A stretch of DNA of 32,814 bases, taken from assembly GCA_017642485.1 (NCBI GenBank), contig JAGCPC010000016.1, positions 1 to 32,814 of the forward strand, given 5' to 3'. The translations under genes were made by a program, and so were the position numbers. Shown here piece by piece: positions 1 through 32,814 of the stretch. How positions within the stretch are numbered: position 1 is the first letter of the stretch; every line of letters begins with the position of its first letter. Source of the stretch: Prevotella sp. GTDB lineage: Bacteria; Bacteroidota; Bacteroidia; Bacteroidales; Bacteroidaceae. The notes beneath the pieces were generated by a model. It did not search any database and was not told where the DNA came from. It saw nothing but the letters and a program-made list of their open reading frames with translations.

Positions 1-1
1 C

Positions 2-310
2 GTCATAATCTCGGCACTTTTTTTCGCTGGCGTACATTTCAACCCTGCACAGATGCCCCATGCCTTTATCGTAGGGTGCCTGTTGGGTTGGCTCTTTGTG
101 CGCAGCAATAGCATCGTGCCTGGCTTCATCCTCCATTGGATAAACAACTCTGCCGCATACGTAGCAGTAAAGATGTTTCCACACATGCCGATGGATGCTC
201 CCTTGGTTAGTTACTTTGGTTCTACAGCAGCAGTAGTGCAGGCTGTTGTCTGCTCACTCATGATTGCCCTGCCTGCCCTCTACCAGCTCAATAGAGTGTT
301 GAAAAAGTAA
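2..310 (+). CDS. CPBP-family intramembrane protease, C-terminal part
   Basis: Only the last ~102 codons are inside the window; the reading frame is open from base 2 and ends with TAA at 308-310. Two family signatures are visible: a membrane helix with FAGVH (the F..xH motif) and, later, GFILHWINNSAA (the HxxxN motif), in a very hydrophobic background with several membrane segments. CPBP (Abi, CAAX-like) proteins are glutamic intramembrane endopeptidases; the catalytic Glu-Glu/Arg motif would lie upstream of the window. The substrate cannot be told. It is followed at once by a strong hairpin that probably ends transcription. Identification of the family is fairly safe, the biological role is not. 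Confidence 0.8.
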   Translation, partial: VIISALFFAGVHFNPAQMPHAFIVGCLLGWLFVRSNSIVPGFILHWINNSAAYVAVKMFPHMPMDAPLVSYFGSTAAVVQAVVCSLMIALPALYQLNRVLKK

Positions 311-326
311 TAATATCATTATATAC

Positions 327-364
327 GAACAAAGGCTGGAACCTTGTGGTTTCAGCCTTTGTTC
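327..364. terminator. Bidirectional intrinsic terminator
   Basis: A stem of about 17 bp (327-343 with 348-364, one G-T pair at 339/352) closes a TTGT loop and is followed by TTTTT on the plus strand. It ends the plus-strand CPBP gene, and its arm overlaps the last codons and stop of the minus-strand WbqC-like gene, so it can serve the convergent transcript too. Confidence 0.8.
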
Positions 365-1179
365 TTTTTAAGATATAGTATTGCCTCTGGTCCTTCGTTA
401 AATAACAAATCAAGGATGGAGAGACCAGGGATAAAACCATGACGACGTTGAAAGGTTTGGTAGTAAAGCCCCCCTCCTACCCCCCCCTTCAGGGGGAGAG
501 ATAATGTCGCTGGCGGAGTCGGTAGTACTCTTTCCTTCAGAGGAAATGATGATGTCGTTGGCGGAGTCGGTAGTACTCTCTCCCTGAAGGGGGGAGCAGG
601 AAGGGGGCTTATTAAATCGAGCATTTTCCTCATTATGGCAAGATTATAGTCAAAGAGGTGCTGCCAGTTGTTAGCCTTGAAGGTTTCCTCATCAAAGAAA
701 GGGTAGATGTCATCCTTATAGTAATCAAAAAAAGGTGACATACCGTAGGCACTCTTCAGTGCCTCCCAGTGCTGATGGCGCCAGTTGCCGTGTTCGCTGA
801 CGAGAACCTCTTGGATGGGAACCTTAACGTTAACCATAACCTTAACTTCTTTCTTCTTTGAAATTTCGAACTCTTGAACCTTTGCTCCGAGCTTGCTCGC
901 CTGAGCACCTACTGGAGCGCAAGAGCCTTCGAACTCTCGCCCCTTCGTCGTGACGGGCACCGTCAGTATCTGCTTACCATTCGCCGTTGCTATCTCGCAA
1001 CGGTTACGAGAAGTTTGTTTGATGTAGTTCTCGTGAGCATCAATATACACGGTTTCATCGGTACTGAGCAATTGCCTGTACCAATCCACACTGCCGAAAT
1101 ATGTTGTATGTAAGACGATAACGTTTTTGGGGGAGTTAAGGGTACTTACTTTTTCTTTTTTGGTCTGCGACGAGCCCAA
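352..1179 (-). CDS. WbqC-like family protein carrying two repeat insertions
   Basis: The protein shows WbqC-family hallmarks: TTYFGSVDWYRQL near the start, YIDAHENYIKQT..RNRCEI at 46-63, WRHQHWEALKSAYGMSPFF at 133-151 and a C-terminal SILDLLFNEGP. The family is linked to surface polysaccharide or glycan loci but has no settled biochemical activity. No ATG is available; the frame begins at TTG 1179 with AGGAAGAGG just upstream, overlapping the helicase stop by 34 bp, so translational coupling is likely. Residues 82-120 and 191-237 look foreign. The first block is encoded by a 60-bp sequence repeated exactly in the neighbouring helicase gene, the second by a 48-bp tandem repeat rich in PTPP. 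They fall between conserved blocks, so the protein may still fold. Alternative: the gene is degrading. Confidence 0.75.
   Translation of the reverse strand: MGSSQTKKEKVSTLNSPKNVIVLHTTYFGSVDWYRQLLSTDETVYIDAHENYIKQTSRNRCEIATANGKQILTVPVTTKGREFEGSCAPVGAQASKLGAKVQEFEISKKKEVKVMVNVKVPIQEVLVSEHGNWRHQHWEALKSAYGMSPFFDYYKDDIYPFFDEETFKANNWQHLFDYNLAIMRKMLDLISPLPAPPFRERVLPTPPTTSSFPLKERVLPTPPATLSLPLKGGVGGGLYYQTFQRRHGFIPGLSILDLLFNEGPEAILYLKKNKG
475..606. repeat. Tandem repeat with variable stem-loops inside the WbqC-like gene
   Basis: Two ~28-bp copies (504-531 and 552-579, 48-bp period, one difference seen) alternate with stem-loops whose stems differ but whose loops are TTCA or TGAA: one near 477-498 with C-runs against G-runs, one TTTCC/GGAAA near 532-545, one near 579-596. 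The whole block is translated in frame as a Pro-rich insert. Confidence 0.7.
815..936. repeat. Composite GGTTAA and TTGAACC repeat, copy 1
   Basis: The left part (about 819-851) is a run of ACCTTAACC-type hexamers. Bases 871-930 form the TTGAACC-type module with internal CGAGCttGCTCG dyads. The module is identical over 60 bp to 2871-2930, exactly 2000 bp away, and both copies also share the hexamer run beside it in the same order. Confidence 0.8.
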
Positions 1180-3089
1180 CCCTCTTCCTGTCCAAGCATC
1201 TCAAAGAGTGCTTTGCGTTCGTCTATAGCACGCTGACGCTCAGCATTCTTTCTACCCTTCTTGGTAGAGTAGGCATTGTCGTTCCCCTCGCCTTTGGGAG
1301 AGGGGTTAGGGGTGAGGTTTTTGTCCTCCCTACACGTTACTTTCTTGTTGTGATAAAAAGCGTGGCTGAGAGCCTTGATAACTTTCTTGGCATCCTTAGT
1401 GGGCACTTCGATGAGACAGAATGTGGGCATAATGTCGATGTGCCCCACCTCCTGCCTGCCTGGCACGTTGCGATTGATAAACTGCATCACCTCGCCAGGG
1501 AAGAAACGGTCGTTCCTGCCAAGGTTGATGAAGAGTTTGGTATAACCCTTCTGCACTCCCTCGCGCGGTTTCTTTGCTTTCCAGTCCGTGCCGCCTTTCT
1601 CCTTCTTCTCCTTCTTGCTGAGCACCACCTCCTCTATCTCTGGAGCATTGGCATAATATTGCAGGAACCTGCCAAACTCGCGGCTCACCACTTTCTTGAG
1701 TATCTCCTCCTTATCCACATACTCGAAGTGGCGACGTATCTCAGTCATGAAAGGCTCTATCTGCTCGTCGTCAACGTCGGTTTTCTCGATTTCGTCGATG
1801 GCGCGAAACAGTTGCTTAGTACATATCTCCTCTGCCGTAGGTATCCTGCCTGCCACGAAAGTCTTGCCGATAATCTTCTCCACCTCGCGCACCTTGTGAC
1901 GCTCACGGCTGTGTATGATGGCTATCGACGTGCCCTTTTTTCCTGCCCTGCCTGTTCTGCCTGAGCGATGGGTGTATGACTCGGTGTCATCGGGCATAGA
2001 GTAGTTGATGACGTGCGTGAGGTCGTTCACATCCAGTCCACGTGCCGCCACGTCTGTTGCCACGAGGAGTTGCGTCAGGTGATTACGGAAACGCTGCATC
2101 GCCAGGTCACGCTGCTGTTGCGACAGGTCACCATGCAGAGCCTCAGCGTTATATCCCTCCTTGATGAGTTTGTCGGCTATCTCCTGTGTCTCTATCTTTG
2201 TTCTGCAGAATATGATGCCGTATATCCTCGGATTATAGTCCACCACACGTTTCAGTGCGAGGTATTTGTCCTTGGCGTTCACCATATAATATATATGGTT
2301 TACATTCTCCGCCCCCTCGTTACGCGAACCCACCACTATCTCCTCATGGTTACTGAGGTATTTCCTTGCCACCTTCTCCACCTCCTTGCTCATCGTAGCA
2401 GAGAAGAGCAGGGTCTGGTGTTCCTCAGGCAGAGCCTCAAAGATGGTGTTGATGCTGTCAGAGAAACCCATATTGAGCATCTCGTCCGCCTCGTCGAGCA
2501 CTATGTGGCGCACCTCGTCAAGATGTGCCTTGCCACGCTCCATCAGGTCGATGAGTCGTCCTGGCGTCGCCACTATTATCTGTGCTCCATGCCTTAGCGA
2601 GCGTATCTGGTCGCTGATGCTCGTGCCACCATACACCGCTACGACATTGATGCCCTTGAGGTATTTGGAGAAGTCGCGCAGGTCGTCCGTTATCTGCAGA
2701 CACAGTTCTCGTGTGGGGGATAGCACAATAGCCTGCGTTGTGCGATTCTTTGCATCTATCCTCTGCAGTAGTGGCAGTCCAAATGCCGCCGTCTTGCCCG
2801 TTCCCGTCTGTGCCAGTGCTATGAGGTCTTTTTTTACCTTAACGTTAACCTTAACCTTAACTTCTTGCTCCTCTTGAACCTTTGCTCCGAGCTTGCTCGC
2901 CTGAGCACCTACTGGAGCGCAAGAGCCTTCAAACTCTTGAACCAGAGCCGCAGGCTCGCTTGAACTCTCTTGAACTCCTTGAACCAAGAAAGGTATCACC
3001 GCCTCCTGCACGGGCATGGGCTGTTCAAAGCCAAGCTCATCGATGGCGTGGCATATTTCAGGTATTATACCCAGTTCTTCAAAACTCAT
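1146..3089 (-). CDS. DEAD-box ATP-dependent RNA helicase (CsdA/DbpA type)
   Basis: All helicase motifs are present: Q motif around residues 21-29, Walker A AQTGTGKT (~93-100), PTRELC (~125), TPGRLID (~175), DEAD at 199-202, SAT at 230-232, ARGLDV and HRSGRTGRAG. A DbpA-like RNA-binding domain follows (YTKLFINLGRND onwards), then a basic tail. Such proteins remodel structured RNA, often in ribosome assembly or cold growth. ATG 3089 is preceded by AGGAAA. Two inserts are unusual: residues ~39-86, between the Q motif and Walker A where relatives run straight on, and a LTPNPSPKGEG segment at ~592-603 in the tail. Both are translated repeats. The stop overlaps the next gene. The family call is very safe; whether the first insert affects ATP binding is unknown. 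Confidence 0.95.
   Translation of the reverse strand: MSFEELGIIPEICHAIDELGFEQPMPVQEAVIPFLVQGVQESSSEPAALVQEFEGSCAPVGAQASKLGAKVQEEQEVKVKVNVKVKKDLIALAQTGTGKTAAFGLPLLQRIDAKNRTTQAIVLSPTRELCLQITDDLRDFSKYLKGINVVAVYGGTSISDQIRSLRHGAQIIVATPGRLIDLMERGKAHLDEVRHIVLDEADEMLNMGFSDSINTIFEALPEEHQTLLFSATMSKEVEKVARKYLSNHEEIVVGSRNEGAENVNHIYYMVNAKDKYLALKRVVDYNPRIYGIIFCRTKIETQEIADKLIKEGYNAEALHGDLSQQQRDLAMQRFRNHLTQLLVATDVAARGLDVNDLTHVINYSMPDDTESYTHRSGRTGRAGKKGTSIAIIHSRERHKVREVEKIIGKTFVAGRIPTAEEICTKQLFRAIDEIEKTDVDDEQIEPFMTEIRRHFEYVDKEEILKKVVSREFGRFLQYYANAPEIEEVVLSKKEKKEKGGTDWKAKKPREGVQKGYTKLFINLGRNDRFFPGEVMQFINRNVPGRQEVGHIDIMPTFCLIEVPTKDAKKVIKALSHAFYHNKKVTCREDKNLTPNPSPKGEGNDNAYSTKKGRKNAERQRAIDERKALFEMLGQEEGWARRRPKKKK
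1283..1320. repeat. LTPNPSPKGEG-encoding repeat in the helicase tail
   Basis: A CCTC/GAGG-flanked imperfect palindrome with GGGTTAGGGG core encodes LTPNPSPKGEG in frame. I recognise this peptide as a recurrent translated repeat in Bacteroidetes and Proteobacteria; here it sits between the RNA-binding domain and the basic C-terminus. Confidence 0.7.
2830..2992. repeat. Composite GGTTAA and TTGAACC repeat, copy 2
   Basis: Hexamer run 2834-2867, then the 60-bp module 2871-2930 identical to 871-930, then further TTGAACY units (2935-2990) separated by a GAGCCgcaGGCTC hairpin. All of it is translated in the helicase gene between the Q motif and Walker A. Confidence 0.8.
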
Positions 3090-3118
3090 CTATTTCCTTT
3101 TGTTTTTTTACTTTTGTT

Positions 3119-3161
3119 TTTAACTGTGAACTGTGAATTGTGAATTGTGAACTGTCAACTA
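3119..3161. repeat. AACTGTG-type repeat between rnr and the helicase gene
   Basis: Five units of AACTGTG/AATTGTG begin right at the RNase R stop codon and fill the gap towards the helicase start. This is the most widespread repeat family of the window (also 4493, 7512, 20566, 24435, 25648, 27206 and 27352). Confidence 0.75.
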
Positions 3162-5414
3162 TTCCACTATCGTAAAGTCAAGTTGTTTTTTCTCCAAATT
3201 AGCCTTTGCCACCTTTATGCGCACCTCGTCGCCCAGTTGGTAGCGGTTATGATGGCGACGTCCCACGAGGCAGAAGTTCTTCTCATCAAACTCATAGTAG
3301 TCGTCCTTCAAGTCATGTATCGCTATCATACCCTCGCAGTGATTTTCATCGATTTCAGCGTATATTCCGTGGCTTGTGATACCCGATACGTGAGCATCAT
3401 ACTCCTCGCCGAGGTGTTCGCCCATAAACTCCACCATCTTGTACTTTATAGAGTCACGCTCAGCATTGGCAGCCACCTGTTCCATCTGGCTGGAATGCTC
3501 GCACTGTTCCTCGTAATAGTTCTGGTTGGCACTCTTTCCTCCCTCCTCGTAGCGTGTCAGCAGTCTGTGCACCATGGTGTCGGGGTAGCGTCGTATGGGC
3601 GACGTGAAGTGCGTGTAGTAGTCAAATGCCAGTCCGAAGTGTCCTATGTTGTGCGTGCTATACTTCGCCTTCATCATAGCCTTCAGCGCCACGAGTTGTA
3701 TGGCATTGCTCTCTGCCCTACCCTCAAACTCGTCCATCAGCGCATTGATAGCACGTGCCGTAGCGCCCTTGGTGCTTGTTGACTTCATCCTGTATCCGAA
3801 GCGCACTACAAACTGTTTCAGCTGTTCCATCTTGATAGGGTCAGGATTGTCGTGCACGCGATATGGCAATGTCTTCGCCTTCTTACCCTTAGGCACCTTG
3901 CCCACGCTCTCCGCCACCGTCTTGTTGGCTATGAGCATAAACTCCTCTATGAGTTTGTTGGCATCCTTTGAGCGCTTGAAATACACCCTTGTCGGCTTGC
4001 CCTTCTCGTCGATGTCGAAGCGCATCTCCTCACGGTCAAACTTCACCGAACCGTTCTTGAATCTCTTTGCCCTTAGTTTCTTGGCGAGGGCATCGAGGGT
4101 GATGAGTTCCTTAGCATATTCGCCCTCATACTCCTTTTTCTTTGGTGCAGGCTCGCCTGTGCCGTCCTTCACCCCGTTCTTCTCAAGTATCTCCTGCACC
4201 TCTTCGTAGCAGAAGCGGCGGTCGCTCCTTATCACCGTGTGCACTATACGGTAGTCCTTTATCTCCGCCTCCTCGTCCATGGTGAATATCACCGAGTAGG
4301 CCAGTTTGTCCTCGTCGGGCCTCAGCGAACAGATATAGTTGCACAGTCTCTCGGGCAGCATCGGTATCGTCCTGTCCACGAGGTATATGCTCGTAGCCCT
4401 CTTCTGTGCCTCCTTGTCTATTATCGATCCCTCAGTCACGTAGTGGCTCACATCAGCGATATGCACACCCACCTCCCACAACTTTTTCGGTTCACAGTGC
4501 TCAGTGCTCAGTTCACAGTTAGAGTTATCGTTAAGGTTATGGTTAAGGTTAACCTCCCTTATACTCAGCGCATCGTCAAAGTCCTTGGCATCATGCGGAT
4601 CTATCGTACATGTAAATACCCCACGAAAATCCTCTCTGCGGTCTATCTCCTCCTGTGTTATCTGGTCGCTTATCTTGTTTGCGGCATCCTCCACAGCCTG
4701 CGGATACTTATACGGCAGTCCATACTGAGCCAGTATAGCATTCATCTCAGCGTTGTTTTCGCCCATTTCACCGAGTATATCCACCACTTCCGCCAGTATG
4801 TTGCGGTGCTCGGCATCAGGCCATGCCACTACCTTCACCACAGCACGGTCGTTGGTCTTGCCACCCTTGAGTTTCGACTTAGGTATTATGATACTCATCG
4901 CCAGTGGCTCCTGAGGTATGAGGAATGCGAGGTCGCTGTCCACCTCCAGTCTGCCCACAAACTGTTCCTTCTTTCTCTCTATAATCTCTATCACCTGCGC
5001 CTCGCGTATATGGCTACGTCGGCGTGCCATCATGCAGAAGCGCACCCTGTCGCCTGTCAGTGCCCATAGCGAATTTCTCTCCGCTACAAATATAGGTTTC
5101 TCGCTACCAACGGGCGTCACCGTATTGCGTCCGTTGGCCTTAGCCTGGAACACGCCCTCCATCACCTGTGTGCTGTCCGCCAGTTTATACGATGAGTCCG
5201 TCACTTTTACCAGGTAGTCATCCCATGCCATCTCCTCCATGATGTCTATGGCGAGCATCTTCATGGGGTGCGTGTCGAGTTTCAGTTGTCTGAATATCTC
5301 CTTGAACGACACTACCTGTCCTGGACGGTTGTTAAAGAACGCCTCCAGTTTCTCTGCCAGCAGCGGCCTCGTGATTCTCTTGCCGCCCTTCTTTTCTCTT
5401 GTTTTCTTTCCCAT
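3159..5414 (-). CDS. rnr: Ribonuclease R
   Basis: This is a 3'-5' exoribonuclease of the RNase II/R family that degrades structured RNA. Visible in order: a basic N-terminus and winged-helix region (~15-80), two cold-shock-like domains (~85-235), the RNB catalytic core starting ~255 with the metal-binding aspartates in DPHDAKDFDDA (272-282), LRPDEDKLAYSV, the conserved FTSPIRRYPD, and a C-terminal S1 domain (~660-750). ATG 5414. About 25 residues (~287-311), directly after the aspartate motif and before LWEVGVHIADVSHY, are encoded by GGTTAA and AACTGTG repeats and are not expected in the family. The gap to the S41 gene upstream contains a hairpin array. Identification is secure; activity with the insert is an assumption. 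Confidence 0.95.
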   Translation of the reverse strand: MGKKTREKKGGKRITRPLLAEKLEAFFNNRPGQVVSFKEIFRQLKLDTHPMKMLAIDIMEEMAWDDYLVKVTDSSYKLADSTQVMEGVFQAKANGRNTVTPVGSEKPIFVAERNSLWALTGDRVRFCMMARRRSHIREAQVIEIIERKKEQFVGRLEVDSDLAFLIPQEPLAMSIIIPKSKLKGGKTNDRAVVKVVAWPDAEHRNILAEVVDILGEMGENNAEMNAILAQYGLPYKYPQAVEDAANKISDQITQEEIDRREDFRGVFTCTIDPHDAKDFDDALSIREVNLNHNLNDNSNCELSTEHCEPKKLWEVGVHIADVSHYVTEGSIIDKEAQKRATSIYLVDRTIPMLPERLCNYICSLRPDEDKLAYSVIFTMDEEAEIKDYRIVHTVIRSDRRFCYEEVQEILEKNGVKDGTGEPAPKKKEYEGEYAKELITLDALAKKLRAKRFKNGSVKFDREEMRFDIDEKGKPTRVYFKRSKDANKLIEEFMLIANKTVAESVGKVPKGKKAKTLPYRVHDNPDPIKMEQLKQFVVRFGYRMKSTSTKGATARAINALMDEFEGRAESNAIQLVALKAMMKAKYSTHNIGHFGLAFDYYTHFTSPIRRYPDTMVHRLLTRYEEGGKSANQNYYEEQCEHSSQMEQVAANAERDSIKYKMVEFMGEHLGEEYDAHVSGITSHGIYAEIDENHCEGMIAIHDLKDDYYEFDEKNFCLVGRRHHNRYQLGDEVRIKVAKANLEKKQLDFTIVE
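4493..4557. repeat. Repeat insertion inside the RNase R catalytic domain
   Basis: Two families are joined: CAGTGCTCAGT/TTCACAGT units (4494-4528) followed by GTTAAGGTTAtGGTTAAGG hexamers (4530-4555). The block is a multiple of three overall and is translated as residues ~287-311 of RNase R. Confidence 0.75.
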
Positions 5415-5430
5415 AACTCCTATTACTTTG

Positions 5431-5540
5431 TACGAAACGTCACTTCGTGACTACGAAACGGGCTTTCAGCCCTACGAAACGCCTGCGGCTACGAAACGGA
5501 GCTTAGCTCCTACGAAACGTCACTTCGTGACTACGAAAAC
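5431..5540. repeat. Hairpin array A: TACGAAAC repeats with different stem-loops
   Basis: Six TACGAAAC units (the last is TACGAAAA) at 5431, 5452, 5473, 5490, 5511 and 5532 are separated by perfect small hairpins: GTCACttcGTGAC, GGGCTttcAGCCC, GCCtgcGGC, GGAGCttaGCTCC and GTCACttcGTGAC again. All loops are 3 nt. The array fills the gap between the S41 protease stop and the RNase R start and would be transcribed from the minus strand, where the unit reads GTTTCGTA. Confidence 0.9.
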
Positions 5541-5549
5541 TGTCAATTT

Positions 5550-7247
5550 TCATTTTTCAATTATCAATTTACCAATCTCCTCCACTGCCCGCTTCACCTG
5601 CGTATCAGCCTTCAGCATGTGCGCTATCTTACCCCTTTGGTAGTAGTATGCTGTGACGATCTCCTGTTCCAGCATGTGCGTTATCATCTCGCGGTTGTTG
5701 TCCAGTTCCCGTTCCAAGTTGTGCTGCAGTTTCTTTTCCAGTGCGTCAAATTCTCCCTTGGCATCATCATAGTAACCCTCAAACTTTGCCATTTCAACGA
5801 GTCTCTTATACACCTTGCTTGTCTCGCGGTCGTACTTGAAACCGCTCTCCACCACCCTTCGTTTGAAGTCGGCGTAGTCGCTCTCCGTGATGTGGAAATC
5901 CTCCACGGGTGCTATCCTCTCATGACGGTTCACGTAGTCCGTCACGTAGTAGTGCACCACCTCCGTTGAGTCCAGCGCCCCACGGAATAGGTACATCGTC
6001 AGATTGGTCATCGTGTCGGGCTTCACCTCTATGTCGGGCATTATGCCGCCACCGTCGCGCACCGTCCTGCCCTTGCGGGTCTTAAACTCCCTCGTCAGCG
6101 AGTCAGGTATGTGCTCTCGGTACCCACCGCCAGTATGTTTGTAGTTTACGGCCTGTATGCATCTGCCGCTCGGTATGTAGTATTTCGATACGGTGAGTTT
6201 CAGCGACCCGTCGTGCGGCAGGTCCACCGTCTGCTGCACCAGTCCCTTGCCGTACGTCCTCGTGCCCATTATCACTGCCCTGTCGAGGTCCTGCAGCGAT
6301 CCTGCCGTTATCTCGCTTGCCGATGCCGAACTCTCGTTTACCAGCACCACTATGGGCATCACCGTGTCGAGCGGTTCCTGTTCCGTCACGTACACCTTGT
6401 TAGAGCGTTTCAGCTTACCCTTCGTCGTCACCAGCGTGGTACCCTTCGGCACAAACATACCCGTTATCTTTATCGCCTCCTGCAGTGCACCGCCGCCATT
6501 GCCTCGCAGGTCAAACACCAGTCCCTTCATACCCTTGCTGCGCATGTCTATCAAGGCACGACGCACATCACGCGAGCAGTCCTCCGTAAACTGTGTCAGC
6601 ACCACGTAGCCCACGCTATCATTCACCATGCCGTAGTACGGCACGCTGGGCAGCTGTATCGCCTTTCTTGTTATCTTTATCTTCAGCGTCTCCCCCTTTG
6701 CCTTTGAACCCCCTTGAACCAGCGAAGCGTTTGAACCCCCTTGAACCCTCTTTATCTTCAAAAGGAACGTCGTCCCAGGCTCCCCCCTCAGATGACTGCT
6801 CACGTATGCCACCTCTTTGTCCACCATCGACGTATCGTCCACGGCGAGTATCACGTCGCCCTTGCGCAGTCCCGCCTCCGCGGCAGGCATCCCCTCATAC
6901 AGTTCATCTATCACCACCTGTCCCGTTCTGAGGTCTTTCTTTATCAGCGCCCCTATGCCCGCATACTTACCCGTCAGCATCTGTTTCAGGTTCTTCATGT
7001 CGCTCGCAGGGTAGTACTCCGTGTAGGGGTCCAGCGAGTGCAGCATGGCATTGATGCCATAGCCCACCGTCTCGTCAGCATCCAGAGTATCCACATACAT
7101 CATGTCGAGACTCTTGTATATGGCAGAAAACGTCTCCAGGTTTCTCGCCACCGCAAAGTTGTGGTTCTTCTCCTCACCATGCGCCACGGCAGCGAGCGCC
7201 ATCAGCACCGCCACCATGCATATATGTCTTATCTTCATCTTCATTTT
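5550..7247 (-). CDS. S41-family C-terminal processing peptidase (CtpA-like)
   Basis: A secreted or periplasmic serine protease with PDZ domain. The frame extends upstream to a TTG at 7280, but that lies in a repeat; ATG 7247 gives a normal signal peptide (KIRHICMVAVLMALAAVAHG), so I choose it. Numbered from the TTG: helical N-terminal region 40-100, PDZ domain ~100-205 (KYAGIGALI, GLRKGDVILAVDD), catalytic core with GYVVLTQFTED, FDLRGNGGG (~257-264), the nucleophile serine in NESSASASE (~315-323) and the general-base lysine in TYGKGLVQ (~345). A long C-terminal helical part follows. Residues ~179-196 (VQGGS repeated) are a translated TTGAACC repeat inside the PDZ domain. The last codons overlap an AATTGATAATTGA-type repeat. 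The substrate is unknown. Confidence 0.92.
   Translation of the reverse strand, partial: KMKMKIRHICMVAVLMALAAVAHGEEKNHNFAVARNLETFSAIYKSLDMMYVDTLDADETVGYGINAMLHSLDPYTEYYPASDMKNLKQMLTGKYAGIGALIKKDLRTGQVVIDELYEGMPAAEAGLRKGDVILAVDDTSMVDKEVAYVSSHLRGEPGTTFLLKIKRVQGGSNASLVQGGSKAKGETLKIKITRKAIQLPSVPYYGMVNDSVGYVVLTQFTEDCSRDVRRALIDMRSKGMKGLVFDLRGNGGGALQEAIKITGMFVPKGTTLVTTKGKLKRSNKVYVTEQEPLDTVMPIVVLVNESSASASEITAGSLQDLDRAVIMGTRTYGKGLVQQTVDLPHDGSLKLTVSKYYIPSGRCIQAVNYKHTGGGYREHIPDSLTREFKTRKGRTVRDGGGIMPDIEVKPDTMTNLTMYLFRGALDSTEVVHYYVTDYVNRHERIAPVEDFHITESDYADFKRRVVESGFKYDRETSKVYKRLVEMAKFEGYYDDAKGEFDALEKKLQHNLERELDNNREMITHMLEQEIVTAYYYQRGKIAHMLKADTQVKRAVEEIGKLIIEK
6707..6752. repeat. TTGAACC repeat inside the S41 protease gene
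   Basis: Four TTGAACC units in two pairs, separated by AGCGAAGCG, encode the VQGGS...VQGGS insert of the PDZ domain in frame. Confidence 0.75.
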
Positions 7248-7264
7248 CAATCTTAGCTTCGCTG

Positions 7265-7371
7265 TAATCGGACGCACCAAAGGTGCTACGCTTGCCAGAG
7301 CAAGAGCCTCTCAATTTCTCCCATATTTCATGGGCTTTCCCGCAGGGGCTACTAAGCCCTGAAATATCAGG
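7265..7371. repeat. Hairpin cluster upstream of the S41 protease gene
   Basis: Successive small hairpins: GCACCaaaGGTGC (7274-7286), CTTGCcagaGCAAG (7291-7304), CCCATatttcATGGG (7320-7334), CCCgcaGGG (7339-7347) and CCTGAaataTCAGG (7358-7371). Read on the minus strand, AAGCGTAG and CGTCCGATTACA flank the first hairpin; the same flanks with another hairpin occur inside the cca gene. The cluster lies in the probable leader of the protease mRNA. Confidence 0.8.
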
Positions 7372-7547
7372 TCGTCTTTTGAGAGCGTTCAATCTTTAAT
7401 CTTCAATACCCCTACAAAAGTACATATTTTATTCTTAACAGCCACACCGCCCCCACTTTTTTTATTATTATTTCAAGTCTATTGTTAAAAAATACAAAAT
7501 ATAGAATAATTATGAATTGTGAATTGTGAACTGTGAATTATTTTTCG
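7372..7547. other. Intergenic region between the S41 gene and tRNA-Asn
   Basis: AT-rich. It contains an AATTGTGAATTGTG repeat (7512-7539) that overlaps the likely -33 element of the tRNA promoter. I see no coding potential. A promoter for the minus-strand protease gene is expected here but no clear TAnnTTTG box was found on that strand. Confidence 0.5.
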
Positions 7548-7555
7548 TACCTTTG
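7524..7555 (+). promoter_or_regulatory. Bacteroidetes-type promoter for tRNA-Asn
   Basis: A perfect -7 box TACCTTTG at 7548-7555 with a TTG about 21 bp upstream inside an AATTGTG repeat. Transcription would start near 7562, about 26 nt before the tRNA. Confidence 0.7.
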
Positions 7556-7587
7556 CACTCGCTTTTGAGACATAAGGCACACATCTT

Positions 7588-7661
7588 GCTTCCTTAGCTC
7601 AGTTGGTTAGAGCATCTGACTGTTAATCAGGGGGTCCTTGGTTCAAGCCCAAGAGGGAGCG
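7588..7661 (+). tRNA. tRNA-Asn (anticodon GTT)
   Basis: The cloverleaf can be drawn by hand: acceptor GCTTCCT (7588-7594) with AGGGAGC (7654-7660), D arm containing GCTCAGTTGGTTAGAGC, anticodon stem TCTGA/TCAGG around loop CTGTTAA with anticodon GTT at 7622-7624, and T arm CTTGG/CCAAG around TTCAAGC. The discriminator base is G7661 and CCA is not encoded. It has its own promoter and terminator. Confidence 0.96.
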
Positions 7662-7665
7662 CAAA

Positions 7666-7703
7666 AAGAAGAGATTACCTATTTGGTAGTCTCTTCTTTT
7701 TTC
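7666..7703 (+). terminator. Terminator after tRNA-Asn
   Basis: A 14-bp stem (7666-7679 with 7685-7698, one G-T pair) around TATTT, followed by a T run. It is placed directly behind the tRNA. Confidence 0.85.
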
Positions 7704-7759
7704 CCTTTTGGGCGCAGAAGCCCAAGAGGGTTGCCCTCCCCGCTACTCACTGTCACCAC

Positions 7760-7811
7760 AGAGAAATAAAGCAATCGCCCATGCAGTCGCTTATGGCTAC
7801 ATGGGCGATTG
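7760..7811 (-). terminator. Probable terminator of the VirE-N/P5 unit
   Basis: A perfect 12-bp stem, CAATCGCCCATG (7772-7783) with 7800-7811, around a 16-nt loop. On the minus strand it is followed by CTTTATTT. It lies 100 bp beyond the stop of the P5-like gene, the last gene of the minus-strand unit. Confidence 0.6.
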
Positions 7812-7911
7812 ACGTTTTCAGACCCTGGCAACATGACGGTGGCAAAAATGTGCACCGAGCTTCACAGCCCAGTGCACATACTAACCATATCTTTATGAAA
7901 GTAAAAAAAGA

Positions 7912-8409
7912 TTACCTGAAGAAATTATTTGTTGTCACGGCAAGGTCATAGCCTACGTATGCCCACCGTTTCATGTCATGTAGTTGAGCAGCGTTGGCAC
8001 CCATCTCCACTCGGGTCATCGCCATCAGTAGGTTTATAACCTCCTCACGGTCTCTGAGGTTTATCTGCGTACGAGCGCAGTATTCTGGGTCTCTTGGTAC
8101 AGGTGACCACACTCCGTTCATGTAGTCGAGTACCGCTTTCACGTAACTATCCGTTTTGTTCTCATTAGGTGGTGCCCAGGTTTCGATTATCTTACCGATC
8201 GTTCGTATGCCTCTGAGGTGGTACGAGCGCAGTATCTTCACTGCTGCTCGGTAGCCTAAGCTAAAGCCTTGAAACTTTACGAATGCACCCTTATAGTTAC
8301 GATCCTGCCCTTGCCACGTCACCGTTTTAGAGTAGCGTATGTTCATGGGGTTGCAGTTACGATATGCTATTGTCTCGTTGAAATACTTCTCTTTATTCTG
8401 TCTTGCCAT
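7912..8409 (-). CDS. Structural protein P5-like / putative phage-type muramidase
   Basis: The N-terminal motif RNCNPMNIRYS is the N-x-x-N-P-x-N-I-R signature of small proteins annotated in Bacteroidales as structural protein P5; the fold is thought to be lysozyme-like, so peptidoglycan cleavage is possible. The central GFSLGYRAAVKILRSYHLRGIRTIGKIIETWAP and the TDSYVKAV segment also fit. At 165 residues it has usual length, with no signal peptide. ATG 8409 is preceded by a very strong AGGAGGT. It overlaps the end of the VirE-N/DUF3987 gene by 17 bp, a pairing common in Bacteroidales elements. Family call reasonable, enzymatic role not shown. Confidence 0.7.
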   Translation of the reverse strand: MARQNKEKYFNETIAYRNCNPMNIRYSKTVTWQGQDRNYKGAFVKFQGFSLGYRAAVKILRSYHLRGIRTIGKIIETWAPPNENKTDSYVKAVLDYMNGVWSPVPRDPEYCARTQINLRDREEVINLLMAMTRVEMGANAAQLHDMKRWAYVGYDLAVTTNNFFR

Positions 8410-10795
8410 GGTTATACCTCCTTATTGTCGCTTTGTCGCTTTGTCGCTTTGTCGCTTTTTTTTCCCAGTGCATTTTGTCCACCTGTTCTACCCATCCGTC
8501 GTTTCGCCACCGCAATACTATCCTCTGAATGGATTTGCGTGACAGGTCTCTGCGCTTCAGTGCCCCGAGGTCGTCGAGTGTGAACACGGGTGGCAGTTGG
8601 TCGAACACCGAGTGGTTGGCGCCATATCGCTGACACTCGCTTTGTGCGTCGATATACTCCTGCCTGAGCGTATTGCCGAATGCTTTCAGTTGCTCGTCAA
8701 GGCAGTATTGTGCCATCATCACGGCGAACTGAACGGAGGAGGGTCCCTCCTGAACCTTGGGATTCTCATTCTCCCTACAGTGGGGATTAAGGGGGGCTGA
8801 AAGCAGGTAGTGTATCACTCCGCAGCGGAAGCCTATCACGGCGGCAAGCTTACGGTAGGTGTCCTTCACGTGGTCTATGTCCTTGGCTGCCTCCACGCGT
8901 TTCTCTTCCACCCACTTTTCCATCGCCTTCCTGAGGCGTGGCGTGTCGATGAATCCCGTGATGCTTCTGAGCCTGGTGACAGCCTCCTGTATGCGCTCTT
9001 CTTCCATACTCGAACGCTTGCCGTATTTTGGCATCTTGGCAAACGAGGTGTCGGGCATTTCGCTCACCAGTATGCGGCTCGACAGGCCGTTCTCTATATT
9101 GTCCTGCTTGAAGCATTTCTTCATGGCTCCGTCGGTGCCCAGCATGGTCCAGTTGTAAGCCACGTTCACCATGCCCGATTCTGCCTGGTCGCTGTTATAG
9201 TCCTGTCCCCACTCACCACGGTCGAAAGCCATGCGATATATGTCATACTTTGATGACCACGAACCAGCGCCGTTGGTCTTGCGCAGTGTGTCGAGTTCTT
9301 CGCCGAAGGAGTAGAGGGTGTGGCCATGGGAGTTTTTCATGCGCTTGAGCAGGGTGGAACAGCTTACCGTCACGGGCACTGCCCTGATGAGCACCTTCGG
9401 GTCGTCGGGAGCCTTCTCGTTTGCCTTGCGTGCTTTCTTCTTCTCTTTCCACTCCTCCTCACGCTTGCGAGCCAGAGCGTCCTCCTCTTCCAGTTGGCGC
9501 TTCCACACGTCCACGGCATTCTTACACACCGATTTGCCTGATGCCTGCTCGCCTCGGATGATGGACATCAGCCCGAGGTGCTGTCTCGTTCCGTCGCAGT
9601 ACTCTACCTCCACCTGGTCGGCATACGCAGCGGCGATGGGCATCACGGCGCACAACACGGGCATGTGCATTTTCACGGGCACTCCGATGAGCGACTCCTT
9701 CAGGCCGATAGGGAGTTTCTTCGACATTCGTCGGAGATGGTTCAAGGATTTCAAATCTTCGGCTGAAGCCTCAGGGTTCAAGTCGCTCGTTGCACTCGTT
9801 GGTTCAAGGTTCGCGTTAGCCAGCCTCTGACTTTGGGTAAACAGTTGTTCTTGGAACTTCAGCAGGCGCTGGTTGGGGTTGGTATAGTTCTTGTAGAAGT
9901 CCTTCACCAGCTGCTGTATGTTCCGGTCCTTCCAATGCTCGGGCATCATCTCAGCCAGGACAGCGTTTGCCTCATCCCTTGTCAGCAGTTGGGCAGCACC
10001 GCTCAGCAGTATCTTCACCGCCGTGTGCCTGCCTCCCTCGTTCACGAAGTCGCTCGGCTCCAGTCCCTTCTCCTTCATCACGCCCTTGGCAATGAAGCGA
10101 GTGCGTTCGTCAGCACCTTTTGAACCAGCACCGTCAAGGTCAGGGTTAAGGTTAAGGTTAAGGTTAGGGTTAACCTTCCTTCCATCCACATCCAGTCCGC
10201 GGTTGAGGTATGCCTCGCGTCGTTCATCTATCTCTTCGTCAGAGAGAGGGCGGAGCCACTGTGGCGAACGGTATATCTCCTCGTCCCTGCCAGTGAGGTA
10301 TATGAAGCGCTCGGGCGTTATGCAGCTCTCGTCGTAGGGTATGCCTATCTCCTTACAAAAATCCTCCTGCGTCTCCTGTATCGTCCTGCCCACGGGCAGC
10401 CGGAGCCAGATGTGCAGTTTCCTGCGTGCCGAGTAAGCCATGCGCAGCACCATGTCATGCCATTCTGAGAGGTCGTCACTTATCACCTCCCTCACGCTCT
10501 CTGTCGCCTTCTCCACCAGTTGCTCATCATCCACGTCCACGCATGTCATAAATGTGAATGCCTCGGGTATGATGTCTTTCTGGGCGCGGTGGTTGTTGCG
10601 GAAGCGAGCATAGTGAGGACAGGCAAAGGGCAGGCGGTCTTTCAGCTTCCTATTGCCGCTGCGAATGTTTGTGATCATCTCCTTGAGCCAGCCTTCGGAG
10701 AGCAGGCTGTCCACCTGCTCCGAAGTCATAGGCTCTGCATACCCACGGTTATCCCTCTTAGGGTCTCCCGTATGTTGAGTGTTGATTGCTATCAT
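8393..10795 (-). CDS. VirE-N (BT4734-like) and DUF3987 P-loop protein
   Basis: An 800-residue protein with a VirE-N/BT4734-like N-terminal domain (~1-200, acidic CVDVDDE at 85-91, LHIWLRLPVG, PERFIYLTGRDE) and a DUF3987 ATPase-like domain with Walker A GEQASGKS at 415-422 and a FGEELDTLRK segment. The architecture recalls primase-helicase proteins of Bacteroidales mobile elements; replication or DNA-processing is an inference. The C-terminus has a winged-helix look. Four translated repeats break it: ~208-226 (VNPNLNLNLNPDL, GGTTAA family), ~325-352 (TTGAACC family), a Pro/Asn-rich stretch around NPHCRENENPKVQEG, and the tail KKATKRQSDKAT (GTCGCTTT family). ATG 10795. It is part of a minus-strand unit with small genes upstream and the P5-like gene downstream. 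Confidence 0.85.
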   Translation of the reverse strand: MIAINTQHTGDPKRDNRGYAEPMTSEQVDSLLSEGWLKEMITNIRSGNRKLKDRLPFACPHYARFRNNHRAQKDIIPEAFTFMTCVDVDDEQLVEKATESVREVISDDLSEWHDMVLRMAYSARRKLHIWLRLPVGRTIQETQEDFCKEIGIPYDESCITPERFIYLTGRDEEIYRSPQWLRPLSDEEIDERREAYLNRGLDVDGRKVNPNLNLNLNPDLDGAGSKGADERTRFIAKGVMKEKGLEPSDFVNEGGRHTAVKILLSGAAQLLTRDEANAVLAEMMPEHWKDRNIQQLVKDFYKNYTNPNQRLLKFQEQLFTQSQRLANANLEPTSATSDLNPEASAEDLKSLNHLRRMSKKLPIGLKESLIGVPVKMHMPVLCAVMPIAAAYADQVEVEYCDGTRQHLGLMSIIRGEQASGKSVCKNAVDVWKRQLEEEDALARKREEEWKEKKKARKANEKAPDDPKVLIRAVPVTVSCSTLLKRMKNSHGHTLYSFGEELDTLRKTNGAGSWSSKYDIYRMAFDRGEWGQDYNSDQAESGMVNVAYNWTMLGTDGAMKKCFKQDNIENGLSSRILVSEMPDTSFAKMPKYGKRSSMEEERIQEAVTRLRSITGFIDTPRLRKAMEKWVEEKRVEAAKDIDHVKDTYRKLAAVIGFRCGVIHYLLSAPLNPHCRENENPKVQEGPSSVQFAVMMAQYCLDEQLKAFGNTLRQEYIDAQSECQRYGANHSVFDQLPPVFTLDDLGALKRRDLSRKSIQRIVLRWRNDGWVEQVDKMHWEKKATKRQSDKATIRRYNHGKTE
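8424..8459. repeat. GTCGCTTT tandem repeat at the VirE-N/P5 junction
   Basis: Four GTCGCTTT units encode the last residues of the VirE-N/DUF3987 protein and end just before the ribosome binding site of the P5-like gene. Similar units occur at 19506-19534 (opposite orientation) and 19674-19713. Confidence 0.85.
9738..9830. repeat. GGTTCAAG repeat with hairpins inside the DUF3987 gene
   Basis: Three GGTTCAAG units (9739, 9775 and 9801) separated by GATTTcAAATC plus GGCTgaAGCC, and by an 18-bp spacer. GGTTCAAG is the complement of the CTTGAACC unit seen at 871 and 2871. The block is translated in frame. Confidence 0.7.
10120..10180. repeat. GGTTAA hexamer run inside the VirE-N gene
   Basis: A TTTGAACC unit (10120-10127) precedes GGTTAAGGTTAAGG units (10143-10176). 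It encodes the alternating NLNLNL insert at residues ~208-220. Confidence 0.75.
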
Positions 10796-10817
10796 CGTTG
10801 TTCTGTTGATCCTTTAT

Positions 10818-11126
10818 TTAAAGAAACTCTGTCAGGAAATCACTCACTTCATACATGTCGCGCTCCAGAATGCTCGTTATGCGCTTCTTGCCGAGCGTCT
10901 TCGGCACGCTCTCGTATGTCTTGATGCGTTCTTTCGACTCCTTTACCCATCCGTGCTCCGTCCGCATTATTATGCGACCACGGTCGCCACACTTAGGAGC
11001 CTTCCTTTTCCATGCCCTGAATGTCAGTTTACCCGTCTCAGTGTCAATGCACACAGAGCCTTCCACATGCATGCCACGCTTTGCGGCCTTAAATACTTCA
11101 CTGTCAATTTCTATTTTCTTAATCAT
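10818..11126 (-). CDS. Hypothetical protein, 102 aa
   Basis: I do not recognise it. It is basic, with no signal peptide or membrane segment. The N-terminal half looks beta-rich (KIEIDSEVFKAAKRGMHVEGSV) and the C-terminal half helical (RITSILERDMYEVSDFLTEFL). ATG 11126. It lies 22 bp before the VirE-N/DUF3987 gene and 112 bp after the OB-like gene, all on the same strand, so it is probably expressed with that unit. A DNA-replication accessory role is only guilt by association. Confidence 0.6.
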   Translation of the reverse strand: MIKKIEIDSEVFKAAKRGMHVEGSVCIDTETGKLTFRAWKRKAPKCGDRGRIIMRTEHGWVKESKERIKTYESVPKTLGKKRITSILERDMYEVSDFLTEFL

Positions 11127-11238
11127 TTTCTTGAGTTGATTTTAGCGAGAAGAAGCATCAGAGATTTTGGCGCCAACACTTTGAGCCCTTGGACTCTCAG
11201 TGCTCATATGAATCCTCCTCACTTCAACTCAGGGTTAG

Positions 11239-11517
11239 TTAATTGATTTTCCGTACGTCAGTCACCACGACGTCCTGAAAATAAGAGCCATTCGATTCGT
11301 GCGTCTGGAAGCGCATTGTCGCCACCACCAGAGAGCCTGCCTCAAACCTGCACTGCGCCAGGTTGCCAAACATAGCACCCACGAACTCGTCCTCATACTC
11401 GCCGCCCAGCTCCTTCAGCCTGATCATCGACTTCGCCAGCTTGCCGCTCTCCTGTTTCTTACTCGGCACCATGACGGGCTCCGTCTGTGCCATTACATTC
11501 AAAATTTTTGTTGTCAT
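11239..11517 (-). CDS. Small protein, possible OB-fold/ssDNA-binding type
   Basis: A 92-residue protein. The C-terminal SLVVATMRFQTHESNGSYFQDVVVTDVRKI resembles the last two strands of OB-fold proteins such as DUF3127, where a polar hairpin is followed by xxQDVxxxxVxKI. That fits a single-stranded DNA binding helper of the neighbouring P-loop protein, but this is inference. ATG 11517. A good promoter box lies 44 bp upstream, with two palindromic operator-like sites behind it. Confidence 0.6.
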   Translation of the reverse strand: MTTKILNVMAQTEPVMVPSKKQESGKLAKSMIRLKELGGEYEDEFVGAMFGNLAQCRFEAGSLVVATMRFQTHESNGSYFQDVVVTDVRKIN

Positions 11518-11560
11518 GATTTTTTTTCTTGCAACGCCTTTAGTGGTCGATTGCCGAGTG

Positions 11561-11618
11561 CAAAGTTAAGCACAAAAAAAAATCCGTAATACTACGGTTG
11601 TTACGCGTAATATTACGG
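11561..11618 (-). promoter_or_regulatory. Promoter and paired palindromic operators upstream of the OB-like gene
   Basis: The minus-strand -7 box TAACTTTG is at 11561-11568. Behind it lie CGTAATACTACG (11585-11596, one mismatch from a palindrome) and CGTAATATTACG (11606-11617, perfect palindrome). Their centres are 21 bp apart, two helical turns, as expected for cooperative binding of a dimeric regulator. A further inverted repeat, ATTGCCGA/TCGGCAAT, brackets the region. Confidence 0.6.
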
Positions 11619-11641
11619 ACAAATCGGCAATTGCCTTATTA

Positions 11642-12049
11642 TCAAACTATTCTGGCAAGTTTTTTCCTAAACTTTAATTCGGCTTCTGTATTAAGGCTCC
11701 TGTTGTAGTTGCTTCTCATGTTTTCAGGCTTTTTGCCCCACAAACCACCAAACACCTGCCAAAAATTTGCCATGCCCAGTTCCTCGCCCACCTTATGGGC
11801 TATCATGGCAAGTTGCCACTCTGTCACCTCCTCGGCTGGTTGCCAGTCGCCGGTCAGCAGCCGTTCCCTCACCAACTCTGCGAGCATGCCCTTCGCCCTG
11901 TTGCTCTCCAGCTCACGGGGCATAGCCGACCGCCTGGGCACCGACTCGCCCACATGCACCTCGCCAGCCTTGTCTATCGAGAGGTTCACCACCTCATTGT
12001 CGTGCACATCCACATACGAACCCTGCACGTAAACCGTATTGCCTGCCAT
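11642..12049 (-). CDS. Hypothetical protein with V-x-VQGxYxDxHDN motif
   Basis: A 135-residue soluble protein, not recognised. Its N-terminus VYVQGSYVDVHDNEVVNLSI matches the C-terminus of the protein encoded just upstream (VNVQGNYNDIHDNGSVNI); similar short beta-type motifs occur in Bacteroidales accessory proteins. The rest is helical (ELVRERLLTGDW, AMIAHKVGEELGMANFWQVFGGLWG). ATG 12049, 6 bp after the stop of the coiled-coil gene, so the two are one operon. The shared motif suggests the two proteins contact the same partner or each other. Confidence 0.65.
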   Translation of the reverse strand: MAGNTVYVQGSYVDVHDNEVVNLSIDKAGEVHVGESVPRRSAMPRELESNRAKGMLAELVRERLLTGDWQPAEEVTEWQLAMIAHKVGEELGMANFWQVFGGLWGKKPENMRSNYNRSLNTEAELKFRKKLARIV

Positions 12050-12055
12050 ACTCTT

Positions 12056-12580
12056 TTACTCCTTATCCTTATCGTTAATATTCACACTGCCGTTGTCGTG
12101 GATGTCATTGTAGTTGCCCTGCACATTCACCACCTTTCCCTCTGCCGCCTGTTCGTCGTCCAGGCTATCTATCGATGTCCTCAGGTCCTCGGGCAACATC
12201 AAACCGTTGGCATTGGCTATCTCCAGCGTTGCCGTCTTGGCAAAAGCACGCTTGTCGGCAGTCTTGCGCTTCGACCTGTTCACGTATGTGCGCAGCGCCT
12301 TCAGCACACTTTCCTCCGACGATTTCTTCGCCATTCCCGTCGTTAGCTTGTTCATCTCCACCAGTTTCATCTCCAGTTCAGCCTGCTGCTGCTTCTCGTC
12401 GCTCAACTGCTGCTGCAAGTCGCTGTTTTCCTCCTTCAGCAGGCTGTTCTCCTTCGCCAGCGAGTCAATAGCATCCAGCATCTGCAACCGCAAGTCCAAC
12501 TGCCCAATCCGCTCCACCAGTTCGTCGCGCTCCCTTTCGAGCGCCTTTCGCGCATCATGCGCCATCTCTTCATAGTCCAT
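12056..12580 (-). CDS. Coiled-coil protein with the same HDN motif
   Basis: A 174-residue soluble protein. Residues ~10-85 form a long coiled coil with heptads (ERERDELVERIGQLDLRLQML, ENSLLKEENSDLQQQLSDEK). A basic helical segment ~95-130 follows (ALRTYVNRSKRKTADKRAF), then the HDN motif at ~150-168. No known family is evident. ATG 12580. It is the first gene of the minus-strand unit and is preceded by a 70-bp promoter/operator sequence that is repeated near 16.6 kb. A structural or sensor role in a mobile element or defence unit is possible but unproven. Confidence 0.65.
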   Translation of the reverse strand: MDYEEMAHDARKALERERDELVERIGQLDLRLQMLDAIDSLAKENSLLKEENSDLQQQLSDEKQQQAELEMKLVEMNKLTTGMAKKSSEESVLKALRTYVNRSKRKTADKRAFAKTATLEIANANGLMLPEDLRTSIDSLDDEQAAEGKVVNVQGNYNDIHDNGSVNINDKDKE

Positions 12581-12650
12581 ATAGGGTCCTTCTTTCTCCT
12601 TTTTTTAGGTTAGTAATACGTCAAATTCCCCTCTGCAGCTTTGCCGCCAG

Positions 12651-12720
12651 GATTTGCAAAATTATAAAAAATCCTGCCAACTCACAACTTTTTGACAGGA
12701 TAATTTTTCGCTTTAGCATT
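12651..12720 (-). promoter_or_regulatory. Duplicated promoter/operator, copy 1
   Basis: Nearly identical to 16619-16688. It contains a dyad, ATCCTGCCAA and TTGACAGGAT with 11 bp between (one arm with a mismatch), and a minus-strand -7 box TAATTTTG at 12657-12664. It lies 71 bp upstream of the coiled-coil gene. The outer end also resembles the last codons of the methyltransferase gene that overlaps the other copy. Confidence 0.65.
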
Positions 12721-12749
12721 AGGGGAAGATATTATCTATTATCTCTTAT

Positions 12750-13517
12750 CTATTGCAGCTTAAACGTTACAGGCAGAGTAAACTTTACCCTGCATTCTAT
12801 ACCATTTTGTTTGCCAGGAACCCACTTTGGCATACTACTGATAACTCTAATAGCTTCAGCATCCAATAAAGGGTCAACACTCCTTGATACCCTAACATTC
12901 GTAATCGTACCATCCTTCTCGATGATGCAGGTACATATCACCCTACCCTGTATTCCGTTCATTTCAGCCATCATTGGATATTTTATGTGAGATGCAAGAA
13001 ACTGCATCAAAGCGCCCATACCACCAGGGAAAGAAGGCATCTGTTCTACAATATCAAATACTTTTTCTTCACTACTATGACCACCATCATTCAGACTGGA
13101 GCCGTAGCTTCTCGTACCAACAGACGAAACAGGCTGATGGCTTCCCCAATACCTATCGATAGCAGCCATTATTTCCTTTACTCTCTTCCAATAAAGAGCA
13201 CTATTCTCCTTCTGTAGGTTTCTCACGCTACTACGAAAACCACTCCTCAACTCTGAAGGCACATAATAATATCCACAATGCTTCTCATTATATATAAAGG
13301 CAGTTTCATATAACTCATCATAGCTCAAAGCCTTGTAGGTCTGCACAGCATCATCCACCCTCACGTTCTTCGGATACTCCATGTTCAATTCAGCCTTTTC
13401 AGGCAGAATAAACTCATAATCCCCAGCAGTATCTTGTTGCCCCTTTCCCTGCTTACTCTGTCCCTGCACCGAAACCATGCAGAGCAATAGCGCCAGTATC
13501 GAAATAATCTTCTTCAT
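12750..13517 (-). CDS. Secreted protein with TonB C-terminal domain
   Basis: A signal peptide (KKIISILALLLCMVSVQGQ) is followed by a ~130-residue unrecognised region and a TonB-C domain at ~155-255 (MPSFPGGMGALMQFLASHIKYP, GIQGRVICTCIIEKDGTI, VDPLLDAEAIRVISSMPKWVPG, VKFTLPVTF). It lacks the Pro-rich spacer and permanent N-terminal anchor of true TonB, so it is more likely an exported TonB-C-type protein than a functional energy transducer. Such proteins are abundant in Bacteroidales. ATG 13517. It stands 30 bp after the DUF4268 gene on the same strand. Confidence 0.85.
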   Translation of the reverse strand: MKKIISILALLLCMVSVQGQSKQGKGQQDTAGDYEFILPEKAELNMEYPKNVRVDDAVQTYKALSYDELYETAFIYNEKHCGYYYVPSELRSGFRSSVRNLQKENSALYWKRVKEIMAAIDRYWGSHQPVSSVGTRSYGSSLNDGGHSSEEKVFDIVEQMPSFPGGMGALMQFLASHIKYPMMAEMNGIQGRVICTCIIEKDGTITNVRVSRSVDPLLDAEAIRVISSMPKWVPGKQNGIECRVKFTLPVTFKLQ

Positions 13518-13547
13518 ATTTGGTTAGTGGTTGGTCTGATTCTTATT

Positions 13548-14471
13548 TTATTCTCCATATTTTGAAGCTATTTCTTTAAATATAATAGCCTTCTCCAAGA
13601 ACCAATTATAGGCCTTTTGCCATTTCTCACGTTTCTTGGGATTGATATTGGTTGTTATGAAGACACGACATGCTTTCTTTGCTTCTCTCCATTCCACCTC
13701 ACTATTCAACATTTTCGAGATTTCGTCTTTATATTTTTTGAACTGCTCAAACCGTTCTTTGTCATCATTGATGTAAATCTCTGCACCTATGCTTTGCTTC
13801 TGGGTATTGATAGTCAATCCTAAATGATAGGCAGAACTACCAATACTTAAATCATACCAATGTTGGGCAGAAGCCTTACGAGCACGAAAATGATGTTTAA
13901 ACTCTTCATTATTACTCATAGCGTCATTAAAGCCTGTCCAGAACTCAAGTTTCAACAATTCAGTATCTGAAAGTCCATCTATTGTTTTCATCGTCTTTGA
14001 CCAATCATTCGGTTTTTCAACGATGTTAAAACGTGGGGCTTTCATAGAATCACCAATCTGCCACAACTCTATCTCCAGTAGGAAAAAACAGATGTTGCTA
14101 TCAGTATGTTGATTTAACCATTCTATAGCTTGACGATGCTCATCGCGTGCTCGCTTTACTACCCATATTATTATCTCTGCTCCTTTACCTGAGGCATAGG
14201 TAATTAGTTTACCAAGATGATCATGATTAGTGTCCTCCAATTGATTCTCTATGATAACACGCCTATTGGTACCAACCTCTTTTGCAAAGATATCCACATT
14301 GAAACTCCCAACAGACGATTCTCTTTCTTCCAATTCCAGTTCAAGATCTATTGCATCACTCAGCAACGCAAGATTATCTTCTTGCGCCAACCACTTCGTG
14401 AAATCATTAGCCTCATGATGCCATACAGACCTCAAATCGGTTATTCTTATCATCTTACCTAACTTATCCAT
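13548..14471 (-). CDS. DUF4268 / nuclease-like protein
   Basis: The N-terminal half resembles a PD-(D/E)xK nuclease fold: VDIFAKE (metal-binding Asp candidate) followed by RRVIIENQLEDTNHDHLGKLITYASG, where the usual E-x-K reads ENQ, and IIWVVKRARDEHRQAIEWLN. The C-terminal half matches DUF4268 (FWTGFNDAM, WYDLSIGSSAYHLGLTIN, AEIYINDDKERFEQFKKYKDEI). Such proteins occur near restriction or defence genes and are not well characterised. ATG 14471; a downstream ATG (MIRITDL) is an equally good start. The ENQ variant is known in nuclease-like families, so activity cannot be excluded or assumed. Confidence 0.75.
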   Translation of the reverse strand: MDKLGKMIRITDLRSVWHHEANDFTKWLAQEDNLALLSDAIDLELELEERESSVGSFNVDIFAKEVGTNRRVIIENQLEDTNHDHLGKLITYASGKGAEIIIWVVKRARDEHRQAIEWLNQHTDSNICFFLLEIELWQIGDSMKAPRFNIVEKPNDWSKTMKTIDGLSDTELLKLEFWTGFNDAMSNNEEFKHHFRARKASAQHWYDLSIGSSAYHLGLTINTQKQSIGAEIYINDDKERFEQFKKYKDEISKMLNSEVEWREAKKACRVFITTNINPKKREKWQKAYNWFLEKAIIFKEIASKYGE

Positions 14472-14505
14472 ATCTCGTATTATTTATAGTTAGACATCTT
14501 TCTCA

Positions 14506-15975
14506 TTATTGTGAACCCCAAGCATCAGAGGTCATGTGCTTCTTTATATTTGAATATCCATGAAACACCTTTGTTGTCCCATCTTTAAAGATAAACTTCA
14601 CGTTAGTTAGTCTTGTTTTATCTATAATATTCCTGTCGTCCCAGAAAATATCATCCCACGAATATCTTCCTCCCTCGCCTGGTTCAATCGGTCCAATACC
14701 TCTGACGGTTCTTGAAGAACGACCTATATCATCTCTTTGTACATCTCCAACAGCATTATAGTTTACCATTGTAAATTCCACGTACTTTACTGTCTTTGAG
14801 AAGCAATTATACACATCAAAGTACATACCGAATCGACTACTATATTCATTACTGTCATAATCATAACCTATTCCCGTTATAAATATTTGGTTCTTCTTTT
14901 TGTATGCAACATCCTTCCTATAATTATCAATAGCTGTTTTTAGTTCGCCTAACCAAATTTTTGTTTGTTCATCATCATAATCTGCAGCAACTATAAAACG
15001 TTGTTCTTTACCTTCCTCGCCTTTCATTTTTAGGAACTCAGCATTCTCAGAAGTAAATACCGTTTTTCTTTCCCAACTGTATCTGCCTTCTGTTGTAGTT
15101 GTTTTTGTGTCAAGAAATTCAAGCTTTTCAGGCTTAAAAAGAAGATTACCATAATGGTATCTTGCTACAAACTTTTCTTCTGCAGAATCATATGAGAATA
15201 TAGCCAAGGTATCCCCTTTGTACACATTTATCGTTCTGTCACCGTCTTCGAAGGTTGCTTCATCCAATGCTTTTGCTAAACGAATCTTGGAGTTTTCGAT
15301 AGAGTCGGCAATTTCCTTCTCACGTTTCTCCTTTGCCAAGCGAGCATTATACTTATCAATATAAGGTTGGATATCGTCCTTCTTAATAAAGAAATCGTCC
15401 TTGTTATTTTCAAAAAACTTGCTTGTAACTTTGAATTTCTCAAGAGGAATAGCTCCATTATACTCACACATGTAGTACAATGCGCCATCATCTGAAATCT
15501 CCAATCCTCTCCATTCTATGTGTGAAAGGTCATCATATTCTACAGTAGCTCTTGTGGAATGCACTTGGCTATAATTCTTAAAATTCAAATAAACATAATC
15601 GTTTCGGTATGAGTCATACTTCTCTTGCCAATATGTTTTGGATATAAATGAAGATAAATACAAAGGTGCATCATCTTCTTTCAACAAGATGGTTTCTCCC
15701 GAACCTTTCAAGACAATATATGTATTCTTTTTAAAGTTGTATATATCATTCTCAACGGCATACACTTTCCCTACTATTGACGTGGCAAAGTTCTTTATTT
15801 TTTTGATAGGTTTTACTTTCCCGTCAACCATTGTGTAAGCCACATTTAAAGCAGAATTGTCTTTTAGGTAAACGTCCTTACCTCTGGTTTGGATGACATT
15901 AGAAAATCTATCTTCCTGCGCAAAGAGTGAAGATGTGCAAGAAAGTAGTAACAATATAACAAAAAGATTTCTCAT
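14506..15975 (-). CDS. Secreted protein of unknown function, 489 aa
   Basis: A clear signal peptide (RNLFVILLLLSCTSSLFAQ) starts the protein. The rest is polar and mostly beta-predicted, with one helical stretch around residues 205-240 (DKYNARLAKEKREKEIADSIEN). The last ~130 residues (ITGIGYDYDSNEYSSRFGMYFDVYNCFS, EPGEGGRYSWDDIFWDDRN) look like a compact beta domain describing properties of a surface or periplasmic protein. No family recognised. The base composition is more AT-rich than the housekeeping genes, fitting an acquired gene. ATG 15975, with AGAAAT upstream only weakly. Confidence 0.7.
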   Translation of the reverse strand: MRNLFVILLLLSCTSSLFAQEDRFSNVIQTRGKDVYLKDNSALNVAYTMVDGKVKPIKKIKNFATSIVGKVYAVENDIYNFKKNTYIVLKGSGETILLKEDDAPLYLSSFISKTYWQEKYDSYRNDYVYLNFKNYSQVHSTRATVEYDDLSHIEWRGLEISDDGALYYMCEYNGAIPLEKFKVTSKFFENNKDDFFIKKDDIQPYIDKYNARLAKEKREKEIADSIENSKIRLAKALDEATFEDGDRTINVYKGDTLAIFSYDSAEEKFVARYHYGNLLFKPEKLEFLDTKTTTTEGRYSWERKTVFTSENAEFLKMKGEEGKEQRFIVAADYDDEQTKIWLGELKTAIDNYRKDVAYKKKNQIFITGIGYDYDSNEYSSRFGMYFDVYNCFSKTVKYVEFTMVNYNAVGDVQRDDIGRSSRTVRGIGPIEPGEGGRYSWDDIFWDDRNIIDKTRLTNVKFIFKDGTTKVFHGYSNIKKHMTSDAWGSQ

Positions 15976-16148
15976 AGGGCTATTATTGATAAATGGATAA
16001 GTTATTAGTCTATTCTATAACATTCTATTTTAGTTTTAGTTATTCTCCCTCATCCCTATCCTCAGCAAACTTCTCTATATCAAGAAGTTTGATTGTCATA
16101 TTTTTATTAACTGTTGTTGCAGTCGGATTTAGCGTTTCTACGGAATAA

Positions 16149-16556
16149 TCACATATTGATATACTTTACTGGATTGGCTGAGCGACCATAGTATTCTTTC
16201 ACGCTTTTACCAATGTAGTCGCTTTGGCAATCCTCTTCGCCTACAAACTCGCATCGACCTGCATGTTTAGGATTGTCAGTGATTTTCCATTTCTCAGGCA
16301 GATAGACAGTCTTTACCACTCCGTCAACAATAGCCAACACATGAGTAGCCTTAGAAGCCCTGCTTAGAGTAGCTTTCCAATATTTGCGTGTCATTTCATA
16401 AAGGTTTTCACGTTTTACCTTTCCTACCTTTACACACATTATTCTGTCTTGAGGTTTAGGGATTAGCCTTTCTGTTTTATAGGTTTTATCTTCATTCATA
16501 ATTTGTTCGTCTGCTATAAAGGGTAGAGCCACTATATGTAGATTGTATTTAGCCAT
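16149..16556 (-). CDS. Hypothetical protein downstream of the methyltransferase
   Basis: A 135-residue soluble protein. The pattern YWKATLSRASKATHVLAIVDGVV, then W-KITDNP, GRCEFVGEE, YIGKSV and SANPVKYI is strongly structured and I associate it loosely with small modified-base or ligand-binding modules near nuclease genes; I cannot name the family. ATG 16556. It has its own promoter (second copy of the duplicated operator) just behind the methyltransferase stop. After the stop, another frame stays open for ~40 codons and ends TIKLLDIEKFAEDRDEGE, so a frameshift may have shortened it. Confidence 0.65.
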   Translation of the reverse strand: MAKYNLHIVALPFIADEQIMNEDKTYKTERLIPKPQDRIMCVKVGKVKRENLYEMTRKYWKATLSRASKATHVLAIVDGVVKTVYLPEKWKITDNPKHAGRCEFVGEEDCQSDYIGKSVKEYYGRSANPVKYINM

Positions 16557-16618
16557 GAGGGCCGGATAAATGACGGTTTGTTAGTGTATGTTTTCAGGTA
16601 TTCATTCTCTCTTCATAC

Positions 16619-16688
16619 GATTTGCAAAGTTATAAAAAATCCTGTCAACTCACAACTTTTTGACAGGATAATTTTTCACTTTAACATT
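16619..16688 (-). promoter_or_regulatory. Duplicated promoter/operator, copy 2
   Basis: A perfect dyad, ATCCTGTCAA and TTGACAGGAT with 11 bp between, sits behind a perfect minus-strand -7 box TAACTTTG (16625-16632), reading towards the 135-aa gene. The outer 13 bp overlap the last codons of the methyltransferase. About 64 of 70 positions match copy 1 by eye. Confidence 0.7.
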
Positions 16689-17605
16689 ACATTGACTTTC
16701 TTTAGCCGCTCTTCGTATTCGCTCCTAATAGAGATATTCTCTATCTCCTCACGTCGAGCCTTGCTCAGGTTCAGGAAATCATTCTCAATCTCAAGTCCCA
16801 GATAACTTCTGTCGAGCAGATTGGCAGCTATACCCGTTGTGCTACTGCCTGCGAAGGGGTCAAGTATCCATGCACCCTCCTTGGTGCTTGCCTGGATAAT
16901 GCGAGCAAGCAGGGGAAGAGGCTTTTGAGTTGGGTGCTTGCCACATGACTTTTCCCATCTACCTATGGCTGGCAGTCGCCAAACGTCAGTCATCTGTTTG
17001 TCACCATTCAGCTGCTTCATCAGTTCGTAGTTGTAGTAGTGAGGCACTTTGGCTGATTTTCTTGCCCATATCACGAACTCCGTTGAATAGGTAAAATATC
17101 GGCAAGTAATGTTTGGAGGCGGATTAGTCTTCGCCCAGGTTATCACGTTGAGTATCTTGAAGCCGAGCTTCAGCAGTTGCTGTTGCACACTGAAGATATT
17201 ATGATGGGTGCCTGAAATCCATATCGTGGCATCGTCCTTCATGTGGTCTCGGCAAGCGCTGAGCCACCTGAAGTTGAACCTATCCATCGCCTCAGGAGTA
17301 GTAGGCTTATCCCATTCACCCTTGTTCACGCATACCACCTTTCCGTTTTGGCATGATATGCCACCGCCTGAAAGGAAATAAGGTGGGTCGGCAAACACCA
17401 TATCAAAGCCGAACTTGAACTTTGATAGAGTGTCAACACAGTCGCCTTTGACCAGCGTAAAGTCGTTGTTGGGAGATTTGTAGAAGAGTTTAGGTTCAAG
17501 ATTACGATAACGATAACGCACCGCCTCCTCTGCTTTTTTAGCAGAAGACGCTTTAACATGCTCTGTGCGAGACAATGTTTCGGTTATCGTTACTCTGAAA
17601 TCCAT
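16676..17605 (-). CDS. DpnA-like adenine-specific DNA methyltransferase with DpnD-like N-terminus
   Basis: The catalytic motif DPPY is at 73-76 and the SAM-binding motif DPFAGSSTTG at 249-258, the order of beta-class enzymes. Many blocks recall DpnA (M.DpnIIB), which methylates A in GATC and accepts single strands: YFLSGGGIS, WISGTHHNI, WAKTNPPPNITCRYFTYSTE, HYYNYELMKQLNG and GKHPTQKP. The first ~38 residues (FRVTITETLSRTEHVKASS) look like a DpnD/PcfM domain, so this may be a fusion. ATG 17605, 93 bp after dpnI on the same strand, with its own TACTTTTG box and four GATC sites around it. Specificity is inferred: a GANTC-type target cannot be ruled out. See findings for the conflict with DpnI. 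Confidence 0.88.
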   Translation of the reverse strand: MDFRVTITETLSRTEHVKASSAKKAEEAVRYRYRNLEPKLFYKSPNNDFTLVKGDCVDTLSKFKFGFDMVFADPPYFLSGGGISCQNGKVVCVNKGEWDKPTTPEAMDRFNFRWLSACRDHMKDDATIWISGTHHNIFSVQQQLLKLGFKILNVITWAKTNPPPNITCRYFTYSTEFVIWARKSAKVPHYYNYELMKQLNGDKQMTDVWRLPAIGRWEKSCGKHPTQKPLPLLARIIQASTKEGAWILDPFAGSSTTGIAANLLDRSYLGLEIENDFLNLSKARREEIENISIRSEYEERLKKVNVMLK

Positions 17606-17625
17606 TGCAGCCTTTAATTCGGCTG

Positions 17626-17695
17626 CAAAAGTAAGATCATTTTTTCAAAAAAATGGGATTAGATCATTCTTTAATATTTGTGATCAAAAATGATC
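17626..17695 (-). promoter_or_regulatory. Methyltransferase promoter with four GATC sites
   Basis: The minus-strand -7 box TACTTTTG (17626-17633) is directly abutted by GATC at 17635. More GATC sites stand at 17662, 17682 and 17692. Three share the context AATGATC on the minus strand. The region separates the dpnI stop from the methyltransferase start. Confidence 0.7.
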
Positions 17696-17698
17696 ATT

Positions 17699-18475
17699 TC
17701 AACGTATCTTACGATAGTTACCATTACCCTTAAACGTAATAAATCCCTTATCACGCAAGAACTGCAGTTGCTGACGTATCTTTGCATCGACGTTATTGTT
17801 ATCAGGGTGTTTACGTTGCAGTTCAGCAATGAAAGCATAAACATCATCTGTACAGAAATTGTCAGTCGGTATTCTGTCTATGCACTTCAATACGTCAAGC
17901 ATCCAGCCTCTCGTCTCCAGTCTCGATGTTTGCAGTGAAAGCGAACGCTGGTAGAGGTCTATGACGTGCGACTTGTCTTCCTGCTTGCTGTTGCGAATAA
18001 TGAAAATCCTGCCACTCTCAGGTATGTTGCCAATTTCAATGTTGCACCCAACCCAACCAGCACGTCTGGCAGAGTCAGCCAGAGGTTTTCTTTTCTCAAT
18101 AATGCTGGGAGTGAAAAAGAAGTTGGGGATAATCATAAGGTTGTTCACCTGCCAATCAGCGTATGTCATAACAAACAGATGAGGATTCCTCAGCGATGTG
18201 ATGCGGTCAATCATGGTAGCGTAAGCCCCGTCTGCAATCTTTTGGCTCACTTTAGCAGTCTTGCTCTCCTTGCTTTTGAGTTCAAAATCTGACTTGCAAT
18301 CGTCACAAAAGAAATCAGCCACAGGCTTGTTAGCCTCATAGTGACCTAACACAGGAGCACCACATATAGGGCAAAACATATTCCTTGCCATCCAATCCTC
18401 CGTCACCACGCGCGAAATCTGCGAACCACTGTGGTAGCCCTCTGCCAGCTGTGGATTAAATTGCAAGTTCATCAT
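17699..18475 (-). CDS. dpnI: DpnI-family methyl-directed restriction endonuclease
   Basis: The protein matches S. pneumoniae DpnI from end to end as I remember it: 258 residues, SRVVTEDWMARN, Zn-binding cysteines 35, 38, 57 and 60, the PD-(D/E)xK residues D54 and E65-x-K67 in VADFF...DFELKSKE, INDG-like ADGAYATMIDR, KRKPLADSARRAGWVGCNIE at 128-147, and a winged-helix end (KIRQQLQFLRDKGFITFKG). DpnI cuts GATC only when the adenine is methylated, using both the catalytic and winged-helix domains to read m6A. The start, ATG 18475, overlaps the vapC stop as TAATG; ATG 18472 is a second option. No key residue is missing, so an active enzyme is expected. Confidence 0.93.
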   Translation of the reverse strand: MMNLQFNPQLAEGYHSGSQISRVVTEDWMARNMFCPICGAPVLGHYEANKPVADFFCDDCKSDFELKSKESKTAKVSQKIADGAYATMIDRITSLRNPHLFVMTYADWQVNNLMIIPNFFFTPSIIEKRKPLADSARRAGWVGCNIEIGNIPESGRIFIIRNSKQEDKSHVIDLYQRSLSLQTSRLETRGWMLDVLKCIDRIPTDNFCTDDVYAFIAELQRKHPDNNNVDAKIRQQLQFLRDKGFITFKGNGNYRKIR

Positions 18476-18882
18476 TAGTTCTGCGTATTTCTCCAGTTCT
18501 CTATTTCAAGACCTTCAATGCGCTCAAAATGTTTTTCATTTGATGTTACCAAAGTCATGCCATAATGCTTTGCCGTTGCCCCAATTAGTAAATCAAACTG
18601 GTCAATGCGTAAGCCTCTATGCTCAAGACTATAGCGTATTTCACCATATTCACGAAAAGAAGGATAAGCAGGAAGCACCTTGAATAAACGCTGAACATGC
18701 TTTATATCCTCCAACTTATTCTTTTTTTGCTCAGACTTTGCTAAACCAAAGTATAGCTCAGCTAAAGTAATCTCTGAAATGTAGCAGTTCTTAGTACCGA
18801 CTTTCAGAAGGGTCTCGCGCACCTTACCTTCATTTCGAAACATGGAGATACAAACGCACGTGTCAAGGAGATATTTTTTCAT
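18475..18882 (-). CDS. vapC: VapC-type PIN-domain toxin ribonuclease
   Basis: A PIN-domain protein with the acidic active-site residues in place: D7 (YLLDTCV), E42 (ITLAELYFG) and D97 (DQFDLLIGATA), plus the terminal TSNEKHFERIEGLEIENW. VapC toxins cut tRNA or rRNA when freed from VapB. It starts 8 bp after the antitoxin gene and its TAA overlaps the dpnI ATG by one base, so toxin and endonuclease are translationally coupled. ATG 18882. The target RNA is unknown. Confidence 0.9.
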   Translation of the reverse strand: MKKYLLDTCVCISMFRNEGKVRETLLKVGTKNCYISEITLAELYFGLAKSEQKKNKLEDIKHVQRLFKVLPAYPSFREYGEIRYSLEHRGLRIDQFDLLIGATAKHYGMTLVTSNEKHFERIEGLEIENWRNTQN

Positions 18883-18890
18883 CTTTTTTA

Positions 18891-19139
18891 CTACCAGTCT
18901 TCCACAGTCCTTGTACTTACCACATTTTCACTACGAAGCATATCAGCATACTCCTCCGTACTCATTCCTTCTCCCCAGTCAGAGGAAAAATGAGCGAAGA
19001 TGGTTTCCGTTTCCTTTTTTGGTGTGACAGCATCCTTCATTGATTTAGCCAGTTTCGTTATTAAATCAATTTTCACTTCCCTTGGCAGTGTACCAAGCAT
19101 ATCCATATATATGTCACTTACGTTTATTGTTCCTACCAT
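18891..19139 (-). CDS. vapB: VapB-like antitoxin
   Basis: An 82-residue protein in front of VapC. The helix LPREVKIDLITKLAKSMKDA and the C-terminal WGEGMSTEEYADMLRSENVVSTRTVEDW match small antitoxins whose tail wraps the PIN-domain toxin. The N-terminus would form the dimer and possibly bind DNA. ATG 19139; promoter box TAATTTTG at 19162-19169. First gene of the vapB-vapC-dpnI operon. Confidence 0.8.
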   Translation of the reverse strand: MVGTINVSDIYMDMLGTLPREVKIDLITKLAKSMKDAVTPKKETETIFAHFSSDWGEGMSTEEYADMLRSENVVSTRTVEDW

Positions 19140-19161
19140 AATGCTTTATCTTTGTTTCCTG

Positions 19162-19169
19162 CAAAATTA
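19162..19169 (-). promoter_or_regulatory. Promoter -7 box for vapBC-dpnI
   Basis: TAATTTTG on the minus strand, 23 bp before the vapB start. It lies just downstream of the broken Dam-like fragment. Confidence 0.6.
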
Positions 19170-19208
19170 AGAAGTTTTTTTTTATCCTCCAAATTTTCCT
19201 TGTAAAAT

Positions 19209-19307
19209 TTACATTTTATCAAAGTCAGCTGGTAATAATCTCTCCAGTTGTTCGATGAGCTGACCCTTGCCGCCAACCCACTTGATAAAAGGTTTTGCCT
19301 TAGCCAT
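19209..19307 (-). pseudogene. N-terminal fragment of a Dam/DpnM-type (D12 class) adenine methyltransferase
   Basis: A 32-codon frame starts with ATG 19307 and reads KPFIKWVGGKGQLIEQL, then LLPADFDKM and TAA. The K-W-(A/V)-G-G-K element is the start of SAM motif I of D12-class GATC methyltransferases, where it is normally followed by YEPFVGGG after the DFD segment. Here the gene stops exactly there and the vapB promoter follows. It retains its own promoter box at 19326-19333. The rest of the enzyme (DPPY motif) is missing, so no activity is expected. At 32 residues the match is short, but it sits beside dpnI, which raises my confidence. Confidence 0.75.
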
Positions 19308-19325
19308 AATCTTTAAATTTCTCTA

Positions 19326-19333
19326 CAAAGGTA
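19326..19333 (-). promoter_or_regulatory. Promoter -7 box of the broken Dam-like gene
   Basis: TACCTTTG on the minus strand, about 19 bp before the ATG of the fragment. A perfect Bacteroidetes -7 box. Confidence 0.6.
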
Positions 19334-19673
19334 CAAATTTTTGATTAAGCGAGCAAGAAAGTAATGAATTTCTTTTTCGAGCGTGAAAGATTTATCTAAA
19401 AATATAGAGCAAACTACAAAATAAATATTGTTTTACATTCAAACTATTGTCTTGGCAATATATTTCTCGATATTCTCCGAATGCAAGTAGATACAGTCTG
19501 GTGACAAAGCGACAAAGCGACAAAGCGACATTAAGGACTATCCAACATACAAAACAGGGGTTGCATACTATGGTTTATATCATATATATGATATAAAAAT
19601 AATATTATTACAAATTGTAAGAAATACACCATTTTTTTAAAATAATGTCACACCCCACCCACACACACCTTAT

Positions 19674-19713
19674 TGTCGCTTTGTCGCTTTGTCACTTTGT
19701 CGCTTTGTCGCCT
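19674..19713. repeat. GTCGCTTT tandem repeat
   Basis: Five units, one with GTCACTTT. The complementary orientation lies at 19506-19534, 140 bp away, giving a possible long stem. A third block ends the VirE-N/DUF3987 gene at 8424-8459. Confidence 0.8.
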
Positions 19714-19847
19714 GAAATGTTAAAAACCCCGTCGCGATTTTGGGGAATTGACAATTGACAATTGATAATTGACAATTTTCCATATTTGTGCATTTTTGAC
19801 TGTAATATATTGTAACACAATTGGTTGCTTGTTTAAGCAAAGAAGCG

Positions 19848-19945
19848 TGTATTTTCGTGCCTTCCGGCACTGCCGGATGTACCTTCTGGCATAGCGAGAA
19901 GTCCATTCCGACACTGCCAGAAGCGCCCTCTGGCATAGCCTCAAA
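19848..19945. repeat. Diverged tandem repeat with CCGGCAcTGCCGG hairpin
   Basis: Two ~41-bp units, starting near TTCCGGCACTGCC and TTCCGACACTGCC, each followed by CTTCTGGCATAGC or CCTCTGGCATAGC. Hairpins include CCGGCAcTGCCGG and CTTCTGGCA with TGCCAGAAG. Confidence 0.7.
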
Positions 19946-19983
19946 AAAGTGGGCGTATAGGAGTGTTAAATACCCCGTTTTAC

Positions 19984-20014
19984 TTGCATATATTAAGTTA
20001 ATGTAGTACCTTTG
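19984..20014 (+). promoter_or_regulatory. Promoter for the HU-type gene
   Basis: TTG at 19984-19986, 20 bp, then a perfect TACCTTTG at 20007-20014. The start would be near 20021, giving a leader of about 85 nt. Confidence 0.75.
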
Positions 20015-20105
20015 TATATGGAAATCAGAACAATGCGCGCAGTGCTGACTACTCCACAAAACAACAACACAAACAAAATTTTCATTTTTTAAATCAATCA
20101 AAGTT

Positions 20106-20561
20106 ATGGCAATTCTTATCAACGTCCTTCAGGACAAACGCAAGAACTCAAACAAACTGTGGTACGGTCGTGCCATCACCCCTAAGACTATCGACACCGC
20201 GCAGCTGGCGAAGCGCATACAGGCCAACGTCTCTGTAAAGGAGTCAGACGTCATGGCAGTGCTCATAGAGCTCGCCGAGGTGATGCAGATAGAGCTTCAG
20301 AACGGCAACAAGGTACAGCTCGACCGCTTCGGGTACTTCTGGTACGGCATCAAGTCAAGTGGCTCGCTCACTGGCGAGGAGTGGAACGTACCGGAGAACC
20401 TCAAGAGCTTCCACATCAACTTCGTGCTCTTCAACAAGCGCAACTCCGCCGGTCAGGTAACCAGCAAGTCGTTTGGCGCGACGGATCTGCACGGCGAGGT
20501 GTATATGGTCAACAACGTGCTCAAGTCGTCCCTCAAGTCAAAGGAGGAGGAAGGAGAGTAA
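20106..20561 (+). CDS. HU-family DNA-binding protein
   Basis: A 151-residue protein of the Bacteroidales HU/IHF-like group. The HU fold can be followed: ITPKTIDTAQLAKRIQANVSVKESDVMAVLIELAEVMQIELQNGNKVQLDRFGYFWYGI, where the helices lead to the G-x-V-x-L-x-x-F-G signature (NGNKVQLDRFGYF, ~residues 66-78). The arm region and acidic tail KSKEEEGE are beyond. Such proteins bend DNA; in this order, directly before a smalltalk peptide gene, they are common in Bacteroidales. The usual next gene, an N-acetylmuramoyl-alanine amidase, is absent here. ATG 20106 with a well-placed promoter. Confidence 0.88.
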   Translation: MAILINVLQDKRKNSNKLWYGRAITPKTIDTAQLAKRIQANVSVKESDVMAVLIELAEVMQIELQNGNKVQLDRFGYFWYGIKSSGSLTGEEWNVPENLKSFHINFVLFNKRNSAGQVTSKSFGATDLHGEVYMVNNVLKSSLKSKEEEGE

Positions 20562-20565
20562 TTTT

Positions 20566-20640
20566 CAGTTCACAGTTCACAGTTCACAGTTCACAGTTAG
20601 GAGTCGCTCTTGTCAGAGCGAGAAATCTCACAAATCGATC
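20566..20640. repeat. CAGTTCA repeat with hairpin after the HU gene
   Basis: Five CAGTTCA units (20566-20600) followed by CGCTCttgtcaGAGCG (20605-20620) and GAGAAAT. It begins 4 bp after the HU stop, in the gap to the smalltalk gene. Confidence 0.75.
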
Positions 20641-20761
20641 CAAATCAAACAAATAAAATAAAAGACAACATTGGACAACGTTTTCGATTTGAAAGATTTG
20701 AAAAGATTTGATGGATTTCTTGCCCAAAGGGCAACTCTAAAGAAAAGAAAGGAGGTAAACT

Positions 20762-20863
20762 ATGTCTGAAGAAGCTAAAAAGAACTGGAGCGTTATCATC
20801 AACGCTATCCTCACTGCAATCTGCACGATACTGACAACCACCAGTTGCGTATCACATCTGTAA
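20762..20863 (+). CDS. Smalltalk protein, 33 aa
   Basis: The frame starts with ATG 20762 after an excellent AAAGGAGG and ends TAA 20861-20863. The peptide has a short charged N-terminus, a tryptophan, one hydrophobic helix (WSVIINAILTAICTILTTTS) and a terminal SCV motif. This matches the Bacteroidales smalltalk family, tiny conserved membrane peptides after HU-type genes; function is unknown. The SC could be a lipobox-like end but no lipidation is established. Confidence 0.85.
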   Translation: MSEEAKKNWSVIINAILTAICTILTTTSCVSHL

Positions 20864-20895
20864 AACAAAAGGCGATTTTCGATTTGTCATAGTTA

Positions 20896-20955
20896 AGCCG
20901 TGTAATCAAAGGCTCTCAAACTGATAAGAGAGAAACTGATTACACGGCTGATTTT
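20896..20955. terminator. Terminator-like hairpin between smalltalk and mrdA
   Basis: A 13-bp perfect stem (20896-20908 with 20937-20949) around a 28-nt loop, followed by GATTTTGT on the plus strand. It separates convergent genes. The T run is weak, so efficiency is uncertain. Confidence 0.55.
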
Positions 20956-21002
20956 GTATGCATGTTCCATTTATCTGCGATACATGATGCACCCTACATA
21001 TT

Positions 21003-22856
21003 CTACCTATTGTGCGAGCCATAGGCGATGCGGCGCGCCTGGAAGGTGGCGGCACGGCTCTCGGAGGCGGGGGAGAGTTTGCCAGTGAGGTATTTCTCCA
21101 TGATGAGTCCGCCGATGGGAACGCCGTACTCGGCTCCGAAGCCGCCATTCTCGACATATACGGCGACGGCAATCTTGGGATGGTCCATAGGGGCGAAGCC
21201 CATGAAGACGGAGTGGTCCTGCCCACGGTTTTGGGCTGTACCGGTCTTGCCACAGACAGCAAAGGGCAGTGCGCTGAGGGCATGGCAGGTGCCCTTGAGG
21301 ACTGAGGAGCGCATGCCTGCCACTACCCAGTCGTATGCCTCGCGCGACGCCATGGTATAGTGGCGCGAGGTAAAGGTGGTGTCGAGGGGTTCGCCCTCTA
21401 CTCTCTTGACGACATGGGGCACGTGGTAGTAGCCACGATTGGCGATGGTGGCGCCGAGATTGGCTATCTGCAGAGGGGTGAGGTTGACCTCGCCCTGACC
21501 GATGGAGATGGATATGATGGTGAGGCCATTCCACGAGCCTTTGTAGGCATGGTCATAGTAGTCGCCATTGGGTATGAGACCGCGCTTCTCGCCTGGCAGG
21601 TCGATGCCCGTCTTATAGCCGAAGCCCATGGAGACCATGTAGTCGCGCCAGCGGTTCATGGCATTGAGGGGGGAGCCGTACTTCTGACGGTTGCCTATCA
21701 TATAGTAGAGGCCCCAGCAGAAGTAGCCGTTGCACGAGGTGGAGAGGGCATCGACGAGGGCAAGGGGGGAGCCATGGCCGTGACAGCCTACGTGGAGTCC
21801 GCGGAAGGAGAAGCCGTGGTAGCACGAGAACATGGTGGTGGGGGTGATGATGCCCTCGGTGAGGTAGGTCAATGCCTGGGTGGTCTTGAAGGTGGAGCCA
21901 GGGGGGTACTGTCCCATGATGGAGCGGTTGAGGAGGGGCTTCCATACGTTGCGCTGCAGGGCGAGATGGTTCTTGCCTCGCTTGCGACCCGTCATGATGC
22001 GTGGGTCGTAGGTGGGTGATGATACCATGCAGAGGACCTCGCCGGTGGAGGGTTCGATGGCGACGATGCTGCCTATCTTGCCTTCCATGAGGCGCTCGCC
22101 GAGTGCCTGGAGCTCGATGTCGATGGCGAGGGTGAGATTCTTGCCTGCCACGGGGCGACGGTCGTACTTGCCATTCTGATAGCGTCCCTGCACCCTGCCG
22201 TGGGCATCGCGGAGGAGTATCTGTATGCCCTTCTCACCACGTAGCTGCTTCTCGTAGGAACGCTCTACGCCGAGTTTGCCGATGTAGTCGCCCTGCTGGT
22301 AGTAGTCATCCTCCTCGATATCGCCCTGTGACACCTCAGCGACATCGCCAAGGACATGGGCGGCATAGGGGTACTGGTACTGGCGTATGGTGCGGCGCTG
22401 TATATAGAAGCCTGGGAAGCGGAACATCTTCTCGCGAAAGACGGCGAAGTCATGCTCATCGAGCTGCGTCATGAAGATCTGCTGGGTATAGCGTGAATAG
22501 CCTGGATTCCTGTTGCGGTCCTTGATGATATTCATGCGCTCAATGAACTGCTCCTTGGTGATGCCGAGGGTCTGACAGAGGTCGAGGGTGTCGAGGTGGT
22601 CCTTTGCCTCGTTCATGACGACCATGATGTCGTAGGAGGGCTGGTTATAGACGAGTAGCTTGCCATTGCGGTCGTACATAGCACCGCGGGCGGGGTACTC
22701 TATCTTCTTGAGAAAGGCATTGGAGTCGGCGCTCTTGCGGAAGTCGTCGCTGAGTATCTGCAGCGTGAAGAGACGCACGATATATACGAGCACTATAACA
22801 AGTGTTATACCGCCGATGATGTATCGTCTGTCTGTGTAGTCACGGGGGGAGGTCAA
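21003..22856 (-). CDS. mrdA: Penicillin-binding protein 2 (elongation transpeptidase)
   Basis: PBP2 crosslinks side-wall peptidoglycan in the rod complex. One N-terminal membrane helix (~12-34) precedes a dimerisation domain with YPARGAMYDRNG (~54-65), then the transpeptidase domain with S321-TFK (SxxK), SCN at 374-376 and KTG at 537-539, all intact. Length (617) is normal. No ATG is available; the TTG at 22856 overlaps the mreD stop as TTGA, which suggests coupling. The order purH-mreB-mreC-mreD-mrdA is the Bacteroidales elongation cluster, but the rodA gene I expect next is not present; HU and smalltalk genes converge instead. Confidence 0.95.
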   Translation of the reverse strand: MTSPRDYTDRRYIIGGITLVIVLVYIVRLFTLQILSDDFRKSADSNAFLKKIEYPARGAMYDRNGKLLVYNQPSYDIMVVMNEAKDHLDTLDLCQTLGITKEQFIERMNIIKDRNRNPGYSRYTQQIFMTQLDEHDFAVFREKMFRFPGFYIQRRTIRQYQYPYAAHVLGDVAEVSQGDIEEDDYYQQGDYIGKLGVERSYEKQLRGEKGIQILLRDAHGRVQGRYQNGKYDRRPVAGKNLTLAIDIELQALGERLMEGKIGSIVAIEPSTGEVLCMVSSPTYDPRIMTGRKRGKNHLALQRNVWKPLLNRSIMGQYPPGSTFKTTQALTYLTEGIITPTTMFSCYHGFSFRGLHVGCHGHGSPLALVDALSTSCNGYFCWGLYYMIGNRQKYGSPLNAMNRWRDYMVSMGFGYKTGIDLPGEKRGLIPNGDYYDHAYKGSWNGLTIISISIGQGEVNLTPLQIANLGATIANRGYYHVPHVVKRVEGEPLDTTFTSRHYTMASREAYDWVVAGMRSSVLKGTCHALSALPFAVCGKTGTAQNRGQDHSVFMGFAPMDHPKIAVAVYVENGGFGAEYGVPIGGLIMEKYLTGKLSPASESRAATFQARRIAYGSHNR

Positions 22857-23335
22857 GAGCGTATGGTCTCTGTTGAGATGATTAGGATAAGGGTAAGGAG
22901 CAGGCTACCTGCTGTGCAGAGGAGCCAGTGCTGCCAGTGGGCAAAGGAGAAGGCGTCGAGGGTGAAGATAGCGACGCAATATATGAACAGCAGGATAAGG
23001 GCATAGCTGAGGTAACGTACGAAGCCCATGTGGTGGAGCGTGGGGAGGTAGTTGTCAGGGTCCTCATTGCGCAGGTACATGGATAGTACATAGGGCTGGA
23101 GGAATGCCACGAGGGTCATAGAACAGGTGGCAAGGCCTGGCGTATTGGCAAAGATGTCGATGGCGAGTCCGAGAAGGAATGACATGAGCATGCAGGGTAT
23201 GCGGCCGACATCACGAGGCATGCGAAGTACGAAATAGACATACACCAAGGGAGTGGCCACACCAAAGAGATGTATGCGGCCAAAGATAAACGCCTGGAGG
23301 AGCGTAAGAACGATTATGTATATTGCGTAACGCAA
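22853..23335 (-). CDS. mreD: Rod shape-determining protein MreD
   Basis: A 160-residue membrane protein with about five hydrophobic segments (YAIYIIVLTLLQAFIFG, LMSFLLGLAIDIFANTPG, YALILLFIYCVAIF, LLCTAGSLLLTLILII), the length and pattern of MreD. PLVYVYFVLRMPRDVGRI is typical for Bacteroidetes MreD. The start is TTG 23335; no ATG fits. The 223-bp gap to mreC is filled with hairpin array B and GAAGTTA repeats, and would be part of the mRNA. Confidence 0.88.
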   Translation of the reverse strand: MRYAIYIIVLTLLQAFIFGRIHLFGVATPLVYVYFVLRMPRDVGRIPCMLMSFLLGLAIDIFANTPGLATCSMTLVAFLQPYVLSMYLRNEDPDNYLPTLHHMGFVRYLSYALILLFIYCVAIFTLDAFSFAHWQHWLLCTAGSLLLTLILIISTETIRS

Positions 23336-23344
23336 GGTTCTTTT

Positions 23345-23402
23345 TTTAAGAAGTTAGAGAAGTTAGAGAAGTTAACGCGGCTTAGCCGCTTAGAAGTTAA
23401 AG
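23345..23402. repeat. GAAGTTA repeat with a GCGGCttaGCCGC hairpin
   Basis: GAAGTTAGA units at 23351, 23360 and 23369 and GAAGTTAAAG at 23392, the latter after a hairpin GCGGCttaGCCGC (23378-23390). The same layout of short direct repeat, hairpin, direct repeat is seen in array B next to it. Confidence 0.75.
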
Positions 23403-23413
23403 ACAATACGATA

Positions 23414-23563
23414 GTCCTCAGGGGACAGTTTTCGTAGGTGTGAAAGCACCGTATCGTAGCAATCTCCGATTGCGTATCGTAGGAGCTTTAGCTCCGTTTC
23501 GTAGCCGAAGGCGTTTCGTAGTCACGAAGTGACGTTTCGTACGAAGTGAAGCGCCGCTTCACT
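23414..23563. repeat. Hairpin array B: GTTTCGTA repeats with different stem-loops
   Basis: After GTCCtcaGGGGAC, units GTTTTCGTA (23428), GTATCGTA (23451, 23474) and GTTTCGTA (23496, 23513, 23534) alternate with hairpins GGTGtgaaagCACC, GCAATCtccGATTGC, GGAGCtttaGCTCC, GCCgaaGGC, GTCACgaaGTGAC and the longer AGTGAAGCgccGCTTCACT, which overlaps the mreC stop. Three hairpins recur in array A. Confidence 0.9.
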
Positions 23564-24428
23564 GAGTTGTTGTCGTATTGCGCAGGGAGTCCTGTGCGGC
23601 ACGGAGCACGTCGAGACGCTCTCGCATGGGGGCATCGTCGATGACGCAGACGTCACGCAGACGGGCGAAATCGGTGTATAGCTGCACCTGCAGACGATAG
23701 GATAGTCCGTCGGGGGAGTTGAGCACGTGGGTGATCTTACCCACGCCGATGCCTGGTGGGAAGACGGAGGAGTAGCCCGAGGTGACGACGCGCTCGTAGA
23801 GATGGAAATGAGCATGGCGCGGTATGTCATCGACATACGCCATATTGCTCGCCGTGCCGTCCCATCGGAGGGTGCCGAAGTATCCGCGGCGCTGTATGGC
23901 GCAACTGATATTGGACTTGGAGGAAAGGACGGGTATGACGACAGAGTAGTGAGCGCTGGTGAGATATACTATGCCCACGATGCCCTTGCCACTTATGACG
24001 CCCATGTCACGGTGTATGCCATCGGCCTCACCACGGTCGATGGTAATGAAGTTGTCGCGCTCGCTGACGCTGTTGTGCACGACCTTGGCAGGGATGAGTT
24101 TGTAACCTTGTAACACGGAAGAAGCAGAAAGGGCTCTGTAGAGAGAGTCTCCTTTCTGCTCGTCGAGTTTGTCGTATAATTGCTGCACCTCATGCTCGAG
24201 GTAGGCATTGCGAAGGGTTAGCTCCTCATTGAGTGCCTGCATGTGGAAATACTGATGCAGGCGTGACTCCATGTCATACACACTGGCGACTACCGCATTG
24301 GCACTTGATGCCCATGCTGCACTCTGATAACTATTGTGCTGAAAGAGCAACGTGAGGCCTATCACCTCAAGCAGGAGGCAGACAAACCAGTGTGAGTATG
24401 TGCGTATGAAGTCGAGGAGATTGCGCAT
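23559..24428 (-). CDS. mreC: Rod shape-determining protein MreC
   Basis: MreC is the periplasmic scaffold of the elongation complex that activates PBP2. One membrane helix near residues 12-30 (WFVCLLLEVIGLTLLF) is followed by a coiled coil (~65-100, NEELTLRNAYLEHEVQQLYDKLDE) and the beta domains (AKVVHNSVSERDNFITIDRGEADGI, GIVGIVYLTSAHYSVVIPVLSS, VTSGYSSVFPPGIGVGKI), all typical. 289 residues, normal. ATG 24428, 78 bp after mreB across a CAGTTCAC repeat. The stop falls inside the last hairpin of array B. Confidence 0.93.
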   Translation of the reverse strand: MRNLLDFIRTYSHWFVCLLLEVIGLTLLFQHNSYQSAAWASSANAVVASVYDMESRLHQYFHMQALNEELTLRNAYLEHEVQQLYDKLDEQKGDSLYRALSASSVLQGYKLIPAKVVHNSVSERDNFITIDRGEADGIHRDMGVISGKGIVGIVYLTSAHYSVVIPVLSSKSNISCAIQRRGYFGTLRWDGTASNMAYVDDIPRHAHFHLYERVVTSGYSSVFPPGIGVGKITHVLNSPDGLSYRLQVQLYTDFARLRDVCVIDDAPMRERLDVLRAAQDSLRNTTTTQ

Positions 24429-24434
24429 TATACC

Positions 24435-24496
24435 AGTTCACAGTGCACAGTGCATAGTTCACAGTTACCAGTTATCAGTGCACAGTGCACAGTTAT
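24435..24496. repeat. CAGTGCACAGT repeat between mreB and mreC
   Basis: Units CAGTTCA, CAGTGCA, TAGTTCA and CAGTTAC fill nearly the whole gap between the two genes. Interspersed CAGTGCACAGTG forms short palindromes. Confidence 0.75.
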
Positions 24497-24506
24497 AGCC
24501 AATTCG

Positions 24507-25532
24507 TTATCTCATGAGGAATGAGAACTTGTCGATATTCTTCAGGGCGATGCCTGCGCCCTTTGCCACGCTAAGGAGTGGTTCCTCGGCAATATGGAAT
24601 GGTATGCCGATCTTGTTCTCCAGACGTGTGTCAAGGCCACGCAGATTAGCACCGCCGCCAGTGAGCCAGATGCCATTCTTTACGATGTCGGCATAGAGCT
24701 CTGGTGGGGTATTTTCGAGTGCCTGCATGATGGCGCTCTCTATCTTGGCTACGGTCTTGTCGATACAGTGAGCTATCTCCTGATAGCATACGGTGACCTC
24801 CATAGGGAGTGCCGTGATGCGGTTAGGACCATGGATGAGGTAGTCATCGGGTGCCTCGCTATCGGGGAGCTCGGCAAGGGCAGAACCTACGTGTATCTTG
24901 ATGCGCTCTGCCATGCGCTCGCTGACACGCACATTGTGCTGGCGTGACATATACTCCTGGATGTCGGCAGTGAGTTCGTCACCTGCCACACGGATAGACT
25001 GGTTGCACACGATGCCACCGAGTGATATGACAGCTATCTCGGTAGAGCCACCACCGATATCGACAATCATGTTGCCCTCTGGAGCCTCTACGTCGATGCC
25101 TATGCCTACGGCAGCTGCCATGGGTTCGAAGATGAGATATACGTCACGTCCGTCGGCATGCTCGGCAGAGTCGCGCACAGCACGCAGCTCCACCTCGGTA
25201 GAACCTGATGGTACGCCGATGACCATACGCAGTGAGGGTGAGAAGAGATGACGACCTGTATGTACCATCTTGATGAGTCCGCGCATCATCATCTCGCAAG
25301 CTGAGAAGTCGGCGATGACGCCGTCACGCAGTGGACGCACGGTCTTGATGCGGTCATTGGTCTTCTCGTACATGCTCTTGGCACGCTCACCAACGGCTAT
25401 CATCTGATTAGTATCGCGATCGATCGCTACGACGGAGGGTTGGTCAACGACAATCTTATCACCCTGGATGATGATAGTATTGGCGGTACCAAGGTCCATC
25501 GCTATTTCTTGAACGAAAGAAAAAAAGCCCAT
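24507..25532 (-). CDS. mreB: Rod shape-determining protein MreB
   Basis: The bacterial actin that positions side-wall synthesis. ATP-binding blocks of the actin fold are visible: AMDLGTANTIIIQG (phosphate 1), MIVDIGGGSTEIAVISLGG (phosphate 2) and WLTGGGANLRGLD (adenosine). 341 residues, the usual length, no inserts. ATG 25532. It follows purH on the minus strand across a 174-bp repeat region. It carries no translated repeat, unlike many neighbours. Confidence 0.97.
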   Translation of the reverse strand: MGFFSFVQEIAMDLGTANTIIIQGDKIVVDQPSVVAIDRDTNQMIAVGERAKSMYEKTNDRIKTVRPLRDGVIADFSACEMMMRGLIKMVHTGRHLFSPSLRMVIGVPSGSTEVELRAVRDSAEHADGRDVYLIFEPMAAAVGIGIDVEAPEGNMIVDIGGGSTEIAVISLGGIVCNQSIRVAGDELTADIQEYMSRQHNVRVSERMAERIKIHVGSALAELPDSEAPDDYLIHGPNRITALPMEVTVCYQEIAHCIDKTVAKIESAIMQALENTPPELYADIVKNGIWLTGGGANLRGLDTRLENKIGIPFHIAEEPLLSVAKGAGIALKNIDKFSFLMR

Positions 25533-25542
25533 TTATTTTTTA

Positions 25543-25705
25543 GAAGTTAAAGGAGTTAAAGGAGTTAGAGAAGTTAAAGGAGTTAAAGGAGTTAAAGGAG
25601 TTAGAGAAGTTAAAGGAGTTAAAGACAATAGTGAGTGCCTCAACTGTCAACTTGTGAACTGTGAACTCTTAACTGTGAACTGTGCACTGTGAACTGTGCA
25701 CTGAA
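25543..25705. repeat. GAGTTAAAG and AACTGTG repeats between purH and mreB
   Basis: GGAGTTAAA and GAAGTTAAA/GAGTTAGA units fill 25543-25626. A second family with AACTGTG/CACTGTG units fills 25648-25698. Together they occupy most of the gap between purH and mreB. Confidence 0.8.
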
Positions 25706-25706
25706 A

Positions 25707-26300
25707 TCATCCCTTGAACCAAGCGTGGATGGCGGTGTCGTAATGGCTTGACACGCCGAAGGCACGGGTAGCGAACATGCGACGGTCCTCGATGTCGGTC
25801 TCGGCACCCTTCTTGTTGAGAATGTCAAGGAGCACGCCATACTCTGCCTTGGAAGGAACGATGACAACATCCTTGAAATTCTTGGCGCCAGCACGGATGA
25901 GAGATATACCACCGATGTCAATCTTCTCGATGATGTCGGCCTCGGAAGCACCACTGGCAACGGTCTGCTCAAAGGGATAGAGGTCAACGATGACGAGGTC
26001 TATCTCTGGGATATCGTACTTTGCCATCTGGTCGAGGTCATCCTGCAACTCACGACGGCCCAGTATGCCACCGAAAATTTTGGGATGGAGGGTCTTGACC
26101 CTACCGCCAAGGATAGATGGGTAGGTGGTGACATTCTCTACTGCCTCACACTCATAACCCAGTGACTCGATAAACTTCTGCGTACCGCCTGTAGAGAGAA
26201 ATTTCACACCCTCCGCATTGAGCTTCGCAAGCAACTCGTCAAGACCGTCCTTGTGGAAAACGCTAACAAGAGCCGTCTTAATTTTCTTCGTTTCTGCCAT
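25707..26300 (-). CDS. purH: IMP cyclohydrolase (PurH N-terminal domain only)
   Basis: The cyclohydrolase (MGS-like) half of PurH, which closes the ring of FAICAR to IMP, the last step of purine synthesis. Active-site blocks are complete: LSTGGTQKFIE, GGRVKTLHPKIFGGIL, VDLYPFEQTV and EKIDIGGISLIRAGAKN, then AFGVSSHYDTAIHAWF. It ends at residue 197, where a bifunctional protein (~510 aa) would continue into the AICAR transformylase domain. The stop is followed at once by repeats. Either the two activities are encoded separately in this lineage or the gene was cut at the domain border. ATG 26300; a promoter box lies 87 bp upstream. Confidence 0.93.
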   Translation of the reverse strand: MAETKKIKTALVSVFHKDGLDELLAKLNAEGVKFLSTGGTQKFIESLGYECEAVENVTTYPSILGGRVKTLHPKIFGGILGRRELQDDLDQMAKYDIPEIDLVIVDLYPFEQTVASGASEADIIEKIDIGGISLIRAGAKNFKDVVIVPSKAEYGVLLDILNKKGAETDIEDRRMFATRAFGVSSHYDTAIHAWFKG

Positions 26301-26353
26301 TTTTTTTAATATATTTTACTATGATTCCTATTGTCGTATCCTTGCTACAAAAA

Positions 26354-26394
26354 AGAAAAAAGGGGCTAATCCCCAATTTACGAGTGCAAAATTA
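26354..26394 (-). promoter_or_regulatory. purH promoter and leader hairpin
   Basis: Minus-strand TAATTTTG box at 26387-26394. About 20 nt into the transcript lies GGGGattagCCCC followed by TTTTTTCTTTTTT (26350-26375), which has the look of a weak intrinsic terminator in the leader. Control of the purH-mre operon by attenuation is possible, but the stem has only four G-C pairs. Confidence 0.45.
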
Positions 26395-26466
26395 CTAAAA
26401 ATCTCGCTATCAACAAAATTTTCACACATTTTATTATGTGTATGCACACAAAAGTTAACCTATTTA

Positions 26467-26497
26467 TTGCTCATTCTACATAAAATGAGTAACTTTG
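26467..26497 (+). promoter_or_regulatory. Promoter for rlpA-cca
   Basis: TTG at 26467-26469, 20 bp, then a perfect TAACTTTG at 26490-26497. The start would be near 26504, about 25 nt before the ATG chosen for rlpA. Confidence 0.7.
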
Positions 26498-26528
26498 CAA
26501 ACACTTATTGACTAAAACCCACCTGAAA

Positions 26529-27035
26529 ATGATACACTTACCACGAATTGTCACAAGGGTCATCGTGGCGCTCACGACAATAATGACATCGGCCGTGCCT
26601 GCCTTAGCACAACAGAAAGGCAAGGCATCATACTACTCGAAAAGAGCCAACGGAGCACGTACCAGCAGCGGCATACGACTCAACAACGACTCACTGGTGT
26701 GCGCGCATAAGACACACCCCTTTGGCACCAAACTGCTCGTCAAGAATCCCGCTAACGGAAAAGAGGTAGTGGTGACAGTGATAGACAGAGGACCTCACAT
26801 CAGGGGACGCATAATAGACCTGTCGCACGAAGCAGCACGAAGACTCGGCATACTGGCAGCAGGGGTGGCTATGGTGGAGGTAAGCCTCTACTCCGAAAAA
26901 CCTGTGCCACTACAACCGGAACCTTACGAGGCGCCTGAGATAGACCTCGAACTGCCCGCCAACGGCGTGGGAGGCATGACACCTGACTGGCAGAAAGATC
27001 GCCAGGAACAAAAGACAACGCAGAATAACAAATGA
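26529..27035 (+). CDS. rlpA: RlpA-like double-psi beta-barrel lipoprotein/lytic transglycosylase family protein
   Basis: The double-psi barrel is recognisable: GKASYYSKRANGARTSSGIRL, CAHKTHPFGTKLLVKN, VVVTVIDRGPHIRGRIIDLSHEAARRLGI. The family binds denuded glycans at the septum and some members cut them. A frame upstream to TTG 26508 is open, but ATG 26529 gives a signal peptide (RIVTRVIVALTTIMTSAVPALAQ) and suits the promoter, so I use it. There is no lipobox Cys, so it is exported but not lipidated. No SPOR domain: the C-terminus is a short acidic, Pro-rich tail. The stop overlaps the cca start as ATGA. Confidence 0.88.
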   Translation: MIHLPRIVTRVIVALTTIMTSAVPALAQQKGKASYYSKRANGARTSSGIRLNNDSLVCAHKTHPFGTKLLVKNPANGKEVVVTVIDRGPHIRGRIIDLSHEAARRLGILAAGVAMVEVSLYSEKPVPLQPEPYEAPEIDLELPANGVGGMTPDWQKDRQEQKTTQNNK

Positions 27036-28588
27036 CAGAATATACTGACGAGGAACTCGCACAGATACTCGACAAAGACATATTTCATCTCATATCCGAG
27101 ACGGCTGACGAACTCGGGATGGAGTGCTACGTCGTGGGCGGATACGTCCGCGACATTTTTCTCGATGCACCATCGGACGACATCGACTGCGTGGTGGTGG
27201 GAAATCAGTTCACAGTGCACAGTGCACAGTTCACAGTTGACGATAGTGTTAAGCCGGGTATAGCAGTGGCGAAGCTGCTGAAGAAAAAACTGGGCAGAAG
27301 GGCCACGCTCTCGGTATTCAAAAACTTCGGCACGGCGCAGGTGAAGGTCAGTTCACAGTGCATAGTTCTTGGACGAGCCAAGCGTAGGCCTACGGCCGTC
27401 CGATTACACAGTGCACAGTTAGGGCAAAGCGAGCAGTCCATTGAGGTGGAATTTGTGGGTGCCAGGAGGGAGAGTTACCAGCGCGACTCACGCAAACCTA
27501 TAGTGGAGGATGGCACACTGGAGGACGATCAGAACCGCAGGGACTTCACCATCAACGCTATGGCGATATGCCTCAACAAGGCACGCTTTGGCGAACTCGT
27601 TGACCCCTTCGGCGGACTTGACGACCTGTGGGACGGCATCATACGCACACCACTCGACCCTGACATAACATTCTCCGACGACCCATTGAGGATGCTCAGG
27701 TGCATAAGGTTTGCCACACGACTCAACTTCCAGATAGAGGACGAGACATTTGAGGCTCTGGAGCGCAATGCCGAACGAATAAGGATAATATCAGCTGAAC
27801 GCATCAATGAAGAGTTGAACAAGATACTGATGACGAAGACGCCATCGCGAGGCTTCGTGGACCTGCAACGCTGCGGACTGCTGCAGATAATAATGCCGGA
27901 GTTGGCCGTCATGGACATGGTAGAGGCACGCAACGGCAAGGCACACAAGAACAACTTCTATCACACGCTCGAGGTACTCGACAATGTGGCGAAAGCTAAT
28001 GGAGACCTGTGGCTACGATGGGCTGCCCTACTCCACGACATCGGCAAACCGAAGTCAAAACGCTGGGACAACCAACAGGGGTGGACCTTTCACTCACACA
28101 ACTACATAGGGGCAAAGATGGTACCAGGGATATTCCGCAAGCTGAAACTGCCCATGGACCAGAAGATGAAGTACGTGCAGAAGCTCGTGGAACTGCACAT
28201 GCGCCCTATAGCCATAGCCGACAACGAGGTGACTGATAGTGCCGTAAGACGATTGGTAAACGATGCTGGTGATGACATAGATGACCTCATGGTGCTATGC
28301 GAAGCGGATATCACATCGAAGAACCAGGTAAGGAAACAACGTTTTCGCGATAACTACACCCTGGTACGCGAGAAGATAGAGGACCTCAAGGAACGAGACT
28401 ACAAACGACTGCTACAGCCCGTCATCGACGGCAACGAGATAATGCAGCTCTTCAACCTCAAACCATGCCGAGAGGTAGGCGAACTGAAACAATACCTCAA
28501 AGACGCAGTACTTGACGGCACTACTCCCAATGAGCGTGAGCCCCTCATGCTACTGCTCAAAGAGAAAGCACGGGAAATGGGAATATAA
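27032..28588 (+). CDS. cca: CCA-adding tRNA nucleotidyltransferase with HD domain
   Basis: This class II nucleotidyltransferase adds or repairs the CCA end of tRNA. Motif A VVGGYVRDIFLDAPSDDIDC (34-53) holds the metal aspartates. Later blocks are VEDGTLEDDQNRRDFTINAMA, DPDITFSDDPLRMLRCIRFA and ISAERINEEL, and an HD phosphohydrolase domain begins at LRWAALLHDIGKPKS. This tRNA-Asn gene has no encoded CCA, so the enzyme is essential here. Two inserts, residues ~59-75 and ~106-136, are translated repeats (QFTVHSAQFTV; SSQCIVLGRAKRRPTAV) between family blocks. The second includes the variable-hairpin unit also seen at 7.3 kb. ATG 27032. Confidence 0.95.
   Translation: MTEYTDEELAQILDKDIFHLISETADELGMECYVVGGYVRDIFLDAPSDDIDCVVVGNQFTVHSAQFTVDDSVKPGIAVAKLLKKKLGRRATLSVFKNFGTAQVKVSSQCIVLGRAKRRPTAVRLHSAQLGQSEQSIEVEFVGARRESYQRDSRKPIVEDGTLEDDQNRRDFTINAMAICLNKARFGELVDPFGGLDDLWDGIIRTPLDPDITFSDDPLRMLRCIRFATRLNFQIEDETFEALERNAERIRIISAERINEELNKILMTKTPSRGFVDLQRCGLLQIIMPELAVMDMVEARNGKAHKNNFYHTLEVLDNVAKANGDLWLRWAALLHDIGKPKSKRWDNQQGWTFHSHNYIGAKMVPGIFRKLKLPMDQKMKYVQKLVELHMRPIAIADNEVTDSAVRRLVNDAGDDIDDLMVLCEADITSKNQVRKQRFRDNYTLVREKIEDLKERDYKRLLQPVIDGNEIMQLFNLKPCREVGELKQYLKDAVLDGTTPNEREPLMLLLKEKAREMGI
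27206..27241. repeat. CAGTTCACAGTG repeat inside cca, first insert
   Basis: Units CAGTTCA, CAGTGCA, CAGTGCA and CAGTTCA are translated in frame between VVVGN and GIAVAKLL of the enzyme. Confidence 0.8.
27352..27422. repeat. Hairpin repeat inside cca, second insert
   Basis: CAGTTCACAGTGCA units enclose CTTGGacgagCCAAG and GGCCtacGGCC. AAGCGTAG before and CGTCCGATTACA after the latter hairpin are shared with 7274-7290 (reverse orientation), where the hairpin is GCACCtttGGTGC. Confidence 0.8.
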
Positions 28589-28626
28589 AAAAAGCATCCT
28601 GACCAGTTGGTCAAGATGCTTTTATC
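28588..28626. terminator. Bidirectional terminator between cca and rplQ
   Basis: A stem of about 15 bp, AAAGCATCcTGACCA with TGGTCAaGATGCTTT, around GT, framed by A-run and T-run. It ends the cca transcript and probably the ribosomal operon from the other side. Confidence 0.85.
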
Positions 28627-28673
28627 GTTATGAGACCTCACGAGGAAGTCTCTCAGTGGCTATCATGTTTGCC

Positions 28674-29201
28674 TTACTCAGCCTTTGCCTCTTCAGCTGC
28701 TGGAGCCTCCTCTGCTGGAGCCTCTGCAACTTCCTCAGCCTTTACCTCCTCTGCTACAGGAGCTTCCTCTGCTACAGGAGCAGCAGCCTTCTTGCCTGCA
28801 CGGCGAGTCTTCTTAGCAGCCTTAGGAGTCTTAGCCATAGCCTCGTCGAAGTCAACGAGTTCGATGAAGCAAACCTCTGCTGCGTCACCCTGACGTGTGC
28901 CGAGCTTGATGATACGTGTGTATCCACCTGGACGGTTGCCCACCTTCTCGGATACTACAGAGAAGAGTTCCTTGATAGCAAACTTGTCCTGGAGGTAAGA
29001 GAAAACTACACGACGGTTGTTGGTAGTATCCTCCTTGGCACGTGTGATGAGTGGCTCAACGTACTTCTTGAGTGCCTTGGCCTTGGCTACGGTCGTAGTG
29101 ATTCTTTTGTGCATGATCAGCGACACTGCCATGTTAGCAAGCATGGCGCTGCGGTGAGATGCAGTACGACCGAGATGGTTGAATTTCTTGTTATGTCTCA
29201 T
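28674..29201 (-). CDS. rplQ: 50S ribosomal protein L17
   Basis: The L17 core is present ([74 protein letters not shown]). After residue ~120 a basic stretch leads into a long Ala/Glu tail with repeated PVAEE/APAEEA units; Bacteroidetes L17 often carries such extension. ATG 29201. Last gene of the alpha operon. Confidence 0.97.
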
Positions 29202-29240
29202 TTGAGTTTTTAATGTTTGTAACCAAAACGAGCGCGAGGC

Positions 29241-30233
29241 TTAGTCCTGGTTAAGTTTGAATTTTGAAATGTCAGTTCCAAACGACAGATTCAGACTCTC
29301 GAGCAAATCATCAAGCTCTGAAAGCGATTTCTTACCAAAGTTGCGGAACTTGAGAAGGTCAGTCTTGTTGTACTGAACGAGGTCGCCGAGGGTGTCAACA
29401 TCAGCTGCCTTGAGGCAGTTGAGAGCACGAACGGAGAGGTTCATGTCAACGAGACGTGTCTTCAAGAGTTGACGCATGTGGAGTATTTCCTCGTCAAACT
29501 CCTGGTTGACGTCAAGACCTGTATCCTCCAACTGTATCTTCTCATCAGAGAAGAGCATGAAGTGGTAGATAAGTATCTTGGCTGCCTCCTTGAGAGCATC
29601 CTTTGGGTGTATGGAACCATCCGTAGTGATTTCAAGTATGAGCTTATCGTAGTCGGTCTTCTGCTCGACACGTGTAGGCTCTACAGAGAACTTCACGTTA
29701 CGGATAGGGGTGTAGATAGAATCGATGGCTATTGTAGTGACATCAGTGCAGAACTCACGGTTCTCATCAGCAGGCACGTAACCACGTCCCTTGTTGATGG
29801 TGAGAGTAATCTGCATTGAAGCCTTTGAGTCTAAACGACAAATCACCAATTCGGGGTTTAACACTTCAAATCCAGTAAGATACTTGTTGATATCACCAGC
29901 CTTGAACTCTGTGCAGTTCTCTACCGTGATAGTAACTTTCTCATTCTCGAATTCTTCTACTAACTGCTTGAATCTTACTTGCTTCAAATTCAAGATGATG
30001 TTTGTCACATCTTCCTTCACACCAGGAACAGAAGAGAACTCCTGCTCTACGCCCTCAATACGCACGGTATTGATAGCAAAGCCCTCGAGCGAAGAAAGAA
30101 GGATGCGGCGCAGGGAGTTACCAATGGTAACACCGAAGCCTGGCTCCAGCGGACGAAATTCGAACTTGCCGAACTTGTCTGTTGACTCCAGCATCACGAC
30201 CTTTTCGGGTTTTTGAAATGCTAATATCGCCAT
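29241..30233 (-). CDS. rpoA: RNA polymerase alpha subunit
   Basis: 330 residues. The assembly domain is clear ([45 protein letters not shown]) and the C-terminal domain contacts DNA or activators ([40 protein letters not shown]). Standard length, no inserts. ATG 30233, 11 bp after rpsD. Confidence 0.98.
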
Positions 30234-30244
30234 TAATTTAATGA

Positions 30245-30850
30245 TTATTTAGAGTACAACTCAACGATTAACTGCTCTTTGATATTCTCAGGGATATCCT
30301 CACGCTCTGGGCGGTGTAGGAACTTACCACTCTTAGTAGTGCTGTCCCACTCTATCCATGGATACTTGCTGTGATTGAATCCTGCCAATGCGTCCTCAAT
30401 AACCTCGAGTGACTTAGACTTCTCGCGTACTGCGATAATCATACCTGGCTTAACCTGGAAAGAAGGGATGTTCACCACATTGCCATCAACAGTGATGTGC
30501 TTGTGACCAACGAGCTGGCGTGCTGCACGACGTGTAGGTGCTATACCGAGACGGAACACTACGTTGTCGAGACGGCTCTCCAGAAGCTGAAGGAGGTTGA
30601 CACCCTTGATGCCATCCATCTTGGCTGCCTTCTCAAAGAGGTTACGGAACTGGCGCTCAAGTACACCGTATGTGTACTTAGCTTTCTGCTTCTCTGCCAA
30701 CATGACACCATACTCAGAAGTCTTGCGACGACGACTATTGCCATGCTGTCCAGGCGCGAAGTTACGCTTAGACAAAACTTTTTCCTTACCGAGGACGGCT
30801 TCACCGAACCTACGGTCGATTCTTGATTTCGGACCTGTGTATCTAGCCAT
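30245..30850 (-). CDS. rpsD: 30S ribosomal protein S4
   Basis: 201 residues with the S4 RNA-binding domain ([45 protein letters not shown]). The N-terminus [20 protein letters not shown] lacks the zinc cysteines, as usual in this phylum. ATG 30850. The gap upstream holds a CGTTATTACGAAAT repeat. Confidence 0.98.
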
Positions 30851-30877
30851 AATTTAATAAAAAATAATTTTCTTTGT

Positions 30878-30930
30878 CGTTATTACGAAATACCGTTATT
30901 ACGAAATGTCGATATGTCGGAATTACGATA
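30878..30930. repeat. CGTTATTACGAAAT repeat between rpsK and rpsD
   Basis: Two 14-bp copies (30878-30891 and 30894-30907), then GTCGATATGTCGG and ATTACGATA. On the mRNA strand they read ATTTCGTAATAACG and share TTTCGTA with the hairpin arrays at 5.4 and 23.5 kb. Confidence 0.65.
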
Positions 30931-30944
30931 TAGTAATAATGTTA

Positions 30945-31334
30945 TTATACGCGACGACGCTTTGGAGGACGGCAGCCATTGTGTGGCAATGGTGTAACGT
31001 CAACGATTTCCATTACCTCGATACCGCTGTTGTGACATGCGCGGATAGCGCTCTCACGACCGTTGCCTGGACCCTTAACGTATGCCTTCACCTTGCGCAG
31101 ACCAAGGTCATAAGCTACCTTGGCGCAATCCTCTGCTGCCATCTGTGCTGCGTAGGGAGTGTTCTTCTTAGAACCACGGAAGCCCATCTTACCAGCTGAT
31201 GACCAAGAAATCACCTGACCCTCAGAGTTGGCAAGGCTTACGATGATGTTGTTGAAAGAACTATGAACATGAAGCTGACCGATAGCGTCAACCTTTACGT
31301 TTCTCTTCTTATTTGTTGCTACTTTCTTTGCCAT
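30945..31334 (-). CDS. rpsK: 30S ribosomal protein S11
   Basis: 129 residues with S11 blocks: [46 protein letters not shown] and [44 protein letters not shown]. Normal length. ATG 31334. Confidence 0.98.
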
Positions 31335-31343
31335 TGTCTTAAA

Positions 31344-31378
31344 AACTTTAAACTTTAAACCTTAAACTTTAAACTTTA
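31344..31378. repeat. ACTTTAAACTTTAAAC repeat between rpsM and rpsK
   Basis: Five AACTTTA/AACCTTA units fill the entire gap between the genes and end at the rpsM stop. Confidence 0.7.
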
Positions 31379-31756
31379 CTTTGTGGCCTTCTTCTTGTTA
31401 GCAACAGTCTTCTTCTTACCCTTACGTGTGCGGGCATTGTTCTTGGTGCTCTGACCACGAACAGGAAGACCATTACGATGACGTACACCACGATAGCAAC
31501 CAATATCCATCAGGCGCTTGATGTTCAACTGGATCTCAGAACGGAGATCACCTTCTACTTTGAATTCAGCACCGATAATTTCGCGGATCTTGGCAGCCTC
31601 ATCGTCAGTCCAATCGCACACCTTCGTGTCGCGGCTAACACCGGCTTTATCCAATATCTTTGCTGAACTACTTCGACCTATACCATAGATGTAGGTCAAT
31701 GCGATTTCGCCACGCTTATTCTGGGGCAAATCTACTCCAACAATTCTTATTGCCAT
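31376..31756 (-). CDS. rpsM: 30S ribosomal protein S13
   Basis: 126 residues: [64 protein letters not shown] typical length with Lys-rich tail. ATG 31756. A promoter lies 60 bp upstream, so S13 to L17 can be transcribed apart from infA. Confidence 0.98.
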
Positions 31757-31815
31757 AATTGTTTGTTAATGATAAAAACTTGTTAATTAACTAATTGTCA
31801 AAATTTTTGGAGGTG

Positions 31816-31846
31816 CAAAGGTACACAATTTCCTTAACACCCCAAA
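31816..31846 (-). promoter_or_regulatory. Promoter between rpmJ and rpsM
   Basis: On the minus strand TTTG (31843-31846), exactly 19 bp, then TACCTTTG (31816-31823): the full Bacteroidetes consensus. The start is expected near 31809, 53 nt before rpsM. Confidence 0.8.
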
Positions 31847-31889
31847 GTTTTTTAACATTTAGATGCCAACATTTAACTTTTAATAATTT

Positions 31890-32006
31890 TTAACCCTGAC
31901 GAAGCTTGAACTTAGGGTTTTTCTTGTTGATTACGAAAAGGCGACCCTTACGACGTACGATAACACAGTCTGGAGTACGCTTCTTCAATGATGCTCTTGT
32001 CTTCAT
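31890..32006 (-). CDS. rpmJ: 50S ribosomal protein L36
   Basis: A 38-codon frame from ATG 32006 to TAA 31890-31892. The peptide [37 protein letters not shown] is the cysteine-poor L36 form. Located between infA and rpsM as in other Bacteroidetes. Confidence 0.95.
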
Positions 32007-32044
32007 CTTTTGTTGCTATTTATATATATAAATGTGTAGTTGCT

Positions 32045-32263
32045 TTACTTGTAACGGAAACTGATACGTCCCTTGGTGAGATCGTACGGACTCATCTCGA
32101 CCTTTACCTTGTCTCCAGGAAGAATCTTTATATAGTGCATACGCATCTTGCCTGAGATGTGTGCTATTATCTGCACGCCATTCTCGAGCTCTACCCTAAA
32201 CATGGCATTGCTCAATGCCTCGATGATTGTTCCGTCCTGTTCTATAGCAGACTGCTTTGCCAT
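32045..32263 (-). CDS. infA: Translation initiation factor IF-1
   Basis: 72 residues, an OB-fold of standard length: [70 protein letters not shown] 32263. It binds the A site of the 30S subunit during initiation. Confidence 0.98.
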
Positions 32264-32304
32264 AAATGCTTTGCTTTGTTTCTTTTTTTTTGTGGTTAAG
32301 TATC

Positions 32305-32814
32305 TTATATCTTTACTATGCTTTCTATCTCGTCAAACGAAGAGAGTATCTCTGACTTGCCCTTGCGTATCACTATGGTGTGCTCGTAGTGGGCAGCAAA
32401 CTTATTGTCGCGTGTCACCACCGACCACTTGTCAGGCAGGAGCCATATCTTACGGTCACCCTGCGTTATCATCGGTTCGATAGCTATACACATGGTCTCC
32501 TTGAGTTTGGGACCATTGCCACGCTTGCCGTAGTTGGGCACCTGTGGGTCTTCGTGCATCGCCTTGCCTATACCGTGACCAGTGAGTTCGCGTACTATGC
32601 CATAGCCATGTGACTCACAGTAGTCCTGTACCGTCTGTCCGATGTCGCCCACATGACTGCCATGAACAGCCACCTCGATAGCCTTATACAGACTCTCCTT
32701 TGTGGTGCGCAACAGTTGCCTTACGTCATCGCTTATCTCACCTACGGGGAAAGTGTAGGCCGAGTCGCCGTTATAGCCATTGAGCAATGTACCGCAGTCG
32801 ATGGATATCACATC
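32305..32814 (-). CDS. map: Methionine aminopeptidase, C-terminal part
   Basis: The start lies beyond the window. The visible ~169 residues include metal ligands in [36 protein letters not shown] (catalytic His), [10 protein letters not shown] and [10 protein letters not shown] type I MetAP removing N-terminal methionine from new proteins, encoded just before infA as is usual. Confidence 0.96.

Follow-up and report, generated by a model that had tools for sequence, protein, structure and literature searches.

Organization of the locus

Analysis of the window (the whole stretch of 32,814 nucleotides of Prevotella sp. DNA) revealed on the minus strand the order dam stub, 82-aa ORF, VapC-type toxin gene, DpnI gene, 93-bp gap, DpnD::M2 gene and 135-aa ORF. 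The stub (19209..19307) is the N-terminal part of a Dam/DpnM (D12) methylase gene, 32 codons long and with its own start codon and stop. The 82-aa ORF (18891..19139) matched no family above cut-off in the domain and profile searches and is, by position alone, a possible antitoxin partner of the adjoining VapC-type PIN ribonuclease (18475..18882; PIN, 4e-18), the protein of which was matched by VapC models at up to 2e-32, under those models' own cut-offs. Position 18475 is both the final base of the vapC-type gene and the first base of dpnI (17699..18475), which codes for a DpnI-family endonuclease with a catalytic and a winged-helix domain. The next gene (16676..17605) codes for a DpnD-like N-terminus fused to a DpnA-type beta-class adenine methyltransferase, here called M2. 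The 135-aa protein (16149..16556) gave a partial match to PADLOC PD-T4-3 (7e-12), and tblastn searches of loci L233 and L013 showed that a relative of this ORF also lies 3' of M2 in L233.

An earlier note on this DNA had described an intact DpnI and an intact DpnA-like methyltransferase in tandem on the same strand, and both reading frames were found open over the coordinates given above with DpnI upstream; it mentioned neither the upstream dam stub nor the GATC cluster between the two genes. The source genome is a draft of 193 contigs that is 79% complete, so the absence of genes from the rest of it is provisional. The low-GC region at ~13-20 kb of the window has the appearance of a defence island, and a DUF4268 protein encoded at 13548-14471 (minus strand) matched the PADLOC candidate defence family PDC-S11 (1e-117).

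The DpnI endonuclease

The DpnI protein matched Pfam DpnI (3e-78) and DpnI_C (2e-32) and aligned with the solved R.DpnI over its whole length (residues 2-257, E 6e-79). Comparison with the catalytic and methyl-binding cleft residues of R.DpnI, taken from the accessible part of PMC4117772, indicated that D53, E64 and K66 of the PD-(D/E)XK domain, the methyl-pocket residues L129, R135, W138 and G140 and the C-terminal winged helix are all retained. The same catalytic and methyl-pocket residues were kept in 83 of 85 DpnI loci (mostly the best 80 of 518, two of the loci being one contig), which had partly been picked by RAGWxGCN, one of two search patterns, covering part of the cleft. With its methyl pocket intact, the enzyme is predicted to be Gm6ATC-specific.

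A viral scan with the single window DpnI protein yielded zero relatives, and a scan with the DpnI alignment yielded five partial matches to the C-terminal part only. The phage search gave no match reaching 60% identity and the plasmid search gave six records; the matches in phage contigs L179-L183 and in Lactiplantibacillus plasmids (hits H18-H21) were confined to the winged-helix part of DpnI.

The M2 methyltransferase

The protein METHYLTRANSFERASE (M2) matched N6_N4_Mtase (1e-54) and carries the DPPY and DPF-GS-TTG motifs of a beta-class N6_N4 methylase, while its N-terminus, about residues 3-36, gave a truncated match to DpnD-PcfM over 34 of the 46 model positions. Identity of M2 to its counterparts in two Dam-DpnII cassettes was 84-85% (L047) and 81-82% (L050); the middle genes of the Dam-M2-DpnII cassettes of streptococci (L245-L251) were 52-57% identical to it. 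In the genus of Streptococcus anginosus J4206, seven of 58 genomes had an M2 match, and all seven loci were arranged Dam - M2 - DpnII, the same order as dpnM-dpnA-dpnB in the pneumococcal cassette. M2 was full-length in 23 of 24 checked loci with an M2 relative (four viral loci and 20 of 37 listed places) and had both Dam and DpnII genes no more than 5 kb away in 15 of these 23; the middle gene of the L060 cassette was verified as DpnII by Pfam (PF04556, 5e-99).

By identity, tree position and neighbourhood M2 is close to the methylases of Dam-DpnII cassettes. Judged from sequence it is a relative of DpnA, and the name DpnA-like used in the earlier note was well chosen; its membership among GATC-cassette methylases makes GATC its likely target. 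The nearest solved structure is CcrM (E 2e-52), the target of which is GANTC. M2 as a simple CcrM orphan was considered and set aside, CcrM being merely the nearest solved structure and DpnA homologs having been found in the streptococcal cassettes. The proposal that the DpnD fusion changes target choice was likewise abandoned, since the tree intermingled the cores of fused M2 with unfused M2 from DpnII cassettes.

Of 97 near-invariant columns in an alignment with 34 relatives the window M2 retains 96; the dN branch leading to it was 0.054 long and that of a DpnII-linked relative 0.063. By columns and dN branch, M2 shows no sign of decay. The DpnI-linked sisters L123 and L135 have diverged in M2 by a dN of 0.10, with synonymous sites saturated, and because of saturation no dN/dS number is given for the window M2. 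The lack of decay together with the L123/L135 divergence argues that M2 can stay under selection beside DpnI. None of the window's five nearest DpnI relatives among the matches listed (L099-L103) has an intact M2, so that the window M2 may be a recent arrival.

In L056 a DpnD::M2 gene without Dam within 5 kb adjoins a putative nuclease, an arrangement which suggests that M2 may protect duplex DNA. In L056:5703-6422 and L207:681-1415 this ~240-aa nuclease-like protein stands where DpnI would, ahead of the GATC element (see below) and DpnD::M2, and in L208:1681-2436 it is divergent to a broken M2. It had no Pfam match and, for L056, a weak match to PADLOC REase_II (5e-6); possibly it represents a new endonuclease family.

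The dam stub and the DpnI/DpnII mosaic

The dam stub matched positions 3-35 of the 302 of the Dam profile (E 4e-11), and over 67-95 bp its DNA was 79-86% identical to the beginning of dam genes in relatives, the similarity starting at about the start codon. The locus thus has a 32-codon stub where a DpnII cassette has an intact Dam/DpnM; no DpnII profile match (PF04556) was found in the span that opens 4 kb before the window DpnI and closes 5 kb after it, and DpnI stands in the DpnII place. The profiles used for DpnII, Dam, M2 and DpnD had themselves been made from these relatives. Since Dam/DpnM, the main GATC methylase, is cut to a stub, the locus is best read as a DpnI/DpnII mosaic, with DpnI in a gutted DpnII cassette.

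Other DpnI/DpnII mosaics exist. They were surveyed in 84 distinct DpnI loci: the 80 best of the 518 confirmed places, to which the window, L012, L013 and L016 were added. L015 and L014 were excluded as lying on the contigs of L107 and L118, respectively. A dam trace lay upstream in 26 of these 84 loci (16 stubs, 9 full and 1 frameshifted, where full denotes one unbroken match to 235 profile positions or more), and all 16 stubs were N-terminal. An M2 trace, counted at E<1e-8, lay downstream in 25, of which 10 were full, 12 fragments, 2 broken by frameshift or stop and 1 at a contig end; weaker matches are outside the 25. Over half of the 84 loci had neither trace. Both genes were intact in none of the 11 loci having both traces and both flanks, an exclusion that alone is not significant (one-sided Fisher about 0.12).

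An apparently full Dam together with an intact DpnI was found in eight loci among the same 80 plus four, the full Dam of L158 and L170 reaching up to positions 250 and 243 of 302. Dam loss is therefore not a universal rule, and there must be further ways of tolerating the conflict. Five of these eight loci (L012, L112, L133, L142, L147) have an N-truncated M2 alongside. In Flavobacterium, Taibaiella and Sphingobacteriales drafts an apparently intact Dam gene ends a few bases from an intact DpnI (L133 5094-6780, L138 1891-3629, L142 5040-6780, L147 4997-6771), and these tight pairs are a sharper self-conflict than that of the window. In L012 a KilA-N protein (3488-4309), matching the PADLOC candidate PDC-S22 (2.5e-132), is encoded between dam and DpnI, with relatives in L013, L124 and L131.

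The GATC element upstream of M2

The 93-bp gap between DpnI and M2 contains four GATC and zero GANTC. Three of the GATC sites form the element GATC-N6-GATC-N16-GATC (17662..17695, minus strand), with sites 10 and 20 bp apart or roughly one and two helical turns, and the fourth adjoins a TANNTTTG box (17626..17638, minus strand), which we take to be Bacteroidota -7-like. GATC is scarce in the source genome (212 in 226,176 bases sampled, observed/expected 0.27), where CTAG, GGCC and CCGG are likewise strongly avoided (0.07 to 0.28). Chance as the origin of the cluster was rejected by the probability of four GATC in 93 bp in place (Poisson P 2e-6) and by the recurring spacing. A short inverted repeat, GCAGCC-N8-GGCTGC, lies at 17607-17626 (minus strand), immediately 5' of the M2 start codon; L014 has another, different short stem in the same place.

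Loci retrieved through protein similarity, together with samples of the source genome, amounted to 1.55 Mb; in these the GATC-N6-GATC-N16-GATC spacing occurred in 17 distinct contexts, two of which (L063, L182) differ in sequence from the others, and the next spacing class in 5. The bare spacing was present somewhere in 34 of 160 genus genomes (49 places), and among 29 loci fetched from these places (L207-L235) 20 had a Dam, DpnD or M2 match, doubtful for L224 and L228, and 9 had none. The order-wide pattern search returned 18 places in 17 of 393 genomes, as matched strings alone; in the order-wide and genus searches the control, a reversed pattern of CTAG words, was little informative. The six viral-contig matches to a stricter pattern were without Dam, M2, DpnD, DpnII or DpnI match.

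In 20 of 26 contexts the TANNTTTG box followed within 45 nt of the element, and 8 of the 26 had a fourth GATC some 18-30 bp further on; as this consensus includes pattern-fetched loci, its information lies only in the promoter position and in letters other than those of GATC. An initial test for GATC clusters ahead of dam gave a contrary result, with 9 GATC against 8.2 expected in the 250 bp preceding dam-type hits of 22 loci; some of these hits are not true cassette dam, and the element often stands further upstream, before DpnD.

Nine loci have the arrangement DpnI - GATC element - M2; M2 is intact in eight of them (the window, L123, L127, L135, L143, L152, L217, where DpnD is nearly gone, and L233) and broken in L113. 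Among the loci fetched by similarity the element precedes all seven fused M2 identified (the window, L056, L123, L127, L135, L143 and L152), and it also precedes DpnD-Dam-DpnII, e.g. in L054 and L060; the GATC spacing is common to the M2 promoter and DpnII-cassette promoters. No GATC was present in the stretch read between the genes for the DpnI-linked M2 of L108, L115 and L163 (intact) and L159 (cut), and L118 has three GATC with other spacing. A promoter built of the sites that the cassette itself targets suggests a methylation feedback, and the element is a candidate methylation-sensing promoter common to DpnI and DpnII cassette types. In the open-access literature, subscription papers being mostly outside the scope of the search, no paper on the element was found. 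In L223:123-1502 a cytosine-5 methylase (PF00145, 2e-61) precedes the GATC element and DpnD::M2, a layout that brings to mind DpnIII of pneumococcus, an enzyme blocked by 5mC according to the accessible text of PMC12707154.

Phylogeny of M2 and DpnI

The tree of 35 M2 cores (L108 and L163 failed the length test and were left out) showed that the 10 DpnI-linked M2 need 9 label changes, at least 7 of them forced by well-supported branches, and shuffled labels need 8.8. In the DpnI tree of 85 rows the M2 label needs 11 changes against 14.1 when shuffled, and 5 of 500 shuffles were as low. This tree was based on the best 80 of 518 plus four, again without L015, minus L154 (broken DpnI) and plus L217 and L233, and its M2 label takes in L113 and L153 (broken) and L159 (cut). 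The clustering of the label on the DpnI tree indicates that the linkage is partly inherited with DpnI. We infer that DpnI and DpnII have swapped places many times around the same M2, and repeated exchange in place would have left the dam stubs and the shared M2 behind. In textbooks DpnI and DpnII exemplify immune systems that exclude each other, and at these loci one can ask in concrete terms how a cell gets through a switch between them.

Coexistence of DpnI and M2

Sequence comparisons established that dam is reduced to 32 codons, that DpnI and M2 are intact, that M2 belongs to the DpnA family and that the promoter GATC element is common with DpnII cassettes. The explanation to which we give, as a whole, an even chance is that of a DpnII-type cassette with DpnI in the endonuclease slot, Dam lost and M2 single-strand-preferring and conditional. 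Dam keeps chromosomal GATC methylated in DpnII cells; with the DpnI gene now filling the endonuclease slot of a Dam/DpnM - DpnII - DpnA cassette and Dam gone, the chromosome would carry no standing double-strand GATC methylation. M2 would still methylate the adenine of GATC, acting mainly on single-stranded DNA as does pneumococcal DpnA, and its expression would be conditional, governed by a promoter that senses whether its four GATC sites are methylated. Strands marked by M2 would give hemimethylated duplex, a poor DpnI substrate, and for that reason DpnI and M2 could coexist without standing methylation. M2 and the dam stub may persist partly because DpnI and DpnII cassettes recombine through their shared ends.

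Passages of PMC3573125 describe DpnA as a competence-induced single-strand methylase, and those available of PMC12707154 describe hemimethylated GATC as a poor substrate of DpnI. The portion of PMC5974420 at hand gives the efficiency of DpnA on ssDNA as greater than or similar to that on dsDNA, implying activity on duplex DNA too, which counts against the explanation. A Dam search at E 1e-10 in 12 genomes with DpnI and intact M2, most of them drafts, gave no match in seven (G522, G490, G554, G558, G560, G561, G562), a stub only in G552, two pieces of a frameshifted dam in G553, a shortened Dam in G563 and a full Dam beside DpnII, on another contig, in G559; in the source draft (G000) the only match was an AlwI-linked D12 methylase (E 5e-12). 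The L135 MAG also contains a Dam-DpnII pair, which counts against the explanation, as do the eight loci with Dam and DpnI both apparently intact, the L056 arrangement, the lack of an intact M2 in L099-L103, the weak statistics of the exclusion among 11 loci, the six viral-contig matches devoid of cassette genes and the DpnI-linked M2 of L108, L115, L163 and L159 that have no GATC in the stretch read ahead of them. It is nevertheless most likely that the cell has no standing conflict, and the conflict is apparent rather than shown: of the self-conflict proposed in the earlier note, the collision of predicted specificities stood, with the DpnI pocket intact and M2 among GATC-cassette methylases. 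The note's option of a methyltransferase turned on conditionally gains indirect support from the GATC-rich promoter that several cassettes have in common; the endonuclease as its executor is at most a conjecture.

It is less likely that M2 is a hitchhiker or silent gene, acquired by recent recombination with a DpnII cassette, useless beside DpnI and unexpressed or decaying. The M2 traces beside DpnI are fragments in 12 of 25 cases and broken in 2 more (best 80 of 518 plus four), the nearest DpnI relatives listed are without intact M2, and DpnI labels are scattered over the M2 tree; against this, the window M2 keeps all but one of the near-invariant columns on a dN branch no longer than that of its DpnII-linked relative, L123 and L135 differ by a dN of 0.10 at saturated synonymous sites, the element stands before every fused M2 identified among the similarity-fetched loci, and the M2 label is somewhat clustered on the DpnI tree. 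Another scheme, which we consider improbable, has M2 induced by a trigger such as foreign DNA that enters single-stranded or is replicating; M2 would methylate GATC on that DNA or genome-wide, and DpnI would then cut the marked DNA or kill the cell. Recurrence of the DpnI - GATC element - M2 order in nine loci, the retention of all methyl-sensing residues checked and the tightly spaced Dam-DpnI gene pairs would fit such a scheme, but M2 is often broken beside DpnI, and the strong toxicity of the DpnI-like FcyTI in Dam+ E. coli, as reported in the part of PMC11037411 consulted, means that leakage of M2 would be costly. A working two-gene defence, in which the promoter behind which DpnD::M2 stands senses GATC methylation through its phased element, M2 marks foreign DNA that is incoming or replicating and DpnI destroys it, is held to be just as doubtful; if true, the conflict itself would be the mechanism.

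Somewhat less credible still is the option, also raised in the earlier note, that M2 has another specificity or modifies another base and hence no conflict arises. CcrM as the nearest solved enzyme might favour it, and so might a second GATC-assigned methylase of Prevotella intermedia 17F which, cloned in E. coli, gave no DpnII/Sau3AI protection in the available account of PMC5608340; that enzyme is not equated with M2, and its behaviour would fit a single-strand enzyme. The option is not favoured: against it stand the grouping of M2 with GATC-cassette methylases, seen in its 81-85% identity to the M2 of L047 and L050 and the interleaved tree, the DpnA homology in streptococcal cassettes and the four GATC without GANTC in the promoter gap. 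An assembly or binning artefact joining two strain variants is very improbable: the window does come from a 193-contig draft, but other, independent assemblies have the order DpnI - GATC element - DpnD::M2 as well, among them that of an isolate, Prevotella cerevisiae DSM 100619 (L143).

The AlwI-linked methylases of G000 are a tandem pair of D12 methylases on contig 181 (21396-23214 and on; L002, L071) adjoining an AlwI-family endonuclease (PF09491, 6e-33). AlwI recognizes GGATC, and if these enzymes modify that sequence DpnI sites would arise; GGATC showed no avoidance in the source genome beyond that of GATC (O/E 1.23).

Comparison with known systems

Within the DpnI/DpnII cassette family the window locus is a new variant, of interest because it recurs, because dam stubs accompany it and because the GATC sites of its promoter are phased. 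A DpnI cassette of the pneumococcal type consists of DpnI and DpnD only, with no GATC methylase, and the window differs from it in that M2 is present and intact. The pneumococcal DpnI and DpnII cassettes have homologous DpnI, DpnM, DpnA, DpnII and DpnD parts and are alternatives of opposite GATC specificity, most isolates carrying one of them according to the accessible parts of PMC3573125 and PMC12707154; in contrast, the window has DpnI inside DpnII-cassette remnants, with DpnA kept and DpnD fused to it. Compared with DpnA (M2.DpnII), the single-strand GATC methylase to whose streptococcal middle-gene counterparts it is 52-57% identical, the window M2 has an N-terminal DpnD fusion, its own promoter with four GATC, a DpnI partner and a Dam stub.

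The dam replacing gene (drg) of Neisseria is a published precedent for part of the mosaic, being a DpnI-like gene inserted in dam, with dam truncated in some strains, as described in the passages at hand of PMC4269198; unlike at the window, those passages describe no DpnA-type methylase or GATC promoter element. FcyTI and HhiV4I, 6mA-dependent winged-helix fusions, are DpnI-like readers toxic in Dam+ cells, and in a survey of over 1,000 winged-helix fusions 87% were without a methyltransferase among the three genes on either side (both from the available portion of PMC11037411); the window locus would belong to the remainder.
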